Source: Haloechinothrix halophila YIM 93223 (GTDB lineage: Bacteria; Actinomycetota; Actinomycetes; Mycobacteriales; Pseudonocardiaceae). From it: 64,000 nt of DNA. The notes below the pieces were generated by a model. The model saw only the letters and a program-made list of their open reading frames with translations, was not told where the DNA came from and made no database searches. The position numbers and the translations under genes are program-made. The stretch's first letter is position 1. Every line of letters begins with the position of its first letter. Shown piece after piece: positions 1-64,000 of the stretch. The stretch is from assembly GCF_000504245.1 (NCBI RefSeq), contig NZ_KI632509.1, positions 2,231,723 through 2,295,722 of the forward strand, given 5' to 3'.

Positions 1-197
1 CGCTGAACCGGCACCTGAAGTGGGTGGAGCTGGACTCGCACGGCTACACGATCTGCGACGTGACCGCTGACCGAGTGCAGATGGACTGGTACTTCCTGGC
101 CGACCGGGAGGACGCGGGCAGCGCCGCACACCACGCGAAGTCGTTCGCGGTGACGGCGGGCACCCAGCGGCTGCGTGCGGTCAGCGACCCGGTGTAG
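1..197 (+). CDS. PhoD-like phosphatase, C-terminal fragment
   Basis: An open frame enters from the left edge (first full codon at 3) and stops with TAG at 195-197. About 64 residues are visible. The run NRHLKWVELDSHGYTICDVT followed by a tryptophan-containing strand (VQMDWYFLADRED) is what I recognise as the C-terminal end of PhoD-type alkaline phosphatases/phosphodiesterases, which are usually Tat-exported metalloenzymes. The catalytic part lies outside the window, so activity and export cannot be judged. Assignment rests on family resemblance of this short tail only. Confidence 0.6.
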   Translation, partial: LNRHLKWVELDSHGYTICDVTADRVQMDWYFLADREDAGSAAHHAKSFAVTAGTQRLRAVSDPV

Positions 198-308
198 CCG
201 CGGTTACGCTGGCCGCATGAGGATTGCGCGCAGGTCCGAATCATCGGAGACCATGCTGGCCGACGCCACGTCACTGGCGCGGCGTGCCGTGCGCGATCAG
301 GAGGCCGC

Positions 309-707
309 ATGCCCGACCTGATCAGCCGTGGCGAGCGGTTCGCGGAGTTCTGGACCGAGCGGCACCTGTGCACACTGACCACAGTGCGGCCGGACGGAAC
401 CGCGCACGTCGTGCCGGTCGGCGTCACGCTGGACCTAGAGTCGGGGCTCGCGCGGGTGATCTGCTCGCGGCAGTCGGTCAAGGCGCGACTGGCCGCGGCG
501 GCGGGGGAGCGCGGCAGCGCGGTGTCGGTGTGCCAGCTCGACGGGCGTCGGTGGTCAACGCTGGAAGGTCGCGCGGTGCTGCGTGACGACCCGGAGTCCG
601 TCGCCGACGCGGAGAATCGCTACGCCAAGCGCTACAAGCAACCCCGCGTGAACCCGCGCCGCGTCGTCCTGGAGATCGCGGTGACGAGGGTGCTCGGCTC
701 GGTCTGA
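309..707 (+). CDS. PPOX-class F420-dependent enzyme (flavin/F420-binding split barrel)
   Basis: A 132-residue protein of the pyridoxamine-5'-phosphate-oxidase-like split-barrel fold. Segments typical of the actinobacterial F420-dependent group are visible: an N-terminal FWTERHLCTLTTVRPDGTAH strand pair, VVPVGVTLDLESG, then a basic SVKARLAAA helix and a short C-terminal VLEIAVTRVLGSV strand. Members bind F420 or a flavin and reduce small molecules; the substrate here is unknown. The ATG at 309 is preceded by an AGGAGG-like site (about 299-304), which fixes the start. It lies alone between the PhoD-like fragment and a repeat array. Length is normal for the family. Confidence 0.8.
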   Translation: MPDLISRGERFAEFWTERHLCTLTTVRPDGTAHVVPVGVTLDLESGLARVICSRQSVKARLAAAAGERGSAVSVCQLDGRRWSTLEGRAVLRDDPESVADAENRYAKRYKQPRVNPRRVVLEIAVTRVLGSV

Positions 708-720
708 CCGCCCTTGGCCC

Positions 721-915
721 GCGAGTCGCACCCTATTCGCCGCGAGTTGCACCGACCGCTGCCGTGAGTTCCGCGTTCCGGGCCGTGAGTCCCGAGAACC
801 CGTCGCCCGCAGTGCCGCTCTCGTCCACCCGAAGGTGCAACTCGCCGCGGATAAGGTGCGACTCGCGGCGAACAGGGTGCGACTCGCGCGAAATAAGGTG
901 CGACTCGCGGCGGCG
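721..915. repeat. Intergenic 21-nt repeat array R1 (direct and inverted units)
   Basis: Four direct units of exactly 21 nt at 832-852, 853-873, 874-894 and 895-915 share the core GGTGCGACTCGCGGCG with small changes. Two units of the same family lie in opposite orientation at 721-741 and 742-762 (GCGAGTCGCACC core). Between them (764-810) is a second motif, GTGAGTTCCGCGTTCCGGG. The stretch lies between the stop of the PPOX gene and the start of the dehydrogenase gene. A second array of the same family is at 34082-34165. Confidence 0.85.
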
Positions 916-977
916 CTCACTCGGTCTCCCGCGTGTGAGGCGTGCGATGCGCGTCGCCAGGCGGGAGACTCGGCGCT

Positions 978-3812
978 ATGACGCTGCGTACCGACCTCGA
1001 GGCCGCCGTCCGTGGGGCGGTGGACTTCACCGACCGCAGGCGCGCCGAGTACAGCTCCGACGCATCGAACTACCGCCAGGTGCCGCTCGGCGTCGTCTTC
1101 CCCGTCGACGCCGATGACGTCGCCGCCGCCGTCGCGGTCTGCGCCAAACACGAGGTGCCGATCACCACCCGGGGTGGCGGGACGTCGATCGCGGGCAACG
1201 CCATCGGCACCGGTGTCGTGCTGGAGTTCTCCCGCCACATGAACCGGATCATCGACATCGACCCTGACGCGCGCACCGCGACGGTCGAACCCGGCGTCAT
1301 CCCCGCCGTGCTCAACGCCGAACTCGCCCACTACGGGCTGCGATTCGGACCGGACCCTTCGACCCACGCGCGGTGCACCATCGGCGGCATGATCGGCAAC
1401 GACGCCTGCGGCTCGCACTCCGTCGCATGGGGACGCACGTCGGACAATGTCGTCTCACTCGATGTGCTGACCTACGACGGCACTCGGCTCACTGTCGGCG
1501 CGGGCGGCGTCGCCACACCCCGCACCGATCGGGCGGCCGAGATCCACACCGCCCTCACCGCGCTGGCCGACACCCATCGCGCTCAGTTCCGCACCGAGTT
1601 GGGGCAGTTCTCCCGGCAGGTGTCCGGCTACGGCCTGCATCACCTGCTGCCGGAGAACGACACCAACGCCGCGAAGGCGCTGGTGGGCACCGAGGGCACC
1701 TGCGTGATCGTGCTGGCAGCGACCGTCACACTCGTACCACTGCCCGCCGAGCAGCGCCTCGTCATCGCCGGGTTCCTGGATTCGGAGGTCGCCGCCGACG
1801 CGGTGCCCGCCATCCTGGCGCACCAGCCGCTGACCTGCGAAGGCATGGACGACCGCATTCTCGACGTCTTGCGTGTCCGCCGCGCTGGATCAGTCCCGGA
1901 ACTTCCTGCTGGCGACGCATGGCTGCTGATCGACGTCGACAGCGCTGAGAAAGCGCGGACACTCACCGACGCGCTGCGCGGCATCGACGGTGTGCGCGGA
2001 GTGGCCACAGTGGACGATCCGGCGCATCGTACGGCGGTGTGGAAGATCCGCGAGGACGGTGCCGGTCTGGCGACCCGCTCGCCGGAGGGCACGCTGTCTT
2101 GGCCTGGCTGGGAAGACGCCGCCGTGCCGCCGAGCAACCTCGGTGCGTACCTGCGTGGCTTCCACCGGCTGCTGGAACGGTACGGGCTGCACGGCGTCGT
2201 CTACGGCCACTTTGGCGAGGGCTGCCTGCACGTCCGGCTTGATTTTGACTTCGGCAGCCACGATGGCGTTGGCAGGTTCGACGAGTTCATGCGTGCGGCG
2301 GGCGAACTCGTGAAGGAACACAGCGGGGTGCCGTCCGGCGAACACGGCGATGGCCGCGCTCGCTCCGAGCTGCTCTCGGCGCTCTACAGCCAGGAGCTGA
2401 TGCGCGCGTTCGCCGAGTTCAAGGCGATCTGGGACCCGCACGGCAAGCTCAACCCCGGCGTGATCGTCGACGCCGCCGCCATGACCGAGGACTTGCGCAT
2501 CGACCCGGACCGCACCTGGCGACGTCCGCCGACGACATTGGCGCTGCACGAGGACAGGGGACAGATCGGCACCGCGGTGCACCGCTGCGTCGGCGTCGGC
2601 AAGTGCCGCACGCTATCCGGTGGCGTGATGTGCCCGAGCTACCGCGCCACCCGCGATGAGAAGGACAGCACGCGCGGCCGTGCGCGAGTGCTGCAGGAGA
2701 TGCTGCTCGACGAGACCGTCACGGACGGCTGGCGCTCCGATGAGGTCGGCGAGGCGCTGGATTTGTGCTTGTCCTGCAAGGGCTGCAAGAGCGACTGCCC
2801 GGTCGGTGTCGACATGGCGACCTACAAGGCCGAGTACCTGCACCACCGTTACCGGGGCAGGCTCAGGCCAGCCGCGCACTACTCGATGGGGTGGTTGCCG
2901 TTGATGGCGCGGTTGGCGTCCCGGATGCCGAAGGCGGTCAACGCGCTCACGGCATCGCCACTGTCCCGAGTGCTCAAACGGGCAGGTGGCATCGCGGCCG
3001 AGCGGGAACTGCCCCGGTTCGCCGAGCACACGTTCCTTGAGTGGTACGCGGCACACCGGTCACCGGGCGGGGGCCAGGACGCGCCGCGCGGCTCGGTGCT
3101 GCTGTGGCCGGACACGTTCACCAACTTCTTCGCCCCGCACATCGGTGTCGCGGCGACCGAAGTACTCGAAGCCGCCGGGTTCGAGGTGTTGACCGTCGAC
3201 CGGCCGCGCTGCTGTGGGCTGACCTGGGTGAGCACCGGCCAGCTCGGCGTCGCGCGGCGGATGCTGCGGCAGTCGCTCGCCGACGTCGCGCCGGTGATCG
3301 ACGCTGGAGTGCCGATGGTGGCGCTTGAGCCGAGCTGCGCCGCGCTGTTCCGCTCCGATGCCACCGAACTGCTGCCGGACGACGAGGGCGCGGCCGTGGT
3401 CGCGGCGCACACGTACACGTTCGCGGAGCTGCTGGCAAGGCACGCGCCGGACTGGGCACCGCCAGCCGTCGACGGGCACGCGACGGTGCAGGTCCACTGC
3501 CACCAGCACGCGATCATGGGTTCTGGCCAGGACGCCGCGCTGCTGCGGTCGACCGGCGCGGACACCCGGGTGCTCGACGCGGGGTGTTGCGGGCTCGCTG
3601 GCAACTTCGGGTTTGAGCGTGGCCACTACGAGACGTCGGTGAAGGTCGCCGAGCACGGCGTCCTGCCCGCGCTGGCGTCCTCGCCGCCTGATGCCGCTGT
3701 TGTCGCGGACGGCTTCAGCTGCCGCACCCAGTTCGAGCAGCTGGTCGGCGTCCGGTCGCGGCATCTGGCCGAGGTGCTGCGGGACGCCTTGCCGGAGCGC
3801 GAGACGCGGTAA
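978..3812 (+). CDS. FAD/4Fe-4S D-2-hydroxyacid dehydrogenase (D-lactate / D-2-hydroxyglutarate type)
   Basis: A 944-residue three-part protein. The N-terminal half is a PCMH-type FAD-binding domain (TRGGGTSIAGNA near residue 63, CTIGGMIGNDACGSHS) plus the FAD-oxidase C-terminal cap (YGHFGEGCLHVRLDFD, SGEHGDGRARSELL). Next come two 4Fe-4S clusters (CVGVGKC...MCP near 537; CLSCKGCKSDCP near 597). Last are two CCG repeats (CCGLTWVS near 744, CCGLAGNFGFE near 869). This fused order matches YdiJ-like/D-lactate dehydrogenases, which oxidise a D-2-hydroxyacid and pass electrons to the membrane quinone pool or another acceptor. The ATG at 978 starts at MTLRTDLEAAV, where the conserved domain begins; the frame is open back to 942 without a better start. 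Exact substrate unknown. Confidence 0.85.
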   Translation: MTLRTDLEAAVRGAVDFTDRRRAEYSSDASNYRQVPLGVVFPVDADDVAAAVAVCAKHEVPITTRGGGTSIAGNAIGTGVVLEFSRHMNRIIDIDPDARTATVEPGVIPAVLNAELAHYGLRFGPDPSTHARCTIGGMIGNDACGSHSVAWGRTSDNVVSLDVLTYDGTRLTVGAGGVATPRTDRAAEIHTALTALADTHRAQFRTELGQFSRQVSGYGLHHLLPENDTNAAKALVGTEGTCVIVLAATVTLVPLPAEQRLVIAGFLDSEVAADAVPAILAHQPLTCEGMDDRILDVLRVRRAGSVPELPAGDAWLLIDVDSAEKARTLTDALRGIDGVRGVATVDDPAHRTAVWKIREDGAGLATRSPEGTLSWPGWEDAAVPPSNLGAYLRGFHRLLERYGLHGVVYGHFGEGCLHVRLDFDFGSHDGVGRFDEFMRAAGELVKEHSGVPSGEHGDGRARSELLSALYSQELMRAFAEFKAIWDPHGKLNPGVIVDAAAMTEDLRIDPDRTWRRPPTTLALHEDRGQIGTAVHRCVGVGKCRTLSGGVMCPSYRATRDEKDSTRGRARVLQEMLLDETVTDGWRSDEVGEALDLCLSCKGCKSDCPVGVDMATYKAEYLHHRYRGRLRPAAHYSMGWLPLMARLASRMPKAVNALTASPLSRVLKRAGGIAAERELPRFAEHTFLEWYAAHRSPGGGQDAPRGSVLLWPDTFTNFFAPHIGVAATEVLEAAGFEVLTVDRPRCCGLTWVSTGQLGVARRMLRQSLADVAPVIDAGVPMVALEPSCAALFRSDATELLPDDEGAAVVAAHTYTFAELLARHAPDWAPPAVDGHATVQVHCHQHAIMGSGQDAALLRSTGADTRVLDAGCCGLAGNFGFERGHYETSVKVAEHGVLPALASSPPDAAVVADGFSCRTQFEQLVGVRSRHLAEVLRDALPERETR

Positions 3813-3827
3813 CGCCGCGGACGTGGT

Positions 3828-3862
3828 GGGTGGCCTGAGCGCGGGAAACGCCCAGGCCACCC
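3828..3862. terminator. Bidirectional hairpin terminator between convergent genes
   Basis: A perfect 10-bp stem, GGGTGGCCTG (3828-3837) with CAGGCCACCC (3853-3862), and a 15-nt loop. It lies in the 59-nt gap between the dehydrogenase (+) and the lipase (-). There is no U-tract, as is common for actinobacterial terminators. Confidence 0.7.
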
Positions 3863-3871
3863 TGAAGCGGG

Positions 3872-5107
3872 TCAGAACAAGCCGCAGTTACTGAACTGGG
3901 GGAAGCCGCTGATCCGCTCCTCCATCCACATGAACGCCTCGCTCGACGCCTCGGGGATCGCGCCGACGTGGGTCGCGGTCTCCAACGTCTTGAACTTGAC
4001 GTTGGCGCCGAGTCCGCACCAATCGCGAGCCATCTGGCGTCCCTGGTCGTACGGCACGATGTCGTCGCCCCTGCTGTGCAGCACCAGGGTGGGAACTTCC
4101 GGACGACGGTTGCCCAGCTTCTGCTCCTCGACGACCGAGTCGAACGGTTCCTCGTCCATGTACTCGGTCACCGCCCTGCCGTCCTTGGTGAAGTCCTTCG
4201 ATTCCTTGAAGGCGTGGTTCACCAGCGTCTCTTCGACACACTCCGACTCGAGTTGCTCGCGCTGCTTCGTGCCCTCCTCGTTGAGCAGATCGTCGATGCC
4301 CAGCTCGGGGTAGGCGGCGTCGAGGCCCACGATGGCGTAGCCGAGCAGGCCGGCGGCGTGACTGCCGTCAAGGTGCCTGCCAACGACCTTCTTGTCGGCG
4401 GGTGGCGCGCCCGAGTAGGAGCCGAGCAGATCCAGCTCCGGCGCGTAGCTGTCTGCGACCTCGGCGGCCGCACCGGACGCCCCGCCACCCTGGGAGTAGC
4501 CCGCGGTCAGCACCGGACCGGAATCGGGCAGCTTCACGTCGGGCAGCCGCTGCGCGGCCCGGATCGAGTCCAGCACCGCGTTGGCCTCAGCGGCGCGGTT
4601 GACATAGGTGTGGTTGCCTGGCGTGCCGAGACCCTGGTAGTCGGTGATGGCGATGCCGTACCCGCGCTCCAACAGGCCTTCCAGGAACGTGCCCTCGTAC
4701 TCCAGCCCAGCGGCCATGCGCTTCGACGGCGCGCACTTGTCGGCCAGACCTTGTGTGCCGACGGCGAACCCGATGATTGGCCGTGGCCCGACACCCATCC
4801 AGGGATAGTTCGACCGCAGCAGCGTGCCGGTGACGGCCATCGGGTCACCGTGAGTGTCTGTCGACAGGTACATCACCCGGTAGGCGTCGGCATTGGCCTC
4901 CAACGTCGTGGTGGGGTCGAGATAGAACGTGGTCGGCTCGCTGCGGATGATGTCGCCTGGCTCGCCGTCTGGCAGCGGTGACGGTGGATCGTAGAAGGTA
5001 TCAGCGCTCGCGGCCGGAGGGGCTGACATCGGGGTGGCGACGACCGCGGCACCCGCGAGCAGCCCGACGAGGGCCGCGGCGAACGTACTTCGTGGAAAAC
5101 GACGCAT
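3872..5107 (-). CDS. Secreted lipase (LIP/secretory lipase family)
   Basis: A 411-residue predicted secreted alpha/beta hydrolase. It begins MRRFPRSTF followed by a hydrophobic stretch and PPAASA, a Sec signal peptide with likely cleavage near residue 35. The nucleophile elbow is GYSQGGG (Ser about 205); the acid and histidine are probably in HSRGDDIVPYDQG and ETATHVGAIP. Spaced cysteines (KCAPS, SECVEE, DWCGLG, SNCGLF) suggest disulfides. The family hydrolyses acylglycerols outside the cell. The ATG at 5107 is preceded by GAGAGGAG, so longer upstream readings are rejected. It is divergent from the tetR at 5351, which is its probable regulator. Confidence 0.85.
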   Translation of the reverse strand: MRRFPRSTFAAALVGLLAGAAVVATPMSAPPAASADTFYDPPSPLPDGEPGDIIRSEPTTFYLDPTTTLEANADAYRVMYLSTDTHGDPMAVTGTLLRSNYPWMGVGPRPIIGFAVGTQGLADKCAPSKRMAAGLEYEGTFLEGLLERGYGIAITDYQGLGTPGNHTYVNRAAEANAVLDSIRAAQRLPDVKLPDSGPVLTAGYSQGGGASGAAAEVADSYAPELDLLGSYSGAPPADKKVVGRHLDGSHAAGLLGYAIVGLDAAYPELGIDDLLNEEGTKQREQLESECVEETLVNHAFKESKDFTKDGRAVTEYMDEEPFDSVVEEQKLGNRRPEVPTLVLHSRGDDIVPYDQGRQMARDWCGLGANVKFKTLETATHVGAIPEASSEAFMWMEERISGFPQFSNCGLF

Positions 5108-5332
5108 GAGTTGCTCCTCTCTGAGCGAACGTCCGGTCCGTTTGTGGAGCACAACGCGCCGTTCACCACCTGCGATGTGGCCGATGGAGCCTGGTATGCG
5201 GATTTCGTCCGCCATGACAGGAACCGCGTTCATCGGTGTTGCGGATGTGCGCAAAGACCGCCAGGCTCTCGCTGCGGTTCGGCGCACCCGGACGCGCGAC
5301 CGATGAAATTGACTTTTCCCAGACGATCACTA

Positions 5333-5352
5333 ATTGTGACGTACGTGACAAT
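5333..5352. promoter_or_regulatory. Candidate TetR operator overlapping the tetR start codon
   Basis: ATTGTGACGTACGTGACAAT is a 20-bp palindrome with 9 of 10 arm positions matching. It overlaps the ATG (5351) of the TetR gene and lies 226 bp upstream of the divergent lipase start. Position and symmetry fit autoregulation; no other palindrome this good is seen in the gap. Confidence 0.5.
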
Positions 5353-5947
5353 GACAGGGGAGTCGTCCGGCACCCAGCCTGCGCGTGGCGCGAGGGAACG
5401 GGTGCTCGATGCGGCCGAGCGCACGGCGACGGAAGTGGGGATGGCCAAGCTGCGAGTCGGTCAGGTCGCGGCGTTGGCGGGAGTAAGTAGGCAAACGGTC
5501 TACAACGAGTTCGGCGATAAGTTCGGCCTCGCGGAAGCGGTGGCGGTGCGGGTGGCCGACCGGTTGATCGACGCGATCGAGGTTGAGCTGGCGCGGCATC
5601 CGTCGTTGCCGGAATCGGTGGCCTCGGGCATGGCGCTCGCGTTGCGGGTGGCGGCCGAGCAGCCGTTGGTGCAGCTCACGCTGGCCCGCAAGGACGACGA
5701 CGACATGATCGCCTTGCTCACGACGGATGCCGCCGCCGTTATCGAGGCCGCGACGAGGCGGCTGGTCCAGATCGGCGGCAAGCTCTGGCCGGAGGTGGCG
5801 CCGGACGATCACCTGCTGATCGCGGACCTGGCGACCCGCCTGACGATCAGCCACCTGGTGTGCTCGACCGACGCGCCGGAGCAGGCCGCGGGCAAGTTCG
5901 CGACGTGGGTCAGGGCGTTGCTCGCCTCGCGTGGCTATCCGTTCTGA
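5351..5947 (+). CDS. TetR-family transcriptional regulator (lipase-divergent)
   Basis: A 198-residue one-domain regulator. The N-terminal helix-turn-helix is clear: ARERVLDAAERTATEVGM, then VGQVAALAGVSRQTVYNEFGDKFGLAEAV (residues about 13-60). The rest is a helical ligand-binding domain (QLTLARKDDDDMIALLTTDAAAVIEAA; LIADLATRLTISHLVCST). It resembles the second TetR of the alkane cluster (10125-10739) in helix order, for example LIADLATRLTISH versus LIAENMVRLAISH, suggesting paralogues sensing a related hydrophobic molecule. I chose the ATG at 5351 (MTGESSGTQ); GTG 5345 is an alternative. It probably represses itself and the divergent lipase. Confidence 0.8.
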   Translation: MTGESSGTQPARGARERVLDAAERTATEVGMAKLRVGQVAALAGVSRQTVYNEFGDKFGLAEAVAVRVADRLIDAIEVELARHPSLPESVASGMALALRVAAEQPLVQLTLARKDDDDMIALLTTDAAAVIEAATRRLVQIGGKLWPEVAPDDHLLIADLATRLTISHLVCSTDAPEQAAGKFATWVRALLASRGYPF

Positions 5948-6058
5948 CGCCGCTGCTGGGCGCGGCGCACAACCCAGACACAACACCGCGCACCGACCAG
6001 TGAACGTCGACGGCCCTGTCACCCAACCGGGGCCATACTCGCCGGTAGGGTGCCGGAC

Positions 6059-7141
6059 ATGGTTCAGGCTTTGGTTGCGCGCGGAGTCGACTCCGAGCTC
6101 GAGATCTGTGACGTCCAGCTGCCCGAGACCGGGCCGCACGAAGTGCGCGTGGTGGTGCGTGGCGCCGGCGTGTGCCACTCCGACCTCTCCATGATCAATG
6201 GGGTGCTGTCGCCGTCGTTCCCGTTGATCCTCGGCCACGAAGCGTCCGGCGTGGTCACCGAGGTCGGGGACAGGGTGAGCAGGGTCGGCGTCGGTGACCA
6301 TGTCGTGCTCAACTGGACGCCACCGTGTCGCGACTGCTGGTTCTGCCAGCAGGGTGAGCCATGGCTGTGCACCGCGACCGAGGGTGTCGCGTCGACGCCG
6401 CGCGGTAGCCTCGCGGACGGCACGCCGACGCACGTCACCCTCGGCGTCGGCGCGCTCGCCGAGGAGGTGGTGATCGGGGAGAACGCGGTCATTCCGCTGC
6501 CGAAGGAGCTGCCGCTGGCAGAGTCCGCGCTGCTGGGCTGCGCGATCATCACCGGCGTCGGCGCGGTTCGCAACAACGCGAAGGTGCGCCCAGGCGAGTC
6601 GGTCGTCGTGGTCGGCCTCGGCGGTGTGGGGCTGTCCGCGATCGCGGGCGCGCGCCTGGCGGGGGCGTCGCGGATCGTCGCGCTCGACCTCAACGAGTCC
6701 AAACGGGATCTCGCGCTCGAGGCTGGCGCGACCGACTTCGCGCTCGCGGACAAGGCCGCATCGAAGCTGATCCGCTCGCTGACCGAGGGCCGAGGCGCGG
6801 ACGTCGCGCTGGAGTGTGTCGGCCGGTCGGCGGCTATTCGCACCGCGTGGGGCAGCACCCGCAGGGGCGGGCGCGTTGTCACGCTGGGCGTTGGCGCCAA
6901 GGACGACCCGGTCAGCTTCAGCGGCCTGGAGATCTACCACTTCGCGCGTTCGCTCAGCGCGTCGGTGTACGGCTCGGCCGACCCGGATGTCGACGTTCCG
7001 GCGATCGCCCAGTCCGTGCTCGACGGCCGCCTCGACCTGGACACCTTCGTCTCGCACCGCATCGGCCTCGACGGCGTGCCAGCCGCGTTCGAGCGGATGC
7101 ACGCGGGGGAGGGCGCGCGCTCACTCGTCGTCTTCGACTGA
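6059..7141 (+). CDS. Zinc-dependent alcohol dehydrogenase (MDR superfamily)
   Basis: A 360-residue medium-chain dehydrogenase. Catalytic zinc ligands lie in GAGVCHSD and LGHEASG with the later Cys in LLGCAIITG. The structural zinc site is the four-cysteine lobe CRDCWFCQQGEPWLC. The NAD(P) fold carries GLGGVGLSAIAGARLAG. It oxidises alcohols to aldehydes. Placed just upstream of alkB on the same strand, it could handle the alkanols made by AlkB, though the 288-nt gap with a hairpin at 7178-7208 suggests a separate transcript. The ATG at 6059 has GGTAGGG upstream; GTG 6050 is possible. Confidence 0.85.
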   Translation: MVQALVARGVDSELEICDVQLPETGPHEVRVVVRGAGVCHSDLSMINGVLSPSFPLILGHEASGVVTEVGDRVSRVGVGDHVVLNWTPPCRDCWFCQQGEPWLCTATEGVASTPRGSLADGTPTHVTLGVGALAEEVVIGENAVIPLPKELPLAESALLGCAIITGVGAVRNNAKVRPGESVVVVGLGGVGLSAIAGARLAGASRIVALDLNESKRDLALEAGATDFALADKAASKLIRSLTEGRGADVALECVGRSAAIRTAWGSTRRGGRVVTLGVGAKDDPVSFSGLEIYHFARSLSASVYGSADPDVDVPAIAQSVLDGRLDLDTFVSHRIGLDGVPAAFERMHAGEGARSLVVFD

Positions 7142-7177
7142 CCTGAAACCAGGACAGACCAGCACAGATTCAGTACA

Positions 7178-7208
7178 CGGCGGCATCCCGGCAGGCGGGG
7201 TGCCGCCG
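7178..7208 (+). terminator. Hairpin terminator after the alcohol dehydrogenase
   Basis: CGGCGGCATCCC (7178-7189) pairs with GGGGTGCCGCCG (7197-7208), 11 of 12 Watson-Crick plus one G-T, with a 7-nt loop. It starts 36 nt past the dehydrogenase stop and is followed by TTTCG. Confidence 0.65.
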
Positions 7209-7264
7209 TTTCGCGTGCGCGTGGCCGGGTATAGCGAGACCAGGAGCGACAGCGTGTATCGATG

Positions 7265-7285
7265 GTTGTCGCCGTGGGTGACAAC
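7265..7285. promoter_or_regulatory. Inverted repeat upstream of the alkB promoter
   Basis: GTTGTCGCC (7265-7273) and GGTGACAAC (7277-7285) form an 8-of-9 inverted repeat with a 3-nt spacer. It lies about 40 bp upstream of the alkB -35 box. It may be a regulator site (a TetR gene ends the cluster), but nothing else supports that. Confidence 0.35.
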
Positions 7286-7324
7286 GTCCGCAGGATTTAC
7301 ACGAAACACTGTGGTGTCGTTCTG

Positions 7325-7353
7325 TTGACACAAGTCCTCTGCGTGTCTACCTT
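7325..7353 (+). promoter_or_regulatory. Sigma-70-like promoter of the alkB operon
   Basis: TTGACA (7325-7330), 17-nt spacer, TACCTT (7348-7353), about 75 nt upstream of the alkB ATG. The spacer contains a GACAC...GTGTC inverted repeat (7327-7347) that could be an operator. A second TTGACA within the same TGTTGACAC context occurs at 10087-10095 in the tetR start region. Confidence 0.55.
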
Positions 7354-7429
7354 CGTGGCATAGCCCGTTGATATGTAAGTAACCCACATCACGATCGGCA
7401 GTGGGCCAGAGACGCAAGGAGGCGTCGTC

Positions 7430-8617
7430 ATGACATCGATGGCCGCTGGGCAGGAGGCCCACACGGAAGTCAGCTGGCGCGACGGCAAGCGCTACGCGTG
7501 GCTGCTGGGACTGGTTGTCCCCGCTATTCCGTTCATCATCTGGGGTGTCTACTCCGCCACGGACGGCGGCTGGGCCACTCACCTGGCCTGGTGGCTCGCG
7601 CCGATCATCGTCTTCGTCCTGATTCCGACGCTGGACATGCTGATCGGCAACGACGCGGAGAACCCGCCCGAGGAGCTGGTCAAGTGGCTGGAGCAGGACC
7701 GCTACTACCAGTGGATCCTGTATCTGTTCCTGCCGGTGCAGTACGCGGGGCTGGTGCTCGCCTGCTGGATGTGGACCACCTTCGAGATGACGATGGTGGA
7801 CAAGATCGGGCTGGCGATCTCCGTCGGTGTCGTCGCGGGCATCGGCATCAACACCGCGCACGAACTGGGCCACAAGAAGGAGAAGCACGAGCGCTGGCTG
7901 TCCAAGGTCGCGCTGGCGCAGACGTTCTATGGCCACTTCTTCATCGAGCACAACCGCGGCCACCACGTCCGCGTCGCCACCCCGGAGGACCCGGCCAGCT
8001 CGCGCTTCGGTGAGTCGTTCTGGCGGTTCCTGCCGCGTTCCATCTGGGGCAGTCTGACCTCGGCGTGGGGACTGGAGCGCAAGCGGCTTGCCAGGATGAA
8101 CAAGGGCCCCTGGACGCTGCGCAACGACGTCCTCAACGCGTGGGCGATGTCGCTGGCGCTGTTCGGTGCTCTGGTCATCGCGTTCGGTCCGAGCATCCTG
8201 CCGCTGCTGGTCATCCAGGCGATCTTCGGTTTCTCGCTGCTCGAGGTCGTCAACTACCTCGAGCACTACGGCCTGATGCGGCAGCGCGCCGAGAGTGGCC
8301 GGTACGAGCGGCCCGCCGCGCGGCACAGCTGGAACAGCAACAACGTCGTCACCAACGTCTTCCTGTACCACCTGCAGCGGCACAGTGACCACCACGCCAA
8401 CCCGACCCGGCGCTACCAGGCGTTGCGGGACTTCGATGAGGCGCCGCAGCTGCCTGCCGGGTACGCGTCGATGATCGTGCTCGCGTGGGTTCCGCCGCTC
8501 TGGCGGAAGGTGATGGACAAGCGGGTGGTCGCCCACTACGACGGCGACATCAGCAAGGCCAATATCCAGCCGAGTAAGCGGGAGAAGATCCTGGCCCGCT
8601 ACGGCGCGACCGCATAA
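7430..8617 (+). CDS. alkB: Alkane 1-monooxygenase AlkB
   Basis: A 395-residue integral-membrane di-iron hydroxylase that converts n-alkanes to 1-alkanols at the cytoplasmic membrane. All histidine boxes are present: HELGHKK (about 144), EHNRGHH (about 173), NYLEHYGL, and LQRHSDHHA. Several hydrophobic segments precede and separate them (WLLGLVVPAIPFIIWGV; LAWWLAPIIVFVLIP; YLFLPVQYAGLVLACW). No rubredoxin domain is fused; electrons come from the rubredoxin encoded 10 nt downstream. The ATG at 7430 has a strong AAGGAGG 7 nt upstream. First gene of alkB-rubA-rubB-tetR. Confidence 0.97.
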   Translation: MTSMAAGQEAHTEVSWRDGKRYAWLLGLVVPAIPFIIWGVYSATDGGWATHLAWWLAPIIVFVLIPTLDMLIGNDAENPPEELVKWLEQDRYYQWILYLFLPVQYAGLVLACWMWTTFEMTMVDKIGLAISVGVVAGIGINTAHELGHKKEKHERWLSKVALAQTFYGHFFIEHNRGHHVRVATPEDPASSRFGESFWRFLPRSIWGSLTSAWGLERKRLARMNKGPWTLRNDVLNAWAMSLALFGALVIAFGPSILPLLVIQAIFGFSLLEVVNYLEHYGLMRQRAESGRYERPAARHSWNSNNVVTNVFLYHLQRHSDHHANPTRRYQALRDFDEAPQLPAGYASMIVLAWVPPLWRKVMDKRVVAHYDGDISKANIQPSKREKILARYGATA

Positions 8618-8626
8618 GGGGTAGCC

Positions 8627-8797
8627 ATGAGCAAGTTTCGCTGTCCCGTGTGTGAGTACGTCTTCGACGAGGTGGTGGGAGACCCGCACGAGGGCTTTCC
8701 CGCTGGCACCAGCTGGGACGACGTCCCTGACGACTGGTGCTGCCCCGACTGCGGGGTGCGCGAGAAGGTTGACTTCGAGCCGGTAGGTGCCGCATGA
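8627..8797 (+). CDS. rubA: Rubredoxin (electron donor to AlkB)
   Basis: A 56-residue protein, MSKFRCPVCEYVFDEVVGDP..., with the two iron-binding knuckles CPVC (residues 6-9) and CCPDC (about 39-43) and the aromatic core typical of rubredoxins (SWDDVPDDWCCPDCG). The usual Gly after the first knuckle (CxxCGY) is Glu here (CPVCEY). It carries electrons from the rubredoxin reductase to AlkB. The start lies 9 nt after the alkB stop with GGGG upstream; the stop overlaps the next start (ATGA at 8794-8797), so the three genes are translationally coupled. Confidence 0.95.
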   Translation: MSKFRCPVCEYVFDEVVGDPHEGFPAGTSWDDVPDDWCCPDCGVREKVDFEPVGAA

Positions 8798-10047
8798 CCC
8801 GCGTGGGAAACGCCGGAAATGCCATCGTGGTCGGCACTGGCGTCGCGGGCGCTACCGCCGCGCTGACGCTGCGCAGCACCGGATACGAAGGCCGGATCGT
8901 GCTGATCGGTGAGGAACCCGACGAGCCGTACCGCAAGCCGCCGCTGTCCAAGGACGTCTTGCGCGGCACGATGCCGTTCGAGCGCACCCGGCTGCGGGCA
9001 CCGCAGACCTGGGAACAGCAGGATGTCGAGCTGCGCACCGGGGAGCGGGTGGTCGACGTCGACGTCCTCGCGCGGAAGCTGGAGCTCGACGGCGGCGAGC
9101 GGCTGGACTACGAACTGCTGCTGTTCGCCACTGGCGGCAGCCCCCGGCCGCTGCCGGTCGCGGACGGGATGGCCGGCGTGCACATGCTGCGCAGTGCCTC
9201 CGACGTGCCCGCGCTGCGGGACCGGTTGGCCGAGGGCAGCAGGGTGCTGGTGATCGGCGCCGGGCTGATCGGTGCCGAGGTCGCGGCCACCGCGCGTAGC
9301 AGGGGTTGTGCGGTGACGATGCTGGAGGCCGAGCCGACGCCGTTGTCCCGGCTGCTGCCGCCCCGGGTTGCCGGGGTGTACGCCGATTTGCACCGATCGC
9401 ATGGCGTCGAGCTGCACACCGGCGTCGACGTCACGGGCGTCGAGCGCACCGAGAGCGGCCTCGTCACCACGGACGCCGACGGTCGCGGCTGGACGGCGGA
9501 TACCGTCGTCGTCGCGATCGGCATGGTGCCCAACACCGAACTGGCTGAGCGGGCGGGTATCGCCGTCGACAACGGCATCCTGGTCGACGAGTACTTCGAG
9601 ACATCGGTGCCCGGGGTGTTCGCGGCGGGCGACGTCGCCAATCAGCCGAACCTGATGCTCGGCGGGCGGCAGCGCATCGAGCACTGGCAGAGCGCGCAGG
9701 AACAGGGCGCCGCCGCGGCGCGCAACATGCTCGGCGACCGCACTCCGTTCTCGCAGGTGCCGTGGTGCTGGTCCGATCAGTACGGGGTGAACCTGCAGGT
9801 CGCGGGCTGGCCGATGGCTACGGATGACCTCAGTATCCGCGGCGAGGTTGACTCGTTGAACTTCACGGCGGTGTTCCACCGCGACGGCAGGCTGGTCGGC
9901 GCGGTCGGCGTCAACCGGGCCAAGGAGATCAGGGCGTTGCGCAAGCTGATCGCGACCGCGCCGGGCGCTGGGCCGGAACTGCTCGCCGACGACGCGACCG
10001 ACTTGGGCACGCTCGCGTCGTCCACTGTGTCCACGGCGCTGACATGA
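8794..10047 (+). CDS. rubB: Rubredoxin reductase (FAD/NAD(P)H)
   Basis: A 417-residue flavoprotein of the ferredoxin/rubredoxin reductase family. The FAD site is VVGTGVAGATAALTLR at the N-terminus, followed by EEPDEPYRKPPLSKDVLRG, typical of this family. The NAD(P)H site is VIGAGLIGAEVAATARS (about residues 152-168), and the second FAD motif is VFAAGDVANQ. It reduces the upstream rubredoxin to feed AlkB. The start overlaps the rubredoxin stop (ATGA) and its stop overlaps the possible ATG at 10044 of the TetR gene. Confidence 0.93.
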   Translation: MTRVGNAGNAIVVGTGVAGATAALTLRSTGYEGRIVLIGEEPDEPYRKPPLSKDVLRGTMPFERTRLRAPQTWEQQDVELRTGERVVDVDVLARKLELDGGERLDYELLLFATGGSPRPLPVADGMAGVHMLRSASDVPALRDRLAEGSRVLVIGAGLIGAEVAATARSRGCAVTMLEAEPTPLSRLLPPRVAGVYADLHRSHGVELHTGVDVTGVERTESGLVTTDADGRGWTADTVVVAIGMVPNTELAERAGIAVDNGILVDEYFETSVPGVFAAGDVANQPNLMLGGRQRIEHWQSAQEQGAAAARNMLGDRTPFSQVPWCWSDQYGVNLQVAGWPMATDDLSIRGEVDSLNFTAVFHRDGRLVGAVGVNRAKEIRALRKLIATAPGAGPELLADDATDLGTLASSTVSTALT

Positions 10048-10124
10048 GCGGGCGCGACGCCAGCCTCACGGGTTTGGTGTCCATGATGTTGACACGGCAT
10101 CCGTCCGCTGCAAATGTCGACGAT

Positions 10125-10739
10125 ATGCCGAAACCGCGCGCCCGCCGCTTCGCTGACGCCGCCCGTGAGCTGTTGCGGGACACCCTGTTCGACTCCGCGA
10201 GCGAGTTATTGGAGCAGCGCAGCTGGTCCGAGACCCGCATGGCCGACATCGCCAAGGCGGCCGGGGTCAGCAGGCAGACGCTGTACAAGGAGTTCGGCTC
10301 CCGGCAAGGGTTCGCACAGGCCTACATCCTGCGAGAAGCCGAGCGGTTCCTCGCAGGCGTGCAGGAAGCGGTAGCCAAGCACGAGGACGACCCGAAGGCG
10401 GCGCTGGCCGCCGCCGTCGAGGTGTTCCTGACGACGGCTGCCGAGGAACCACTGATCATGGCGATCGTGCGCGGCGACGCGGGCGACGGGCTGCTGTCGT
10501 ACGTGACGAACCAGGCGGGCCCTGTCCTGGGCTATGCCACTGACCGCCTCGGCAAGATCCTGAGCGAGATCTGGCCGAAGGTGCCGGAGCACTCGGTGGC
10601 GCTGATCGCGGAGAACATGGTCCGGCTGGCGATCAGCCACGCCGCGTCGTCGACGGCTACCGCGAAGGAGGTCGCGGACGGCATGGCGGAGCTGTTCGGG
10701 CCGTATCTGGAGCAGGTGGTCGGCGAGCCTGGGGCGTGA
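10125..10739 (+). CDS. TetR-family regulator of the alkane cluster
   Basis: A 204-residue TetR protein from ATG 10125 (MPKPRARRFADAA); the frame is open to an ATG at 10044 that overlaps the reductase stop (ATGA) and would add 27 residues. The HTH is clear: MADIAKAAGVSRQTLYKEFGSRQGFAQAY. TetR genes in this position (alkU/alkX) in alkane-degrading actinobacteria repress alkB and respond to fatty-acid end products; that role is inferred from context. TTGACA at 10089-10094 lies within the alternative N-terminus, so an internal promoter could drive the short form. It resembles the TetR at 5351. Confidence 0.85.
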   Translation: MPKPRARRFADAARELLRDTLFDSASELLEQRSWSETRMADIAKAAGVSRQTLYKEFGSRQGFAQAYILREAERFLAGVQEAVAKHEDDPKAALAAAVEVFLTTAAEEPLIMAIVRGDAGDGLLSYVTNQAGPVLGYATDRLGKILSEIWPKVPEHSVALIAENMVRLAISHAASSTATAKEVADGMAELFGPYLEQVVGEPGA

Positions 10740-10823
10740 GGGGACGTCCGGCGGTGCCTGGCGGCGGTGCCTGGGGCGTGCGGCTCGAGGTCGGCGTCGC
10801 TGTCGGAGTAGTTGATCGGAGTA

Positions 10824-10908
10824 GTTGATCTACTTCCTGCGCGCTATGACCATATAGTGTCCGTTTCGTCCTTTTTTCATGGTCACAGCGCGCGGGAAGC
10901 TGATCAAC
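10824..10908. repeat. Long imperfect hairpin element A
   Basis: Arms 10824-10853 and 10879-10908 match at 26 of 30 positions, two of the four differences being G-U compatible; the arms begin GTTGATC and end TGACCAT. The 25-nt loop (10854-10878) contains TGTCCGTTTCGTCC followed by a T-run. A partial copy of the left end (GTAGTTGATC) precedes it at 10809-10818. The loop resembles that of element B at 61326-61418. It lies between two convergent genes and may also act as a terminator. Confidence 0.8.
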
Positions 10909-10952
10909 AAGGCGGGTGCCTAGCGATGCTGGCACGACGTCGATCTGTGTGG

Positions 10953-11576
10953 TTATTTGATCGGTGGCTTCCTGATGACGGCTTGTAGGTGAAGATGTTC
11001 GACGGCGCGGCGGTTGACGTCGGCGCCGTGGTGGACGATGGAGTGCAGGATGCCGTTGTAGAGCAGGTCCCACAGCTTGCGGTTTTTCTGCAAGTACCAG
11101 ACCTGGGTATCGGCCTTGTTGCCCGCGGCATCAGTGAGTTCCAGGTGATAGGTGCCGAACCCGGTGGTAACCCGAATCGTGTTGAGGCGATAGGTGTCGA
11201 CCCACTGGTCACCGGTAAGGCGGAGCCAGTCCGCTCCAGCCGTCATACGGGTGCCCCTGCGGATAAGAAGAATGGGTGAGGTGAAGACGATCAAGATCGC
11301 CCAGAGCCACCAGACCCTCATCCAGTCAAAACCGCTGTCCTTTACAGAAAGGAATACCACCCCGAGAAGAAAAAGGAATCCCGCCGCACTCCAACTGGTG
11401 CTCTTGGCGTCGGCGAACCATTCTAGTGCTGGCCCCTTGCCTTGCGGTGGTTCGTCGGGACCCATGTCGGTCGCCTTGTCGTAGGGCTTCCAGCTTGCCT
11501 CGACCGGTGCCTGCGGCGGGCGCGGTTCACCGGTGACGGCGTCGGGCTTGGGTGAGGGATGCGTTGGGGCAGTCAT
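10953..11576 (-). CDS. Membrane protein of the T7SS-like cassette, unknown function
   Basis: A 207-residue protein that I do not recognise. The first 55 residues are Pro-rich and polar. Two hydrophobic segments follow (SAAGFLFLLGVVFLSV about 64-79; VWWLWAILIVFTSPILL about 88-104), then a soluble C-terminal region with a strand-rich part (TYRLNTIRVTTGFGTYHLEL) and a helical end rich in His (NGILHSIVHHGADVNRRAVEH). It starts 8 nt after the stop of the 400-aa glycine-zipper protein, so it is the last gene of that operon. An immunity or anchoring role is possible but there is no direct evidence. Confidence 0.75.
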   Translation of the reverse strand: MTAPTHPSPKPDAVTGEPRPPQAPVEASWKPYDKATDMGPDEPPQGKGPALEWFADAKSTSWSAAGFLFLLGVVFLSVKDSGFDWMRVWWLWAILIVFTSPILLIRRGTRMTAGADWLRLTGDQWVDTYRLNTIRVTTGFGTYHLELTDAAGNKADTQVWYLQKNRKLWDLLYNGILHSIVHHGADVNRRAVEHLHLQAVIRKPPIK

Positions 11577-11584
11577 AACGGACC

Positions 11585-12787
11585 TCAGAACAAACTTCCT
11601 GCGAACCTGCCGACTGATTTCGCTCCGTCGACGAGCGCGTCACCCGCTGCTTCGGCGCCATCGACCACAGCTTCTCCTGCCGCTTGTGCGCCATCAGCGA
11701 CCGCTTCGGCGCCATTGGCTATTGCGCCACCAACCACTTCCGCACTGTCGGCGGCGAATCCGGCGATTTCGTCACCCCATTCGTCGACCACATAGCCGAC
11801 CACAGCGCCTGCCCCGGCACCAACAACGACGCCGACTGGGCCACCAATGGCTGCGCCAACGGCAGCGCCAGCAGCAAGGCTCGACGCTCCTGAAACGATT
11901 GCCTTCGTCGGGTCCTTGCCATTCTTGATATCCAATCCGACCCCTGCCGCGGTGATCAACCCGCCTGCGATCGGAACTCGGCCCAGCACTGTTCTGCCCA
12001 CACGAGCCGCTGTGGACCCGCCTTTGAATGCGACGTCCTTCACCTCCGCAGTCAAACTGGACCTGGCCCACTGGGGTAGTTTGTCGAGCATCGCAGCGGG
12101 TGCGGTCTTGACCGCGTCGTCGAGTAGTGCGCTCTGCTTGCTCGCGAACTGCGCATTGAGGCGAGCCGCCTTTGCGAAGGCGGGATCGGTGACCGACTTG
12201 TTCATCGCCAGATTGAGCGCCCGATCAGCGTGGCGGCCGTACGACGCCGCCAGCGTGCGGAACTTGCTGGTGCGCTTGACCGCTTGGGCGGCAAGGCCGC
12301 TCGACACGTCCGCGATGGTGAACGGCGTCTTCTTCAGTTGGTCGGTGCTGAACTTGGTCAGGTGATGGAGCGCGGCGTTCTGCTTGCCGCGTGCATCGCT
12401 GACGATCTGCGATGCCTCGTTGTATGCCTTGACCTTCGCGTTGTGAGCGTCGACTGCGGCTTGCGCCGAGGTGTGCGCGGCCCGTTGCTCCGCCGTTGCC
12501 GAGCCATCCGTAGGTAGTGGCTGGGGCGAGGGTGGAGCTTCGCCCGGTTCCGCGATCTCGGTGTCGGTGACGTCGAGCCCGCCCGCGACGGCGACCTGCC
12601 GTGCCTGCTCCATTCGGGACTTCACGGTGGCCATGTCGTCGGCGAACACGGACACGACCGTCTTGGCGTCACCGAGTTGGCTTGCGAAGTCGTCAATGCC
12701 GGTACCCGTCGTCGACATCGCTTCGCGGAACGCTACGCCGGAGTTGCCGTCCCAGGCCGTCTCTGACTCGCCTCGAACGTTGATCAC
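11585..12787 (-). CDS. Putative T7SS substrate with glycine-zipper region
   Basis: A 400-residue protein starting GTG at 12787, overlapping the previous stop (GTGA). Near the N-terminus is WDGNSG (residues 13-18) followed by a long helix, reminiscent of WXG-type secretion modules. A Pro/Glu-rich linker follows (EPGEAPPSPQPLP), then a helical middle. A glycine-zipper stretch lies around residues 297-335 (AAGAAVGAAIGG; VVVGAGAGAVVGYVV). The C-terminus repeats D/N-G-A-E/K-A-V/A units (VADGAQAAGEAVVDGAEAAG) and ends RFAGSLF. Glycine zippers insert in or assemble at membranes. The architecture fits a type VII-secreted, possibly toxin-like protein; no known toxin domain is seen. Confidence 0.7.
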   Translation of the reverse strand: MINVRGESETAWDGNSGVAFREAMSTTGTGIDDFASQLGDAKTVVSVFADDMATVKSRMEQARQVAVAGGLDVTDTEIAEPGEAPPSPQPLPTDGSATAEQRAAHTSAQAAVDAHNAKVKAYNEASQIVSDARGKQNAALHHLTKFSTDQLKKTPFTIADVSSGLAAQAVKRTSKFRTLAASYGRHADRALNLAMNKSVTDPAFAKAARLNAQFASKQSALLDDAVKTAPAAMLDKLPQWARSSLTAEVKDVAFKGGSTAARVGRTVLGRVPIAGGLITAAGVGLDIKNGKDPTKAIVSGASSLAAGAAVGAAIGGPVGVVVGAGAGAVVGYVVDEWGDEIAGFAADSAEVVGGAIANGAEAVADGAQAAGEAVVDGAEAAGDALVDGAKSVGRFAGSLF

Positions 12788-12999
12788 GGTGCTACCGCAT
12801 CGCCAGCGGCGCCGAGGCCGGTCACCGCTCCGGCCATGGACTGGGTCAGGTGACTCAACATCGACCCCAGGATGCCGGTTGCATCGCCCGCTTCGGGCAC
12901 TTCTGGCGGGTTCGTGGTGTTCTCCAGGTCCGTACTCGCATTGCGGAGTTTGGCCGCGAATCCGTTGAGCGCGGTCCGATCGACGTCGATGTCATCCAT
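12784..12999 (-). CDS. Small EspC/ESX-like type VII secretion target
   Basis: A 71-residue helical protein: MDDIDVDRTALNGFAAKLRN, a Pro-containing turn (TTNPPEVPEAGD), then a second helix ending GLGAAGDAVAP. The two-helix build and the start DVDRTALNGFAAKL resemble small actinobacterial EspC-like 'type VII secretion target' proteins, which pair with larger substrates. The start overlaps the upstream stop (TAATG) and the stop overlaps the next start (GTGA), so three genes are translationally coupled. A frameshift separating it from the 400-aa protein is a less likely alternative, because GTGA overlaps are common here. Confidence 0.7.
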   Translation of the reverse strand: MDDIDVDRTALNGFAAKLRNASTDLENTTNPPEVPEAGDATGILGSMLSHLTQSMAGAVTGLGAAGDAVAP

Positions 13000-13301
13000 T
13001 ACTGCGGTCCTTCCGGGTCTCCTCGACGTAAGCCCGGCGGGATAACGGTGTCGAGCAGTACCCCGTCGGCGCCGCTTCGACGTACCAACTCCGGCACTCG
13101 TTCCCTGGGGATCGCGATCCAGGGCTGCTGCTCGCCAGCACCGGCTACCAGAGTTTGGGGTGAGCTGTAGACCATGACGGCACGCTCGCCGCCATCAGTC
13201 TCGCGCATTTCGAGCGTGACTTCGGTCTCGTTCCGGTACGGCTGGGAGGCGACATAGACAACGTCCTCGCTGTCGCCGACCGGCGGCTGCGCTTCGGTCA
13301 T
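12999..13301 (-). CDS. Small SseB/SAV_915-like protein, first gene of the T7SS-like cassette
   Basis: A 100-residue soluble protein from ATG 13301 (MTEAQPPVGDSEDVVYVASQ). The segment ERAVMVYSSPQTLVAGAGEQ followed by PWIAIPRERVPELVRRSGAD resembles SAV_915/SseB-fold proteins that occur beside type VII-like substrates in actinobacteria; the biochemical role is unknown. I reject the longer frame (to 13520) because it runs through the cobN terminator hairpin. Its stop overlaps the start of the EspC-like gene. Confidence 0.6.
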   Translation of the reverse strand: MTEAQPPVGDSEDVVYVASQPYRNETEVTLEMRETDGGERAVMVYSSPQTLVAGAGEQQPWIAIPRERVPELVRRSGADGVLLDTVIPPGLRRGDPEGPQ

Positions 13302-13348
13302 CTCAGTAATGCTAAGCCGAGTCGTTCGCTTGTGGTGTGGGATTCGCA

Positions 13349-13382
13349 CGTTCGGGCCCGACGCAGGCGCCGGGCCCGAACG
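13349..13382. terminator. Terminator hairpin downstream of cobN
   Basis: A perfect 12-bp stem, CGTTCGGGCCCG (13349-13360) with CGGGCCCGAACG (13371-13382), and a 10-nt loop. It begins 3 nt past the cobN stop on the minus strand. No U-tract. It isolates cobN from the T7SS-like cassette that follows on the same strand. Confidence 0.8.
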
Positions 13383-13384
13383 GC

Positions 13385-16300
13385 TCACTCCGCTTCGAGG
13401 TCGCCTTCGACCTGCAGGTAGACGTCCCGCATCTGATCGAGCATCTCCTGGTCCGGCTTCGCCCACAGGCCACGGTCGGCCGCCTCGGTAAGCCGTTCCA
13501 CGATGCCGCGCAGCGCCCACGGATTGGACTGCTTGAGGAACTCCTGGTTCTGCTCGTCCAGCACGTACGTCTCGCCGAGCTTCTCGTACATCCAGTCGTC
13601 AACAACCCCAGCTGTGGCGTCGAAGCCGAATAGGTAGTCCACTGTGGCCGCGAGCTCGAACGCGCCCTTGTAGCCGTGCTTGCGCATCGCCGCCAGCCAG
13701 CGCGGGTTGACCACGCGCGACCGGAACACACGTGCGGTCTCCTCGGACAGCGTGCGGGTGCGCACCGCGTCCGGAATGGTCGAGTCGCCGATGTAGGACG
13801 CGGGCGCCTGCCCGGTCAGTGCGCGCACCGTGGCGACCATGCCGCCGTGGTACTGGAAGTAGTCGTCCGAGTCGGCGATGTCGTGCTCGCGGGTGTCGGT
13901 GTTCTTCGCCGCGACCTGGATCCGCCGGTAGGAGTTCTCCATGTCCTCGCGCGCGGGTGCGCCGTCGAGTCCACGCCCGTAGGCGTAGCCACCCCACACC
14001 GCGTACACCTCGGCGAGGTCGGCGTCGTCGCGCCAGTTGCCGGAGTCCATCAGCGGCAGCAGCCCGGCACCGTAGGAGCCGGGCTTGGACCCGAACACCC
14101 TAGTCGTGGCGCGGCGCTTGTCACCGTGCTCGGCGATGTCCGCCTGCGCGTGGGCGCGCACGAAGTTTTGATCCTCCGGCTCGTCCAAGTCGGCCACCAT
14201 CGTGACGGCGTCGTCGAGCATCGCCACCACGTGGGGGAAGGCGTCCCGGAAGAACCCGGAGATCCGCACTGTGACGTCGATACGTGGCCTGCCCAGGTCC
14301 TCCAGCGGGATCGGTTCCATGCCGCTGATGCGCCGGGATGCCTCGTCCCAGATCGGCTGCACGCCGAGCAGCGCCAGCACCTCCGCGGCGTCGTCACCGG
14401 AGGTGCGCATCGCCGACGTCCCCCACACCGACAGCCCGACCGAGCGTGGCCAGTCGCCGGTGTCTTGCCGGTACCGGTTGAGCAAGCCATCGGCCAGTGC
14501 CTGTCCGGTCTCCCAGGCGAGCTTGCTCGGGATGGCCTTCGGATCGACGGTGTAGAAGTTGCGTCCGGTCGGCAGCACGTTGATCAGGCCACGCAACGGC
14601 GACCCGCTCGGCCCCGCCGGGATGTACCCGCCGTCGAGCGCGTGCAGCACCGCGTCGGTTTCATTCGTGGTACCCGCTAGCCGGGGCACCACTTCGGTCG
14701 CCGCGAACTCAAGCACCCGCTCGACGTCGGCGGGATGGCCCGCCGCGACCTCGGCAGCGGCGACCGGGTCCCAGTCGCGCTCCTCCATCGCCGCGACCAG
14801 CGCGTGCGCCTGCTGCTCGATCTCGTCCACCTTCGCGGCAGGCGCGTCCCCGCCTTCGGTGAGCCCGAGCGCGGTGCGCAGGCCCGGCAGCGCGTCGGCC
14901 TTGCCGCCCCACATCTGCTGCGCCCGCAGCATCGCCAGCACCAGGTTCACCCGTGCCTCGCCGGTCGGCGCGTCGCCGAGGATGTGCAGGCCATCGCGGA
15001 TCTGGGCGTCCTTGACCTCGCACAGCCAGCCGTCGACGTGCAGCAGGAAGTCGTCGAACTCGGCATCGTGCGGACGCTCCTCGACGCCGAGGTCGTGGTC
15101 CAGCTTGGCCGCCTGGATCAGCGTCCAGATCTGCTGCCGGATCGCGGGCAGCTTCGCCGGGTCCATCGCCGAGATGTTGGCGTACTCGTCGAGCAGTTGC
15201 TCCAACCGGGCCATGTCGCCGTAGCTTTCGGCGCGCGCCATCGGCGGGATCAGGTGGTCGACGATCGTGGCGTGCATCCGGCGCTTGGCCTGCGCGCCCT
15301 CACCCGGGTCGTTGATCAGGAACGGGTAGATCACCGGCAGGTTGCCCAGCACCGCATCCGGTGCGCAGGACGCCGACAGCGCCGCCGTCTTGCCGGGCAG
15401 CCACTCCAGCGACCCGTGCTTACCCAGATGGACCACGGCGTGTGCGCCGAACGAGTGCTCCAGCCAGCGGTACGCGGCCAGGTAGTGATGCGAGGGCGGC
15501 AAGTCGGGGTTGTGGTAGATCGCCACCGGGTTCTCCCCGAACCCACGTGGCGGCTGGATCATGATCAGCACGTTGCCCGCCTGCAGCGAGGCCAGCACGA
15601 TGTCGCCGTCCGGATTGGCGGAGTGGTCCACGAACAGCTCGCCCGGCGGCGGGCCCCAGTGCTCCTCCACCTCGGTGCGCAGGTCCTCGGGAAGCGTGTT
15701 GTACCACTCGCGGTACTGCGCGGCGGGCACCCGAATCGGATTCCCGGCCAGCTTCTCCTCGGACAGCCACTCCGGGTCCTGCCCACCGGCCTCGATGAGC
15801 GCGTGAATAAATCGGTCGCCCGCAGGTTCAGCACTGTCGTCATCGACACCGGGGATCGGGTCGGGGCCCAGGTCGTAGCCGCGCTCGCGCAGCTGTGCGA
15901 GCAGTTTGACCGCGCTGGCCGGGGTGTCAAGGCCGACGGCGTTGCCGACGCGGGAGTGCTTGGTCGGGTACGCCGACAGCACCAGCGCGACCTTGCGCTC
16001 GGCGGGCGGGGTGTAGCGCAGCCGCGCGTAGCCGAGCGCGATCCCGGCCACCCTGCTGGCGCGCTCAGCATCCGGCACGTAGCGGGGCAGGCCGTCGGCG
16101 TCGGTCTCCTTGAACGAGAACGGCACCGTGATGATCCGGCCGTCGAACTCCGGCACCGCCACCTGCGTGCCCGCGTCCAGTGGGGACAGGCCCTCCTCGT
16201 TCTCCAGCCAGGCCTCGCGGTCGCTGGTCAGGCACAGCGCTTGCAGCGTGGGGATGTCCAGGTCGGCCAGTTCGGCGATGTCCCAGGACTCGTCGTCACC

Positions 16301-16975
16301 ACCGGCCTGTGCCGCTGACGGCTTGGTGCCGCCCGCCGCGAGCACGGTGACCAGCAGCGCGTCGGCCTTGTGCAGTTCGTCGACCATCTCAGGGGCGCGG
16401 TTGCGCAGCGTGGCGCAGTAGATCGGCATCGGGCGTCCGCCCGCGTCCTCGATGGCGCGGCACAGCGTTTCGACGAACGCGGTGTTGCCCGCGAAGTGGT
16501 GTGCCCGGTAGTAGAGGATCGCGATCGTCGGGCCGTCGGTGTCGGCGGCCTCGCGGTCCAGGTGGCCCCAGTTGGGCTGCTCGGCGGGCGGCTCGAAGCC
16601 GTGCCCGGTGAGCAGCAGCGTGTCGGACAGAAACCGGTGCAGCTGCGTCAGGTTGTCCGGCCCGCCCTGCGCGAGATACAGGTGCGTCTGCGTCGCGATC
16701 CCAGCAGGCACGTGCGAAAGCTTCATCAGCTCCGCGTCCGGCGCCTGCTCGCCACCGAGCACGATCACCGGCACCTCGGCGGCCCGCACGATGTCCAGGC
16801 CTTCCTTCCAGGCCCGCTCGCTGCCGAGGATGCGGACGACGATCACCTCGGCGCCGTCCATCAGCGCGGGCAGCTCATCCAGCTCGATGCGTGCGGGGTT
16901 GGCGAGGCGGTAGTCCGCGCCGCTCGCGCGGGCCGACAGCAGGTCGGTGTCCGACGTCGACAGCAGCAGGATCAC
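13385..16975 (-). CDS. cobN: Cobaltochelatase large subunit CobN
   Basis: A protein of about 1196 residues, the usual CobN length, inserting cobalt into hydrogenobyrinic acid a,c-diamide with ATP-dependent partner subunits. Typical CobN/BchH stretches are visible: YYRAHHFAGNTAFVETLC, VLSAYPTKHSRVGNAVGLDTPAS, HLGKHGSLEWLPGK, and GGYIPAGPSGSP. The GTG at 16975 (VILLLSTSDTDLL) has GAGAGGAG just upstream and lies behind a cobalamin riboswitch, so longer readings are rejected. The partner AAA+/VWA subunit is probably the fused protein at 35688-37745, as CobS/CobT-type subunits are absent. Confidence 0.95.
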   Translation of the reverse strand: MILLLSTSDTDLLSARASGADYRLANPARIELDELPALMDGAEVIVVRILGSERAWKEGLDIVRAAEVPVIVLGGEQAPDAELMKLSHVPAGIATQTHLYLAQGGPDNLTQLHRFLSDTLLLTGHGFEPPAEQPNWGHLDREAADTDGPTIAILYYRAHHFAGNTAFVETLCRAIEDAGGRPMPIYCATLRNRAPEMVDELHKADALLVTVLAAGGTKPSAAQAGGDDESWDIAELADLDIPTLQALCLTSDREAWLENEEGLSPLDAGTQVAVPEFDGRIITVPFSFKETDADGLPRYVPDAERASRVAGIALGYARLRYTPPAERKVALVLSAYPTKHSRVGNAVGLDTPASAVKLLAQLRERGYDLGPDPIPGVDDDSAEPAGDRFIHALIEAGGQDPEWLSEEKLAGNPIRVPAAQYREWYNTLPEDLRTEVEEHWGPPPGELFVDHSANPDGDIVLASLQAGNVLIMIQPPRGFGENPVAIYHNPDLPPSHHYLAAYRWLEHSFGAHAVVHLGKHGSLEWLPGKTAALSASCAPDAVLGNLPVIYPFLINDPGEGAQAKRRMHATIVDHLIPPMARAESYGDMARLEQLLDEYANISAMDPAKLPAIRQQIWTLIQAAKLDHDLGVEERPHDAEFDDFLLHVDGWLCEVKDAQIRDGLHILGDAPTGEARVNLVLAMLRAQQMWGGKADALPGLRTALGLTEGGDAPAAKVDEIEQQAHALVAAMEERDWDPVAAAEVAAGHPADVERVLEFAATEVVPRLAGTTNETDAVLHALDGGYIPAGPSGSPLRGLINVLPTGRNFYTVDPKAIPSKLAWETGQALADGLLNRYRQDTGDWPRSVGLSVWGTSAMRTSGDDAAEVLALLGVQPIWDEASRRISGMEPIPLEDLGRPRIDVTVRISGFFRDAFPHVVAMLDDAVTMVADLDEPEDQNFVRAHAQADIAEHGDKRRATTRVFGSKPGSYGAGLLPLMDSGNWRDDADLAEVYAVWGGYAYGRGLDGAPAREDMENSYRRIQVAAKNTDTREHDIADSDDYFQYHGGMVATVRALTGQAPASYIGDSTIPDAVRTRTLSEETARVFRSRVVNPRWLAAMRKHGYKGAFELAATVDYLFGFDATAGVVDDWMYEKLGETYVLDEQNQEFLKQSNPWALRGIVERLTEAADRGLWAKPDQEMLDQMRDVYLQVEGDLEAE

Positions 16976-16989
16976 GATGCGTTCGCTCC

Positions 16990-17120
16990 TCTCCGGGGTC
17001 CTCGCCCCGGTTCGTGGGGATCGCGTCGGGCGGAGTGTCTGGCTTCCGGTGTGACCGGTCACAGTTGCGGGACAGCCCCGGAGTTCCACCGGGTTCCTCA
17101 GATGCCAACGCGGTTGCTGG
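16990..17120 (-). promoter_or_regulatory. Cobalamin riboswitch upstream of cobN
   Basis: On the minus strand the conserved core reads GAGGAACCCGGTG, AACTCCGGGGC, TGTCCCGCAACTGT, then AGCCAGAC (17044-17037). This is the standard B12-riboswitch consensus including the B12 box. A CCGGGG/CCCCGG hairpin follows immediately before the GAGAGGAG ribosome-binding site of cobN, a likely expression platform acting on translation. The divergent cobG starts at 17149 on the other strand and is not downstream of the aptamer. Confidence 0.92.
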
Positions 17121-17148
17121 TTCGTCCAGCAATCTACAGTGGGACATT

Positions 17149-18459
17149 GTGCCTAACCATCGGACCCGTGCCACGGACGCCTGCCCTGGGGCGCTGACGA
17201 CGCATGCCGCCGACGATGGTGCGCTGGCGCGGGTGCGGTTGCCCGGTGGCCGCGTGAGTGGCGCGCAGCTGGGCGAGCTCGCTTCCTGTGCCGAGATGCT
17301 TGGCGACGGCACGCTGCACCTGACTTCCCGCGCCAACGTGCAGCTGCGCGGGGTCTGCGACACCGCTGCGTTGGCCGAACGACTGGCCGATGCGGGGCTG
17401 TTGCCCTCCGCGACGCATGAGCGGGTCCGCAACGTGGTCGCTTCGCCGGCGTCCGGCCTGCTCGGCGGGCTGGCCGATGTCCGGCCGCTGGTAGCGAAGT
17501 TGGACTCCGCGATCTGCGCGCGGCCCGCACTGGCGGAGTTGCCGGGGCGGTTCTGGTTCGGCCTCGACGACGGGCGCGGCGATGTCGGCGGGTCGTTCGA
17601 CGACCGGGTCGACGTCTGCTGGCGTGCGGTGTCCGGCGACTCCGGCGCGCTGCTGCTGGCGGGGGAGGACACCGGTGTGCGGGTGCCGGTCACCGAGGCC
17701 GTCGACGTCCTTGTCGACGTCGCGGCGGCGTTCGTGCGGTGCCGGGGCGAGGCGTGGCAGGTGCGGGAGCTGGACGACACCCAGCGCTCGGCCGTGCTCG
17801 CGGCGGCCTGCGGCGAACGACACGGTCAAGGCACTGGGAGCGGCGACATCGTTCAGCACCGCGATAGCGTCCCCCCGCTCGGCACGCTGCGCCAGGACGA
17901 CGGCCGGTCCGCCGTCCAAGCGGGACTCCGGTTCGGGACGGCGATGGCGGAGCACGTGCGGCTGCTCGCCGAGATCGCCGGTGAGGTGATCGTCACACCG
18001 TGGCGGTCGGTGCTGCTACCAGACCTCGACCCCGAGGACGCCTACGCCGCGACCCGACGTCTACACCACGCGGGACTGCTGGTCGAGCCGCACAACCCCG
18101 CCGCGTCGATCACCGCCTGCATCGGCAGTCAGGGGTGCGGCAAGGCGCTCGCGGATGTCCGTGTGGATGCGACGAATGCCATGTCCGAGCTGGCCACCGT
18201 GAATGACGAACCGGGCGTTGCGGCACACTTCGCAGGCTGTACCCGCCGATGTGGCAGACCGTCCACCCCGGCCGTCGACGTCCTCGCCGCCGACGATGGC
18301 TACCTGGTCGACGGCGACAAGGTTCCCGTGGAGGAGTTGGCGGACGTGCTGGCACGGAAACGCGCGACCGGCGCGGGAGACACCGCGCCGCACGCGACCA
18401 GCGGCGTTGAGCGCGGAGCACGCCCGCCGGCGTGGGAGGCACAGAAAGGACGCACGTGA
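17149..18459 (+). CDS. cobG: Precorrin-3B synthase CobG
   Basis: A 436-residue protein of the sulfite/nitrite reductase-like family. It has the two ferredoxin-like half-domains ([30 protein letters not shown]) and the 4Fe-4S cysteines [10 protein letters not shown] and [11 protein letters not shown] near the C-terminus. CobG uses oxygen to make precorrin-3B before ring contraction, so its presence marks the oxygen-dependent route. The GTG at 17149 begins at the conserved [13 protein letters not shown] region. First gene of cobG-cobH-cobIJ, with GTGA overlaps between members. No riboswitch lies on this strand. Confidence 0.92.
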
Positions 18460-19082
18460 TCGACTACCTCACCGACGGGGCGGAGATCTACCGCCGCTCG
18501 TTCGCCACGATCAGGGCGGAAGCCGACGTCGACCGGCTGCCAAGCGACGTCGAACGCGTCGTCGTCCGCATGATCCACTCCTGCGGGATGACCGACCTCG
18601 CCCGCGACGTCGCGTTTACGCCGGACGTCGTCAAGGCGGGCCACGACGCGCTCCGTTCGGGCGCTCCGATCCTCACCGACGCGAAGATGATCGCCTCCGG
18701 CGTCACCCGCCGCAGGTTGCCCGCCGACAACGACGTGGTGTGCACGCTGGCCGACCCTCGGGTGCCCGACCTCGCCACGAAGCTGGACACCACCCGCAGC
18801 GCGGCGGCGCTGGAGCTGTGGCGTGACCGGCTGCCCGGCTCCGTCGTCGCTATCGGCAACGCGCCCACCGCGCTGTTCCGGCTGCTGGAGCTACTGGACG
18901 AGGGCGTCGGCGCGCCCGCCGCGATCATCGGCGTTCCTGTCGGGTTCATCGGCGCCGTCGAGTCCAAGGAGGAGCTGGCCGCGCGGGCACCCGCGCCGTA
19001 TCTGGTGGTGCATGGCAGGCGTGGCGGCAGCGCCATGGCCGTGGCCGCGCTCAACGCGATCGCACAGGAGGCGGAACTGTGA
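18456..19082 (+). CDS. cobH: Precorrin-8X methylmutase CobH
   Basis: A 208-residue enzyme from GTG 18456 ([16 protein letters not shown]) that moves the C11 methyl to C12, giving hydrogenobyrinic acid. The catalytic histidine is in [10 protein letters not shown] (about 46), followed by [15 protein letters not shown] and [17 protein letters not shown], hallmarks of CobH/CbiC. The start overlaps the cobG stop (GTGA) and has AAAGGA upstream; the stop overlaps the cobIJ start. Confidence 0.95.
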
Positions 19083-20659
19083 CCGCGCAAGCCACCGGCA
19101 CGCTGTGGGGCGTTGGCCTCGGACCAGGTGACCCCGAACTGATGACCGTCAAGGCGGCCAGGCTGATCGGTGAGGCCGACGTCATCGCCTACCACTGCGC
19201 CCGCCACGGCCGTAGCATCGCTCGCTCGGTCGCCGAGCCGTATCTGCGTGGTGACCAGCACGAAGAGCGCCTGATGTACCCGGTCACCACCGAGGGCACC
19301 AACCACCCCGGCGGCTACGAGGGCGTGATCCAGGAGTTCTACGAGCACGCCGCCAAGCGGCTCGCCGAACATCTCGACGCGGGACGCGACGTGGTGCTGC
19401 TCTGCGAGGGTGACCCGTTCTTCTACGGCTCCTACATGTACATGCACGAGCGACTCTGCGACCGCTACCGTGCGGTGGCCGTGCCCGGCGTGACGTCGGT
19501 GAGCGCCGCGTCCGCCGCGCTCGGCAGGCCGCTGGCGCAGCGCGATGAGGTACTGACCGTGCTGCCCGGCACGTTGCCGACCCCGGAGCTGGCGATGCGG
19601 CTGGCGGACGCCGACGCCGCCGCCGTGATGAAGCTCGGTCGGACGTTCGGCTCGGTGCGCTCGGCGTTCGAGGAGGCGGGCAAGCTCGACGACGCCTACT
19701 ACGTCGAGCGCGCCACCTGGCACGACGAGGCCGGGCCAGGGTCTACCGGCAGGGGTGTGCAACGGGTGGCGCCGCTGGCCGACATCGACCCGGAGACAGT
19801 CCCCTACTTCTCGGTGGCGCTGCTGGCCAGCCCTGCGTACGCCGCCCGCAAGGGTGGCTCAGGAGTCGTGAGTGCTGATCACGGTTCTAACTCTGATCAG
19901 CACTCACGACCGGGCACCGGTGGCGAGGTCGTCGTCGTGGGCCTCGGACCCGCTGGGCCGGAGTGGCTGACGCCGGAGGCCGCGCAGGCGCTCGCGGAGG
20001 CCGAGCATCTGGTCGGCTACGGCCCCTACGTCGCGCGGGTGCCGCAACGGCAGGGCCAGCAGCGGCACAGTTCCGGCAACCGGGTGGAAGCCGACCGCGC
20101 CACGGAAGCGCTCGAACTGGCCCGCGACGGCGCGTCCGTCGCGGTGGTGTCGTCCGGCGATCCCGGCGTGTTCGCCATGGCGGCCGCCGTGCTGGAACAG
20201 GCAGAGGAGCCCCGCTGGGCCGACGTCAGGGTGCGGGTGCTGCCCGGCGTGACCGCCGCGCAGGCCGCAGCGTCCCGGGTCGGTGCGCCGCTGGGGCACG
20301 ACTACTGCGTACTCTCGCTGTCCGATCGGCTCAAGCCGTGGGAGATCATCGAGCGCAGGCTGGACGCCGTTGGCGCGGCCGATCTCGCCGTCGCGCTCTA
20401 TAACCCGGCCTCGCGCAGCCGCACCGAGCAGCTCGGTAAGGCGCGTGACGTGCTATTGCGGCACCGCGCGGAGACCACGCCGGTCGTCATCGCCCGCGAT
20501 ATTGGCGGCGACGAGGAGTCGGTGACGGTCACCACGCTCGGTGAGCTGGATCCCGCCACTGTGGACATGCGGTGCCTGCTGATCGTCGGCTCGTCGAAGA
20601 CTCGCGTGGTGGAACGGGACGGCACTCAGACGGTGTGGACGCCGCGCAGCTACGACTGA
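19079..20659 (+). CDS. cobIJ: Fused precorrin-2 C20-methyltransferase / precorrin-3B C17-methyltransferase CobIJ
   Basis: A 526-residue two-domain SAM methyltransferase. CobI domain, about residues 1-258: [50 protein letters not shown]. CobJ domain, about 280-526: [58 protein letters not shown]. The same fusion is known from mycobacteria. The linker (about residues 263-278) is encoded by a 46-nt palindromic repeat (19865-19910) also found at the cobO/cobB junction. GTG 19079 overlaps the cobH stop and follows AGGAGG. Confidence 0.95.
19865..19910. repeat. 46-nt palindromic repeat P, copy 1 (inside cobIJ)
   Basis: A perfect 17-bp inverted repeat: GTCGTGAGTGCTGATCA (19865-19881) and TGATCAGCACTCACGAC (19894-19910) around a 12-nt loop containing TTCTAACTC. 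It is read in frame as linker peptide [15 protein letters not shown]. Copy 2 (38371-38416) differs at only 4 of 46 positions and is open in the same frame. Confidence 0.95.
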
Positions 20660-20678
20660 TCCGTGCTGGTTGGGACCC

Positions 20679-20734
20679 GACGCCTCGCACCGGCGCGGTC
20701 AGGGAAGCACCCGTCGCGCCGGTAGCGAGGCGTC
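20679..20734. terminator. Terminator hairpin between convergent cobIJ and bluB
   Basis: GACGCCTCGC-A-CCGGCGCG (20679-20697) pairs with CGCGCCGG-TA-GCGAGGCGTC (20715-20734), 18 bp with one small bulge, 20 nt after the cobIJ stop. The remaining gap to the bluB stop (20735-20882) shows no further feature I can support. Confidence 0.8.
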
Positions 20735-20882
20735 GCCGCGCCATGGTCCATGTGGCCTAACGCCCGTCCGGCGATGAGGATGCGGGTTTTGTTGTGGGGT
20801 TCACCGAATCGAGTGGTGCCGCGTGCTCCCGACGGCGCTTCATCACCGCGGTGACGCCTGCCGACGTCGCCACACGCGCGGG

Positions 20883-21596
20883 TCAGCGCGCGCCGTAGCG
20901 CTCCCAGTGCAGCGCCTCGGTGAGCGGCTTGCGGCTCCGCCAGCCGTGCCGTTCCAGATCCGGTACCTGCTGCAACTTTCGCACCGGGCCAATGCACAGC
21001 CAGGCCACCGGGCGCACGCCTTCGGGTAGCCCGACCAGGTTGGCCAGGAACTCCTCGCGGTAGAAACTCACCCAGCCCACACCCAAGTTCTCCGCCGTCG
21101 CGGCCAGCCACAGGTTCTGGATCGCCAGGCACACCGAGTACAGGCCCGCGTCCGCGATCGCGTGCCTGCCCAGCACGGCGGGCGAGCCGCGCTCGGGGTC
21201 GTAGGTGACGACCACGCCGAGGCTGGACTCCAGGATGCCCTCGATCTTGATCTTGCGGAAGGTGTGGCCGCGCTCGCCGTCGAGCTGCGACTCGAACACC
21301 TCGCGCTCACTGAGCACGTGCTCCCGGAACTGGGTACGGGTGTCGGTATCAGACACGAGCACGAAGTCCCACGGCTGCGACATCCCCACGCTGGGTGCCG
21401 TGTGGGCCGCGCCGAGCACCCGCATGAGCACGTCGTCGTCGATCGGCTCCCCGGTGAACTCGGCGCGCACGTCACGCCTGCGTGCCAGCACGCGGTAGAA
21501 CGCGTCCAGCTCGGGGGCGAGATCGGACTCCATGCCAGCCTCGGTACCGGACCCGGTGCCGGACTCGGTGCTGAACGCCGTGCCGTGCTCGGTCAT
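20883..21596 (-). CDS. bluB: 5,6-dimethylbenzimidazole synthase BluB
   Basis: A 237-residue flavin-destroying enzyme that turns FMNH2 and oxygen into 5,6-dimethylbenzimidazole, the lower ligand of B12. Recognisable parts: FYRVLARRRDVRAEF, AHTAPSVGMSQPWDFVLV, LYSVCLAIQNLWLAATAENL, GVGWVSFYR. The first 25 residues (TESGTGSGTEAG) are low-complexity and not part of the fold; the start could be the internal Met of MESDLAPEL. ATG 21596 overlaps the cobK stop (ATGA). Its need for oxygen agrees with CobG. Confidence 0.93.
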   Translation of the reverse strand: MTEHGTAFSTESGTGSGTEAGMESDLAPELDAFYRVLARRRDVRAEFTGEPIDDDVLMRVLGAAHTAPSVGMSQPWDFVLVSDTDTRTQFREHVLSEREVFESQLDGERGHTFRKIKIEGILESSLGVVVTYDPERGSPAVLGRHAIADAGLYSVCLAIQNLWLAATAENLGVGWVSFYREEFLANLVGLPEGVRPVAWLCIGPVRKLQQVPDLERHGWRSRKPLTEALHWERYGAR

Positions 21597-22330
21597 GCCA
21601 CCTCCAGTGCCCAGTGCAGGGCGTCGTCGACATCGGACACCGTGGGTGTGTCTGGCCGGGGTGGCCTGCGCACGATGACCGAGGGAATGCCGTGCCGCGC
21701 GGCCGCCGTCAGCTTCGCGGCGGTCATGCTGCCACCGCTGTCCTTGCTGACCAGAACGTCGATGCGATGCGTGCGCAGCAGCTCAAGCTCGCGGTCCACT
21801 GTGTACGGACCACGGTCAAGCAGTAGCTCGTGATACTGGGGCAGCGGCGCCTCCGGCGGGTCGACGCAGCGGATCAGGAACCACACCGCGTCGACGTCGG
21901 CGAAGGCGGCGAGGCCTTGCCTGCCGCTGGTGAGAAACGCTCGCTCGCCGAGGCTGGGCAGCAGCTCGGCCGCCTCCTCCAGGCTGTCCACCCAACGCCA
22001 GTCCGCGCCGTCCGGCTGGGTCCAGCCGGGACGTTCCAGCCGCAGCAGCGGCACTCCGGCACGTGCGGTCGCGGCGACAGCCGAGTCGGTGATCCGCGCG
22101 GCGAACGGGTGCGTGGCGTCCACCACCGCCCGGACGTCGTGCTTGGCCAGCCAGGCCGTGAGGCCGTCCGGCCCGCCGAAGCCACCGAGCCTGACCTCGC
22201 CTTCTGGCAGCCGGGGCCGTTCGACCCTGCCCGCCAGCGAGGACATCACGGCGACGCCTCGTGCGTGCAGGGCAGCCGCAAGCGCGCGGGCCTCGGACGT
22301 GCCACCGAGGATCAGGACGGGATAGCTCAC
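21593..22330 (-). CDS. cobK: Precorrin-6A reductase CobK
   Basis: A 245-residue NADPH-dependent reductase from GTG 22330 (VSYPVLILGGTSEARALAAAL), with VVDATHPFAARITDSA, FLTSGRQGLAAF, and VSKDSGGSMTAAKL, all standard CobK/CbiJ blocks. It reduces precorrin-6A to precorrin-6B. Other possible starts are GTG 22339 or ATG 22354, the latter overlapping the divergent cbiD. The two genes start 12 bp apart, head to head, so each promoter must lie in the other's reading frame or the transcripts are leaderless. Confidence 0.92.
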   Translation of the reverse strand: MSYPVLILGGTSEARALAAALHARGVAVMSSLAGRVERPRLPEGEVRLGGFGGPDGLTAWLAKHDVRAVVDATHPFAARITDSAVAATARAGVPLLRLERPGWTQPDGADWRWVDSLEEAAELLPSLGERAFLTSGRQGLAAFADVDAVWFLIRCVDPPEAPLPQYHELLLDRGPYTVDRELELLRTHRIDVLVSKDSGGSMTAAKLTAAARHGIPSVIVRRPPRPDTPTVSDVDDALHWALEVA

Positions 22331-22342
22331 ACTGGACACACT

Positions 22343-23419
22343 ATGGGAGAGCATCTGCGCTACGGCTGGACCACGGGTGCGTGTGCGACGGCCGCCACCA
22401 CGGCGGCCTTCACCGCGCTGCTCACCGGCGAGTTCCCCGATCCGGTCGAGGTGGTGCTTCCCAAGAGCAAGCGGCCGACGTTCGCGCTGGCCACCGAACG
22501 ATTGGACGGCGACGCCGCCAGCGCCGGGGTGATCAAGGACGCCGGTGACGACCCGGACGTCACGCACGGCGCGCTGATCGTGGCCACGGTGCGGCGGGGT
22601 GAGCCGGGCAGCGGTGTGACGTTCGCCGCCGGGAAAGGCGTGGGCACCGTCACCCGGCCCGGGCTGCCGCTCGACGTCGGGGAGCCAGCGATCAACCCGG
22701 TGCCGCGCAGGCTGATGCGCGAGGCCGTCGAGCGGGTCGCCGCAGCGCATGATGTCCCCGCGGACGTCGCCGTTGAGATCTCGATCGCGGACGGCGAGGA
22801 GCTGGCCCGCCACACCTGGAACCCGAGGCTCGGCATCCTCGGCGGGTTATCGGTACTCGGCACGACCGGGGTGGTGGTGCCGTATTCCTGCTCGGCGTGG
22901 ATCGACAGCATCCGGCGTGGCGTGGACGTCGCCCGCGCGATGGGGGAGCGGCACGTGGCGGGCGCGGTGGGCAGCACGTCGGAGCAGGTCGTCGCCGAGC
23001 TGTACGGGCTTGACGAGAGCGCGCTGCTCGACATGGGCGACTTCGCGGGCGCGGTGCTCAAGTACATCCGCCGCCACCCGGTGCCGAGGCTGTCGATCGC
23101 GGGCGGGTTCGCCAAGATGTCCAAGCTCGCGGCGGGCTACCTTGACCTGCACTCCAAGCGCTCCCAAGTGGATCTCGCACTGTTGGCAGAGCTGGCCAGA
23201 GACGCGGGGCACGAGCCGCTCGCCGGGGAGATCGCCGCCGCGAACTCCGCGCTGCACGCGCTGGACCTGGCCGAAGCGGATGGGCTCGCGCTCGGTGGGC
23301 TGGTCGCGGAACGGGCGCGGCAGGCGGCGGCCGACGTGCTGGGCGACGCGCCGGTCGAGGTCGACATCGTGGTCATCGACCGAGCGGGCCGCATCGTCGG
23401 CCGCGCACCCCAGCCGTAA
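22343..23419 (+). CDS. cbiD: Precorrin-5B/cobalt-precorrin-5B C1-methyltransferase CbiD
   Basis: A 358-residue protein from ATG 22343 (MGEHLRYGWTTGACATAATT). Conserved CbiD blocks: TTGACATAA, IKDAGDDPDVTHGALI, GVGTVTRPGLPLDVGEPAINPVPR, LGTTGVVVPYS, and SIAGGFAKMSKLAAGYLDLHS. CbiD is the C1-methylating enzyme of the cobalt-early pathway. Here it stands beside CobG, CobN and BluB (oxygen-dependent, cobalt-late) while no CobF is seen in the window, so CbiD probably acts on the metal-free precorrin in its place (inference). Divergent from cobK. Confidence 0.92.
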   Translation: MGEHLRYGWTTGACATAATTAAFTALLTGEFPDPVEVVLPKSKRPTFALATERLDGDAASAGVIKDAGDDPDVTHGALIVATVRRGEPGSGVTFAAGKGVGTVTRPGLPLDVGEPAINPVPRRLMREAVERVAAAHDVPADVAVEISIADGEELARHTWNPRLGILGGLSVLGTTGVVVPYSCSAWIDSIRRGVDVARAMGERHVAGAVGSTSEQVVAELYGLDESALLDMGDFAGAVLKYIRRHPVPRLSIAGGFAKMSKLAAGYLDLHSKRSQVDLALLAELARDAGHEPLAGEIAAANSALHALDLAEADGLALGGLVAERARQAAADVLGDAPVEVDIVVIDRAGRIVGRAPQP

Positions 23420-23425
23420 GCGCCG

Positions 23426-24307
23426 TCAGTCCAGCACGTCCTCGATCCGGGTGGCGGTGACCGCACGGCGAATCCAGGCATCGAGCTGGTCCAGGTCGGT
23501 GCACTCGGTGATGCGGGACTTGGCCTCCTCAGGCACGGCGATCTCGCGGGCATCCAGCACGGCGAGCAGTGCGTTGGCTTCGCCTTCGGCACGCCCGGCC
23601 TTCTCGCCCTCGGCCTTGCCCTGGCCGAAGTACTTCCTGGCGAAGTCGCTTTGGTATTCGTACTTTCGGGTGAGCAAGAGAGCCTCCAGGTGGTGTCGTG
23701 CCGCTTCCGGGAGCACCGAGAGCACGACGTCATGGTAGAGCGTGGCATGGTCTTCATCGACATGTTCCAGCGCCGCGATGAGGGCGCGGAACACCTTGTC
23801 CCGGTCCGGGTGAGTGCCGTGCGCCATCGCCGAGAGCACCACCAGCTCCGGCGCGTGCGGCGCGTCGTCGACGTCGGTGACGACCGGAACCTTGTCCGGG
23901 CCGAGGGCCAGCGGACGCAGCTCCCAGCCCGGATGGCCGACGTGAATGGGCGCAGCGCACCAACCCGCCGTGTCCGGATCGGCGCACAACACCAGCAGGA
24001 TCGCCGGACAACGCAACCGAGCGTGCAGTGTCGTCAGGTACACCGGCCAGGTTCTGCGTTTGCGCTTGTCGCGTGCCAGCTGCACTTCGATGATCACCGC
24101 GAGTACCGCGGTTCCGTTGCGAGTGAGCACGACGACGGCGTCCGCCCGGTACTCGGTCGGCGCCAGGTCTGTCAGGTCACCGGAGTCGAGCCGCGCCTGC
24201 TCGAAGCGGGGCACCATGATGCCCAACGGCTCGGTGAGCAGCTCGGCTGCCAGCTCTGGCCGGTTGCGGAACAGTTCGATGAGGGCTTCGTGGGTGGTCG
24301 AGGGCAC
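23426..24307 (-). CDS. Rpn-family PD-(D/E)XK nuclease / transposase-like protein
   Basis: A 293-residue protein starting GTG at 24307. It shows the nuclease-like strand pair YRADAVVVLTRNGTAVLAVI followed by IEVQLARDKRKRR (E-x-Q form of the PD-(D/E)XK core). The characteristic tail is a charged helix GKAEGEKAGRAEGEANALLA, then ALDAREI-like VLDAREIAVPEEAKSRI and DLDQLDAWIRRAVTA. Such tails mark the Rpn/YhgA-like recombination-promoting nuclease group. It lies 6 nt from the convergent cbiD stop. There are no terminal repeats around it, so I see a stand-alone gene, not an insertion sequence. Confidence 0.75.
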   Translation of the reverse strand: MPSTTHEALIELFRNRPELAAELLTEPLGIMVPRFEQARLDSGDLTDLAPTEYRADAVVVLTRNGTAVLAVIIEVQLARDKRKRRTWPVYLTTLHARLRCPAILLVLCADPDTAGWCAAPIHVGHPGWELRPLALGPDKVPVVTDVDDAPHAPELVVLSAMAHGTHPDRDKVFRALIAALEHVDEDHATLYHDVVLSVLPEAARHHLEALLLTRKYEYQSDFARKYFGQGKAEGEKAGRAEGEANALLAVLDAREIAVPEEAKSRITECTDLDQLDAWIRRAVTATRIEDVLD

Positions 24308-24343
24308 GACCCGACGCTAGAGCGAGCCGCCGACGAATCCGAG

Positions 24344-25315
24344 TCAGCGACCGGCTTCGGCGTCGAGGCACAATTGCCACAATTTGGCCCGTTGCTCGGC
24401 GTTTTCCCTGGTCCACGGCACGTAGTGGGTCGGCCGAGTCGCGCGGTCGTGCCAGAATTGCCCCGACGAATGGTCCACTCGCGCGGTGGCGGTCAGCCAG
24501 ACAATGGTGTCCGCGCCCTGCTCATCGTCGCGTAGCAGCGGTCCGACGATCCGGTTGAACAGCGGCATCGATTCGGCGACCCCTGGCGTGTTCGCCCAGC
24601 CCGGATGCATCGCGTGCACCACGACGTCCGCGGCCGGAATGTGCTCGGCGAACAACTCGGTCAGCACCACCTGCATGCGCTTGGTCCTGGCGTAGGCGGT
24701 CGTCCCGTTGTACTCGCCCTCGCGGAACTCAGGATCGTCGACGCGCAGTCGCTGCGGATACATGCCACCCGATGCCACGAAGATGACGCGCCCCGGCGCC
24801 GCGGCCGACAGTGGCTCCCGCAGCGCCCGCGTCAGCACGAACGGCCCCAGCACGTGCGTGGCCAGCGCTGTCTCGTGCCGTTGTGCGGTGGTGGCGCGCT
24901 CGGCGGGCATCACGCCCGCGTTGTGGATCAGTGCGTGCAGCTCGGGAACCCGCTGCCGGAATTCCGCGGCGAACTCGGTGACCTGGTCGAGGTCGCTGAC
25001 GTCGCACACCTCGACCTGCGCCTCCGCCGACGGCACCGCCTCGGCGATCCGGGCGAGGGTGCGCTCGGCCTTGTCCATGGACCGCACCACGAGGTGCACC
25101 CGCGCGCCCAGCTCGGCCAGCCGGACGGCGGTGGTGGCGCCAAGCCCCCTGCCAGCGCCGGTCACCAGCACCGCCTTGCCGCGCAAAGCGCCGGGACGCG
25201 GTTCGTCGTCCCAGTGCCTGCTGCGCAGCAGGTAGCCGATGCGGGAGTAGCCGGGCACGATGGCCCGGTCCAGCACCGTGTCGAACATGGTGCCGAGCGC
25301 TGTCGTCACGGTCAC
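24344..25315 (-). CDS. Short-chain dehydrogenase/reductase (DHRS12-like)
   Basis: A 323-residue NAD(P)-dependent oxidoreductase. After a 45-residue N-terminal extension (FDTVLDRAIVPGYSRIGYLL) comes VLVTGAGRGLGATTAVRLAE (cofactor site TGxxxGxG), NAGVMP, catalytic Ser in VASGGMY, and YARTK (Y-x3-K). The extension plus the C-terminal WTRENAEQRAKLWQLC resembles human DHRS12-type SDRs found in many actinobacteria. Substrate unknown. Starts GTG 25315. It has no evident link with the cob genes around it. Confidence 0.82.
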   Translation of the reverse strand: MTVTTALGTMFDTVLDRAIVPGYSRIGYLLRSRHWDDEPRPGALRGKAVLVTGAGRGLGATTAVRLAELGARVHLVVRSMDKAERTLARIAEAVPSAEAQVEVCDVSDLDQVTEFAAEFRQRVPELHALIHNAGVMPAERATTAQRHETALATHVLGPFVLTRALREPLSAAAPGRVIFVASGGMYPQRLRVDDPEFREGEYNGTTAYARTKRMQVVLTELFAEHIPAADVVVHAMHPGWANTPGVAESMPLFNRIVGPLLRDDEQGADTIVWLTATARVDHSSGQFWHDRATRPTHYVPWTRENAEQRAKLWQLCLDAEAGR

Positions 25316-25405
25316 ACCTACATCCTCCGCCTAGAGCCTCGTCACCGGAGTTCGGTGCCGGGTCTCAGCTGGATTGCCGTCGCGTGGCCAGAGCCGGCGA
25401 CCGCC

Positions 25406-25468
25406 TCCCTGCTCGTAGTACCAAAAATTGTCGGTTTGGTCGGCCTCAGTTGGGCCTGCGAGCAGGGA
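25406..25468. repeat. Possible hairpin element C (related loop)
   Basis: A 10-bp perfect inverted repeat TCCCTGCTCG (25406-25415) / CGAGCAGGGA (25459-25468) encloses a loop with TTGTCGGTTTGGTCGG, which resembles the loops of elements A (10854-10878) and B (61364-61380). A GATCAAC end follows at 25473-25479. The stem is shorter than in A and B, so membership is tentative. Confidence 0.45.
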
Positions 25469-25520
25469 CCCTGATCAACAAGCCGACGCGCGGCGAGCAA
25501 CCATTGCCGGCGGGTTCCCC

Positions 25521-26336
25521 TCACAGCGACCGGGGCTGCGTGCCGCGCTCCCGACCCGCCGAATACAGGAAGCTGTCCGGGAACGACTCCGCCGCGAGCA
25601 CCTTGCCGACGAAGATCGTCGCCGCGCGGGTGATGTCGGCCTCGCGCACCAGCCTCGCGATCTCACCCAGCGTGCCGCGTACCACCCGCTCGGTCGGCTG
25701 GCTGGCGTTGGCGACCACGGCGACCGGGCAGTCGGCACCGTAGTGTGGCAGCAGCTCGTCGACGACCTGCTCGATCCGCCCGATCGCCAGGTGCAGCGCG
25801 AGCGTGGCGCCGCTGGCGGCGAACGTCGTCAAGTTCTCGCCATCAGGCATGCTCGTGGAGCGGGCCTGCGCCCGTGTGATCACCAGGCTCTGGCCGACCG
25901 TCGGCACGGTCAGTTCGCGCCCCAGCGTCGCGGCGGCGGCGGAGAACGCGGGCACCCCCGGCGTCACCGCGTACGGCACGCCAGCCGCGTCGAGCCTGCG
26001 CATCTGCTCGGCCACCGCGCTGTAGACGGCGGGGTCGCCGGAGCACAGCCGCGCGACGTCGTGTCCCTGCTCGGACGCGGCCACCAGCTCCGCGATGATC
26101 TCGTCAAGGGTCAGCTGTGCGGTGTCGATGGTGCGCGCGCCGTCCGGGCAGTGGGCGAGCAGGTCGGTGGGGGTGAGGCTGCCGGGGTAGAGGCACACCG
26201 GGCAGTGGGCAAGCAGGTCCCTGCCGCGCACGGTGATCAGGTCGGCCGCGCCCGGACCCGCGCCGATGAAGTGCACCGTCCCCTTGCCGGTGTCCTGCTG
26301 CCGCCCGTCGTCGCCCTGCGTTGTCACGGACACCAT
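25521..26336 (-). CDS. cobM: Precorrin-4 C11-methyltransferase CobM
   Basis: A 271-residue SAM methyltransferase from ATG 26336 (MVSVTTQGDDGRQQ). It has VHFIGAGPGAADLITVRGRD (SAM loop), ARLCSGDPAVYSAVAEQM, VTPGVPAFSAAAATLGREL, NLTTFAASGATLALHLAIG and CPVAVVANASQPTE, as in CobM/CbiF. It methylates precorrin-4 at C11. The C-terminal 20 residues (FLYSAGRERGTQPRSL) run past the usual end. It follows glpK (26396) by 59 nt on the same strand, so it may be read from the glycerol side; no riboswitch precedes it. Confidence 0.93.
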   Translation of the reverse strand: MVSVTTQGDDGRQQDTGKGTVHFIGAGPGAADLITVRGRDLLAHCPVCLYPGSLTPTDLLAHCPDGARTIDTAQLTLDEIIAELVAASEQGHDVARLCSGDPAVYSAVAEQMRRLDAAGVPYAVTPGVPAFSAAAATLGRELTVPTVGQSLVITRAQARSTSMPDGENLTTFAASGATLALHLAIGRIEQVVDELLPHYGADCPVAVVANASQPTERVVRGTLGEIARLVREADITRAATIFVGKVLAAESFPDSFLYSAGRERGTQPRSL

Positions 26337-26395
26337 CGTGCCCCAACGAGGTGCCGCGCTCCGGCGGGGTGCGGGACGACGTGAGCCACAACGCC

Positions 26396-27910
26396 TCACA
26401 CCGGACGTCGTGGCTGCGCCCAGCCGAACGTCAGCTCCACCGCCCGCTGCCAGTTTGCGTACTCCGCATCCCTGCGGCTGGCCTCCAGCTGCGGCAGCCA
26501 TCGTGCCGCCAGGTGCCAGTTGCGCCGCAGCCCCTCCAGGTCGGGCCAGAACCCCACGCCGAGCCCCGCCGCGTAGGCCGCGCCCAGTGACACGGTCTCC
26601 GCCACGATGGGCCGCATGACCGGGACGTCGAGCACGTCGGCGATGAACTGCATCAGCAGGTGGTTGGCCGTCATACCGCCGTCGACCCGCAGCGTGGACG
26701 CCGTCAGCCCGGAGTCGGCGTTCATCGCGTCGACCACCTCGCGGGTCTGCCAGCCAGTCGCCTCGAGCACCGCTCGCGCCAGGTGTCCCTTGGTGATGTA
26801 CGACGTCAGCCCGACGATGATGCCGCGTGCCTCGCTGTGCCAGTGCGGCGCGAACAGTCCGGAGAACGCGGGCACGATGTAGCAGCCACCATTGTCGTCG
26901 ACCGTCCGCGCCAGGGTCTCGATCTCCGGCGCGCTGCCGATCAGCCCGAGGCTGTCGCGGATCCACTGCACCAGCGACCCAGTGACCGCGATCGGCCCTT
27001 CCAGCGCGTACACGGCTGGCTCGCCGCCGAGCTGATAACCGATGGTGGTGAGCAGGCCGTGGGTGGAGCGCACCAGCTCGCGTCCGGTGTTCATCAGCAG
27101 GAAACTGCCAGTGCCGTAGGTGCACTTGGTCTCGCCGCGCGCGAAGCAGGTTTGCCCGAACAGCGCCGCGTGCTGGTCACCGAGCGCCGCCGCGATCCGC
27201 AGCCCAGGCACCACCCGCTTGGTCCGCCCGAAGTCCGCTGTGGACGGCTTGATCTCCGGCAGCATCCGCTTCGGAATGTCGAAAAAGGACAGCAGCTCGT
27301 CGTCCCACGCCAGGGTGGCGAGGTTCATCAGCAGGGTGCGGCTGGCATTGGTGACGTCGGTGACGTGCTCCCCGCCGTCGACACCGCCGGTGAGGTTCCA
27401 GATCAGCCAGGTCTCCATGGTGCCGAACAGCACGTCGCCGCGTTCGGCGCGGTCCCGCAGTCCGGGGAGGTTGTCCAGCAGCCACCGCAGCCGGGGCGCG
27501 GCGAAGTAGGTGGCCAGTGGCAGCCCGCAGCGGTCGCGTACCGTCTCCGCGTCCGGTTTGCCCTCGAACTCCCGCACCAGCTCCTCGGTGCGGACGTCCT
27601 GCCACACGATCGCTCGCCCGACCGGCGTCCCTGTCCTGCGGTCCCACACCACGGTGGTCTCCCGCTGGTTCGCGATCCCCAGCGCCATGACCTGATCGGG
27701 GGAGATCCCGGCGTCGGCCAGCGCGCGGGGGACGATCCGATCGACGTTGCGCCAGATTTCAACGGCGTCCTGCTCCACCCAGCCGGGCTGCGGGAAGTAC
27801 TGCTGCTGCTCGCGCTGCGCCACCGACACCAGCCGGGCGCGCTGGTCGAACAGGATGCACCGGGTCGAGGTGGTGCCCTGGTCGATCGACATCACATAGC
27901 GTTGCGTCAT
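26396..27910 (-). CDS. glpK: Glycerol kinase, paralogue 1
   Basis: A 504-residue FGGY kinase phosphorylating glycerol to sn-glycerol-3-phosphate. It opens [20 protein letters not shown] (phosphate 1 loop DQGTTSTR), then [53 protein letters not shown], and LRVDGGMTANHLLMQF. ATG 27910 has GGGAGGGA upstream, which rules out the longer frame. It is on the minus strand with iclR (50 nt away), while a second glpK lies in the divergent operon (29837). The C-terminal region (WQRAVELTFGWAQPRRPV) differs clearly from that of the second copy. Confidence 0.93.
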   Translation of the reverse strand: MTQRYVMSIDQGTTSTRCILFDQRARLVSVAQREQQQYFPQPGWVEQDAVEIWRNVDRIVPRALADAGISPDQVMALGIANQRETTVVWDRRTGTPVGRAIVWQDVRTEELVREFEGKPDAETVRDRCGLPLATYFAAPRLRWLLDNLPGLRDRAERGDVLFGTMETWLIWNLTGGVDGGEHVTDVTNASRTLLMNLATLAWDDELLSFFDIPKRMLPEIKPSTADFGRTKRVVPGLRIAAALGDQHAALFGQTCFARGETKCTYGTGSFLLMNTGRELVRSTHGLLTTIGYQLGGEPAVYALEGPIAVTGSLVQWIRDSLGLIGSAPEIETLARTVDDNGGCYIVPAFSGLFAPHWHSEARGIIVGLTSYITKGHLARAVLEATGWQTREVVDAMNADSGLTASTLRVDGGMTANHLLMQFIADVLDVPVMRPIVAETVSLGAAYAAGLGVGFWPDLEGLRRNWHLAARWLPQLEASRRDAEYANWQRAVELTFGWAQPRRPV

Positions 27911-27960
27911 CGCGTGTCCCTCCCCATTACGCGACATCGTGGCGCGGCGCGCCAGTGCTG

Positions 27961-28725
27961 TCAGCGGCTCGCGCCGAGATCGCGCGACACCGCACGGGCG
28001 GCGTTACTGACGTGGGTAACCAGATCGGCCCTCGGCCGTAGTCCTCCGTCGCAGAGCCGGTCGGCGGGGCCGGTGATCCCGATCGCGCCGACGACGAGGC
28101 CGCCGTAGGAGCGGATGGGCGCGGCGATCCCTGCCTCGCCAGGCATGAACTCCTCCGCTTCCCCTGCCCAGCCTTGCTCCCTGACCTGGGCCAGCGCGCG
28201 AGTGAGCGCTGCCGCGTTGACGACGGTGCGCCGGGTGAGCGACGGCAGGTCGGAGCGCTGTGTCTCGGCCGCCAGATCGGCGTCGTAGGCGAGTAGCACC
28301 TTGCCGAGCGCGGTCGCGTGCAGCGGCAGCAACGTGCCGACGTCGAGGGTCTGCAGCGTGTCGTCCGGCCGGAAGACGTGGTGCACGACCATGACGTTGC
28401 CCTCGAGCGGCGTGCCGATCCGGACGGCCTCGCCGCTGCGCGCGGCCAGCGCGTCGGCCCAGTTGATCGCGCGGGACCGCAGCTCGTTGACGTCGAGGTA
28501 GCTGGTGCCGAGATGCAGTAGCGCCGCGCCGAGCTGGTACTTGCCGGTCGCGGCGTCCTGCTCGACGAAGCCGACGCCCTGCAACGTGCGGAGGATGCCG
28601 TGCGCCGTTCCCTTGGCGAGATCGAGCGACGCGGCGATCTCACCGACGCCGAGCCGTCCCGAGCCACGCGCGAGTAGCCGCAGGATGGCGGCTGCTCGTT
28701 CGATGGCTTGGACCGGACCCGGCAT
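27961..28725 (-). CDS. IclR-family regulator of glycerol genes (GylR-like)
   Basis: A 254-residue IclR protein from ATG 28725 (MPGPVQAIERAAAILRLLA). The winged HTH (IAASLDLAKGTAHGILRTLQ, about 27-46) is followed by the effector domain (GTLLPLHATALGKVLLAYD; EAGIAAPIRSYGGLVVGAIGITGP). It lies between two glycerol-kinase genes and is divergent from glpF, like GylR of Streptomyces, which represses the glycerol operon until glycerol or glycerol-3-phosphate is present. Two TTCGAC-type palindromes in the intergenic region are candidate operators. Confidence 0.88.
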   Translation of the reverse strand: MPGPVQAIERAAAILRLLARGSGRLGVGEIAASLDLAKGTAHGILRTLQGVGFVEQDAATGKYQLGAALLHLGTSYLDVNELRSRAINWADALAARSGEAVRIGTPLEGNVMVVHHVFRPDDTLQTLDVGTLLPLHATALGKVLLAYDADLAAETQRSDLPSLTRRTVVNAAALTRALAQVREQGWAGEAEEFMPGEAGIAAPIRSYGGLVVGAIGITGPADRLCDGGLRPRADLVTHVSNAARAVSRDLGASR

Positions 28726-28753
28726 GCGTCGCAACGTATCCGGAAATTCGTGA

Positions 28754-28768
28754 TTCGACAATGTCGAA
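28754..28768. promoter_or_regulatory. Candidate IclR operator 1
   Basis: TTCGACAATGTCGAA is a perfect 6-bp inverted repeat with a 3-nt centre, 28 nt upstream of the iclR start. A degenerate second copy is at 28880-28894. Confidence 0.6.
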
Positions 28769-28879
28769 CGCTGGATGCCGGCGGTGTGACCAGCCTGTGC
28801 ACGCCGGTGAGCTGTGTCATAGCAACCTCCACGATCGGTGGAGGCTAGCCACGTCTGATCGCGGCAGCCAGCGTTCCCG

Positions 28880-28894
28880 TTCAGCATTGTCGAA
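28880..28894. promoter_or_regulatory. Candidate IclR operator 2
   Basis: TTCAGCATTGTCGAA keeps the right half of operator 1 and has two changes in the left half. It lies about 75 nt upstream of glpF, where a repressor could block that promoter; spacing from operator 1 is 126 bp, about twelve helical turns. Confidence 0.5.
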
Positions 28895-28968
28895 CGACGA
28901 CCGTAGAGCGCGACCGATCGCGTCCTTACCGTCTGAGCGCATCGCATTCCTGCAATGGAGGAGGGAAC

Positions 28969-29772
28969 ATGGATCTCGGCACGGTCTTCATGAGCGAAGT
29001 GCTCGGTACCGGCATGCTGATCCTGCTTGGCTCGGGCGTGGTCGCCAACGTGCTGCTGACCAAGTCCAAGGGCGTCGACGGCGGCTGGTTGCTGATCAAC
29101 TTCGGCTGGGGCCTCGCGGTGATGGCCGGGGTGTTCGTGGCCTACCAATCGGGCGGCCACATCAACCCGGCGGTCACGTTCGGGATCCTGCTGAGCGGGG
29201 CGGAGGAGTACGCGGACGGCGTCGCCGTCAGCCTCGCGTCGACCGCGGTGTACATCAGCGGACAGCTGATCGGTGCGTTCCTGGGTGCGTGCGCCGCGTA
29301 CCTGGCGTACAAGAACCATTTCGACGCCGATGAGGACGAGGAGAAGAAGCTCGCGGTGTTCGCGACCGGACCCGCGATCCGCGCCTACCGGTGGAACTTC
29401 CTCACCGAGGTGATCGGAACGTTCGTGCTGGTCATCGTGGTGCTGTCGTTCGCGGGCACGCCGCATGGGCTCGGCCCGGCCGCCGTCGCGCTGCTCGTCG
29501 TCGGCATCGGCGCCTCACTCGGCGGACCCACCGGCTACGCCATCAACCCGGCGCGCGACCTCGGCCCGCGCATCGCGCACGCGGTGCTGCCGACCGGCGC
29601 CAAGCACACGGAAGCGGCCGCCGCTCCCGCCACCGTCGCCGCGTCGGCGGGGCCGGGCACCGTGCGCACGCCACAGCGCAAGAACTCCGACTGGGCATAC
29701 GCCTGGATCCCGGTACTGGGCCCGCTGGTCGGCGGTGGCCTTGCCGGACTGGCGTCCGCACTGTTGTTCTGA
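28969..29772 (+). CDS. glpF: Aquaglyceroporin GlpF (MIP family)
   Basis: A 267-residue membrane channel for glycerol uptake. Both NPA boxes are present: [11 protein letters not shown] (about 62) and [13 protein letters not shown] (about 186). The residue after the second NPA is Arg then Asp (NPARD), as in glycerol-conducting GlpF proteins. Hydrophobic helices flank each box. An Ala/Pro-rich, soluble insert ([18 protein letters not shown]) precedes the last helix ([21 protein letters not shown]), which is longer than in E. coli GlpF. The ATG has GGAGGAGGG upstream. First gene of glpF-glpK-glpD. Confidence 0.93.
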
Positions 29773-29836
29773 ACAGCGCCCACGACTCACCGGCCACGAC
29801 GACCAGCCAGCATCCCGTATCACTGAGAGGACGACG

Positions 29837-31357
29837 ATGAGCGACTACATCGGCGCGATCGACCAGGGCACGACGAGCACCCGCTTCATGGTGTTCGACC
29901 ACGGCGGCAACGAGATCGCCCGCCACCAGCTCGAACACGAGCAGATCCTGCCGCAGGCGGGGTGGGTGGAGCACAACCCGACCGAGATCTGGGAGCGCAC
30001 CCGCGCGGTCATCCAGAGCACCCTCACCAAGGCCAAGCTCGACGCGAGCGACCTCGCGGCCATCGGCGTCACCAATCAGCGTGAAACCACGGTCGTGTGG
30101 AATCGCCGGACCGGGCGGCCGTACTGCAACGCGATCGTGTGGCAGGACACCCGCACCGACCGCATCGCCGCCGACCTGGAGCGCAACGGCCACGGTGACA
30201 CCATCCGCCGCAAGGCGGGGTTGCCGCCCGCGACGTACTTCTCCGGCGGCAAGCTGCGCTGGATCTTCGACAACGTGCCCGGCGTGGCCGATGACGCCGA
30301 GCGTGGCGAGGCGCTGTTCGGCACGACCGACAGCTGGCTGCTGTGGAACCTCACCGGCGGCGTCGACGGCGGGGCGCACGTCACCGACGTCACCAACGCC
30401 AGCCGCACCATGCTGATGAACCTGGAGACCTGCGACTGGGACGTCGAGCTGCTGTCGATCTTCGGGGTGCCGCGCGCGATGCTGCCGCGCATCCTGCCGT
30501 CGTCCAACCCGGACTTCTACGGCACGACCCGCGCGGATGGGCCGTTCGGTGGCGAGATCCCGCTGGCAGGTGACCTCGGCGACCAGCAGGCCGCCACCGT
30601 CGGGCAGGTGTGCTTCCGGCCAGGAGAGGCGAAGAACACCTACGGCACGGGCAACTTCCTGCTGCTCAACACCGGTACCGAGATCGTGCGCTCGGAACAC
30701 GGCCTGCTGACCACGGTCTGCTACCAGTTCGGCGATGCGAAGCCGACCTACGCGTTGGAAGGATCCATCGCGGTCACCGGATCAGCGGTGCAGTGGCTGC
30801 GCGACCAGCTCGGCATCATCTCCGGCGCCGAGCAGAGCGAGTCGCTCGCCAGCCAGGTCGAGGACAACGGCGGCGTGTACTTCGTGCCCGCGTTCTCCGG
30901 GCTGTTCGCGCCGTACTGGCGTTCGGACGCGCGCGGCGCGATTGTCGGACTGTCCCGATACAGCACCAACGCGCACGTCGCGCGGGCCACGCTGGAGTCC
31001 ATTTGCTACCAGACCCGCGACGTCGTCGACGCGATGGCGGCTGACTCCGGCGTCACCCTCGACGTGCTGCGGGTCGACGGCGGCGTCACCGCGAACAGCC
31101 TGTGCATGCAGATCCAGGCCGACATCCTCGGGGTACCGGTGTCCCGGCCGGTGGTCGCGGAGACCACCGCTCTCGGCGCGGCGTACGCGGCGGGGCTGGC
31201 GGTCGGCTTCTGGCAGAACACCGACGAGCTGGAGCGGAACTGGAACGAGGACGTCCGCTGGCAGCCGACCTGGAGCGAACAGCAGCGCGAACGCGGCTAC
31301 GGCCGGTGGAAGAAGGCTGTAGAGCGCACCCTCGACTGGATCGACGTCGACGAATAA
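29837..31357 (+). CDS. glpK: Glycerol kinase, paralogue 2 (operonic)
   Basis: A 506-residue FGGY kinase. [20 protein letters not shown] carries the ATP-phosphate loop; [50 protein letters not shown] and [17 protein letters not shown] complete the signature. The ATG at 29837 follows GAGAGGACGACG, 64 nt past glpF and 57 nt before glpD, so this is the kinase of the uptake operon. It differs from paralogue 1 by an extra [20 protein letters not shown] stretch. A longer frame upstream to 29465 is a shadow over glpF. Confidence 0.95.
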
Positions 31358-31414
31358 CGGGACCAGACGTGGCCCCGCCCGGTCACAGAGCTTGAATAGA
31401 CGAGGAGAACCACA

Positions 31415-33112
31415 GTGTCCGTACGACTGGACCCGGCATACCGCGCCTCGGCGCTAGGCACACTCGGCGAGGACGAGCTCGATGTTCTGGTGATCGGCGG
31501 CGGCGTCGTCGGCGCGGGTGCCGCTCTCGACGCCGCGTCGCGTGGCCTGTCGGTCACGCTGGTCGAGGCGCGGGACTGGGCGGCGGGGACGTCGAGCCGG
31601 TCCAGCAAGCTGATCCACGGCGGGCTGCGCTACCTGGAGCAGCGCGACTTCGCGCTGGTGCGGGAGGCGTTGAAGGAACGCGGGTTGCTGCTGCATCGGC
31701 TCGCGCCACACCTGGTGCGGCCGGTGCCGTTCCTGTTCCCGCTGCGGCACAGGGTGTGGGAACGCGCGTACGTCGGCGCCGGGGTCGCGCTGTACGACAC
31801 CCTCGGCGGTGCGCGTGCTCTGCCCGCGCACCGGCACCTGTCCCGGCGCGCGGCGCTTGACCTCGCGCCTTCACTGGACCCTGAGGCGCTGACCGGGGCG
31901 ATCCGCTACTACGACGCCCAGGTCGACGACGCCAGGCACACCATGATGCTGGCCCGCACCGCCGCACAGCACGGCGCGACGGTGCTGACCCGGACCAAGG
32001 TCGTCGGCCTGCTGCGCGACGGCGCTCGCGTGGTCGGCGCGCGGGTTCGCGACGTCGAGTCCGGCGCGGAGTACGCGGTGCGCGCCCGCCGCGTCGTCAG
32101 CGCGACCGGGGTGTGGACCGACGAGATGCATCAGCTCACCGGGCTGCCGAGCCCGTTCAACGTGCGGATGTCCAAGGGCGTGCATCTCCTGGTGCGGCGC
32201 GATCGGATGCGGCTGGAGACGGGACTGATCACCACCACCGAGAAGAGTGTGCTGTTCGTCATCCCGTGGGGTGAGCACTGGATCATCGGCACCACGGACA
32301 CCGAATGGACGCTGGACCGCGACCACCCAGCGGCAAGCAAGTCCGATGTGGACTACCTGCTCGATCGGGTCAACGCCGTCCTCCGTGAGCCGTTGACCAC
32401 GGACGACATCGACGGCGTCTACGCGGGACTTCGCCCGCTGCTGTCCGGGGAGTCGGACGACACCGCTCAGCTCTCGCGGGAGCACGCGGTGGCGGAGCCC
32501 GCGCCGGGACTGTTCGTCATCGCGGGCGGCAAGTACACCACGTACCGGGTGATGGCCGCCGACGTCGTGGATGCCGCCGGGCGCGGGCTCGGCAAGGCGC
32601 TCGCGCCGTCGGTGACCGAGCAGCTGCCGATCCTGGGCGCGGTCGGCTACCACGAGCTGCGCGACGACAGGGAGAGCGTGGCGCAGCGCCATGGGCTCTC
32701 GGTGTCCACAGTGGAGCGACTGCTCGGTCGCTACGGCTCGGCGGTCACCGACCTGTTCGGGCTGATCGAGCGCGAACCGCGTCTCGCAGAGCCGATCCCC
32801 GGTGCCGAGGGCTACCTCAAGGCCGAGGCCGTTTACGCCGTCACTCATGAGGGGGCGTTGCACCTGGACGACATCCTCACGCGGCGGACGCGGATCTCCA
32901 TCGAGGCACCGGACCGGGGACTCGCCGCCGCGGCCGAGGTCGCCCACCTGGTCGCACCGCACCTGAGCTGGGGGTCCGGTGCGTTGCGCCGGGAGGTGGC
33001 CTGCTACCGCGATCGGGTGCACGCCGAGCGCTCCGCACAGCAGGCCGTCGACGACGACGCCGCCAACGCAGCCCGGCTGACGGCACCGGACGTCGTGGCC
33101 GCGGCGACATAG
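31415..33112 (+). CDS. glpD: Aerobic glycerol-3-phosphate dehydrogenase GlpD
   Basis: A 565-residue FAD enzyme that oxidises glycerol-3-phosphate to dihydroxyacetone phosphate and reduces the quinone pool. The N-terminal FAD fold is [41 protein letters not shown] and [12 protein letters not shown] follow, then the cap [14 protein letters not shown] and [17 protein letters not shown]. The C-terminal DAO helical domain is present ([16 protein letters not shown]). GTG 31415 has GAGGAGAACC upstream. Last gene of glpF-glpK-glpD. Confidence 0.95.
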
Positions 33113-33183
33113 GCGTGGGCAGGGGTAGCGGGCGACTGACCGCTGGGCGACGGATCGGGTGGCGACGGCCTACAGTCGGGGGC

Positions 33184-33978
33184 GTGAGTGAGCCCCGGTG
33201 GAGCTATCTGACCGATATGGACGGCGTGCTGGTGCGCGAGGATCACCTCGTGCCCGGTGCCGACGAGTTCCTGGCCGAGTTGCGTGGCAACGGGATTCCG
33301 TTCCTCGTGCTGACCAACAACTCGATCTACACGCCGCGCGACCTGCGTGCCCGGCTGTTGCGCACCGGCCTGGACGTGCCCGAGGAGTCGATCTGGACGT
33401 CCGCGCTGGCCACCGCGCAGTTCCTCGATTCGCAGCGGCCGAACGGCTCGGCGTTCGTGATCGGGGAGGCTGGACTGACGACGGCGCTGCACGCGGCCGG
33501 GTACGTCATGACCGATTCCGACCCGGACTACGTGGTGCTCGGCGAGACCCGCACGTACAGCTTCACCGCCATCACCAAGGCGGTGCGGCTGATCGAGGGT
33601 GGCGCGCGGTTCATCGCCACCAACCCGGACGCTACCGGCCCCAGCGTGGAGGGGTCGTTGCCCGCCACGGGGTCGGTGGCAGCGCTGATCGAGCGGGCCA
33701 CCGGCGTGAAGCCGTACTTCGTCGGGAAGCCGAACCCGCTGATGATGCGCTCCGCGCTGAACAACCTCGGCGCGCACTCCGAGAGCACCGTGATGATCGG
33801 GGACAGGATGGACACCGATGTCCATGCCGGAGTGGAAGCCGGGCTGCAAACGGTGCTGGTGCTGTCCGGGATCTCAACCACGGAGTCAGCTGGCCGGTAT
33901 CCCTACCGCCCGACGCTGATCCTCGACTCCGTGGCCGACCTTCTCGGCCGGACGAAGGACCCGTTCGACGGGCCGTAG
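33184..33978 (+). CDS. HAD-IIA sugar/glycerol phosphatase (NagD-like)
   Basis: A 264-residue HAD hydrolase. Motif I is [13 protein letters not shown] (DxDGV), motif II VLTNNS, motif III the Lys in [11 protein letters not shown] and motif [16 protein letters not shown], with the C2 cap typical of NagD/pNPPase between II and III. Such enzymes dephosphorylate small phosphates, including glycerol-3-phosphate in actinobacteria; the position right after glpD makes that substrate plausible. GTG 33184 is chosen ([14 protein letters not shown]); a ribosome-binding site is weak. Confidence 0.87.
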
Positions 33979-33979
33979 C

Positions 33980-34165
33980 CGCGAGTCCCGCGTTCCGGGG
34001 CCGCGTGTTCCGACTTGCGGGAGCGCGTGTTCTGAGTTCTGGCGCTACGTGTTCCGACGTCGACGTCCGCGCGGCGCGGCTCGGTGCAACTCGCGCGGAA
34101 TACGGTGCGGTTCGCGCCGGATACGGTGAAACTCGCGCGGAATACGGTGCGACTCGCGGAGAGGC
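33980..34165. repeat. Intergenic 21-nt repeat array R2
   Basis: Four 21-nt units at 34082-34102, 34103-34123, 34124-34144 and 34145-34165 with core CGGTGCAACTCGCGCGGAAT, the same family as R1 (832-915). Before them (33980-34070) are units of about 21-22 nt with GCGTGTTCCGAC-type cores, related in reverse complement to arrays R3-R5. The whole gap between the HAD phosphatase and cobL (convergent) is filled by repeats. Confidence 0.85.
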
Positions 34166-34173
34166 GGGCGGCG

Positions 34174-35370
34174 CTAGCGCGTCACGCTCCACTGCGTCAC
34201 CGTGCGGGCGGGCTGCCAGCCCGTGAAGCCGCCGAGGCCCGAGGCGTGCTCGACGGCGATGCGCGTCAGCTCGCCGCCGTGTTCCTGGTACGCTGCGGCG
34301 AGGGCGGCCTCGGACTCCAGCGTCACCCCATGCGCGACCAGCCGCCCACCAGGCGCGAGCCGCTGGATACACGTCGTCAGCACGCCGGGCGCACTCACCC
34401 CGCCGCCGACGAAGATCGCGTCGGGGGCCTCGTCGCGTGCCAGCACGTCAGGTGCCGCGCCCTCGACGACCTCCAGCTCCGGGACGCCGAGCCGTTCGGC
34501 GTTGCGCGTGACGCGCGCCGCACGATCGGGGTTGCGTTCGAACGCGACGGCCCGGGTCGACGGGTGCGCGCGTAGCCACTCGATGGCGACGCTGCCCGCG
34601 CCCGCGCCGACGTCCCACAGCAACTGCCCCGGCATGGGCGCCAACCGGGCGAGCGCGCTCGCCCGCAGGTCGCGCTTGGTGAGCTGGCCGTCGTGCTCGA
34701 ATGCGTCGTCCGGCAACCCGCCGACCAGCGATAACGGCGTCGTGCTCCGGTCGGCGCGGCATTCGATCGCGAGGACGTTCAGCGGCGGGCTGTCGCCACC
34801 CGGCCAGGCGCTGGCAACACCGGTGACGCGCGATTCGTCGTCCGCGCCGAGGTCGGCCAGCACCGTGAGCGTGCTCGCGCCGTAGCCGCGCGCGGTGAGG
34901 ACGTCGGCGACCCGTCCGGGAGTGGTGCCGTCGGAGGACAGCACCAGCAGTCGCGCGCCGGGCGCGAGCACGCGGGCGACGCGGTGCACGTTGCGGCCGA
35001 CGGCGCTGATCACCTCGGTCTCCTCGAAGGACCAGCCGAGCCGCGCCCGCGCCAGCGTGACTGACGACACCGCTGGCAGCACCCGCACCCGCTCCGCACC
35101 GAGCATGCGGATCAGCGTGGTGCCGATCCCAGAAAGCAGCGGGTCGCCGCTGGCCAGCACGCACACGCGGCGTTCGGCATGCTCCGCGAGCAGCGCGTCG
35201 AGCTGGGGGAGCAGTGGGCTAGGCCACGGCACGCGCTTCGCGCCGGAGTCCGGGAGCAGCGCGAGCTGCCGGTCGCTGCCAAACAGCACCTCAGCCTCGG
35301 TCACGGCGGCGCGCGCCGGGGCGGACAGGCCGTCCCAGCCGTCCGCACCGATACCCACGACGTCGATCAC
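34174..35370 (-). CDS. cobL: Precorrin-6Y C5,15-methyltransferase (decarboxylating) CobL
   Basis: A 398-residue fusion of a CbiE-type methyltransferase (VIDVVGIGADGWDGLSAPAR; ASGDPLLSGIGTTL; ISAVGRNVHRVARVL) and a CbiT-type methyltransferase (LLWDVGAGAGSVAIEWLRAH; DAIFVGGGVSAPGVL). It methylates C5 and C15 and removes the C12 acetate carboxyl. I chose GTG 35370 (GGAG 9 nt upstream) over GTG 35394, since the family begins at this VVGIGADG strand. Transcribed away from the chelatase operon. Confidence 0.93.
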   Translation of the reverse strand: MIDVVGIGADGWDGLSAPARAAVTEAEVLFGSDRQLALLPDSGAKRVPWPSPLLPQLDALLAEHAERRVCVLASGDPLLSGIGTTLIRMLGAERVRVLPAVSSVTLARARLGWSFEETEVISAVGRNVHRVARVLAPGARLLVLSSDGTTPGRVADVLTARGYGASTLTVLADLGADDESRVTGVASAWPGGDSPPLNVLAIECRADRSTTPLSLVGGLPDDAFEHDGQLTKRDLRASALARLAPMPGQLLWDVGAGAGSVAIEWLRAHPSTRAVAFERNPDRAARVTRNAERLGVPELEVVEGAAPDVLARDEAPDAIFVGGGVSAPGVLTTCIQRLAPGGRLVAHGVTLESEAALAAAYQEHGGELTRIAVEHASGLGGFTGWQPARTVTQWSVTR

Positions 35371-35504
35371 GCCGCGTTGCTCCGCCAAAGCCACGTTCGC
35401 ACGGTAACCGAGCAGGCAGCGCCCATCACGAACGGCGTGGTCGCGACGTCAGATGTCCCACAGACGGCGTTCGCGACACCATGCGCACCCCGCCGTGAGA
35501 GGTC

Positions 35505-35650
35505 GTGTGGGATGATGCCGTGTCGACGGCTGCCGAGGAACCCGGTGCGAGTCCGGGGCGGTCCCGCCACTGTCACCTGCCGTGCGCAGGGAGCCAGAAC
35601 GTCGGTGGTCGTTGCCTGTGCCGGGGCTTTCCCGGACGGGCGAGGCTGAA
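35505..35650 (+). promoter_or_regulatory. Cobalamin riboswitch upstream of the chelatase-cobO-cobB-cobC operon
   Basis: Core GAGGAACCCGGTGCGAGTCC, GGCGGTCCCGCCACTGT (35559-35572 region) and the B12 box GAGCCAGAAC (35591-35600) fit the cobalamin aptamer. A GC-rich segment (35612-35650, GCCTGTGCCGGGGC... CCCGGACGGGCGAGGC) lies between the aptamer and the AAGGAG site of the chelatase gene and can form the expression-platform stem. Confidence 0.92.
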
Positions 35651-35687
35651 GCGGACGTGGACATCCGCTGATAGCGAAGGAGCCTGT

Positions 35688-37745
35688 GTGCGACCGTTCC
35701 CCTTCACCGCCGTCGTCGGCATGGCAGACTTGCGCCTCGCGCTGGTGCTCTCCGCGGTCTCTCCCGCGGTGGGTGGCGTGCTGGTGCGTGGCGAGAAAGG
35801 CACCGCGAAGTCGACCATGGTCCGCGCGCTCGCGGGGCTGCTGCCCGGCGTGGACGCCGTCGACGCCTGCCGGTTCTCCTGCGATCCGGCCGCGCCCGAC
35901 CCGGCCTGCCCTGACGGCCCGCACCCGGCGGGCGCGGCATCGCACCACCGTCCTGCGCGGCTGGTCGAGCTGCCGGTCGGCGCCGCCGAGGACCGCGTCG
36001 TCGGCTCGCTGAACCTGGAACGCGCACTGGGCGAAGGCGTCACCGACTACCAGCCAGGGTTGCTCGCCTCGGCGCATCGCGGCCTGCTCTACGTCGACGA
36101 GGTCAACCTGCTGCACGATCACCTGGTCGACGTCCTGCTCGACGCGGCGGCTATGGGCCGCGCGACGGTGGAGCGCGAGGGCGTGTCCATCTCACACGCC
36201 GCCCGGTTCGTGCTGATCGGCACGATGAACCCCGAAGAGGGCGAGCTCCGCCCGCAGCTGCTCGACCGGTTCGGCCTGACCGTCGAGGTGGCCAGCAGCC
36301 GGGACGCCGCCGAGCGCGTCGAGGTCGTCAAGCGCCGCATGGCCTACGAGTCCGACCCGGACGGCTTCGCCGCGCACTACGCCGACGACGAGGCCGCGCT
36401 CGCCGACCGCATCGCCGAGGCCAAGCGGCTGCTGCCCGAGGTGGTGCTGTCCGACGACGCGCTGCTGCAGATCGCCGAGGTCTGCGCCACGTTCGAAGTG
36501 GACGGCATGCGCGCCGACATCGTCACCGCCCGCACCGCGGTCGCGCACGCAGCCTGGGCGGGCCGCACCGACGTGACCACCGAGGACGTCAGGGTCGCCG
36601 CACGGCTGGCGCTGCCGCACCGCCGTAGGCGCAACCCGTTCGACGCGCCCGGCATCGAGGAGGACCAGCTCGACCAGGCACTGAGCACCCACGACAACCA
36701 CGCCGACGGCCCCGAGGACGACGGCCCGGATGGCCCGGACGCCGACGGCCCCGAGGACGACGGCCCGGATGGCCCGGACGATGACGGCCCCGGCTCAGGT
36801 TCGGCACCTCCGGATGAACAGCCCAGCCCCAACGGCGACGCGAGCGGCAACGGCCAGAGCAGCAGCCCGCAGAGCGGCACCAACGACGACTCCGACGATT
36901 CCGAGGGGCAGCGGGAACGCACCGTCGGTGCGGGTAGTCCGTACCGGGCGCGGTTGCTGTCCATCTCTGGCAATGGCGCAGGCGAGCTTGGCAAACGCTC
37001 CCGCGCGATCACCGAGTCCGGCCGCACCATCGGCGCGCTGCCGTCCGGGGTGCGCTCCGGCTCCGCCCACCTGGTCGCCACGCTGCATGCCGCCGCCCCG
37101 CACCAAGCGGCGCGCGGTGGCATCGGGGGCAGGCCGCGCATCGAGGCCCGCGACCTGCGCTACGCGCTGCGGGAGGGCCGCGAGGGCAACCTCGTGCTGT
37201 TCTGTGTCGACGCGTCCGGCTCCATGGGCGCGCGCGAGCGGATGCGCGAGGTCAAGTCCGCCGTGCTGTCGCTGCTACTGGACGCCTACCAGCGCCGCGA
37301 CAAGGTCGGCATGGTCTCCTTCCGCAGGGGCGAGGCCGACCTGGTGCTACCCCCGACGACCAGCGTGGAGGCCGCGGCCAAGCGGCTGGAGGAGTTGCCG
37401 ACCGGTGGCAGGACTCCGCTGGCCGAGGGGCTGCTCAAGGCGGGTGACGCTCTGCGCGTTGAGGCACTGCGTGACCCGAAGCGCAGGCCGCTGCTCGTCG
37501 TCGTCACCGATGGCAGGGCGACCCACGGCCCCGACCCGGTCGCCCGCTCGCATGCGGCTGCCGGGTTGCTCGCCAACAATGGCATCGCCAGTGTCGTCAT
37601 GGACTGCGAGACCGGCAGGATGCGCCTCGGGCTCGCGGGCGAGCTGGCACAACGGCTCGGCGGGGAGCACGTGCCGCTCGGCGAGGTCGCCGCAGACACG
37701 CTTGCCGGAGAAGTCCGCGTTCGCACGATGGGAAGGGCAGCCTGA
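35688..37745 (+). CDS. Fused ChlI/ChlD-type (AAA+ and VWA) cobaltochelatase subunit
   Basis: A 685-residue motor subunit for CobN. N-terminal AAA+ ATPase (about 1-320): FTAVVGMADLRLALVLSAV, Walker A GEKGTAKST, Walker B LLYVDEVNLL, sensor IGTMNPEEG, LLDRFGLTV. An acidic, Pro/Gly/Asp-rich linker (about 335-425) contains a perfect 13-residue duplication. C-terminal VWA domain (about 500-685) with MIDAS motif CVDASGSMGARERM. The arrangement matches magnesium-chelatase ChlI-ChlD fusions such as mycobacterial Rv2850c. GTG 35688 follows AAGGAG. Stop overlaps the cobO start (TGATG). Confidence 0.9.
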   Translation: MRPFPFTAVVGMADLRLALVLSAVSPAVGGVLVRGEKGTAKSTMVRALAGLLPGVDAVDACRFSCDPAAPDPACPDGPHPAGAASHHRPARLVELPVGAAEDRVVGSLNLERALGEGVTDYQPGLLASAHRGLLYVDEVNLLHDHLVDVLLDAAAMGRATVEREGVSISHAARFVLIGTMNPEEGELRPQLLDRFGLTVEVASSRDAAERVEVVKRRMAYESDPDGFAAHYADDEAALADRIAEAKRLLPEVVLSDDALLQIAEVCATFEVDGMRADIVTARTAVAHAAWAGRTDVTTEDVRVAARLALPHRRRRNPFDAPGIEEDQLDQALSTHDNHADGPEDDGPDGPDADGPEDDGPDGPDDDGPGSGSAPPDEQPSPNGDASGNGQSSSPQSGTNDDSDDSEGQRERTVGAGSPYRARLLSISGNGAGELGKRSRAITESGRTIGALPSGVRSGSAHLVATLHAAAPHQAARGGIGGRPRIEARDLRYALREGREGNLVLFCVDASGSMGARERMREVKSAVLSLLLDAYQRRDKVGMVSFRRGEADLVLPPTTSVEAAAKRLEELPTGGRTPLAEGLLKAGDALRVEALRDPKRRPLLVVVTDGRATHGPDPVARSHAAAGLLANNGIASVVMDCETGRMRLGLAGELAQRLGGEHVPLGEVAADTLAGEVRVRTMGRAA
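36702..36779 (+). repeat. Perfect 39-bp tandem duplication in the chelatase linker
   Basis: Units 36702-36740 and 36741-36779 are identical over 39 bp and encode two copies of ADGPEDDGPDGPD in the acidic hinge between the AAA+ and VWA domains. In-frame length (13 codons) and full identity point to a recent slippage event. Confidence 0.95.
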
Positions 37746-38359
37746 TGCCGAAAGGACAGCCAGACGTCGTCCCCAACGACGGCTTGACCACGCGGCAGCG
37801 CCGCAACCGGCCGATCTTCGCGGTGCACACCGGCCCGATGAAGGGCAAGTCGACTGCCGCGTTCGGCATGGCGATGCGGGCATGGAACCAGGGCTGGTCG
37901 ATCGGTGTATTCCAGTTCGTCAAGTCCGCCAAGTGGCGCGTCGGCGAGGAGTCCGCGTTGCGTGCGCTCGGCGAGGTGCACGAGAACACCGGCCAGGGCG
38001 GTCCGGTCGAGTGGCACAAGATGGGCGCGGGCTGGAGCTGGTCGCGTAAGAAGGGCACCGAACAGGACCACGCCGCCGACGCGCGCGAGGGCTGGGAGGA
38101 GATCAAGCGCAGGATCGCCGCCCAGCAGCACGACTTCTACGTGCTGGACGAGTTCAGCTACATCCTGCACTGGGGCTGGGTGGACGTCGATGACGTTGTC
38201 AAGACGATCAGCGAGCGCGAGGGTCGCCAGCACGTGATCATCACCGGCCGCAACGCCCCGGACACGCTGATCGACGCCGCCGACCTCGTGGTGGAGATGA
38301 CCAAGGTCAAGCACCCCATGGACGCCGGTCAGAAGGGGCAGCGGGGGATCGAGTGGTGA
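37745..38359 (+). CDS. cobO: Cob(I)yrinic acid a,c-diamide adenosyltransferase CobO
   Basis: A 204-residue ATP:corrinoid adenosyltransferase of the CobA/CobO/BtuR type, adding the 5'-deoxyadenosyl ligand to Co(I). The P-loop is VHTGPMKGKSTAAFGMAMRA, followed by GVFQFVKSAKWRVGEESAL, FYVLDEFSYILHWGWVD and IITGRNAPDTLIDAADLVVE. The start overlaps the chelatase stop (TGATG); the stop overlaps the likely cobB start (GTGA). Confidence 0.96.
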   Translation: MPKGQPDVVPNDGLTTRQRRNRPIFAVHTGPMKGKSTAAFGMAMRAWNQGWSIGVFQFVKSAKWRVGEESALRALGEVHENTGQGGPVEWHKMGAGWSWSRKKGTEQDHAADAREGWEEIKRRIAAQQHDFYVLDEFSYILHWGWVDVDDVVKTISEREGRQHVIITGRNAPDTLIDAADLVVEMTKVKHPMDAGQKGQRGIEW

Positions 38360-39804
38360 CCGTCCCAGGGGTCGTGAGTGCTGATCAGACTTCTAACTCG
38401 GATCAGCACTCACGACGGGTGCCCCGGCTGGTGATCGCCGCGCCCGCGTCCGGCAACGGCAAGACGACCGTGGCCACCGGGCTGATGGCGGCGCTGCGGG
38501 CGTCCGGGCTGGACGTCTCCGGCCATAAGGTCGGCCCGGACTACATCGACCCGAGCTACCACGCGCTCGCGACCGGACGTCCCGGCCGCAACCTCGACCC
38601 GTACCTGCAGGCCGAGGAGCGGGTGGTGCCACTGTTCCTGCACGGCGCGGCCGGGGCTGACATCGCCGTGGTCGAGGGCGTGATGGGACTGTTCGACGGC
38701 GCGCTCGGCAGCGAGGGCTTCGCGTCGACCGCGCATGTCGCACGGCTGATCGACGCGCCGGTGGTGCTGGTCGTCGACGCGAGTGCCGCGGGCCGCAGCG
38801 CCGCCGCGATGGTGCACGGCTTCGCCAGCTACGACCCCGACGTGACGCTGGCCGGGGTGATCCTGAACAAGGTCGGTTCCGAGCGGCACGAGACCGAACT
38901 GCGGTCCGCGATCGAAGGGCTCGGCATCCCGGTGCTCGGCGCGCTGCACCGCACCGAGGGAATTCACGCACCGAGCAGGCACCTCGGGCTGGTGCCGGTC
39001 GGGGAGCGGGAACGCGAGGCCACCACGATGCTGGATCGGCTGCGCGCCTGGGTGACCGAGGGCGTCGACCTGGACGCGGTGCGCCGAGTGGCCGCCGCCG
39101 CACCACCGCTGCTTGGCGTGCCATGGGAGCCGGGCGCCGCACTCGGCGTCGCCGGCACTGCCGGTGGCCCGGTGGTCGCCGCCGCTGGCGGGCGGGCGTT
39201 CACGTTCCGCTATGCCGAGAACATCGAGTTGCTCACCGCGGCTGGCGTGGCGGTCGTCGACGTCGATCCCGCCGTCGACGAGCGGCTGCCCGATGGCTGC
39301 GCCGGGTTGTACTTCGGTGGCGGGTTCCCCGAGATGCACGCCGACGACCTGTCCGCGAACGAGTCGCTGCGGGCCGAGGTCGCGGGTGCCGCGGCGCGCG
39401 GGCTGCCGGTGGTGGCAGAGTGCGCCGGGCTGACCTACCTGTGCCGGGAGCTGGACGGGCTGCCGATGGCTGGCGTGCTGGATGCCACCGCCGCGATGAC
39501 ACCGAAGCGTACGCTGGGCTACCGGACGGCACGGGCCGTCGGCGACAGCGTGCTCGCCAGCGCGGGCGACACCGTGACTGGGCACGAGTTCCACCGCACG
39601 GTCGTCACCCCCGCGCAGGGCAGGCAGGCGGCCTGGCGGTTCCACGGCAGGCACGAGGGCACCGTGGAAGGCTTCGTCACCGGCCCGACCGGGGTGCACG
39701 CCTCGTACCTGCACATCCACTGGGCGGGCCACCCCGCGCTGGCGAGCAGGTTCGCGGCCAGTGCGACGGCGGCCGTCCGTGCCCAGCGAGCGAGCACAGC
39801 GTGA
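38356..39804 (+). CDS. cobB: Cobyrinic acid a,c-diamide synthase CobB
   Basis: A 482-residue amidotransferase. The dethiobiotin-synthetase-like ATP domain has IAAPASGNGKTTVATGLMAA and VVEGVMGLFDGALG; the class I glutaminase-like domain has GGGFPEMHADDLSAN and the nucleophile in VVAECAGLTYLCREL. It amidates the a and c side chains before cobalt insertion in the late route. GTG 38356 overlaps the cobO stop and has GGGGGA upstream. With this start, residues 6-21 are encoded by palindromic repeat copy 2. The alternative GTG 38419 (VPRLVIAAPAS) would leave that repeat in a cobO-cobB gap but lacks a ribosome-binding site. Confidence 0.93.
   Translation: MTVPGVVSADQTSNSDQHSRRVPRLVIAAPASGNGKTTVATGLMAALRASGLDVSGHKVGPDYIDPSYHALATGRPGRNLDPYLQAEERVVPLFLHGAAGADIAVVEGVMGLFDGALGSEGFASTAHVARLIDAPVVLVVDASAAGRSAAAMVHGFASYDPDVTLAGVILNKVGSERHETELRSAIEGLGIPVLGALHRTEGIHAPSRHLGLVPVGEREREATTMLDRLRAWVTEGVDLDAVRRVAAAAPPLLGVPWEPGAALGVAGTAGGPVVAAAGGRAFTFRYAENIELLTAAGVAVVDVDPAVDERLPDGCAGLYFGGGFPEMHADDLSANESLRAEVAGAAARGLPVVAECAGLTYLCRELDGLPMAGVLDATAAMTPKRTLGYRTARAVGDSVLASAGDTVTGHEFHRTVVTPAQGRQAAWRFHGRHEGTVEGFVTGPTGVHASYLHIHWAGHPALASRFAASATAAVRAQRASTA
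38371..38416. repeat. 46-nt palindromic repeat P, copy 2 (cobO/cobB junction)
   Basis: A perfect 16-bp inverted repeat: GTCGTGAGTGCTGATC (38371-38386) and GATCAGCACTCACGAC (38401-38416), with a 14-nt loop including TTCTAACTC. 42 of 46 positions are identical to copy 1 (19865-19910). It is open in the same frame, giving [15 protein letters not shown] at the CobB N-terminus. Confidence 0.95.
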
Positions 39805-39814
39805 TGGACGGTGT

Positions 39815-40909
39815 ATGACTGACGACCAGCCCGGCCCTGGACCCGATGGTCCGTTCGACCCCGGCTCTAGTGGCCCGAGCGACGGCCACGACCTGCGCCA
39901 CCACGGCGACGCCGACATCGCGCCCGGCTTGGTCGACCTCGCCGTCAACGTGCGGCTGCCGTCGCCGCCACCGTGGCTCCGCGAACGGATCGCCGCGTGC
40001 CTCGGTGACCTCGCGGCGTATCCGGACGACAAGGAAGCCGCCACAGCGGTCGCCGCCCGGCACGGGCGCGCGCTGGATGAGGTGCTGGTCACTTCCGGCG
40101 CCGCAGAGGCGTTCTCGCTGCTGGCGCACGCGCTACGGCCGAAACACGCGGTGATCGTGCACCCGCAGTTCACCGAGCCCGAGGTAGCGCTGCGCGGTGC
40201 CGGACACACGGTGAGCCGGGTGTTGACGTCCGCCGACGACGGCTTCCGGCTCAACCCGCACGCCGTGCCGGAGTCAGCCGATCTGGTGATGGTGGGGAAT
40301 CCGACGAACCCGACTTCGGTGCTGCATCCGGCGAAGACGCTGCGGGCGCTGTGCCGCCCCGGCAGGGTGCTCGTGGTGGACGAGGCGTTCGCCGATGCCA
40401 TCCCCGGCGAGCCGGAGAGCCTCGCGGGCGAGCGGCTGAACGGGGTGGTCGTGGTGCGCAGCCTGACCAAGACGTGGGGCATCGCCGGGCTCCGCGCCGG
40501 CTACGTGCTGGGCGACTCCACGCTGGTGGCGCGGCTCCGGGCCGTGCAGCCACCGTGGTCGGTGTCGACACCCGCCGCTGTCGCGGTGACCGCCTGCTGC
40601 GGCGCGGAGGCGGCATTGGAGTCCGATGGGCTGGCCGCCCGTGCCGAGCGGGACCGCACGGTGCTTGTCGACGGTCTGCGCGAGCTGGGCGTCACGGTGG
40701 CCGGACGTCCCAGAGCGCCGTTCGTGCTGGTCATCGTGCCGGACGGCGAGAAGGTGCGGCTGCGGCTCCGCGAACTGGGCTACGCGGTGCGCCGGGGCGA
40801 CACCTTCCCCGGGCTGTCGACCGACTGGCTGCGCATCGCCGTCCGCGACCCGCACACGAGCAGGGGATTCCTGGACGCGCTCCGCCAGGCGCTCTCCGAC
40901 GTCGGTTGA
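39815..40909 (+). CDS. cobC: CobC-like PLP aminotransferase/decarboxylase (Rv2231c type)
   Basis: A 364-residue fold-type I PLP enzyme. The start MTDDQPGPGPDGP is a disordered leader; then LVDLAVNVRLPSPPPWL, VTSGAAEAFSLLAHAL, VGNPTNPTSVLHP, VVDEAFAD and the PLP lysine in VRSLTKTWGIAGLRAGY. Actinobacterial homologues in cob operons are named CobC and are thought to supply (R)-1-amino-2-propanol phosphate from threonine phosphate or a related step. ATG 39815 lies 10 nt past cobB. Last gene of the second riboswitch operon. Confidence 0.85.
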   Translation: MTDDQPGPGPDGPFDPGSSGPSDGHDLRHHGDADIAPGLVDLAVNVRLPSPPPWLRERIAACLGDLAAYPDDKEAATAVAARHGRALDEVLVTSGAAEAFSLLAHALRPKHAVIVHPQFTEPEVALRGAGHTVSRVLTSADDGFRLNPHAVPESADLVMVGNPTNPTSVLHPAKTLRALCRPGRVLVVDEAFADAIPGEPESLAGERLNGVVVVRSLTKTWGIAGLRAGYVLGDSTLVARLRAVQPPWSVSTPAAVAVTACCGAEAALESDGLAARAERDRTVLVDGLRELGVTVAGRPRAPFVLVIVPDGEKVRLRLRELGYAVRRGDTFPGLSTDWLRIAVRDPHTSRGFLDALRQALSDVG

Positions 40910-40956
40910 CGCGCCGCGGCGGCTGACGCAGCGCGGCATGTGGCACGAACTAGCCG

Positions 40957-41133
40957 TTACGCGGAGCGGCGGAACAGCCCGCGGATCTTGCGCCACATGC
41001 GGCGGCGGAACTCGCGCGAACGCTCGGCGCGCTCGTCCTCACGGGCCGCCCGCATCTCCTGCTCAGCCACGAAGGCCTTCGCACTGTGCTCATCCCTGGT
41101 GCGCACCCAGTGGCCGTTGCCGGGACCAACCAT
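40957..41133 (-). CDS. Small basic protein, unknown
   Basis: A 58-residue frame from ATG 41133 (MVGPGNGHWVRTRDEHSAKA) to TAA. It is highly charged and helical (EQEMRAAREDERAERSREFR) and ends in a basic tail WRKIRGLFRRSA. GAGGGGG lies upstream. I do not recognise the family; the charge pattern suggests nucleic-acid or membrane-surface binding. It lies between convergent cobC and the 47-aa pre-peptide gene on the same strand. Confidence 0.5.
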   Translation of the reverse strand: MVGPGNGHWVRTRDEHSAKAFVAEQEMRAAREDERAERSREFRRRMWRKIRGLFRRSA

Positions 41134-41218
41134 GTCGCTCTACCCCCTCTTCGTGCGAGCGCTACTCATCGGCACGGTAGCAACCCGGGCGGCTGAAATG
41201 CGAATGACGAGTTGACGA

Positions 41219-41362
41219 CTACGTACGAGCAAGGGCGAAGGCGTGGTCGGCACCCGCGGATGCCGTCGTCACCATGCCGGATACGAGTACTCCGGCGATA
41301 ATGGAGATGACCAACCTGCCGAGCAGACTCCTTCTCGTGGGTAGAAATCGATACTTCCGCAT
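41219..41362 (-). CDS. Predicted secreted micro-peptide precursor (47 aa)
   Basis: A 47-residue frame from ATG 41362 with GGGAGAG just upstream. The sequence is a textbook Sec signal peptide: basic n-region MRKYRFLPTRRSLLGR, hydrophobic core LVISIIAGVLVSGMV, and TTASA before the predicted cut. What remains is only GADHAFALART, about 11 residues. A lone exported 11-mer could be a signalling peptide or a leftover of a longer secreted protein. It lies 85 nt upstream of the small basic protein on the same strand. Confidence 0.55.
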   Translation of the reverse strand: MRKYRFLPTRRSLLGRLVISIIAGVLVSGMVTTASAGADHAFALART

Positions 41363-41580
41363 GCCGCTCTCCCGTGAGCAACCGCCAGCTTCGGTCCGGC
41401 CCGGGGCCAGTCCTGCCCGGGCTACTGGCGCTGTCCAGTATTCGAAGAGAGTTGTCGCGGCATTACGTGTTTGTGATCTTTATCGGGTAACTTGAGGTAC
41501 TTGTATGGACTTTGTCGTCATCTTGCTCATGCTGGCCCTCTGCTTGCTGGATGCCGCTGGCCAACGGGAAGCCTGACGCC

Positions 41581-42339
41581 TCACGCCGCCAGCGCCAGCA
41601 GCGCACCCAGCGTCGCGGCTTCGACGCACGCGCCGAGGACGTCACCGGTGATGCCGCCGAGCCGCCGCACGCACCGCCACAGCAGCGCGCCGGACGCCAC
41701 CAGCGCGAGCAGTACCGCGAGCACGCCCCGCCATGGCGCCAGCCCAGCTGCGACGCCAGCCAGCGCGGCCAGCGCAGCGCCGATAGTCAGCGCGAGCCCG
41801 ACCTGCCACATCGGCGTCGACCCGGCCACCGCCGCGCCGAGTCCGCCCGGTCGTGCGGCTGGCACCATCCGCAGACAGCACATCCCGAGCACCAGCCGTC
41901 CCGCCAGCACCCCCACGGCGGCGGCGAACACCCCGTGATCGGCCGCGATCGCCCCGGTGAGCGCCGCGATTTGGCCGAGCAGCACCAGCACCACGGTCGC
42001 CATACCCATCGGCCCGACATCACCCTTACGCATGACGTCCAGGGCCCGCTCTCGGTCGTAGGACGCGCCGAGCCCGTCGGCGGTGTCAGCGAGCCCGTCC
42101 AGGTGCATGCCGCGCGTGCCGAGAGCCAGCGACCCCACCACGAGCACCGCCGTCACCAGCGGCGGCAGGCCCACGACGTCGGCGCCAAACACCACCGCAC
42201 AGGCCAGTACCGCTAGCGGCAGCGCCGCGAGCGGTGCCAGCAGCATCGCCTTGCGCGCGACGTCGGTGTCGACCTGGCGCGGCGGTGGCACCGGGATGGC
42301 GGTCAGCGTGCCGACGGCCAGCCGCAGCGCATCGCCCAT
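41581..42339 (-). CDS. cobS: Adenosylcobinamide-GDP ribazoletransferase CobS (cobalamin synthase)
   Basis: A 252-residue polytopic membrane enzyme joining adenosylcobinamide-GDP and alpha-ribazole. The N-terminal LRLAVGTLTAIPVPPP, the key GTRGMHLDGLADTADGLGAS (metal/substrate site) and VMRKGDVGPMGMATVVLVLL are standard CobS motifs. Hydrophobic helices fill the rest. ATG 42339 overlaps the cobT stop (ATGA). Last gene of cobU-cobT-cobS. Confidence 0.95.
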   Translation of the reverse strand: MGDALRLAVGTLTAIPVPPPRQVDTDVARKAMLLAPLAALPLAVLACAVVFGADVVGLPPLVTAVLVVGSLALGTRGMHLDGLADTADGLGASYDRERALDVMRKGDVGPMGMATVVLVLLGQIAALTGAIAADHGVFAAAVGVLAGRLVLGMCCLRMVPAARPGGLGAAVAGSTPMWQVGLALTIGAALAALAGVAAGLAPWRGVLAVLLALVASGALLWRCVRRLGGITGDVLGACVEAATLGALLALAA

Positions 42340-43385
42340 CAGGCCGGATCGGGCGGCGCGATGTCGGCAAGCAAGCCCATCTCGGCGATGATCGCCCGCG
42401 CCGCCCGCAGCGTTGGCACCGCCTGTACCGCGCCGCTGCCTTCGCCGAGTCGCAGCCCGAAGTCCAGGATCGGCTCCAGCCCGAGCGACTTGAGCGCGTA
42501 GGCCTGCGACGGCTCGGTCGAGCGGTGCCCTGCCAGCCACCACTGCGCCGCGTCCGGGGCGATGTCGGCGGCGACGACGGCCGCCGCGCAGGAGAACACG
42601 CCGTCCAGCAGTACCGGCACGCCGCGTACCGCGCCCTGCACCAAGAAGCCCGCCGTCGCCGCCGCGCACGCGCTGCCCAGCGCGGTCAGCAGCTCGAATG
42701 GCTCGGCTGTCCGATCGCCCGCGCGAGCGAGCGCCGCCTCGACCACCTCGACCTTGCGAGCGCGGCCTTCGTCGTCCACCCCGGTGCCGGTGCCGGTGAC
42801 GTCCTCGGCTGGCAGGCCGAGCGCACCCGCCACCAGCGTGGCGGCCACGGTGCTGTTGCCGATGCCCATGTCGCCGGGGATCAGCAGGTCAGCGCCACTG
42901 TCACACTCGGCGTCCGCGATCGCGCGCCCGGCGTCGAACGCGCGGCGCGCCTCGCCCGGGTTCAGCGCGTCGGTGGTGTCGATCGAGCCGGAGCCGCGCC
43001 GGATCTTGTGCTCCCGCACCTCGGCGGGGACGTCGTCCAGATCGGCGTCCACTCCGATGTCGACCACACGCACGTCCGCGCCGACCTGCCGAGCCAGGAC
43101 GTTCACCCCACTCACGCCGGACAGGAACACCCGCACCATCGCCGCCGTGATCTCGGCCGGATACGCCGACACCTGCGACGCCGTGACGCCGTGGTCGCCT
43201 GCGAACACCACCACTCGCACGTTCTCGATCGGGCGCGGCGGAACCTCGCCGTGCGCCGCGCTCAGCCACGCGGCCAGTTCCTCCAGCTTGCCCAGCGAGC
43301 CGAGTGGCTTGACCAGGCCATCAAGGCGCTGCTGTGCCGCGTCGCGGGCGGCCGCGTCGGGGGTGGGGATCGCGAATTCGCTCAC
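42339..43385 (-). CDS. cobT: Nicotinate-nucleotide:dimethylbenzimidazole phosphoribosyltransferase CobT
   Basis: A 348-residue enzyme making alpha-ribazole phosphate from the DMB produced by BluB. Motifs: RLDGLVKPLGSLGKLEELA, VVVFAGDHGVTASQVSAYP, LIPGDMGIGNSTVAATL, LLDGVFSCAAAVVAADI, GHRSTEPSQAYALKSLGLEP and the catalytic Glu in the LRLGEGSGAV segment. I chose GTG 43385 (VSEFAIPTP), which has AAAGGA 8 nt upstream; ATG 43403 is possible and would abut the cobU stop. Confidence 0.95.
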   Translation of the reverse strand: MSEFAIPTPDAAARDAAQQRLDGLVKPLGSLGKLEELAAWLSAAHGEVPPRPIENVRVVVFAGDHGVTASQVSAYPAEITAAMVRVFLSGVSGVNVLARQVGADVRVVDIGVDADLDDVPAEVREHKIRRGSGSIDTTDALNPGEARRAFDAGRAIADAECDSGADLLIPGDMGIGNSTVAATLVAGALGLPAEDVTGTGTGVDDEGRARKVEVVEAALARAGDRTAEPFELLTALGSACAAATAGFLVQGAVRGVPVLLDGVFSCAAAVVAADIAPDAAQWWLAGHRSTEPSQAYALKSLGLEPILDFGLRLGEGSGAVQAVPTLRAARAIIAEMGLLADIAPPDPA

Positions 43386-43404
43386 CAGTGGTTCCTTTCG
43401 CATC

Positions 43405-44058
43405 TCAGCTCGGCGCGATCGGTGCCGACAGTTCCAGCGCTCGACCAGCGACAACGAGCACGACGGCGTCGGTGGCATCGGCCACCCGCCGGTTCAGCAG
43501 GCCGAGCTCGTCCCGGAACAGCCTGCCCGCGGGGGTTGACGGCACGATACCGCTGCCGACCTCGTTGCTGACCAGCACGACCGGCGCCGGTGCGGTGCGC
43601 AGCGCGTCCACCAGGTCCGAGATGGTGGCCTCGGTGCGGTCGCGCCAGCCGTCGGTGTTGTGCCAGGCACCGGTCTCATCGCAGATCCGCGCGAACCAGG
43701 TGGCGAGGCAGTCGACAAGCACAGGAGCGTTGGCGGTGCGCACTACGCTCGCGATGTCGAGGGTCTCGACGGTGTGCCAGTGCCGTGACCTGCGCTCCCG
43801 GTGTTTGCGGACCCGTTCGGCCCAGTCTGGGTCGGAATCCGAGGGCGGTTGGCCGGTTGCGACGTAGACGACCTCGGTCTCGTCGGCGAGCAGATGCTCG
43901 GCGTACTGCGACTTGCCGGATCGCGCGCCGCCGAGCACAAGCGTGGTGTTCGGGCGCCGTGACGCGCTGCCTGCGGTGAGCTCATCGAGCACACGCATGC
44001 CCGTGCGGTACACGGTGCGCAGCGCGGTCATCGGGGTCGGCAGGAACATGCCGGTCAT
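43405..44058 (-). CDS. cobU: Adenosylcobinamide kinase/guanylyltransferase CobU
   Basis: A protein of about 217 residues that phosphorylates adenosylcobinamide and adds GMP. The P-loop TTLVLGGARSGKSQYAE, the EVVYVATGQP strand, the HWHTVET segment carrying the guanylyl-accepting His, and VVLVSNEVGSGIVPSTPAGR are all present. The conserved domain begins about 35 residues after the first Met, so the start (44058 used; 44049, 44031 and 43998 possible) is uncertain. First gene of cobU-cobT-cobS; divergent from cobD. Confidence 0.92.
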   Translation of the reverse strand: MTGMFLPTPMTALRTVYRTGMRVLDELTAGSASRRPNTTLVLGGARSGKSQYAEHLLADETEVVYVATGQPPSDSDPDWAERVRKHRERRSRHWHTVETLDIASVVRTANAPVLVDCLATWFARICDETGAWHNTDGWRDRTEATISDLVDALRTAPAPVVLVSNEVGSGIVPSTPAGRLFRDELGLLNRRVADATDAVVLVVAGRALELSAPIAPS

Positions 44059-44158
44059 TCTCGCAGCGCTGGCTGGGGACGCGCCGCCGGTGTGGGAGTT
44101 ACCACGTCTCTCCGTCGTCGTGCGTGGCCAGCGCGGCGTCGCCCGGTAGCGTCGTCCC

Positions 44159-45109
44159 ATGCTCTCCACGTCGCGCGCGACCGCTGCCGGGCTGCTCGCC
44201 GGGTACCTCGCGGACCTGGCCTTCGGCGATCCGCGCCGCGGACATCCCGTGGCGCTGTTCGGCCGCGCGGCCGACGCGCTGTCTCGCCGGATGTGGGCGG
44301 ACTCCCGAGCACGCGGCGCGGCCTATGCCGGGATATGCGTCGGCTCGGCGGTGGGGGTCGGGACGTTGGTACACGCGGCCACCGCCCGGTCGCCGGTGGC
44401 GCGAGCGATGGTGACGGCTGGGACGACGTGGGCGGTGCTGGGCGGTACCGGCCTGGCGGGCGAGGGCACGGCGATGGCCCGGCTGCTGGAGTCCGGTGAC
44501 GTCGAGGGCGCTCGCGCCCGGTTGCCGCACCTCTGCGGCAGGGATCCCGCGGGGCTGGACGAGAAGGATCTGGCGCGCGCGGCCACGGAGTCGATCGCGG
44601 AGAACACCTCGGATGCCGTCGTCGCGCCGCTGCTGTGGGGTGCGGCCGCCGGGGTGCCTGGACTGCTTGGCTACCGCGCGCTGAACACGCTCGACGCCAT
44701 GGTCGGCCACCGCACGCCCCGCTATGTCCACTTCGGTTGGGCATCCGCGCGGGGTGACGACGTCGCGAACCTGGTGCCGTCGCGAGTCAGTGCGCTAGCC
44801 GCGGCCGGGTGTGCTCCGGCCGTCGGCGGACGTGGCTCCGACGCCGTGCGGGTGTGGCGGCGGGGCGCGGCCAAGCACCCGAGTCCGAACGCTGGCCCCG
44901 TGGAGGCCGCGTTCGCAGGGGCGCTCGATGTCCGGCTGGGCGGCGTGAACAGCTACGCGGGCGCGGTCGAGAACCGCGGCACCCTGGGGAATGGCCGCAC
45001 GCCCGGCGTCGCGGACCTCCGCCGCGCCGTGCGGCTGTCCCGCGCGGTCGGTGCGGTGGCGGCCGGGGTCTCGGTGGTCGGTGTGATCGTGGCGGGGAGG
45101 CGCGCATGA
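44159..45109 (+). CDS. cobD: Adenosylcobinamide-phosphate synthase CobD/CbiB
   Basis: A 316-residue membrane enzyme attaching the aminopropanol (phosphate) arm to cobyric acid. Motifs: AGYLADLAFGDPRRGHPVAL at the N-terminus, ATESIAENTSDAVVAPLLWG, YRALNTLDAMVGHRTPRYVH, WRRGAAKHPSPNAGPVEAAF. The stop overlaps the cobQ start (ATGA at 45106). No riboswitch precedes it. Confidence 0.95.
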   Translation: MLSTSRATAAGLLAGYLADLAFGDPRRGHPVALFGRAADALSRRMWADSRARGAAYAGICVGSAVGVGTLVHAATARSPVARAMVTAGTTWAVLGGTGLAGEGTAMARLLESGDVEGARARLPHLCGRDPAGLDEKDLARAATESIAENTSDAVVAPLLWGAAAGVPGLLGYRALNTLDAMVGHRTPRYVHFGWASARGDDVANLVPSRVSALAAAGCAPAVGGRGSDAVRVWRRGAAKHPSPNAGPVEAAFAGALDVRLGGVNSYAGAVENRGTLGNGRTPGVADLRRAVRLSRAVGAVAAGVSVVGVIVAGRRA

Positions 45110-46614
45110 CGGCGGGAGGCGTGCTCGTCGCGGGGACGACGTCGGACGCGGGTAAGAGCCTGGTCGCGGCGGGGCTGTGCCGGTTCTTCGCCCGCCAGGG
45201 GCTGTCCGTCGCGCCGTTCAAGGCGCAGAACATGTCCAACAACTCCATGGTGTGCCCGGACGGCACCGAGATCGGCCGCGCGCAGTGGCTGCAAGCCCGC
45301 GCCGCCGGGGTGACGCCCGAAGCTGCTATGAATCCCATCCTGCTCAAACCGGGCAGCGACCGTCGTAGCCACGTCATCGCGCTCGGCAAGCCGTTCGGCA
45401 CGCTCGACGCCGGCGAGTACGCCACCGGCCGGCAGGGCCTCGCCCGCATCGCCTTCGACACCCTCGCTGAGCTGCGGGAACGCTTCGACGTCGTGGTCTG
45501 CGAGGGTGCGGGCAGCCCCGCCGAGATCAATCTGCGGGGCGGGGACTACGTCAACATGGGCCTCGCGCGGCACGCACGGCTGCCGGTGGTCGTGGTGGGC
45601 GACATCGACAGGGGCGGCGTGCTCGCGTCGATGTTCGGCACCCTCGCGCTGCTGGACGCCGACGACCAAGCGCTGCTCGCGGGCTGGCTGGTGAACAAAT
45701 TCCGGGGTGACGTCGATCTGCTCCGCCCCGGTCTCGAGACCCTGGCGCGGCTCACCGGTCGCCCGGTCTACGGCGTGCTGCCCTGGATCGAGGGCGCCTG
45801 GATCGACTCCGAGGACGCGCTCGCGCAGGCGGGCTGGCGGCGCGATCCGGCGCACCTGTCGGACCACGCTCGCCCGCTGCGGGTCGCGGTGGCCCGGCTG
45901 CCCAGGACGTCCAACGCCACCGACGTCGACGCGCTGGCCGCCGAACCCGGCGTGACCGTCACGCTCACGACGGACCCGGACACACTGCTGTCCGCTGACG
46001 TCGCCGTGCTGCCCGGCTCCCGCGCCACCGTCGCCGATCTGGACTGGCTGCGCGAGTGCGGTATCGCGGACGCGGTGCGGGTGCGCGCCGAGAAGGGACG
46101 CCCGGTGCTCGGCATCTGCGGCGGTTACCAGATGCTCGCCACCGCGATCGAGGACGACTGGGAGTCCGGCGAGGGTCACGTCGACGGACTCGGGCTGCTG
46201 CCCACTCGGGTCGACTTCCACCCTGACAAAGTGCTCGCTACTCCGCGCGGCGGGTGGCGTGGTGAGGACGTCGTCGCGTACGAGATCCACCATGGAGTCG
46301 CGCGGCTACTGCCCGGTGAGCAGGATGCCGAGCCGTTTCTTGACGGCTGGCGCAGCGGTGCTGTCTGGGGCACGACCTGGCACGGCGCGTTCGAGAACGA
46401 CGGCTTCCGCCGGGCGTGGCTGACCGAGGCCGCGAGCCAGGCCGGAGTGGCGTGGGAACCGGCCGAGGGCGCGCCCGGTTTCGGTGAGCTGCGGGAGTCC
46501 ATGCTGGACCGTCTCGCCGACGCCATCGCCGAGCACATCGACACCGGTGCGCTGCTGCGGTTGATCTCCGACGGCGTCCCGAACGACCTCCCGTTCGTGC
46601 CACCGGGCGGCTGA
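45106..46614 (+). CDS. cobQ: Cobyric acid synthase CobQ
   Basis: A 502-residue amidotransferase that adds four amides to adenosylcobyrinic acid a,c-diamide. VLVAGTTSDAGKSLVAAGLC (P-loop), FKAQNMSNNSMVCPDGTEIG, VVCEGAGSPAEINLRGGDYV, VVVVGDIDRGGVLASMFGTL, glutaminase nucleophile in PVLGICGGYQMLA, and YEIHHGVAR with the catalytic His. Second gene of cobD-cobQ. Confidence 0.97.
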   Translation: MTAGGVLVAGTTSDAGKSLVAAGLCRFFARQGLSVAPFKAQNMSNNSMVCPDGTEIGRAQWLQARAAGVTPEAAMNPILLKPGSDRRSHVIALGKPFGTLDAGEYATGRQGLARIAFDTLAELRERFDVVVCEGAGSPAEINLRGGDYVNMGLARHARLPVVVVGDIDRGGVLASMFGTLALLDADDQALLAGWLVNKFRGDVDLLRPGLETLARLTGRPVYGVLPWIEGAWIDSEDALAQAGWRRDPAHLSDHARPLRVAVARLPRTSNATDVDALAAEPGVTVTLTTDPDTLLSADVAVLPGSRATVADLDWLRECGIADAVRVRAEKGRPVLGICGGYQMLATAIEDDWESGEGHVDGLGLLPTRVDFHPDKVLATPRGGWRGEDVVAYEIHHGVARLLPGEQDAEPFLDGWRSGAVWGTTWHGAFENDGFRRAWLTEAASQAGVAWEPAEGAPGFGELRESMLDRLADAIAEHIDTGALLRLISDGVPNDLPFVPPGG

Positions 46615-46631
46615 AGCGTTGCCGAACGACG

Positions 46632-46670
46632 AACACAACGTCGGGAGTGCCGGACACAACGCCGTGCCCG
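46632..46670. repeat. Short 21-nt repeat array R4
   Basis: Two units, 46632-46652 and a partial second one from 46653, share ACACAACG followed by G-rich sequence. They belong to the RACACNRCG family of R3 (52424-52507) and R5 (61446-61550). The array lies just after the cobQ stop and overlaps the terminator hairpin. Confidence 0.6.
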
Positions 46671-46695
46671 CGGCTTGGGGGACCACGGGCACGGC
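46661..46695. terminator. Bidirectional terminator between cobQ and cbtA
   Basis: A perfect 10-bp stem, GCCGTGCCCG (46661-46670) with CGGGCACGGC (46686-46695), and a 15-nt loop, between convergent genes. Confidence 0.65.
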
Positions 46696-46720
46696 GTCGA
46701 TGTCGTAGCGTTCAGGCCGC

Positions 46721-47461
46721 TCAGGCAGTGGCGGCCGTAGCCTTCGCGGGCGTGGGTGTCAGCGCGCGGTGCACGAGCGTGCCGAACGCGGCTCCGAGTA
46801 CGAGCCAGAGCACGACAAGTCCGCCGAGCGAGGCGAGTCGGAAGTCCCATAGCAGTGTGGCGGGGAAGTCGTCCGGCACCTCGTTCACGGTCGGCATCAG
46901 CACAGCGCACACCGTCATCACCACGGCGTAACCGAGGATCCCGATGCCGCTGGCCACCCAGCTGCCGAAACGGTCGGCGAATGAGCGCGCCGCGGTCACC
47001 GCCAGCCCGGCGGTGATCACCGACAGCGCGAGGAACACGAAGTACAGCTCGGTGCGGGAGCCGACCGTACCGGTCTGGCCCACCGCTGGCGGGTTCGCCG
47101 GGTACTTCAGGAACGGCACCAGCGTGACGGCGACGAACGCGCCCCCGGCGAGCAGCGAGGCGTACGTCCGCACGCTGAACCCGCCGAGCCGCCCGTAGAT
47201 CACCGCGAACACCACGGCGAACAGTCCGCCGAGCGCGAGACCGATGCCGAGATGCGCGGCGAGCAGCCCGACCGTGCTCTGGATGCCCCTGCTGACCAGC
47301 GGCTCCTCGGCGTGATGGCCCGCTTCCTCAGCGGCGTGGGCCTCTTCCAGCGCGATCGCGGCGTCCACGTGGGGCTCACCGACGACGAACGCGAAAACAG
47401 CCGCGGCGAGACCGGCTAACAAACCGGCGATCAGGCCGCGGACCAGCAATGTCCGCATCAT
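46721..47461 (-). CDS. cbtA: Cobalt transporter subunit CbtA
   Basis: A 246-residue membrane protein with five or six hydrophobic segments (LLVRGLIAGLLAGLAAAVFAF; GLLAAHLGIGLALGGLFAVVF; YFVFLALSVITAGLAVTAA; LGGLVVLWLVLGAAFGTL). A His/Glu-rich external loop AIALEEAHAAEEAGHHAEEP probably binds metal. CbtA is the predicted B12-regulated cobalt transporter. ATG 47461 has GAGGGG upstream and lies 11 nt after cbtB; longer readings are rejected. Confidence 0.92.
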   Translation of the reverse strand: MMRTLLVRGLIAGLLAGLAAAVFAFVVGEPHVDAAIALEEAHAAEEAGHHAEEPLVSRGIQSTVGLLAAHLGIGLALGGLFAVVFAVIYGRLGGFSVRTYASLLAGGAFVAVTLVPFLKYPANPPAVGQTGTVGSRTELYFVFLALSVITAGLAVTAARSFADRFGSWVASGIGILGYAVVMTVCAVLMPTVNEVPDDFPATLLWDFRLASLGGLVVLWLVLGAAFGTLVHRALTPTPAKATAATA

Positions 47462-47472
47462 TCGGCAGCCCC

Positions 47473-47694
47473 TCAGTGGCAGGGGAAGGCCATCAGGTGG
47501 CGGCCGTCGTGCAGGAACTCGTGCACGTAGCCACCGGCGGCGAGCAGCGTGGTCGCGCCGTCCTCTGTGCTGATGAAGAACATGGTGATCATGGCGAGCG
47601 CGCCGATGAGAACCGCCCACGGCACGATCTCGCGCAGCGGAATGCGTACGGGCGAGGGGATGGACGTCGACGCGGGGACTGCCGCTTCGGACAT
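47473..47694 (-). CDS. cbtB: Cobalt transporter subunit CbtB
   Basis: A 73-residue protein with one membrane helix (IVPWAVLIGALAMITMFFI) and the CbtB C-terminal metal-binding tail YVHEFLHDGRHLMAFPCH (several His and a Cys). It works with CbtA in cobalt uptake. ATG 47694 has AAGGAGG upstream and is the first gene behind the third cobalamin riboswitch. Confidence 0.95.
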   Translation of the reverse strand: MSEAAVPASTSIPSPVRIPLREIVPWAVLIGALAMITMFFISTEDGATTLLAAGGYVHEFLHDGRHLMAFPCH

Positions 47695-47729
47695 GAACCT
47701 GACCTCCTTGGGCTTGCGCGGCCCGATTG

Positions 47730-47838
47730 GGTAGTGGCGATGGCGGCGGGTCTGACTTCCGGGCAGGCTCTGCCCGGATACAGTGGCGCGTCCGTGCCGG
47801 ATTCTCACCGGCTTCCGGCCTCCATCGCACGTGGCCGA
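47730..47838 (-). promoter_or_regulatory. Cobalamin riboswitch upstream of cbtBA
   Basis: Minus-strand core: GGAAGCCGGTGAGAATCCGG, GACGCGCCACTGTATCC and the B12 box AAGTCAGACC (about 47760-47750). A closing stem is visible between GCGATGG (about 47828-47822) and CCATCGC (about 47743-47737). This links cobalt import to B12 level. Confidence 0.92.
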
Positions 47839-47841
47839 GCC

Positions 47842-47871
47842 ACCGTAAGCCGCTGATCACGACAGCGTCAA
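47842..47871 (-). promoter_or_regulatory. Promoter of the cbtBA riboswitch transcript
   Basis: On the minus strand, TTGACG (47871-47866), 18-nt spacer, TACGGT (47847-47842), placing the transcription start just before the aptamer. Confidence 0.5.
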
Positions 47872-47971
47872 TGTGACGCATGTCTGTCGACACGCTTGCG
47901 AACGGACGCCACACCGATGGCGCAGCGGCCCTGTGCGGTGCGTGTTCGCGTCGATGTGATGATGTTGTGGC

Positions 47972-48703
47972 GTGAACGACGATTTCGAACACTGGTGGGA
48001 GCGGCTGTTCGGCGCGCAGGCGGACCCGACGGCCATGGTGCCGGTGATCGCCGTCGCGATCGCGCTGGGCGCCGTCGTGCTGCGGCGTCCCTGGCTGGTG
48101 ACCCGCACCGTGGTGACGATCGTGCATGAGGCGGGACACGCCTTGGTCGCGCTCCTGTCCGGCAGACGGCTGCACGGCATTCTGCTGCACTCCGATACCT
48201 CGGGCGTCACCGTCTCGCGGGGTAAACGCACCGGACCGGGCATGGTTCTCACCGCGTTGGCCGGGTATCCGGCGCCTGCCTTGCTCGGGGTGGTGTTCAG
48301 CGGGTTGATCAGCACCGGCAGGCAAGGGCTGGTGTTGTTCGGGTGCGCGCTGCTGGTGCTCGGCGTGCTCGTGCTCGTCCGCAACGCCTATGGGGTGTTC
48401 GCGGTGCTGGTCACGGCGGTCGCGCTCGGGCTGATCGCCGCGTTCGGGACGCCCGACGTCACCGGAGTGTTCGTGTACGCGATCACGTGGTTCCTGCTGC
48501 TTGGCGCGATTCGCGCGGTCGCGGAACTCCAGCGCAAACGTCGCACCGGCATGGCGGCGGACTCCGATGTCGACCAACTCGGACGGCTGACCGGACTTCC
48601 CACGACACTGTGGTCGCTGGCGCTGGGTGTGCTCGTGGTGGGTTGCCTCGTCGTCGGCGGGATGCCGCTGCTCGAGCCTGTGCTCGGCGGTCCGGAGCGC
48701 TGA
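47972..48703 (+). CDS. M50 family membrane metallopeptidase
   Basis: A 243-residue membrane protein with the zinc motif HEAGHA (TIVHEAGHALVALLSG, about residues 52-57) in a hydrophobic segment. Further helices follow (YPAPALLGVVFSGLI; GLVLFGCALLVLGVLVLV; VFAVLVTAVALGLIAAFG). It resembles the M50B-like intramembrane peptidase group; the substrate is unknown. GTG 47972 (VNDDFEHWW) has no strong ribosome-binding site. It is divergent from the cbtBA riboswitch, but nothing links it functionally to cobalt. Confidence 0.82.
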   Translation: MNDDFEHWWERLFGAQADPTAMVPVIAVAIALGAVVLRRPWLVTRTVVTIVHEAGHALVALLSGRRLHGILLHSDTSGVTVSRGKRTGPGMVLTALAGYPAPALLGVVFSGLISTGRQGLVLFGCALLVLGVLVLVRNAYGVFAVLVTAVALGLIAAFGTPDVTGVFVYAITWFLLLGAIRAVAELQRKRRTGMAADSDVDQLGRLTGLPTTLWSLALGVLVVGCLVVGGMPLLEPVLGGPER

Positions 48704-48745
48704 GGCACACTGGAGCGGGCAGACAGCGATTTTCGAAGGGACGAG

Positions 48746-49990
48746 GTGACCGCGGTGTCGGACGAGGTGGCGAAGGCAGTCGAGGAATGCGCGCGTTCGG
48801 CCGTGCGCGCCGCGCCGTCGCTCGCGGCGGCCACCAACAAGTCCATCGACACCGCGCTGACCACCATGGCTGAGCGGCTGCTCGCCGAGCGGGACACCGT
48901 GCTCGCCGCCAACCAGACCGACATCGACAAGGCGCGCGCCGACGGTATGAGCGCTGGCCTGCTTGACCGCCTCACCATCACCGAGCAGCGACTCACCGGC
49001 ATGGCAGAGCAGCTGCGGCTGCTGGCCAGCACCCCGCACCCGCAGCGCAGCATTCCGATCAAGGAGCTGGATGGTGGGCTGCAGCTGGTTGAGCGCAGGC
49101 GCCCGGTCGGCGTGATTGGCGCGAATTACGAGGCTCGCCCGAATGTGACCGTCGACGTCGCGTCGCAGCTGGTCAAGTCCCGCAACGGCGGTGTGCTCCG
49201 CACCGGCAGCGCCGCGCTGGGCTCCGCGCAGCGGTTGCTCGACGTCGTCATCGCGCCCGCGCTCACCTCGGCCGGGATCGACTCCGATGTCATCCAGCTA
49301 GTGCCACGCGCCGAGCGGGAAGCCGCGTCCGCGCTGGTCAGCTTCCCCGGGCTGGTGCCGCTGGTCATCCTGCGCGGCAGTGGCGAGACCACCCGCACGC
49401 TGGCGCGCACCGCGGCCGCCAACGACGTCCGCACGCTGGCCCACGCCGACGGTGGCGGTGTGCTGTACGTCGACAAGGCGGCGGACCTGGAGAAGGCGCG
49501 AGAACTGGTCTCCGACAGCCTGGACCGGCTCGGCGTGTGCAACCGGCTGAACCTGCTGCTCATTGACACCTCGATCTATGACACCGCGTGGCCGGTGCTG
49601 TCCGAAGCGCTGGCCGAGCGCGAGGTGACCGCGTCGCTGCCGCCGCACGATCACCCGATCGGATACGAGTGGGCACTGGACTCCGAGCGCGAGGCCACCG
49701 TCACCGTGGCGCGCGTCGAGGGGCTGGCCGAGGCGGTCAGCATCGCCAACGAGCAGACGTCCGGCCTCGCGGCGGGTATTACGACCGAGGACTCCGCCGC
49801 GGCGGAGGCGTTCTTCGATGCTTACACCGGCACCGGCGTGTTCTGGAACGCGCCCACCCGGCTGCTGGACGGTTTCAAGCTGCTGGCCGTCCCGGAGACC
49901 GGCATCAACCTGGACAAGGTGCCTGGCCCGCGTGGACCGGTGACGTTCACCGACCTGTACGTGCGCCAGTACGCCGTGCTGCCTGCCTGA
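48746..49990 (+). CDS. proA: Gamma-glutamyl phosphate reductase ProA
   Basis: A 414-residue NADPH-dependent enzyme making glutamate-5-semialdehyde in proline synthesis. Motifs: ERRRPVGVIGANYEARPNVT, VKSRNGGVLRTGSAALGSA, VILRGSGETTRTLARTAA, GGGVLYVDKAADLEKA with the catalytic Cys in DRLGVCNRLNLLL, and KVPGPRGPVTFTDLYVRQY. GTG 48746 follows AAGGGACGAG. ProB is not in the window. A tiny membrane ORF follows 9 nt after the stop. Confidence 0.96.
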   Translation: MTAVSDEVAKAVEECARSAVRAAPSLAAATNKSIDTALTTMAERLLAERDTVLAANQTDIDKARADGMSAGLLDRLTITEQRLTGMAEQLRLLASTPHPQRSIPIKELDGGLQLVERRRPVGVIGANYEARPNVTVDVASQLVKSRNGGVLRTGSAALGSAQRLLDVVIAPALTSAGIDSDVIQLVPRAEREAASALVSFPGLVPLVILRGSGETTRTLARTAAANDVRTLAHADGGGVLYVDKAADLEKARELVSDSLDRLGVCNRLNLLLIDTSIYDTAWPVLSEALAEREVTASLPPHDHPIGYEWALDSEREATVTVARVEGLAEAVSIANEQTSGLAAGITTEDSAAAEAFFDAYTGTGVFWNAPTRLLDGFKLLAVPETGINLDKVPGPRGPVTFTDLYVRQYAVLPA

Positions 49991-49999
49991 GTCGGCCTC

Positions 50000-50113
50000 A
50001 TGGTCGTGGTGACTGAGTCCTGGGCGACGATCATGGCTGGTGGTCTGCTCACACTCGTGGTGCTCAACGTAGGGATCCTCGTGTGTCTGCTTGTGCTTGT
50101 GGCACGGAAGTAG
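50000..50113 (+). CDS. 37-aa single-helix membrane peptide after proA
   Basis: An ATG at 50000 opens MVVVTESWATIMAG then LLTLVVLNVGILVCLLVLVA and ends RK-stop at 50113. It is one strong transmembrane helix with a positively charged cytoplasmic end, 9 nt after the proA stop. No known family; small membrane peptides of this kind often regulate a larger membrane protein. A ribosome-binding site is not obvious, so it may be translationally coupled to proA. Confidence 0.45.
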   Translation: MVVVTESWATIMAGGLLTLVVLNVGILVCLLVLVARK

Positions 50114-50175
50114 AGCAAGCATGACCCCGTGCGAAAGATCACATGCGCCGATGTCGGCGGCCCGTTCGCGAGTAG

Positions 50176-50520
50176 TCAGCGCTTGTCGTCCAGCGCGGGG
50201 TGCTCGATGCCCCAGTTCTCAAGCGCGTTGGCGATGAAGTCCGCGCCGATGTGGTTCGCCGCAGCGCGGTTACCGGTCGCGGGCAGGTCGTCCGGTGTTT
50301 GCTCGACGACGCGCCCGGACTGGGCGGCGGGGTGCTTCCAGTGGCCGCCGCAGCCGTTCGGGCACGGCCACTCCATGGTGCGCAGCGTGCCGTCGGGGCA
50401 GGGCTGCTGCCAGGACATCGTGCCGGTGCCCAGGCAAAGCCTGCACTCGCTACTTGCTGGGGACTTGTCCGAGTCCGCCGCAGGTTGGGCAGGCGGCTCG
50501 TTTTCCGTCTGGTCCGGCAT
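50176..50520 (-). CDS. Zinc-ribbon protein of the XRE island
   Basis: A 114-residue frame from ATG 50520 (MPDQTENEPPAQPAADSD). It carries a DnaJ-like zinc element, ECRLCLGTGTMSWQQPCPDG followed by PCPNGCGGHW, then a helical C-terminus (NRAAANHIGADFIANALENW). It overlaps the 38-aa zinc-ribbon ORF upstream by 71 nt in another frame. Function unknown; the same-strand order behind an XRE-TPR regulator suggests one operon. An alternative reading frame across the same bases (50139-50552) lacks such motifs and is rejected. Confidence 0.6.
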   Translation of the reverse strand: MPDQTENEPPAQPAADSDKSPASSECRLCLGTGTMSWQQPCPDGTLRTMEWPCPNGCGGHWKHPAAQSGRVVEQTPDDLPATGNRAAANHIGADFIANALENWGIEHPALDDKR

Positions 50521-50566
50521 CTTGTAGTCCCGATCCGTGGCAGGTTGGGCACTCTTCCATCTTCAT
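50450..50566 (-). CDS. 38-aa DnaJ-type zinc-ribbon micro-protein
   Basis: A 38-residue frame, MKMEECPTCHGSGLQDAGPD then GKRAACPTCGGLGQVPSK. The two CPTCxGxG knuckles are the pattern of the DnaJ cysteine-rich zinc domain, here as a free-standing mini-protein. GAGGAG lies 8 nt upstream and the ATG overlaps the stop of the preceding ORF (ATGA at 50566-50563), strong support for real translation. It may act in protein or nucleic-acid contacts; no partner is known. Confidence 0.65.
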   Translation of the reverse strand: MKMEECPTCHGSGLQDAGPDGKRAACPTCGGLGQVPSK

Positions 50567-50820
50567 GCTGGTGGCTCCTCTTCAGATCCGCCAGCAGAAG
50601 CGCATTTTTGGTGGGCTGAGCGGCTCTCGGCGGCTATCTCGCAGCGATCTGTGTCGGCGGCGTGCAGGTAGACCGTTCCGCAGTACCAGCACGTGCGGCC
50701 GCGCCGCTTGATGTCGGACCACTCCTGCGCCAGCGTCGGCGGGGCGACTCGCTCAGCCAGATCCGGTGGGGTCGGATGAAGCTGGGTGTGACGCGCCCGC
50801 TGCGTCAGGACGGCCGTCAC
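50563..50820 (-). CDS. 85-aa zinc-ribbon-like small protein
   Basis: An 85-residue frame from GTG 50820 (VTAVLTQRARHTQLHPTPPD). The C-terminal half has CWYCGTVYLHAADTDRCEIA followed by SRSAHQKCAS, a possible Cys4/Cys3His zinc site. Start and stop both overlap neighbours (GTGA with the 57-aa ORF, ATGA with the 38-aa ORF). Family unknown. Confidence 0.6.
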   Translation of the reverse strand: MTAVLTQRARHTQLHPTPPDLAERVAPPTLAQEWSDIKRRGRTCWYCGTVYLHAADTDRCEIAAESRSAHQKCASAGGSEEEPPA

Positions 50821-50990
50821 TGCTCGGGCTCCCGGTCGACGAATTCGCGCTCGCGCTCCTCAGCCTCGCGTTCGGCTTCGTCCGCTCGTATCTCCTCGTC
50901 GGTGATGACGATCGGCTCTGGATAGAACCGCGTGCTGATGAGCTGTCTACCGCCTGGCACGCCGCTGCCTGCTCCTGATCGATGTGGCAT
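50817..50990 (-). CDS. 57-aa acidic small protein downstream of XRE-TPR
   Basis: A 57-residue frame from ATG 50990: MPHRSGAGSGVPGGRQLIST, then RFYPEPIVITDEEIRADEAE and a Glu/Arg helix ending FVDREPEQ. It lies 63 nt after the XRE-TPR stop on the same strand and overlaps the following ORF. Small acidic partners beside XRE regulators are common in actinobacteria; what this one does is unknown. Confidence 0.55.
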   Translation of the reverse strand: MPHRSGAGSGVPGGRQLISTRFYPEPIVITDEEIRADEAEREAEEREREFVDREPEQ

Positions 50991-51053
50991 GCGCGGAGCG
51001 TCACACGGCGGCTACAGGGGGATGGGTACAGTTTGTGCCCCCACTCTGTTGGA

Positions 51054-52277
51054 CTACGCGGCGATGCCGACCCGGTGGCAGAGGTCATGCACATCGTCGC
51101 GCATCCCGGACGGTGGCCGCTGCCGCAAATCACGCAGCAGCTCACGCGCCCACCCGTTGTAGCGAATCGTCTCGCTCGCGGTCCGCTCGGAGCGGTCGAG
51201 CAGCGCGAGCGTGGCCACGCGCTCGTCGCGCTGATGCGCAGCGCGGGCGACCTCGATCAAATGCCGGGCGCGGCGTGGCACGCTCGCGATTGTGTCGGCG
51301 TCGATGCTCTCAGCCGCGCGCATGGCCTCCCCGGGCCGCCGCAGGTCCACGCCGAGAGTAGTGGCGTGTGCTGCCATCGTCGGCGCTGAGAAGCTGCTCT
51401 GCACGTGCCGGTAGGACGGCCCGAGAGTCCGGGCGATCGCGTCGGCGCGCTCCCAGGCTCCCCAGGCGTCGCCGTGTCGGCCGCGCCGGGCGTGGGTGAG
51501 CGCGATCTCGGCTTCGAGTGCACCGACCATGCCGCGCCAGTTGTCGGGTGCGCCATCGAGATGCGGGGTGAGTTGGCCGATCGCGTCGTGTGCGAGCCCG
51601 AGTGCCTCATCCCATCGGCCCGAGTCGCGAAGTGCCTGAATCATGGCCCAGGCTCCGCTCGCGATGCAGTAGGGGTCGTCGGCCTCCTGCCCTTCGGTCA
51701 GTGCTCGGTCGGCGACCATCCAGACAAGCTCCGGCGCGGGCTGGTAAGCGACGTAGAAGTCGGCGAGTTGGTAGACCCCGGACAGTACGCGGCGGGCGTC
51801 GCGGCGCCCGTCGCCGCGCGTGGTTCGGGAGGCTTGCTGCGCGTCGCGAATCAGATCCGGCAGCAGCACGCCGAGCTGTGTTCGATGGTCTGGCGAACCG
51901 TGCCGCACCTGCCATGCGCGTGCGAGCCGCTGCCGCAAATGCGGCACGCTGATCTCCCGGCGAGGTGGACTGATGCGGTATTCGGTAAGCGCAGCCTGCA
52001 CGTCAGCGAGCGCGGGATGCCGCTCTCCGGCATACACGCTCACGGATACCGCGTGCCCGTTGCCGGTCAGATCCGCAAGATCGTCAAGCCCAAGCGCTTC
52101 GGCCAACCGCAACAGCATGGGCAGCCGCGGTGTGTGGAGACGGCCCGACTCCACACCCTTGAGCCAGGAGTCGCTGCGATCCACGAGCTGCGCGAGCACC
52201 GGACGGGACATGCCCGTTCGCTCGCGGTACCACTGGATACGCCGTCCGATAGGCAGGCTGTCGTCAGGTCCCGACAC
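51054..52277 (-). CDS. XRE-family regulator with TPR-like helical domain
   Basis: A 407-residue regulator. N-terminal XRE helix-turn-helix: IGRRIQWYRERTGMSRPVLA, VDRSDSWLKGVESGRLHTPR, LRLAEALGLDDLADL (about 10-70). The rest is alpha-helical repeats rich in Ala/Leu/Trp, typical of TPR sensor domains (GVYQLADFYVAYQ; GAWAMIQALRDSGRWDEALG; RHLIEVARAAHQRDERVATL). TPR-bearing XRE proteins often respond to short peptides or partner proteins. It heads the operon of small zinc-ribbon ORFs. A 12-bp inverted repeat lies 9 nt upstream. Confidence 0.85.
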   Translation of the reverse strand: MSGPDDSLPIGRRIQWYRERTGMSRPVLAQLVDRSDSWLKGVESGRLHTPRLPMLLRLAEALGLDDLADLTGNGHAVSVSVYAGERHPALADVQAALTEYRISPPRREISVPHLRQRLARAWQVRHGSPDHRTQLGVLLPDLIRDAQQASRTTRGDGRRDARRVLSGVYQLADFYVAYQPAPELVWMVADRALTEGQEADDPYCIASGAWAMIQALRDSGRWDEALGLAHDAIGQLTPHLDGAPDNWRGMVGALEAEIALTHARRGRHGDAWGAWERADAIARTLGPSYRHVQSSFSAPTMAAHATTLGVDLRRPGEAMRAAESIDADTIASVPRRARHLIEVARAAHQRDERVATLALLDRSERTASETIRYNGWARELLRDLRQRPPSGMRDDVHDLCHRVGIAA

Positions 52278-52285
52278 GTAACGTC

Positions 52286-52352
52286 ACCTCTTCGCGGAAG
52301 GCCTCTTCGCGTAGTCCCCGGCCGCCGCCGGGACTTTCCGCCGCGAAGAGGT
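52286..52352. promoter_or_regulatory. Inverted repeat upstream of the XRE-TPR gene
   Basis: ACCTCTTCGCGG (52286-52297) and CCGCGAAGAGGT (52341-52352) are perfect 12-bp arms 43 nt apart, with a third CCTCTTCGCG at 52302-52311 between them. The proximal arm ends 9 nt before the start codon. They could be operator half-sites for autoregulation or a 5'-UTR stem. Confidence 0.55.
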
Positions 52353-52423
52353 ACGCGTCACAGGATACTCAAGGTGGCAACGATCTTGCGTGATCGATTA
52401 CCCCGTTGTCGCGTTTGGCGCGA

Positions 52424-52507
52424 GACACTGCGTCCGGAACGAGGAACACGACGTCCTGAGCGCGGAACACAGCGTCCTGAGCGGGGGACACGGCGCAACC
52501 GCGTGCG
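52424..52507. repeat. Intergenic 21-nt repeat array R3
   Basis: Four consecutive 21-nt units (52424-52444, 52445-52465, 52466-52486, 52487-52507) with consensus RACACNRCGTCCTGAGCG. The last unit touches the stop codon of the cyclase gene (52509). Same family as R4 and R5. Confidence 0.8.
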
Positions 52508-52508
52508 G

Positions 52509-53513
52509 TCAGGCGCGGCGGAGCACCATCGGCTTCAGGCGCTTGTAGCCCCGTACCGAGATCGGGCGTTTGCTGCGGAGCGCGAACTCCTCGCGGCCGG
52601 AGAGGGCGTCGGCCAGCTCCTTGTCGACGAGTACCGTGCCGGGCCGGGCTGCGGAAGTGAGTCGTGCGGCCAAGTTGACCACTGAGCCGTAGACGTCACC
52701 GAACCGGCTGAGGATGCGCCCGTACGCGAGCCCGGCGCGGACCTCGGGGATGTCCTCGTCGGCCTCGGTCTGTTCGGTCAGCGTGAGCGCGATCTCGGCG
52801 GCCTCGACCGGGCTGTCGCAGACGAACAGCACTTCGTCGCCGATCATCTTCACGATGTGCCCGTGGTGCTCGGCGATCACGCTGGTGGCCAGTCCTTCGA
52901 AGCGCTCAAGCAGCGTGCTCAGCTGGTCGCGGTCGACCCGGCGCGTCATCCTCGTGTAGCCGACCATGTCCACGAACCCGACTGCCTGGCTGCGGGTCTC
53001 CAGCTGCGCGTCCGTCGCCAGCGCCCGTCCGGAGAACGCGGCGAGATGCCTGCGCCAGACGTAGTTCTGCAGCCGTTCGATGGCGGGCACAGATGCCTCG
53101 ACGAGCTGCGCGAACTGCTCCTCCGACTCGGCGACGTCCGGCCGCTGCTCCAGCCAGGATGTCACCAGCTGCACCTGCCATTCGGCGAGCCGCGACAGGT
53201 GATGCCCCAGCGCGCGGGTCATCGCGGTGTCGGTCTTCTCGTCGATCAGTCCCGACTCGAGGAACCCGTTGGCGATCTGCGCGGCCTCGACATCGGCGTC
53301 GGTGAAGACCACATCGTCGTCGGCGGCGCCAGCGAAGCCGAGCGCGCGCCACAGCATCGCGGTGCGGTCTGGCGAGACCCCCGCCCGCTCGGCGACCTCA
53401 AGCCGGGTGTACTTGCGCTCGCCGCCGAGCAGGACGGCTGCCACCCGTTCCTGCAGACCGTTGCGCTCGTCCTTGCCGGAGGCGCCGGTCCCGTCGGGGG
53501 TGCTCGCTACCAT
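52509..53513 (-). CDS. Class III adenylate/guanylate cyclase (Rv1647-like)
   Basis: A 334-residue cytosolic protein. The N-terminal half (about 1-160) is helical and regulatory, with a MerR/HTH-like stretch ([20 protein letters not shown]). The C-terminal half is a class III cyclase domain: metal Asp residues in VGFVDMVGYTRMTRR and VKMIGDEVLFVCD, and YGSVVNLAARLTSAARPGT with the Asn-x3-Arg transition-state pair. It makes a cyclic nucleotide, probably cAMP. It follows the universal stress gene by 6 nt on the same strand, suggesting joint control. Confidence 0.9.
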   Translation of the reverse strand: MVASTPDGTGASGKDERNGLQERVAAVLLGGERKYTRLEVAERAGVSPDRTAMLWRALGFAGAADDDVVFTDADVEAAQIANGFLESGLIDEKTDTAMTRALGHHLSRLAEWQVQLVTSWLEQRPDVAESEEQFAQLVEASVPAIERLQNYVWRRHLAAFSGRALATDAQLETRSQAVGFVDMVGYTRMTRRVDRDQLSTLLERFEGLATSVIAEHHGHIVKMIGDEVLFVCDSPVEAAEIALTLTEQTEADEDIPEVRAGLAYGRILSRFGDVYGSVVNLAARLTSAARPGTVLVDKELADALSGREEFALRSKRPISVRGYKRLKPMVLRRA

Positions 53514-53519
53514 CGACGC

Positions 53520-53969
53520 TCAGGTGGTGTGAACGATCAGGACGTCTGAGTTCGACTTGCGCGCCACCTCGGACGGCACCGAACCGAGGATGCGGCCCGC
53601 GAGCGTGTTCAGGCCACGGTTACCGACCACGAGCAGGTCGGCGGAGTGCTCCTTGAGCACCTTCAACAGGGTCGCCACCGGCTCACCTTGCACCGGCACC
53701 GTCTGCACCTGCTTCGCGCCCTGCGCGATGGCGCGGTCGTGCGCGGTGTGCAGCGTGTCCTCCGCCGGCGCTGAGCCGACGACCTGGTACGCCTCGTCGC
53801 CAAGCACGTCCTGTGCCTTGTCGACGTCTTCCTGCCGGGTGGGGAAGTACGCGCATGCGATGACGAGCGTGGCATCGCACGACGCCGCGACGGCGGCTGC
53901 GCGGTCGACAGCCGCGTAGGAAGACCGTGAACCATCCGTTCCGACGACGATGGTCTTGTAGGCGACCAT
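53520..53969 (-). CDS. Universal stress protein (UspA family)
   Basis: A 149-residue single-domain Usp. N-terminal ATP-binding strand TIVVGTDGSRSSYAAVDRAA and the C-terminal GNRGLNTLAGRILGSVPSEV fit G-x2-G-x9-G-(S/T), so it belongs to the nucleotide-binding subgroup. GAGGAG precedes the ATG. Operon with the cyclase downstream; Usp proteins of this type can bind cAMP or ATP, so a functional link is plausible but inferred. Confidence 0.93.
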   Translation of the reverse strand: MVAYKTIVVGTDGSRSSYAAVDRAAAVAASCDATLVIACAYFPTRQEDVDKAQDVLGDEAYQVVGSAPAEDTLHTAHDRAIAQGAKQVQTVPVQGEPVATLLKVLKEHSADLLVVGNRGLNTLAGRILGSVPSEVARKSNSDVLIVHTT

Positions 53970-54174
53970 GAAGCTCCTCCTGTGACGTTAGGCGTGCCGC
54001 GTGACGCGGAACCGAGTACCTGCGCTGGTGCCTTCGGCGGTTTGTGCTCGCCAGCAGAGACTAGCGGTAGGGGCCGCCTTGTGCTGTTCGGACAACGACG
54101 ATGCGCGTGTCAGGTTGCGAGTAGCAGGCAAGCATTGTCATACCCGGACAAAAACGTGCTGGCGCGGCGTGTGG

Positions 54175-55518
54175 TCAGCGCGCGACACCGGACTGTTCCG
54201 CCCTGCCGTTGGCGGACGTCGACGGCTCCTGCCGTGACTCCTGTCCATCAGCGACGGTGGACGTGACGCCGTTGGCCTGCTGTCCATCGGCGTCGTCAGC
54301 ATCGGTGCCTGCGTCCTCAGCCGTGGCTTCGGCACTGCCGGTGCGTTCCGCGTCCTCGGCGGCCCGCGCCTCGGCGTCGGACCCCGGCTCGTCGGAGCCG
54401 CCCGCGGCGTCGGCCGCGTCCGCCGTTGTGCCGGTTGCCTGCGTTGTGCCGTTGTCGTGGCCGCCCCGCGCGCCATCACCCTGTGCATCGCCCGCGGTGA
54501 CCTCGTCCTGCTTGCCCACCGACGTGACCGCCCGGTCAAGCAGCACGTCGGCGTCCGAGATGACCGAGCGGATCGCCTTGATCTGCCCCGCGATCTCTTC
54601 GCGCAGCGCCCGCATCTCCTCCACCCGGTCGGCGGCGTGGTTGATCCTGCGGTTGGCGGTCTCCGTCGCCTCGGCCACCCTGCGGTTGGACTCGTCGGTC
54701 GCTTCCGCGAGCCGGGCGTTGGCCTCGGTGATGGACTCCTGCTTGCGCTTGTTCGCGTCCTCGACCGACTCCCGGTACCGCTTCTCGACGTCGGCCTTGT
54801 GTTCCTGCTGTTCCTTGGTGATCTGCTCGCGGACCCGCTTGGCCTCCTCGGAAGCCTCGCGCAGCCGGCGTTCCGCCTCGGCCTTGCTCGCCGCTTCCTG
54901 CTCGGCGAGCTGACGCATGGCCTCGGACCGCCGCGTCGCCATCGCGATCTCGAAGTCCTCTTCGACCTTGGTGCGGCGTTCCTCCGCCTCGAGGTCGAGT
55001 TGCAGCCGCTCCTCCTGCGCATGGTTGAGGATCTCTTGCGCTTCGGCACGCGCCTTGTCCATGACCTCGCGGTGCTCGTTCTCCATGTCCTGCCGCCGCG
55101 CGTCGAGATCGGCGAGCAGCTGGTCGTAACGAGTCCGCATGGCGGTGGCGTCGGCCTCGGCCTTGGCCCTGATGTGACTGGCCTCGGCCTCGGCCCTCGC
55201 CCTGGTGTCGGACGCCTCGTCCTGCGCCCGCCGCACCATTCTGCGCAGCCGCGCCGAGAGCCCTTCGATCTCGGTCGGCGGCAATGACAGCGTCTCGACC
55301 TCGCTCTTGAGGTCGTTGATCTCGGTGCGCGCCATCTCGAGTTGCCTGGCGAGGTCGCCTGCCTGCGAGATGGCCGCGTCCCGGTCGGACGTGATCATCT
55401 TGAGGTTGGCGTCGAGCTCCTCAAGGTGCTCGTTTACCTGACTGGGGCTATAGCCCCGTCGGACCACATCGAAGCCCGCACCGAGTGGTACCAGGTCCTG
55501 TTCCTCGCCGAGACTCAT
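54175..55518 (-). CDS. DivIVA-like/Scy-like coiled-coil protein
   Basis: A 447-residue protein. The N-terminus carries a DivIVA-type start, GFDVVRRGYSPSQVNEHLEE (about 14-33). An almost unbroken coiled coil follows to about residue 330 (RARAEAEASHIRAKAEADAT; ANKRKQESITEANARLAEAT). An acidic, Ala/Asp/Glu/Thr-rich disordered tail completes it. Such proteins organise polar growth or cytoskeletal assemblies in mycelial actinobacteria. The tail has low complexity. It is 94 nt downstream of ccr on the same strand. Confidence 0.82.
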   Translation of the reverse strand: MSLGEEQDLVPLGAGFDVVRRGYSPSQVNEHLEELDANLKMITSDRDAAISQAGDLARQLEMARTEINDLKSEVETLSLPPTEIEGLSARLRRMVRRAQDEASDTRARAEAEASHIRAKAEADATAMRTRYDQLLADLDARRQDMENEHREVMDKARAEAQEILNHAQEERLQLDLEAEERRTKVEEDFEIAMATRRSEAMRQLAEQEAASKAEAERRLREASEEAKRVREQITKEQQEHKADVEKRYRESVEDANKRKQESITEANARLAEATDESNRRVAEATETANRRINHAADRVEEMRALREEIAGQIKAIRSVISDADVLLDRAVTSVGKQDEVTAGDAQGDGARGGHDNGTTQATGTTADAADAAGGSDEPGSDAEARAAEDAERTGSAEATAEDAGTDADDADGQQANGVTSTVADGQESRQEPSTSANGRAEQSGVAR

Positions 55519-55612
55519 GGCGACACGCTACCTCGTTACGCTCCGCTATATCACCCGGCGGTGGTCAGATTCTCGCTCGTCAGGGCTGATACTCCGGACC
55601 GGTGAGCAGTCC

Positions 55613-56947
55613 TCAGATGCCACGGAACTGGTTGATCTTGTCCAGGTGACGCTCGCGCTTCTCCTGGTCCATCACGCCGAGCCCCTCCTCCGGTGCGAGG
55701 CACAGCACGCCGACCTTGCCCTGGTGCGCGTTGCGATGCACGTCCAGCGCGGCCTGCCCGGTGTCTTCCATCGAGTAGGTCTTCGACAGCGTCGGGTGGA
55801 TCAGGCCCTTGTCGATCAGCCGGTTCGCCTCCCACGACTCGCGGTAGTTCGCGAAGTGCGACCCGATGATCCGCTTGAGGTTCATCCACAGGTAGCGGTT
55901 GTCGTAGGTGTGCATATAGCCGGACGTCGATGCGCACGTGACGATCGTGCCGCCCTTGCGTGCGGCGTAGACAGACGCGCCGAACGTCTCCTTGCCAGGG
56001 TGCTCGAACACGATGTCCGGGTCCTCACCGCCGGTCAGCTCGCGGATCTTCTTGCCGAACCGGTTCCACTCCTTCGGGTCTTGTTCGGTCTCGGACTTCC
56101 AGAATCGGTAACCCTCGGCGTTACGGTCGATGATGTGCTCTGCCCCCATCGAGCGGCAGATCTCCGCCTTCTCCTCGCTGGAGACCACGCACACCGGGAT
56201 CGCGCCGCCGTTGAGTGCGTACTGCGTGGCGTACGAGCCGAGCCCGCCGGACGCGCCCCAGATCAGCACGACGTCGCCCTGCTTCATGTCGGCGCCGTTG
56301 CGGGAAACCAGCTGCCGATAGGCGGTGGAATTCACCAGGCCAGGTGAGGCAGCCTCCTCCCAGGTCAGGTGTGCGGGCTTGGGCATCAGCTGGTTCGACT
56401 TGACCAGCGCGACCTCCGCGAGCCCGCCGAAGTTGGTCTCGAACCCCCAGATTCGCTGCTCGGTGTCCATCATCGTGTCGTTGTGCCCGTCGGGCCCTTC
56501 CAGCTCGACCGACAGGCAGTGCGCGACGACGGTGTCGCCGGGCTTCCAGTTGTGCACGCCGGGGCCGGTGCGCAGCACGACGCCGGACAGGTCGGAGCCC
56601 ACGACGTGGTACGGCAGGTCGTGGCGCTTGGCCAGCGGTGACGTCTTGCCGTAGCGCTGGAGGAACTTGAACGTCGGGATCGGCTCGAAGATCGACGTCC
56701 AGACGGTGTTGTAGTTGATCGCGCTGGCCATGACGGCCACCAGCGCCTCGCCTGGCCCGAGTTCCGGCGTCTCGACGTCGTCGACGTGCAGCGACTTGCG
56801 AGGATCCTTGTCGCTGCTCGGCATCCCCTCGAACATGTCCACCTCGTCGGCGTGGACGGTCACACCCCGGTAGTGCTCGGGGACGTCGAGCGAACCGATC
56901 GCGTCGAGCTCGTTCGCGAGGATGGCGTCAAGGACGTGCTGCACCAT
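55613..56947 (-). CDS. ccr: Crotonyl-CoA carboxylase/reductase
   Basis: A 444-residue MDR-family enzyme that makes ethylmalonyl-CoA from crotonyl-CoA, CO2 and NADPH. CO2-site residues described for this family appear present: the Asn in INYNTVWTS, Phe-Glu in WGFETNFGGLAE, and the His in IIGSHFANYRESWEAN. Cofactor site IWGASGGLGSYATQYALNGG. ATG 56947 follows GGAGG. It supplies ethylmalonyl-CoA for the acetate-assimilation pathway or polyketides; mce, thiolase and meaB nearby fit that use. Confidence 0.94.
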   Translation of the reverse strand: MVQHVLDAILANELDAIGSLDVPEHYRGVTVHADEVDMFEGMPSSDKDPRKSLHVDDVETPELGPGEALVAVMASAINYNTVWTSIFEPIPTFKFLQRYGKTSPLAKRHDLPYHVVGSDLSGVVLRTGPGVHNWKPGDTVVAHCLSVELEGPDGHNDTMMDTEQRIWGFETNFGGLAEVALVKSNQLMPKPAHLTWEEAASPGLVNSTAYRQLVSRNGADMKQGDVVLIWGASGGLGSYATQYALNGGAIPVCVVSSEEKAEICRSMGAEHIIDRNAEGYRFWKSETEQDPKEWNRFGKKIRELTGGEDPDIVFEHPGKETFGASVYAARKGGTIVTCASTSGYMHTYDNRYLWMNLKRIIGSHFANYRESWEANRLIDKGLIHPTLSKTYSMEDTGQAALDVHRNAHQGKVGVLCLAPEEGLGVMDQEKRERHLDKINQFRGI

Positions 56948-57075
56948 AGATGGCCTCCGTGGCTGGCGTGGGCGGCGGCTGAGTTCCCTTCCGGGATTGA
57001 ACCATGGACGAGCGCGGGAAGCTACTGATCAGTAATGCGGCGTTGGCCGGCAATGTCACCGGGTTGTGTTACGGC

Positions 57076-57094
57076 GACAACGTCGGCCGTTGTC
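57076..57094. promoter_or_regulatory. Inverted repeat between ccr and the SPW gene
   Basis: GACAACG (57076-57082) and CGTTGTC (57088-57094) with 5 nt between, in a divergent intergenic region of 246 bp. Possible operator for ccr or the SPW gene; no regulator is adjacent. The rest of the gap shows no other feature I can support. Confidence 0.3.
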
Positions 57095-57193
57095 CGTGTT
57101 GTGATCCAACAGCTGCCATTCCAACCTGGATAATCGCGCAAAACAGGCGGACCATCGCAGTAGCGACACACGACACTTCGGAGGTGATTGGCG

Positions 57194-57559
57194 ATGTCGC
57201 AGTCGGTTAAGGCATGGACACGGCCTCACGACTGGGCCGAGGTGGTACTCGGGGTGGTGCTCGCGCTGTCCACGATCGTGGCTGAGACGTCGGCCGCCGC
57301 AGCGTGGACGATGGTCATCCTCGGCGCGCTCATCGCGATTGATGGGCTCGTCTCGCTGGCCATTCCGGACATGGTCTACGGCGAGTGGGCGCAGCTTGTG
57401 CTCGGTGTCCTGGTGTTCATCTCACCGTGGGTCATGGGCTATGCCGACCTGACCGGCGCCGCGTGGACGTCGTGGGTGATCGGTGTGCTGACCGTCGCGG
57501 CAGGCGCGACGGCGCTGCCCGTCGCCACCAGCGCCCACCGCACCGCGGGCCAGCACTGA
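57194..57559 (+). CDS. SPW-repeat membrane protein
   Basis: A 121-residue protein with four hydrophobic segments arranged as two SPW-type repeats: DWAEVVLGVVLALSTIVA..., then EWAQLVLGVLVFISPWVMGY with the signature SPW, and TSWVIGVLTVAAGATALPVA. Function of the family is unknown. ATG 57194 has GGAGGTGATT upstream. Confidence 0.85.
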   Translation: MSQSVKAWTRPHDWAEVVLGVVLALSTIVAETSAAAAWTMVILGALIAIDGLVSLAIPDMVYGEWAQLVLGVLVFISPWVMGYADLTGAAWTSWVIGVLTVAAGATALPVATSAHRTAGQH

Positions 57560-57576
57560 GCACCTAAGCCCCGAGG

Positions 57577-58026
57577 TCAGTGGGCGGCAGGCTCGACGAG
57601 TTCGACGAGCACGCCGCCCGCGTCCTTGGGGTGCACGAAGTTCACCCTGCTGCCCGCTGTGCCCTGCTTGGCCTCCGGGTACAGCAGGCGCAGGCCATTC
57701 TCTCGCAGCGCGTTCGCCGCCGCGTCGATGTCGGCCACCCGGTAGGCGAGCTGCTGCAGGCCGGGGCCGCTGCGGTCGATGAACTTGCCGATGGTGGAGT
57801 CCGGCGTCAGCGGGGCGAGCAGCTGCACGGCGGTGCCGTTGTCGTCGCCGGGGGCGTGCAGCATGGCCTCGCGCACGCCCTGTTCCTCGTTGGTCTCGAT
57901 GTGGGTGGCCGCCAGCCCGAAGTTGTCGCGGTAGAACGCGATGGCCTCGTCCAGGTCAGGCACCGCGATGCCGACGTGGTCGATGGCGGTGACTAGGGGC
58001 GTGATGTCTCGCAGCGCGTCGTTCAT
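57577..58026 (-). CDS. mce: Methylmalonyl-CoA epimerase
   Basis: A 149-residue VOC-fold metalloenzyme interconverting (R)- and (S)-methylmalonyl-CoA. Metal ligands lie in AIDHVGIAVPDLDEAIAFYR (His), VQLLAPLTPDST (Gln), LQQLAYRVADIDAAANAL region and GVLVELVEP (Glu). It feeds the B12-dependent mutase for which MeaB is the chaperone. ATG 58026 lies inside the first unit of a 31-bp tandem duplication that also copies the start codon. Confidence 0.93.
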   Translation of the reverse strand: MNDALRDITPLVTAIDHVGIAVPDLDEAIAFYRDNFGLAATHIETNEEQGVREAMLHAPGDDNGTAVQLLAPLTPDSTIGKFIDRSGPGLQQLAYRVADIDAAANALRENGLRLLYPEAKQGTAGSRVNFVHPKDAGGVLVELVEPAAH

Positions 58027-58085
58027 GCCTGTCAGGTTATCCCTACCGGTTGCCCATGCCTGTCGGGTTATCCCTACCGGTTACC
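58024..58085. repeat. 31-bp tandem duplication over the mce start codon
   Basis: Units 58024-58054 and 58055-58085 match at 29 of 31 positions; both contain CATGCCTGTC (start codon on the minus strand) and GTTATCCCTACCGGTT. The upstream copy therefore encodes a start codon followed by a stop after four codons. A third CTACCGGT occurs at 58125-58132. Confidence 0.9.
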
Positions 58086-58173
58086 GGAAGCGGTCGTGCT
58101 CACTGATGCTTCGTGACGCCGTTCGCTACCGGTATGGTCGCGGGGAGGAGACGCAGAGACTTGGAGGCTAGTT

Positions 58174-59355
58174 GTGGCCGGATCCGTGATTGTTGGTGCC
58201 GCTCGTACCCCGATCGGACGTCTACTGGGGTCGTTGAAGGACTTCTCGGGCGCGCAGCTCGGCGGGGTCGCCATCAAGGCGGCGCTTGAGCGGGCTGGGG
58301 TGTCACCCGATGCGGTGCAGTACACGATCATGGGTCAGGTGCTGACCGCGGGCGCGGGGCAGATCCCCGCCCGCCAGGCCGCCGTCAACGCGGGCATCCC
58401 GATGGATATCCCCGCGCTGACGATCAACAAGGTCTGCCTGTCCGGTCTTGACTCCATCGCGCTGGCCGACCAGCTCATCCGTGCTGGCGAGTTCGACATC
58501 ATCGTCGCCGGTGGTCAGGAGTCGATGACGCAAGCGCCGCACCTGCTGCCAAAGTCGCGCTCCGGGTTCAAGTACGGCGACACTACGTTGGTCGACCACA
58601 TGGCCTACGACGGCCTGTTCTGCGCGTTCGACCAGGTCGCGATGGGGTCGTCGACCGAGAAGTTCAACTCCCGATACGGCTTGAACCGCGAGGAGCAGGA
58701 CGCCTTCGCCGCGGCGTCGCATCAGAAGGCGGCCGCCGCGATCGCCGAGGGCCGGTTCGAGGCCGAGTTGGCGCCGGTCTCGATCCCGCAGCGCAAGGGC
58801 GAGCCCACCGAGTTCACCACCGACGAGGGTGTGCGCGCCGACACCACCGCCGACGGGCTGGGCAAGCTGCGGCCCGCGTTCTCCTCAGACGGCACCATCA
58901 CCGCTGGTTCGGCCTCGCAGATCTCTGACGGCGCCGCCGCCGTCGTCGTCATGAGTGCCGCGAAGGCCGCTGAGCTTGGCGTCGAGCCACTGGCCGAGAT
59001 CGGCGCGCATGGTGTGGTCGCCGGACCGGACGCCAGTCTGCACGAGCAGCCCGCCAACGCCACCAAGGCCGCGCTGGCGAAGCAGGGCATCGACATCGGC
59101 GCGGTGGACCTGGTGGAGATCAACGAGGCGTTCGCCGCCGTGGGACTGGTGTCGACTCGTGAGCTGGGCATCGCCGAGGACAAGGTCAACGTCAACGGTG
59201 GTGCGATCGCCCTCGGCCACCCGATCGGTGCATCCGGGGCGCGGTTGATCGTGCACCTGGTGCACGAACTGCGCCGTCGCGGCGGTGGCACCGGTGTCGG
59301 CGCGCTGTGCGGCGGCGGTGGCCAAGGAGACGCGCTGGTCGTTCGCGTGCCATAG
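58174..59355 (+). CDS. Acetyl-CoA C-acetyltransferase (thiolase)
   Basis: A 393-residue biosynthetic-type thiolase. Nucleophilic Cys in [20 protein letters not shown] (about 89), VEINEAFAA with catalytic His in [20 protein letters not shown], and the second Cys in [16 protein letters not shown]. It condenses two acetyl-CoA (or cleaves acetoacetyl-CoA), giving the C4 precursor for crotonyl-CoA. GTG 58174 follows GGAGG. Divergent from mce; meaB follows 121 nt downstream. Confidence 0.93.
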
Positions 59356-59476
59356 CGCCTGGGCGCCGGTCACCGGCCCGCAGGGACTCTGGCTTGGCCG
59401 TCTGGCCCGCTCACGGCCTCCGCCTGACTGTGGCCGGGCCAGCCACAACCCAGTCGCCACGTACGGAAAGGATCCC

Positions 59477-60439
59477 GTGACCTCGCTGAACATCGAGGAT
59501 CTGATCAACCGTGCCCGTGAGGGGCAGCCGCGCGCGGTGGCGCGGCTGCTTTCGTTGGTCGAGGACGCCCATCCGGCGCTGCGTGACGTGTTGCGGGAGC
59601 TGACTCCGCACACTGGCAACGCCTGGGTGGTCGGGTTGACCGGGCCGCCAGGCGTCGGCAAGTCCACGACGACGTCGATGCTGCTCGGCGCGCTACGGGC
59701 GCAGGGCAAGCGGGTGGCGGTGCTGGCGATCGACCCGTCGTCGCCGTTTTCCGGCGGGGCGCTGCTCGGTGATCGGATCAGGATGACCGAGCACGCCACC
59801 GACGAGGGCGTGTTCATCCGCTCGATGGCCACTCGCGGCCATCTTGGCGGTCTCACGCTCGCCACGCCGCAGTCGGTTCGGGTGCTCGACGCGGCGGGCT
59901 TCGACGTCGTTCTGATTGAGACCGTCGGCGTCGGACAGTCCGAAGTGGACGTCGTTACACTTGCCGACTCGATCATGGTGCTGCTCGCGCCGGGGATGGG
60001 CGACGGTATCCAGGCAGCGAAAGCGGGCGTGCTGGAGATCGCTGATCTGTTCGTGGTGAACAAGGCCGATCGCGACGGTGCCGACGCCACCATCAAGGAT
60101 GTCAAGAACATGATCGCGCTCAGCCGCCGTGGCGTGCGAGGCGCCTCGTGGCGGCAGCCGATCGTACCTACCGTCGCCACCACCGGTGACGGGGCTGACG
60201 ACGTCATACGAGCGCTGGGCGAGCATCGGGAGTGGCTCGAGTCCACCGGCGAGCTCACTCGACGGCGTCTCGCCCGCGCGCACACCGAAGTCGAGGCGAT
60301 AGCGATGCGGCAACTGCGCGCCGAGCTCGCCGATCTGCGTGGCGGCGAGGCACTGGAGCTGCTGAGCAAGCGAGTCGTCGACGCCGAGATCGACCCGTAC
60401 TCGGCCGCCGACGAGCTGTTGGCCGCATTACGGCATTGA
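59477..60439 (+). CDS. meaB: Methylmalonyl-CoA mutase chaperone MeaB (G3E GTPase)
   Basis: A 320-residue G3E GTPase that protects and reloads the adenosylcobalamin-dependent methylmalonyl-CoA mutase. Walker A GLTGPPGVGKSTTTSMLLG (about 53-71), IDPSSPFSGGALLGDRIRM, switch II VLIETVGVGQSEVDV, and VVNKADRDGAD (NKxD). GTG 59477 has GGAAAGGA upstream; the frame is open further but without conservation. The mutase itself is not in this window. Confidence 0.95.
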   Translation: MTSLNIEDLINRAREGQPRAVARLLSLVEDAHPALRDVLRELTPHTGNAWVVGLTGPPGVGKSTTTSMLLGALRAQGKRVAVLAIDPSSPFSGGALLGDRIRMTEHATDEGVFIRSMATRGHLGGLTLATPQSVRVLDAAGFDVVLIETVGVGQSEVDVVTLADSIMVLLAPGMGDGIQAAKAGVLEIADLFVVNKADRDGADATIKDVKNMIALSRRGVRGASWRQPIVPTVATTGDGADDVIRALGEHREWLESTGELTRRRLARAHTEVEAIAMRQLRAELADLRGGEALELLSKRVVDAEIDPYSAADELLAALRH

Positions 60440-60504
60440 CAGCACCAGCTGACTGAGAGCATTACCTGCCAACAGAGCATCACATGCTGACGAGAGGGGA
60501 GATC

Positions 60505-61257
60505 ATGAGCGCACAGCGGTTGCGCGCCCTGCACATACCCGGCGACCCGCTGGTGCTGCCGAACGCCTGGGATGCCGATAGCGCCCGGCTTGTCGTTGAG
60601 GCCGGGTTTCCGGTGGTCGCGACCAGTTCGGCCGCCGTAGCGGCATCGCTCGGTTACTCCGATGGCGAGCAGGTGTCGCCGGACGAGATGTTCGACGTCG
60701 CGGCCAGGATCACCGCCGCCGTCGACGTCCCGCTGACCGTCGACGTGGAATCTGGTTACGGATTGTCCGCGCTGGAGTTGGCCGACCGGCTGGCCGAAGC
60801 GGATGCGGCCGGATGCAACATCGAGGACACCGACCAGCAGGAAGGACGGCGCCGCTCGGCCGACGAGAACGCCGCGCTGCTCGCCTCGGTGAAGGAGCAC
60901 TCCGGTGAGCTACTTGTCGTGAATGCCCGGATCGACTCCTTCCTCGGTGCTCAGGGCGCCGAGGAGGAGCGCGCCGCGCTGCCCGATGCCATCGAGCGCG
61001 CCCGGGCCTACCTCGACGCGGGCGCCGACTGTGTGTATCCGATCCATGTTCGCTCCCCCGAGGTGCTGGGCGAGTTCGTGTCGGCAGTGAGTCCGGCCCT
61101 GGTGAACGCGACTTACCTGCCCGACGGTCCTGACCTGGCGATGCTCACCAAGCTCGGTGTCGCACGGGTGTCGCTGGGCACCGGGTTGTGGCGGCTGGCA
61201 CAGGCCCGCATCTCGAGTGCGCTGTCCGCGCTAGCCGGGGGCGCGTCGCCGTTTTAG
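60505..61257 (+). CDS. PEP mutase / isocitrate lyase-superfamily enzyme
   Basis: A 250-residue TIM-barrel protein (MSAQRLRALHIPGDPLVLPN). Superfamily marks: NAWDADSARLVVEAGFPVVA, TVDVESGYG (metal site), GCNIEDTD, VVNARIDSFL, and ADCVYPIHVRSPE. Members cleave or form C-C or P-C bonds in 2-oxoacids such as oxaloacetate, 2-methylisocitrate or phosphonates; the actual substrate is not evident. ATG 60505 has GAGAGGGGA upstream. A hairpin element and repeat array follow it. Confidence 0.83.
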   Translation: MSAQRLRALHIPGDPLVLPNAWDADSARLVVEAGFPVVATSSAAVAASLGYSDGEQVSPDEMFDVAARITAAVDVPLTVDVESGYGLSALELADRLAEADAAGCNIEDTDQQEGRRRSADENAALLASVKEHSGELLVVNARIDSFLGAQGAEEERAALPDAIERARAYLDAGADCVYPIHVRSPEVLGEFVSAVSPALVNATYLPDGPDLAMLTKLGVARVSLGTGLWRLAQARISSALSALAGGASPF

Positions 61258-61325
61258 GGCGCCCGTACTGGGTCGTCGCGCGCTGCTGGTCGAAGCGTTG
61301 GAGTCTCGCCACGCGGCCGAGCCGC

Positions 61326-61418
61326 GGTAGTTGATCTTCTTTGCTCCCTGGGTGACGAGATTATGTCCGCTTTGCCCGAAATTTCGTCACTCGCGGAGCA
61401 AAGAAGATCAACTACCGC
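61326..61418. repeat. Long hairpin element B
   Basis: Arms 61326-61363 and 61381-61418 match at 34 of 38 positions; the outer 23 bp (beginning CGGTAGTTGATCTTCTTTGC) are perfect. The 17-nt loop ATGTCCGCTTTGCCCGA resembles that of element A (10854-10878). It lies in the 315-bp gap between the PEP mutase-like gene and thrC, before array R5. The AT-rich stem stands out from the local base composition. Confidence 0.9.
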
Positions 61419-61445
61419 TGCGGGCTACCGCGAGCCACGCGGTGT

Positions 61446-61550
61446 GGCGAACGGCGCCGAATGTGCCACACGGCGTCGGGAACGTCGCACACAGCGCCGG
61501 GAGTGCGGGACACGGCGTCGTGAGTGCGGGACACGGCGCGCATCGGGCGC
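61446..61550. repeat. Intergenic 21-nt repeat array R5
   Basis: Five consecutive 21-nt units (61446-61466, 61467-61487, 61488-61508, 61509-61529, 61530-61550), best seen in GACACGGCGTCGTGAGTGCG. Same family as R3 and R4. The unit contains GTCGTGAGTGC, the outer arm of the 46-nt palindrome P. The array precedes the thrC stop. Confidence 0.85.
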
Positions 61551-61572
61551 CGTGCCGCTAATCCGCCCTAGG

Positions 61573-62847
61573 TCAGCCGCGCAGTACCCGGTTCACCGCG
61601 TCGACCTTCGGTGGCACCGTGGCCTTGGGGCCGATGTGGTCCTCGACGGCGTCCAGGGTTTTCAGGCCGTCACCGGTGATGAGCAGGACCGTCTCGGCGT
61701 CCGGATCGATCTTGCCCGCCTCGATCAGCTTCTTCGCCGTAGCGACGGTCACGCCGCCCGCGGTTTCGGCGAAGATACCCTCGGTGCGCGCCAGCAGTCG
61801 GATGCCCTCGACGACCTCCTCGTCGGTGACGTCCTCGACGGAACCGCCGGTGCGGCTGACGGTGTCCAGCACGTACGGGCCGTCGGCGGGGTTGCCGATC
61901 GCGAGTGAGCGCGCGATGGTGTCCGGTTTGACCGGCTGCACGACGTCGTGGCCGCTCTTGAAGGCGTGCGAGACGGGGGAACAGCCGGTTGCCTGCGCGC
62001 CGAACACCTTGTATGGCGTCTGCTCGACCAGGCCGACCTCGCCCAGCTCCTTGAAGCCCTTGTCTACCTTGGTCAGCTGCGAGCCGGACGCGATCGGCAC
62101 CACGATCTGCTCCGGAATCCGCCAGCCGAGCTGCTCGGCCACCTCAAAGGCGAGCGTCTTGGAGCCCTCCGAGTAGTACGGCCGGACGTTGACGTTGACG
62201 AACGCCCAGGTCTCGTTCTCGGCGGCCAGCTCGGTGGCCAGGCGGTTGACGTCGTCGTAGTTGCCGTCGACGGCGATCAGCGAGCCGTCGTAGACGGCGG
62301 TGGTCAGCACCTTGGCGCGTTCGAGCGAGGACGGGATCAGCACGACCGAGTCCCAGCCAGCGCGGGCGGCGGCCGCGGCGACGGCGTTGGCGAGGTTGCC
62401 GGTGGACGGACACGCCAGCACCTCGAAACCGAACTCACGGGCGGCGGCCAGCGCGACGGCGACGACGCGGTCCTTGAACGAGTGGGTCGGGTTGCCGGTG
62501 TCGTCCTTGACCCAGATCCGCTTGACGCCGAGTGCCTTGGCCAGCCGGTCGGCGCGGATCAGCTTGGTACAGCCGGGCTCGGTGTTCGGGATTTCCTCGA
62601 CGTTCGAGGGGACGGGCAGTAGCCGCTTGTAGCGCCAGATGTTGCGCGGACCGGCCTCGATCTCCTCGCGGGTGATCCGGCCGAAGTCGTATGCGACCTC
62701 GAGCGGGGAGAAGTCCTCGGCGGAGACGAACTCTGGGGCGAGGGGCTGGCGGTGGCCTTCCTCCTTGGACACGAGCTCGACGGCGGGACCGAGATCCACA
62801 TCAGAGCCGGAGCGAAGCGTGCTGGGGGCGCCGAAGGTTGCTGTCAT
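61573..62847 (-). CDS. thrC: Threonine synthase ThrC
   Basis: A 424-residue PLP enzyme converting O-phosphohomoserine to threonine. The PLP Lys is in GNPTHSFKDRVVAVALAAAR; CPSTGNLANAVAAAAARAGW holds the phosphate-binding loop region, then VVPIASGSQLTKVDKGFKEL. The N-terminal RYKRLLPVPSNVEEIPNTEP is typical of actinobacterial ThrC. ATG 62847 has GAGGAGAGG upstream, directly joined to a SAM-I riboswitch, so its synthesis appears controlled by S-adenosylmethionine. Confidence 0.94.
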   Translation of the reverse strand: MTATFGAPSTLRSGSDVDLGPAVELVSKEEGHRQPLAPEFVSAEDFSPLEVAYDFGRITREEIEAGPRNIWRYKRLLPVPSNVEEIPNTEPGCTKLIRADRLAKALGVKRIWVKDDTGNPTHSFKDRVVAVALAAAREFGFEVLACPSTGNLANAVAAAAARAGWDSVVLIPSSLERAKVLTTAVYDGSLIAVDGNYDDVNRLATELAAENETWAFVNVNVRPYYSEGSKTLAFEVAEQLGWRIPEQIVVPIASGSQLTKVDKGFKELGEVGLVEQTPYKVFGAQATGCSPVSHAFKSGHDVVQPVKPDTIARSLAIGNPADGPYVLDTVSRTGGSVEDVTDEEVVEGIRLLARTEGIFAETAGGVTVATAKKLIEAGKIDPDAETVLLITGDGLKTLDAVEDHIGPKATVPPKVDAVNRVLRG

Positions 62848-62861
62848 GCGAGGTTCCTCTC

Positions 62862-62987
62862 CTCATCTGTCCCACAGGTGGGCCGGAATTGGCACCGTGA
62901 TCGTCAGCTACCTCGCGGATCGAGATGACTGGCTGACGCCGGTTGCCGGGGCTTCGCAGGGCCGTTCCCTCTGCCCCTCTGGATGAG
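62862..62987 (-). promoter_or_regulatory. SAM-I (S-box) riboswitch upstream of thrC
   Basis: On the minus strand: CTCATCCAGAGGGGCAGAGG, then GAACGGCCCTGCGAAGCCCC and GGCAACC, the S-box core, and later CACGGTGCCAATTCCGGCCC. The P1 closing stem is CTCATC (62987-62982) with GATGAG (62867-62862). The 3' strand of P1 runs directly into the GAGGAGAGG ribosome-binding site (62864-62856), so ligand binding should hide it. The remaining stretch to holA (62988-63148) shows nothing further. Confidence 0.88.
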
Positions 62988-63148
62988 CGGTATTCAGTTG
63001 TGCGCCGCTGTGGGCGTCTGGCACTACACGTTACGGTACGCCCTGTCGATCGCGCCATGCGGTAGGCGGCGGTGTCGACGTGGGTCCCGCCACAGTTGAT
63101 GTTGAGGCGGCTGGGACGACGTCGGCGGCTGGGTCGTAGATTGGGCGC

Positions 63149-64000
63149 GTGAGCTCCGCCGCGAAGCCCTCGAAGACGTCGAAGAACGCCGCGCCGCTGC
63201 ATCTCGTGCTGGGTGACGAGGCGTTGCTGGTGGAACGCGCGGTGCGGGCAGCCGTCGATGCCGCACGCGCCGTTGACCCGACGTCGGAGCTGACGACGTT
63301 GCGGGCCTCCGAGCTGACCGCGCCGGTGCTGCTAGAACTGGCTAGTCCCTCGCTGTTCAGCGAGGGCAGGGTGATCGTCATCGAGGCAGCGCAGGATATC
63401 GGGCAGGACACGGCGGACGCGCTGCAGTCCTACCTCGCGGACCCGGTCGACGGCGTTGTGATGGTCGTGGTGCACAGCGGCGGCGGGCGCAGCAAGGCCG
63501 CCAAGGCGCTGCCGAACGCGCTGCGCAAGGCGGGCGCGGCGGTCGCGGAGTGCAACAAGCTCACCAAACAGTCGGAGCGGGAAGCGTTCGTGCGCGCCGA
63601 GGTGAAGCGTGCCGGTGGCAGCATCGACGCGGGCGGGGTGAGTGCGCTGCTCGACGCCGTTGGCTCCGACCTGCGGGAACTGTCCGCTGCCGCGTCGCAG
63701 CTCACTGCCGACTCCGGCGGCAAGGTCGATGAGCAGGCGGTGCGGCGCTACCACCGGGGGCGTGCCGAGGTGAGCGGTTTCGTCGTCGCGGAGAAGGTCG
63801 TCGCTGGCGACGAGGCCGCCGCGATGGAGTCGCTGCGCTGGGCGTTGCAGATCGGGGTGCCGCACGTGCTGATCGCGGATGCCTTCGCCGACGCGGTGCG
63901 CACCATCGCGCGGGTGTCTGCGGCGGGCAGGGGCAACCCGAACCACATGGCCGGTGAGCTGGGCATGCCGCCGTGGAAGATCCGCAAGGCGCAGGGCCAG
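63149..64000 (+). CDS. holA: DNA polymerase III delta subunit HolA (partial, C-terminus outside)
   Basis: A frame from GTG 63149 (VSSAAKPSKTSKNAAPLH) runs in phase to the window end, 284 codons. LVLGDEALLVERAVRAAV, the LFSEGRVIVIEAAQ strand, DGVVMVVVHSGGGRSKAAKA, AFVRAEVKRAGGSIDAGGVS, LDAVGSDLRELSAAASQLTA and AEVSGFVVAEKVVAGDEAAA are typical of actinobacterial HolA, which opens the sliding clamp in the clamp loader. The last visible residues (MPPWKIRKAQGQ) are close to the usual C-terminal helices. The start is supported by the family's short disordered leader, not by a clear ribosome-binding site. Confidence 0.92.
   Translation, partial: MSSAAKPSKTSKNAAPLHLVLGDEALLVERAVRAAVDAARAVDPTSELTTLRASELTAPVLLELASPSLFSEGRVIVIEAAQDIGQDTADALQSYLADPVDGVVMVVVHSGGGRSKAAKALPNALRKAGAAVAECNKLTKQSEREAFVRAEVKRAGGSIDAGGVSALLDAVGSDLRELSAAASQLTADSGGKVDEQAVRRYHRGRAEVSGFVVAEKVVAGDEAAAMESLRWALQIGVPHVLIADAFADAVRTIARVSAAGRGNPNHMAGELGMPPWKIRKAQGQ

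Follow-up and report, generated by a model that had tools for sequence, protein, structure and literature searches.

A dispersed 44-bp palindrome of Pseudonocardiaceae, REP-like in kind and possibly overwritten in place, with two in-frame copies among cobalamin genes of Haloechinothrix halophila

The usual explanation for dispersed repeats of bacteria is that a transposase spreads them and that older copies decay. The repeats known as REPs are placed after stop codons, and the Rickettsia palindromic elements are palindromic repeats that lie in frame within protein genes. REPs and REPINs are described as short and abundant palindromes that form strain- or species-specific classes and have an uneven copy number among related hosts (PMC2817692, PMC3686654, PMC8049555), that carry the foot sequences GTAG/GTGG (PMC2817692), and that serve as targets for insertion sequences (PMC1525189), at least in the portions of these sources on which we draw. 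The portion used of the report on enterobacterial RU-1, RU-2 and RU-3 presents them as short mobile repeats of 103-168 bp which lie between genes and in some cases have become an in-frame part of a gene (PMC2759123), and that of the report on uptake-signal terminators of Neisseria and Pasteurellaceae describes close inverted copies of a 9-11-nt word that form hairpins after genes (PMC1852404).

The window analysed here is a stretch of 64,000 nucleotides (64 kb) from the genome of H. halophila. A sequence-only reading had pointed to a perfect 17-bp inverted repeat (GTCGTGAGTGCTGATCA / TGATCAGCACTCACGAC) at 19865-19910 and to a near-identical twin at 38371-38416, and both were confirmed, the two being identical at 42 of 46 positions in a comparison by eye; they are also open in a common reading frame, as had been noted, with the peptide VVSAD(HG/QT)SNSDQHSR. 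That both copies lie at junctions holds for the CobI-CobJ linker, but for copy 2 a position between cobO and cobB is not quite exact: it begins 12 bp past the cobO stop, yet within the listed cobB ORF (38353-39804), where it lengthens the CobB N-terminus in frame. The unit has 44 bp, TCGTGAGTG-N9-GTT(CT/AG)AAC-N9-CACTCACGA, and occurs twice in the window, as compared to not once in 100 dinucleotide shuffles. The features are as follows.

19866..19909, + strand: 44-bp palindromic element, copy 1, read in frame as part of the CobI-CobJ linker, absent from G001-G003 (same-genus relatives)
19866..19874, + strand: copy 1, left constant box TCGTGAGTG
19875..19883, + strand: copy 1, left variable arm CTGATCACG
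19884..19891, + strand: copy 1, eight-base core GTTCTAAC (GTTAGAAC in the opposite orientation)
19892..19900, + strand: copy 1, right variable arm TCTGATCAG
19901..19909, + strand: copy 1, right constant box CACTCACGA
19079..20659, + strand: cobIJ host ORF, 526 aa, read through copy 1 (16 residues)
38372..38415, + strand: 44-bp palindromic element, copy 2, in frame in the cobB N-terminal extension, absent from G001-G003
38390..38397, + strand: copy 2, core CTTCTAAC, one change relative to GTTCTAAC
38353..39804, + strand: cobB host ORF, 483 aa

The flanking bases at ±1 tend to extend the palindrome, as they are complementary in 160 of 188 cases (94 expected). By eye, neither a target-site duplication, which is the criterion for MITEs, nor a GTAG/GTGG foot as in REPs was found in the flanks of the 32 H. 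halophila copies described below. The folds of four example elements are strong (z -5.3 to -8.3), and a known structured RNA family could be ruled out, as in a search of six element-bearing loci against Rfam 15 nothing matched over the elements at gathering score and only microRNA families overlapped them, far below their cut-offs.

Several other features were noticed. Between a HAD-type gene and cobL lies a second, unlike repeat, about 77 bp long (34083-34159 of the window), which has many copies in H. halophila and in the same-genus genome G002. The 5' end of a cobN-like gene carries a cobalamin riboswitch (RF00174, 44.1 bits, above the cut-off) at about 17015-17141 on the minus strand (L058 1150-1276), and the 5' end of a chelatase-like ORF (L059) a sub-threshold match to the AdoCbl riboswitch (45.4 of 50 bits) at about 35524-35614 on the plus strand. 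At one locus of Amycolatopsis orientalis (L115), the element (485-528) is found 13 bp from a cobalamin riboswitch (249-471).

The H. halophila genome (a single contig of 5.55 Mb, 98.9% complete) was searched with the pattern TCGTGAGTG-N(10-38)-CACTCACGA and, as a control, with the reversed pattern. There are 32 exact-ended copies, all with a spacing of exactly 26 bases, and none of the control, so the genome-wide search that the sequence-only reading had proposed revealed a dispersed element; a 60-nt blastn query recovered two further, degenerate copies (5203636 and 176916). Within the family, which the named loci indicate to be the Pseudonocardiaceae, 89 of 297 genomes from 17 of 44 genera contain at least one copy, 45 (counted from the table) have at least ten, the maximum is 443, and 208 have no match, with the control at zero in every row. 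The distribution is uneven also within genera, the three same-genus genomes having 0, 1 and 0 copies as opposed to 32 in H. halophila, and copies per genome running from 0 to 312 within genus g15. No match was found in 24 genomes from other families of the same order (G036-G059). The matches listed from named genomes come from Amycolatopsis, Kibdelosporangium, Prauserella, Qaidamihabitans, an Actinophytocola MAG and a record under the name 'Rhodococcus rhodnii' (NRRL B-16535, JOAA01; L094, L103, L116, L120, L152), which is the only out-of-family case among the matches listed and, judged from its genome size of 12.4 Mb alone, is probably a mislabelled member of the Pseudonocardiaceae. One uncultivated viral contig has the element (L253:30-73, close to the end of the examined stretch); as this is a single contig, carriage by phages was dismissed.

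As to the origin of the two window copies, it had been suggested that an intercistronic hairpin was captured into the coding sequence when cobI and cobJ fused. The three relatives contradict this, as in all of them CobIJ is already fused and has an ordinary linker without the palindrome, and the palindrome is absent also from their cobO-cobB junctions. Capture at fusion is thus rejected, and the element must have been inserted into cobIJ and cobB. Of the two outcomes that the sequence-only reading had named as refuting it, neither arose, as the genome has many more copies and the linker peptide is not conserved in the three relatives. A perfectly clean single insertion is not seen because the relatives are 8-15% diverged and most junctions differ by further bases.

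The element is found predominantly at gene ends. With gene context taken from a crude home-made gene caller and with stop-codon positions and flank register judged by eye, 26 of the 32 H. halophila copies follow or overlap a stop (including the CobB copy, which follows cobO), three are intragenic and three are ambiguous. As a rule a copy thus follows a stop directly or overlaps it, and positions inside genes are rare (three of 32 according to the gene caller, four if CobB is counted). The element often provides the stop codon itself: 16 of 33 gene ends adjoining an element stop at the TGA within TCGTGA, and none stops at the next possible stop; at one locus (L050), the element comprises the stop of the first gene, the GTG start of the second and an in-frame extension of the second. 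Fourteen stop-overlap sites, with L067 left out as a duplicate of one L063 site, were queried in G001-G003, and 12 of them (all but L066 and L053) were resolved in at least one relative. In three of the 12, the element-free relative has a native TCGTGAG or TCGTAA exactly at the site (by eye); in six, at least one relative stops at the same codon, and in the other six the stop is shifted, truncated or different.

A similar picture emerged from 1.17 Mb of three Amycolatopsis genomes (A. orientalis, A. decaplanina and A. roodepoortensis), which have 67 elements, 46 of them in counted spacers. The element is present in 21 of the 110 spacers between convergent genes, in 21 of the 548 between codirectional genes and in 4 of the 135 between divergent genes (convergent versus divergent, P = 3e-5), and other strong hairpins occupy 27, 55 and 4 spacers of these three classes, respectively. 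Alternatively, the element could be a bidirectional intrinsic terminator module that has been kept and multiplied by selection for termination, its arms drifting with compensation as only the stem matters. Besides the enrichment at 3' ends and in convergent spacers and the strong folds, this is supported by T-runs beside the hairpin in Kibdelosporangium (72 of 224 versus 142 of 840, P = 1e-6) and in the 'R. rhodnii' record. Such T-runs are not enriched in H. halophila, Amycolatopsis or Qaidamihabitans, and the stem mismatches, read in the transcribed sense, are 20 G.T and 27 A.C and thus give no G.T bias, so selection at the RNA level is unsupported and was discarded. A stem alone requires neither the fixed length of 44 bp nor the constant TCGTGAGTG ends, and a module kept only for termination is on the whole unlikely. 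Termination as such is likely at gene ends, where the copies, judged by their sequence and position, probably terminate transcription in both directions or serve as hairpins of the 3' end.

Some copies lie inside proteins. At least four proteins of H. halophila have the element in frame, namely CobIJ, CobB and two that we take to be NuoG-like and DhaK-DhaL-like, names given from the sequence without a family search. The NuoG-like protein uses the same element frame as CobB (VVSAHQGSNPDQHSRP), and so does the DhaK-DhaL-like protein, where the element lies between both domains (VVSADQSSNPDQHSRP). Counted over 64 strand-readings of the element, one frame is never open, the second is open six times and the third 31 times, so that survival mainly in one frame is what would be expected of chance plus selection; intragenic copies would persist only in the stop-free frame and only in linkers. 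The likeness to Rickettsia palindromic elements that had been proposed holds loosely, insofar as this is a dispersed palindrome that can reside in frame in genes, but the in-gene copies are a minority. In nuoG, the same slot contains, in frame, this element in H. halophila, another hairpin in G002 and G003, and none in G001, and the left ends (TCGTGA) of the H. halophila and G002 hairpins fall at one point. Comparison of the G002 hairpin with that of G003 gives 37 of 55 identical bases and four stem pairs in which both partners have changed, and as they are thus diverged versions of one hairpin, two kinds and not three are found at this locus. The apparent exchange of hairpins within the nuoG frame is the hardest fact for a reading by termination only, which cannot explain it, and the in-frame copies in cobIJ and the dhaKL-like gene stand against it as well.

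How the element changes over time is best seen in Amycolatopsis, for which syntenic contigs of A. orientalis (470 kb), A. decaplanina (440 kb) and A. roodepoortensis (260 kb) were compared. With up to three end mismatches they have 36, 25 and 6 copies, of which 36, 23 and 5 have perfect ends. The commonest arm of A. orientalis, GTAATGACG, makes up 46 of 70 arms there and 0 of 50 in A. decaplanina, whose own commonest arm, GTAAGGACG, makes up 31 of 50 and is found in 0 of 70 A. orientalis arms; the A. roodepoortensis arms are of the A. decaplanina type. The arms are not uniform, with other types in 24 of the 70 A. orientalis arms and at least two copies with A. orientalis-type arms on both sides among the 293 copies of A. 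decaplanina. No anchored partner was available for 15 of the 36 A. orientalis and 6 of the 25 A. decaplanina copies, and at 8 of the 21 A. orientalis sites anchored in A. decaplanina the element is present in both species (in the opposite direction there are ten common pairs, two of which, with gaps above 500 bp, are excluded from the eight). At all eight common sites the fifth arm base is T in A. orientalis and G in A. decaplanina, on both arms, and at six of them the orientation of the core is flipped. This identical double change at eight of eight sites is difficult to reconcile with compensated drift in a terminator stem. At a further locus, for which 8 out of 14 genomes of Amycolatopsis gave a resolved site, the element lies between the same genes in six of the eight and is absent in two, with four arm types at one place across the six species; the aligned segments of the five other element-bearing species are 91-96% identical to A. 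orientalis.

It could be argued that nothing is overwritten at such sites, and that each species has its own master copy which recurrently and independently hits the same few slots after stops. Differences of several bases between the species are common in the slot flanks, two of the eight common pairs (A. orientalis C15 11182 and 107828) are out of flank register, 20.5% of the convergent spacers in A. orientalis and 23.1% in A. decaplanina are occupied, and a range of 0-312 copies within one genus would fit as well. Occupancy of the 8 of 21 common slots could thus partly reflect independent insertion into favoured spacers. Eight is, however, about three times the 2.8 expected from a rough hand calculation, which starts from the spacer occupancies and assumes half of the slots to be convergent. 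By eye, the boundaries at four of the eight common sites are in exact register on one side at least, and six of the eight resolved Amycolatopsis genomes have retained the element between the same genes, which makes it improbable that independent insertion is the whole explanation. It is far less probable still that the element is a DNA-binding site, such as a large dyad operator or a site of chromosome organisation, with a protein recognising the ends and the GTTNNAAC core. Constant and symmetric ends and core would suit such a site, as would the lack of an RNA-type mismatch bias, but the arms change wholesale, the copies lie after stops and not at promoters (of the 135 divergent spacers only 4 have one), and more than two thirds of the family genomes (208 of 297) lack it.

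Slots of the element can also hold other hairpins. Out of 22 A. orientalis and A. decaplanina slots that were first scored as vacant in the other species, 13 have a strong hairpin there (score of at least 12), whereas with one shuffle per slot none scored above 8. Two of the 13 turned out to be the same 44-bp element interrupted by hairpin-bearing inserts, so the corrected count is 11 of 20 slots with another hairpin, and one further vacant slot has a half-remnant of the element. That the same slots host other hairpins would also be expected of terminators. The three Amycolatopsis regions have 176 strong hairpins in total, of which 62 are the 44-bp element; the other 114 form 28 clusters, 15 of which have just one member, while the larger clusters are families of dispersed hairpins. 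Further long dispersed hairpin families were seen in these regions, for example GTGAAGGCCCCCTTCC, GAAGGGCGCTTTCCCCGCAT and GTCCCCAATGTGGCATTGGGG, some with RTGA near their ends.

The element is itself subject to insertion. In A. orientalis and A. decaplanina there are half-elements that are held apart by longer repeats which have entered at the core; one group of these repeats starts with ATTGAGGGGTAAGGCAAA, and three other core inserts are MITE-like, with the 8-bp core GTTAGAAC duplicated exactly at two of the three:

A. decaplanina C32:87167-87450, MITE-like core insert
A. decaplanina C32:135594-135902, MITE-like core insert
A. orientalis C15 piece 21519-21879, MITE-like core insert

As repeats insert in its core, the palindrome is a target too, as REPs are for insertion sequences in the part of PMC1525189 considered.

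Intact ends, paired arm changes at common sites and the replacement by other hairpins require a conversion or transposition process. We lean, with some reserve, towards a mobile palindrome of the Pseudonocardiaceae that is REP-like and non-coding, is not driven by a RAYT, is overwritten in place and probably terminates transcription at gene ends. It counts against this reading that no mobilising protein was encountered and that the flanks show no target duplication. Copies would be spread by some machinery other than a RAYT and would land preferentially at (TC)GTGA-like stop or start signals and at sites that already have a hairpin, and the incoming palindrome would overwrite the resident hairpin; palindrome-templated conversion may be the mover instead. 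With overwriting, the ends would stay intact, both arms would change together and the orientation of the core would be randomised, and a copy at the end of a gene would be retained as it does no harm in that place. A stronger version of the overwriting reading is conceivable but rather doubtful: a RAYT-independent 'hairpin-homing' that recognises palindromes as such, swaps a resident hairpin in place for one of the same or a different family, even within coding sequence as in nuoG, and rewrites hundreds of them in concert while stop and start signals and the frame are kept. The element has a direct editing effect on proteins and on the ends of genes, as it contributes stop codons, start codons and linker peptides, and its copies are natural, countable reporters of rewriting that can be tested in the culturable and industrially important Amycolatopsis.

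Among the known systems, uptake-signal terminators share the inverted word pair and the hairpin after genes, but the repeat here is the whole 44-bp unit. Outside elements there are 10 single TCGTGAGTG words in A. orientalis (470 kb), 17 in A. decaplanina (440 kb) and 6 in A. roodepoortensis (260 kb), where about 1-2 are expected, and one exact single TCGTGAGTG in the 64-kb window; most of those in the Amycolatopsis regions are half-elements or remnants, and as single words are not in excess once half-elements are set aside, a DNA uptake signal is rejected. Intrinsic terminators resemble the element by the hairpin directly after stops, the enrichment between convergent genes and the T-runs in some genera, and differ from it as it has constant ends, copies within coding regions and no T-run in H. 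halophila. RU-1, RU-2 and RU-3 are likewise short repeats, intergenic and sometimes in frame in genes, but have 103-168 bp instead of 44 bp, and the part used of their description does not speak of rewritten arms. With Rickettsia palindromic elements it has the in-frame residence in common, and it is distinguished by its 44 bp, its mostly extragenic location (3-4 of 32 in genes) and the different phylum.

No description of the element was found in the literature, mainly open-access, among the matches listed, and REPs and REPINs come closest. In the broad sense the element belongs there, with many dispersed short palindromes that are mostly extragenic, and it is like them short, abundant and palindromic, with species-specific arms, a patchy copy number and insertions targeted to its core. 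It differs from them by the lack of a GTAG/GTGG foot, the near-perfect 44-bp dyad, the arms that appear to be rewritten in place, and a host without RAYT. In a scan of 24 genomes with the Y1 profile of RAYTs (PF01797), seven had a match; H. halophila has none, and of the 13 other genomes with the element 11 have none either (the exceptions being G030 and G077), whereas 5 of 14 control genomes, E. coli among them, have one, and a RAYT-driven REP was rejected. The element is thus REP-like in kind and set apart by the absent RAYT and the apparent rewriting in place.
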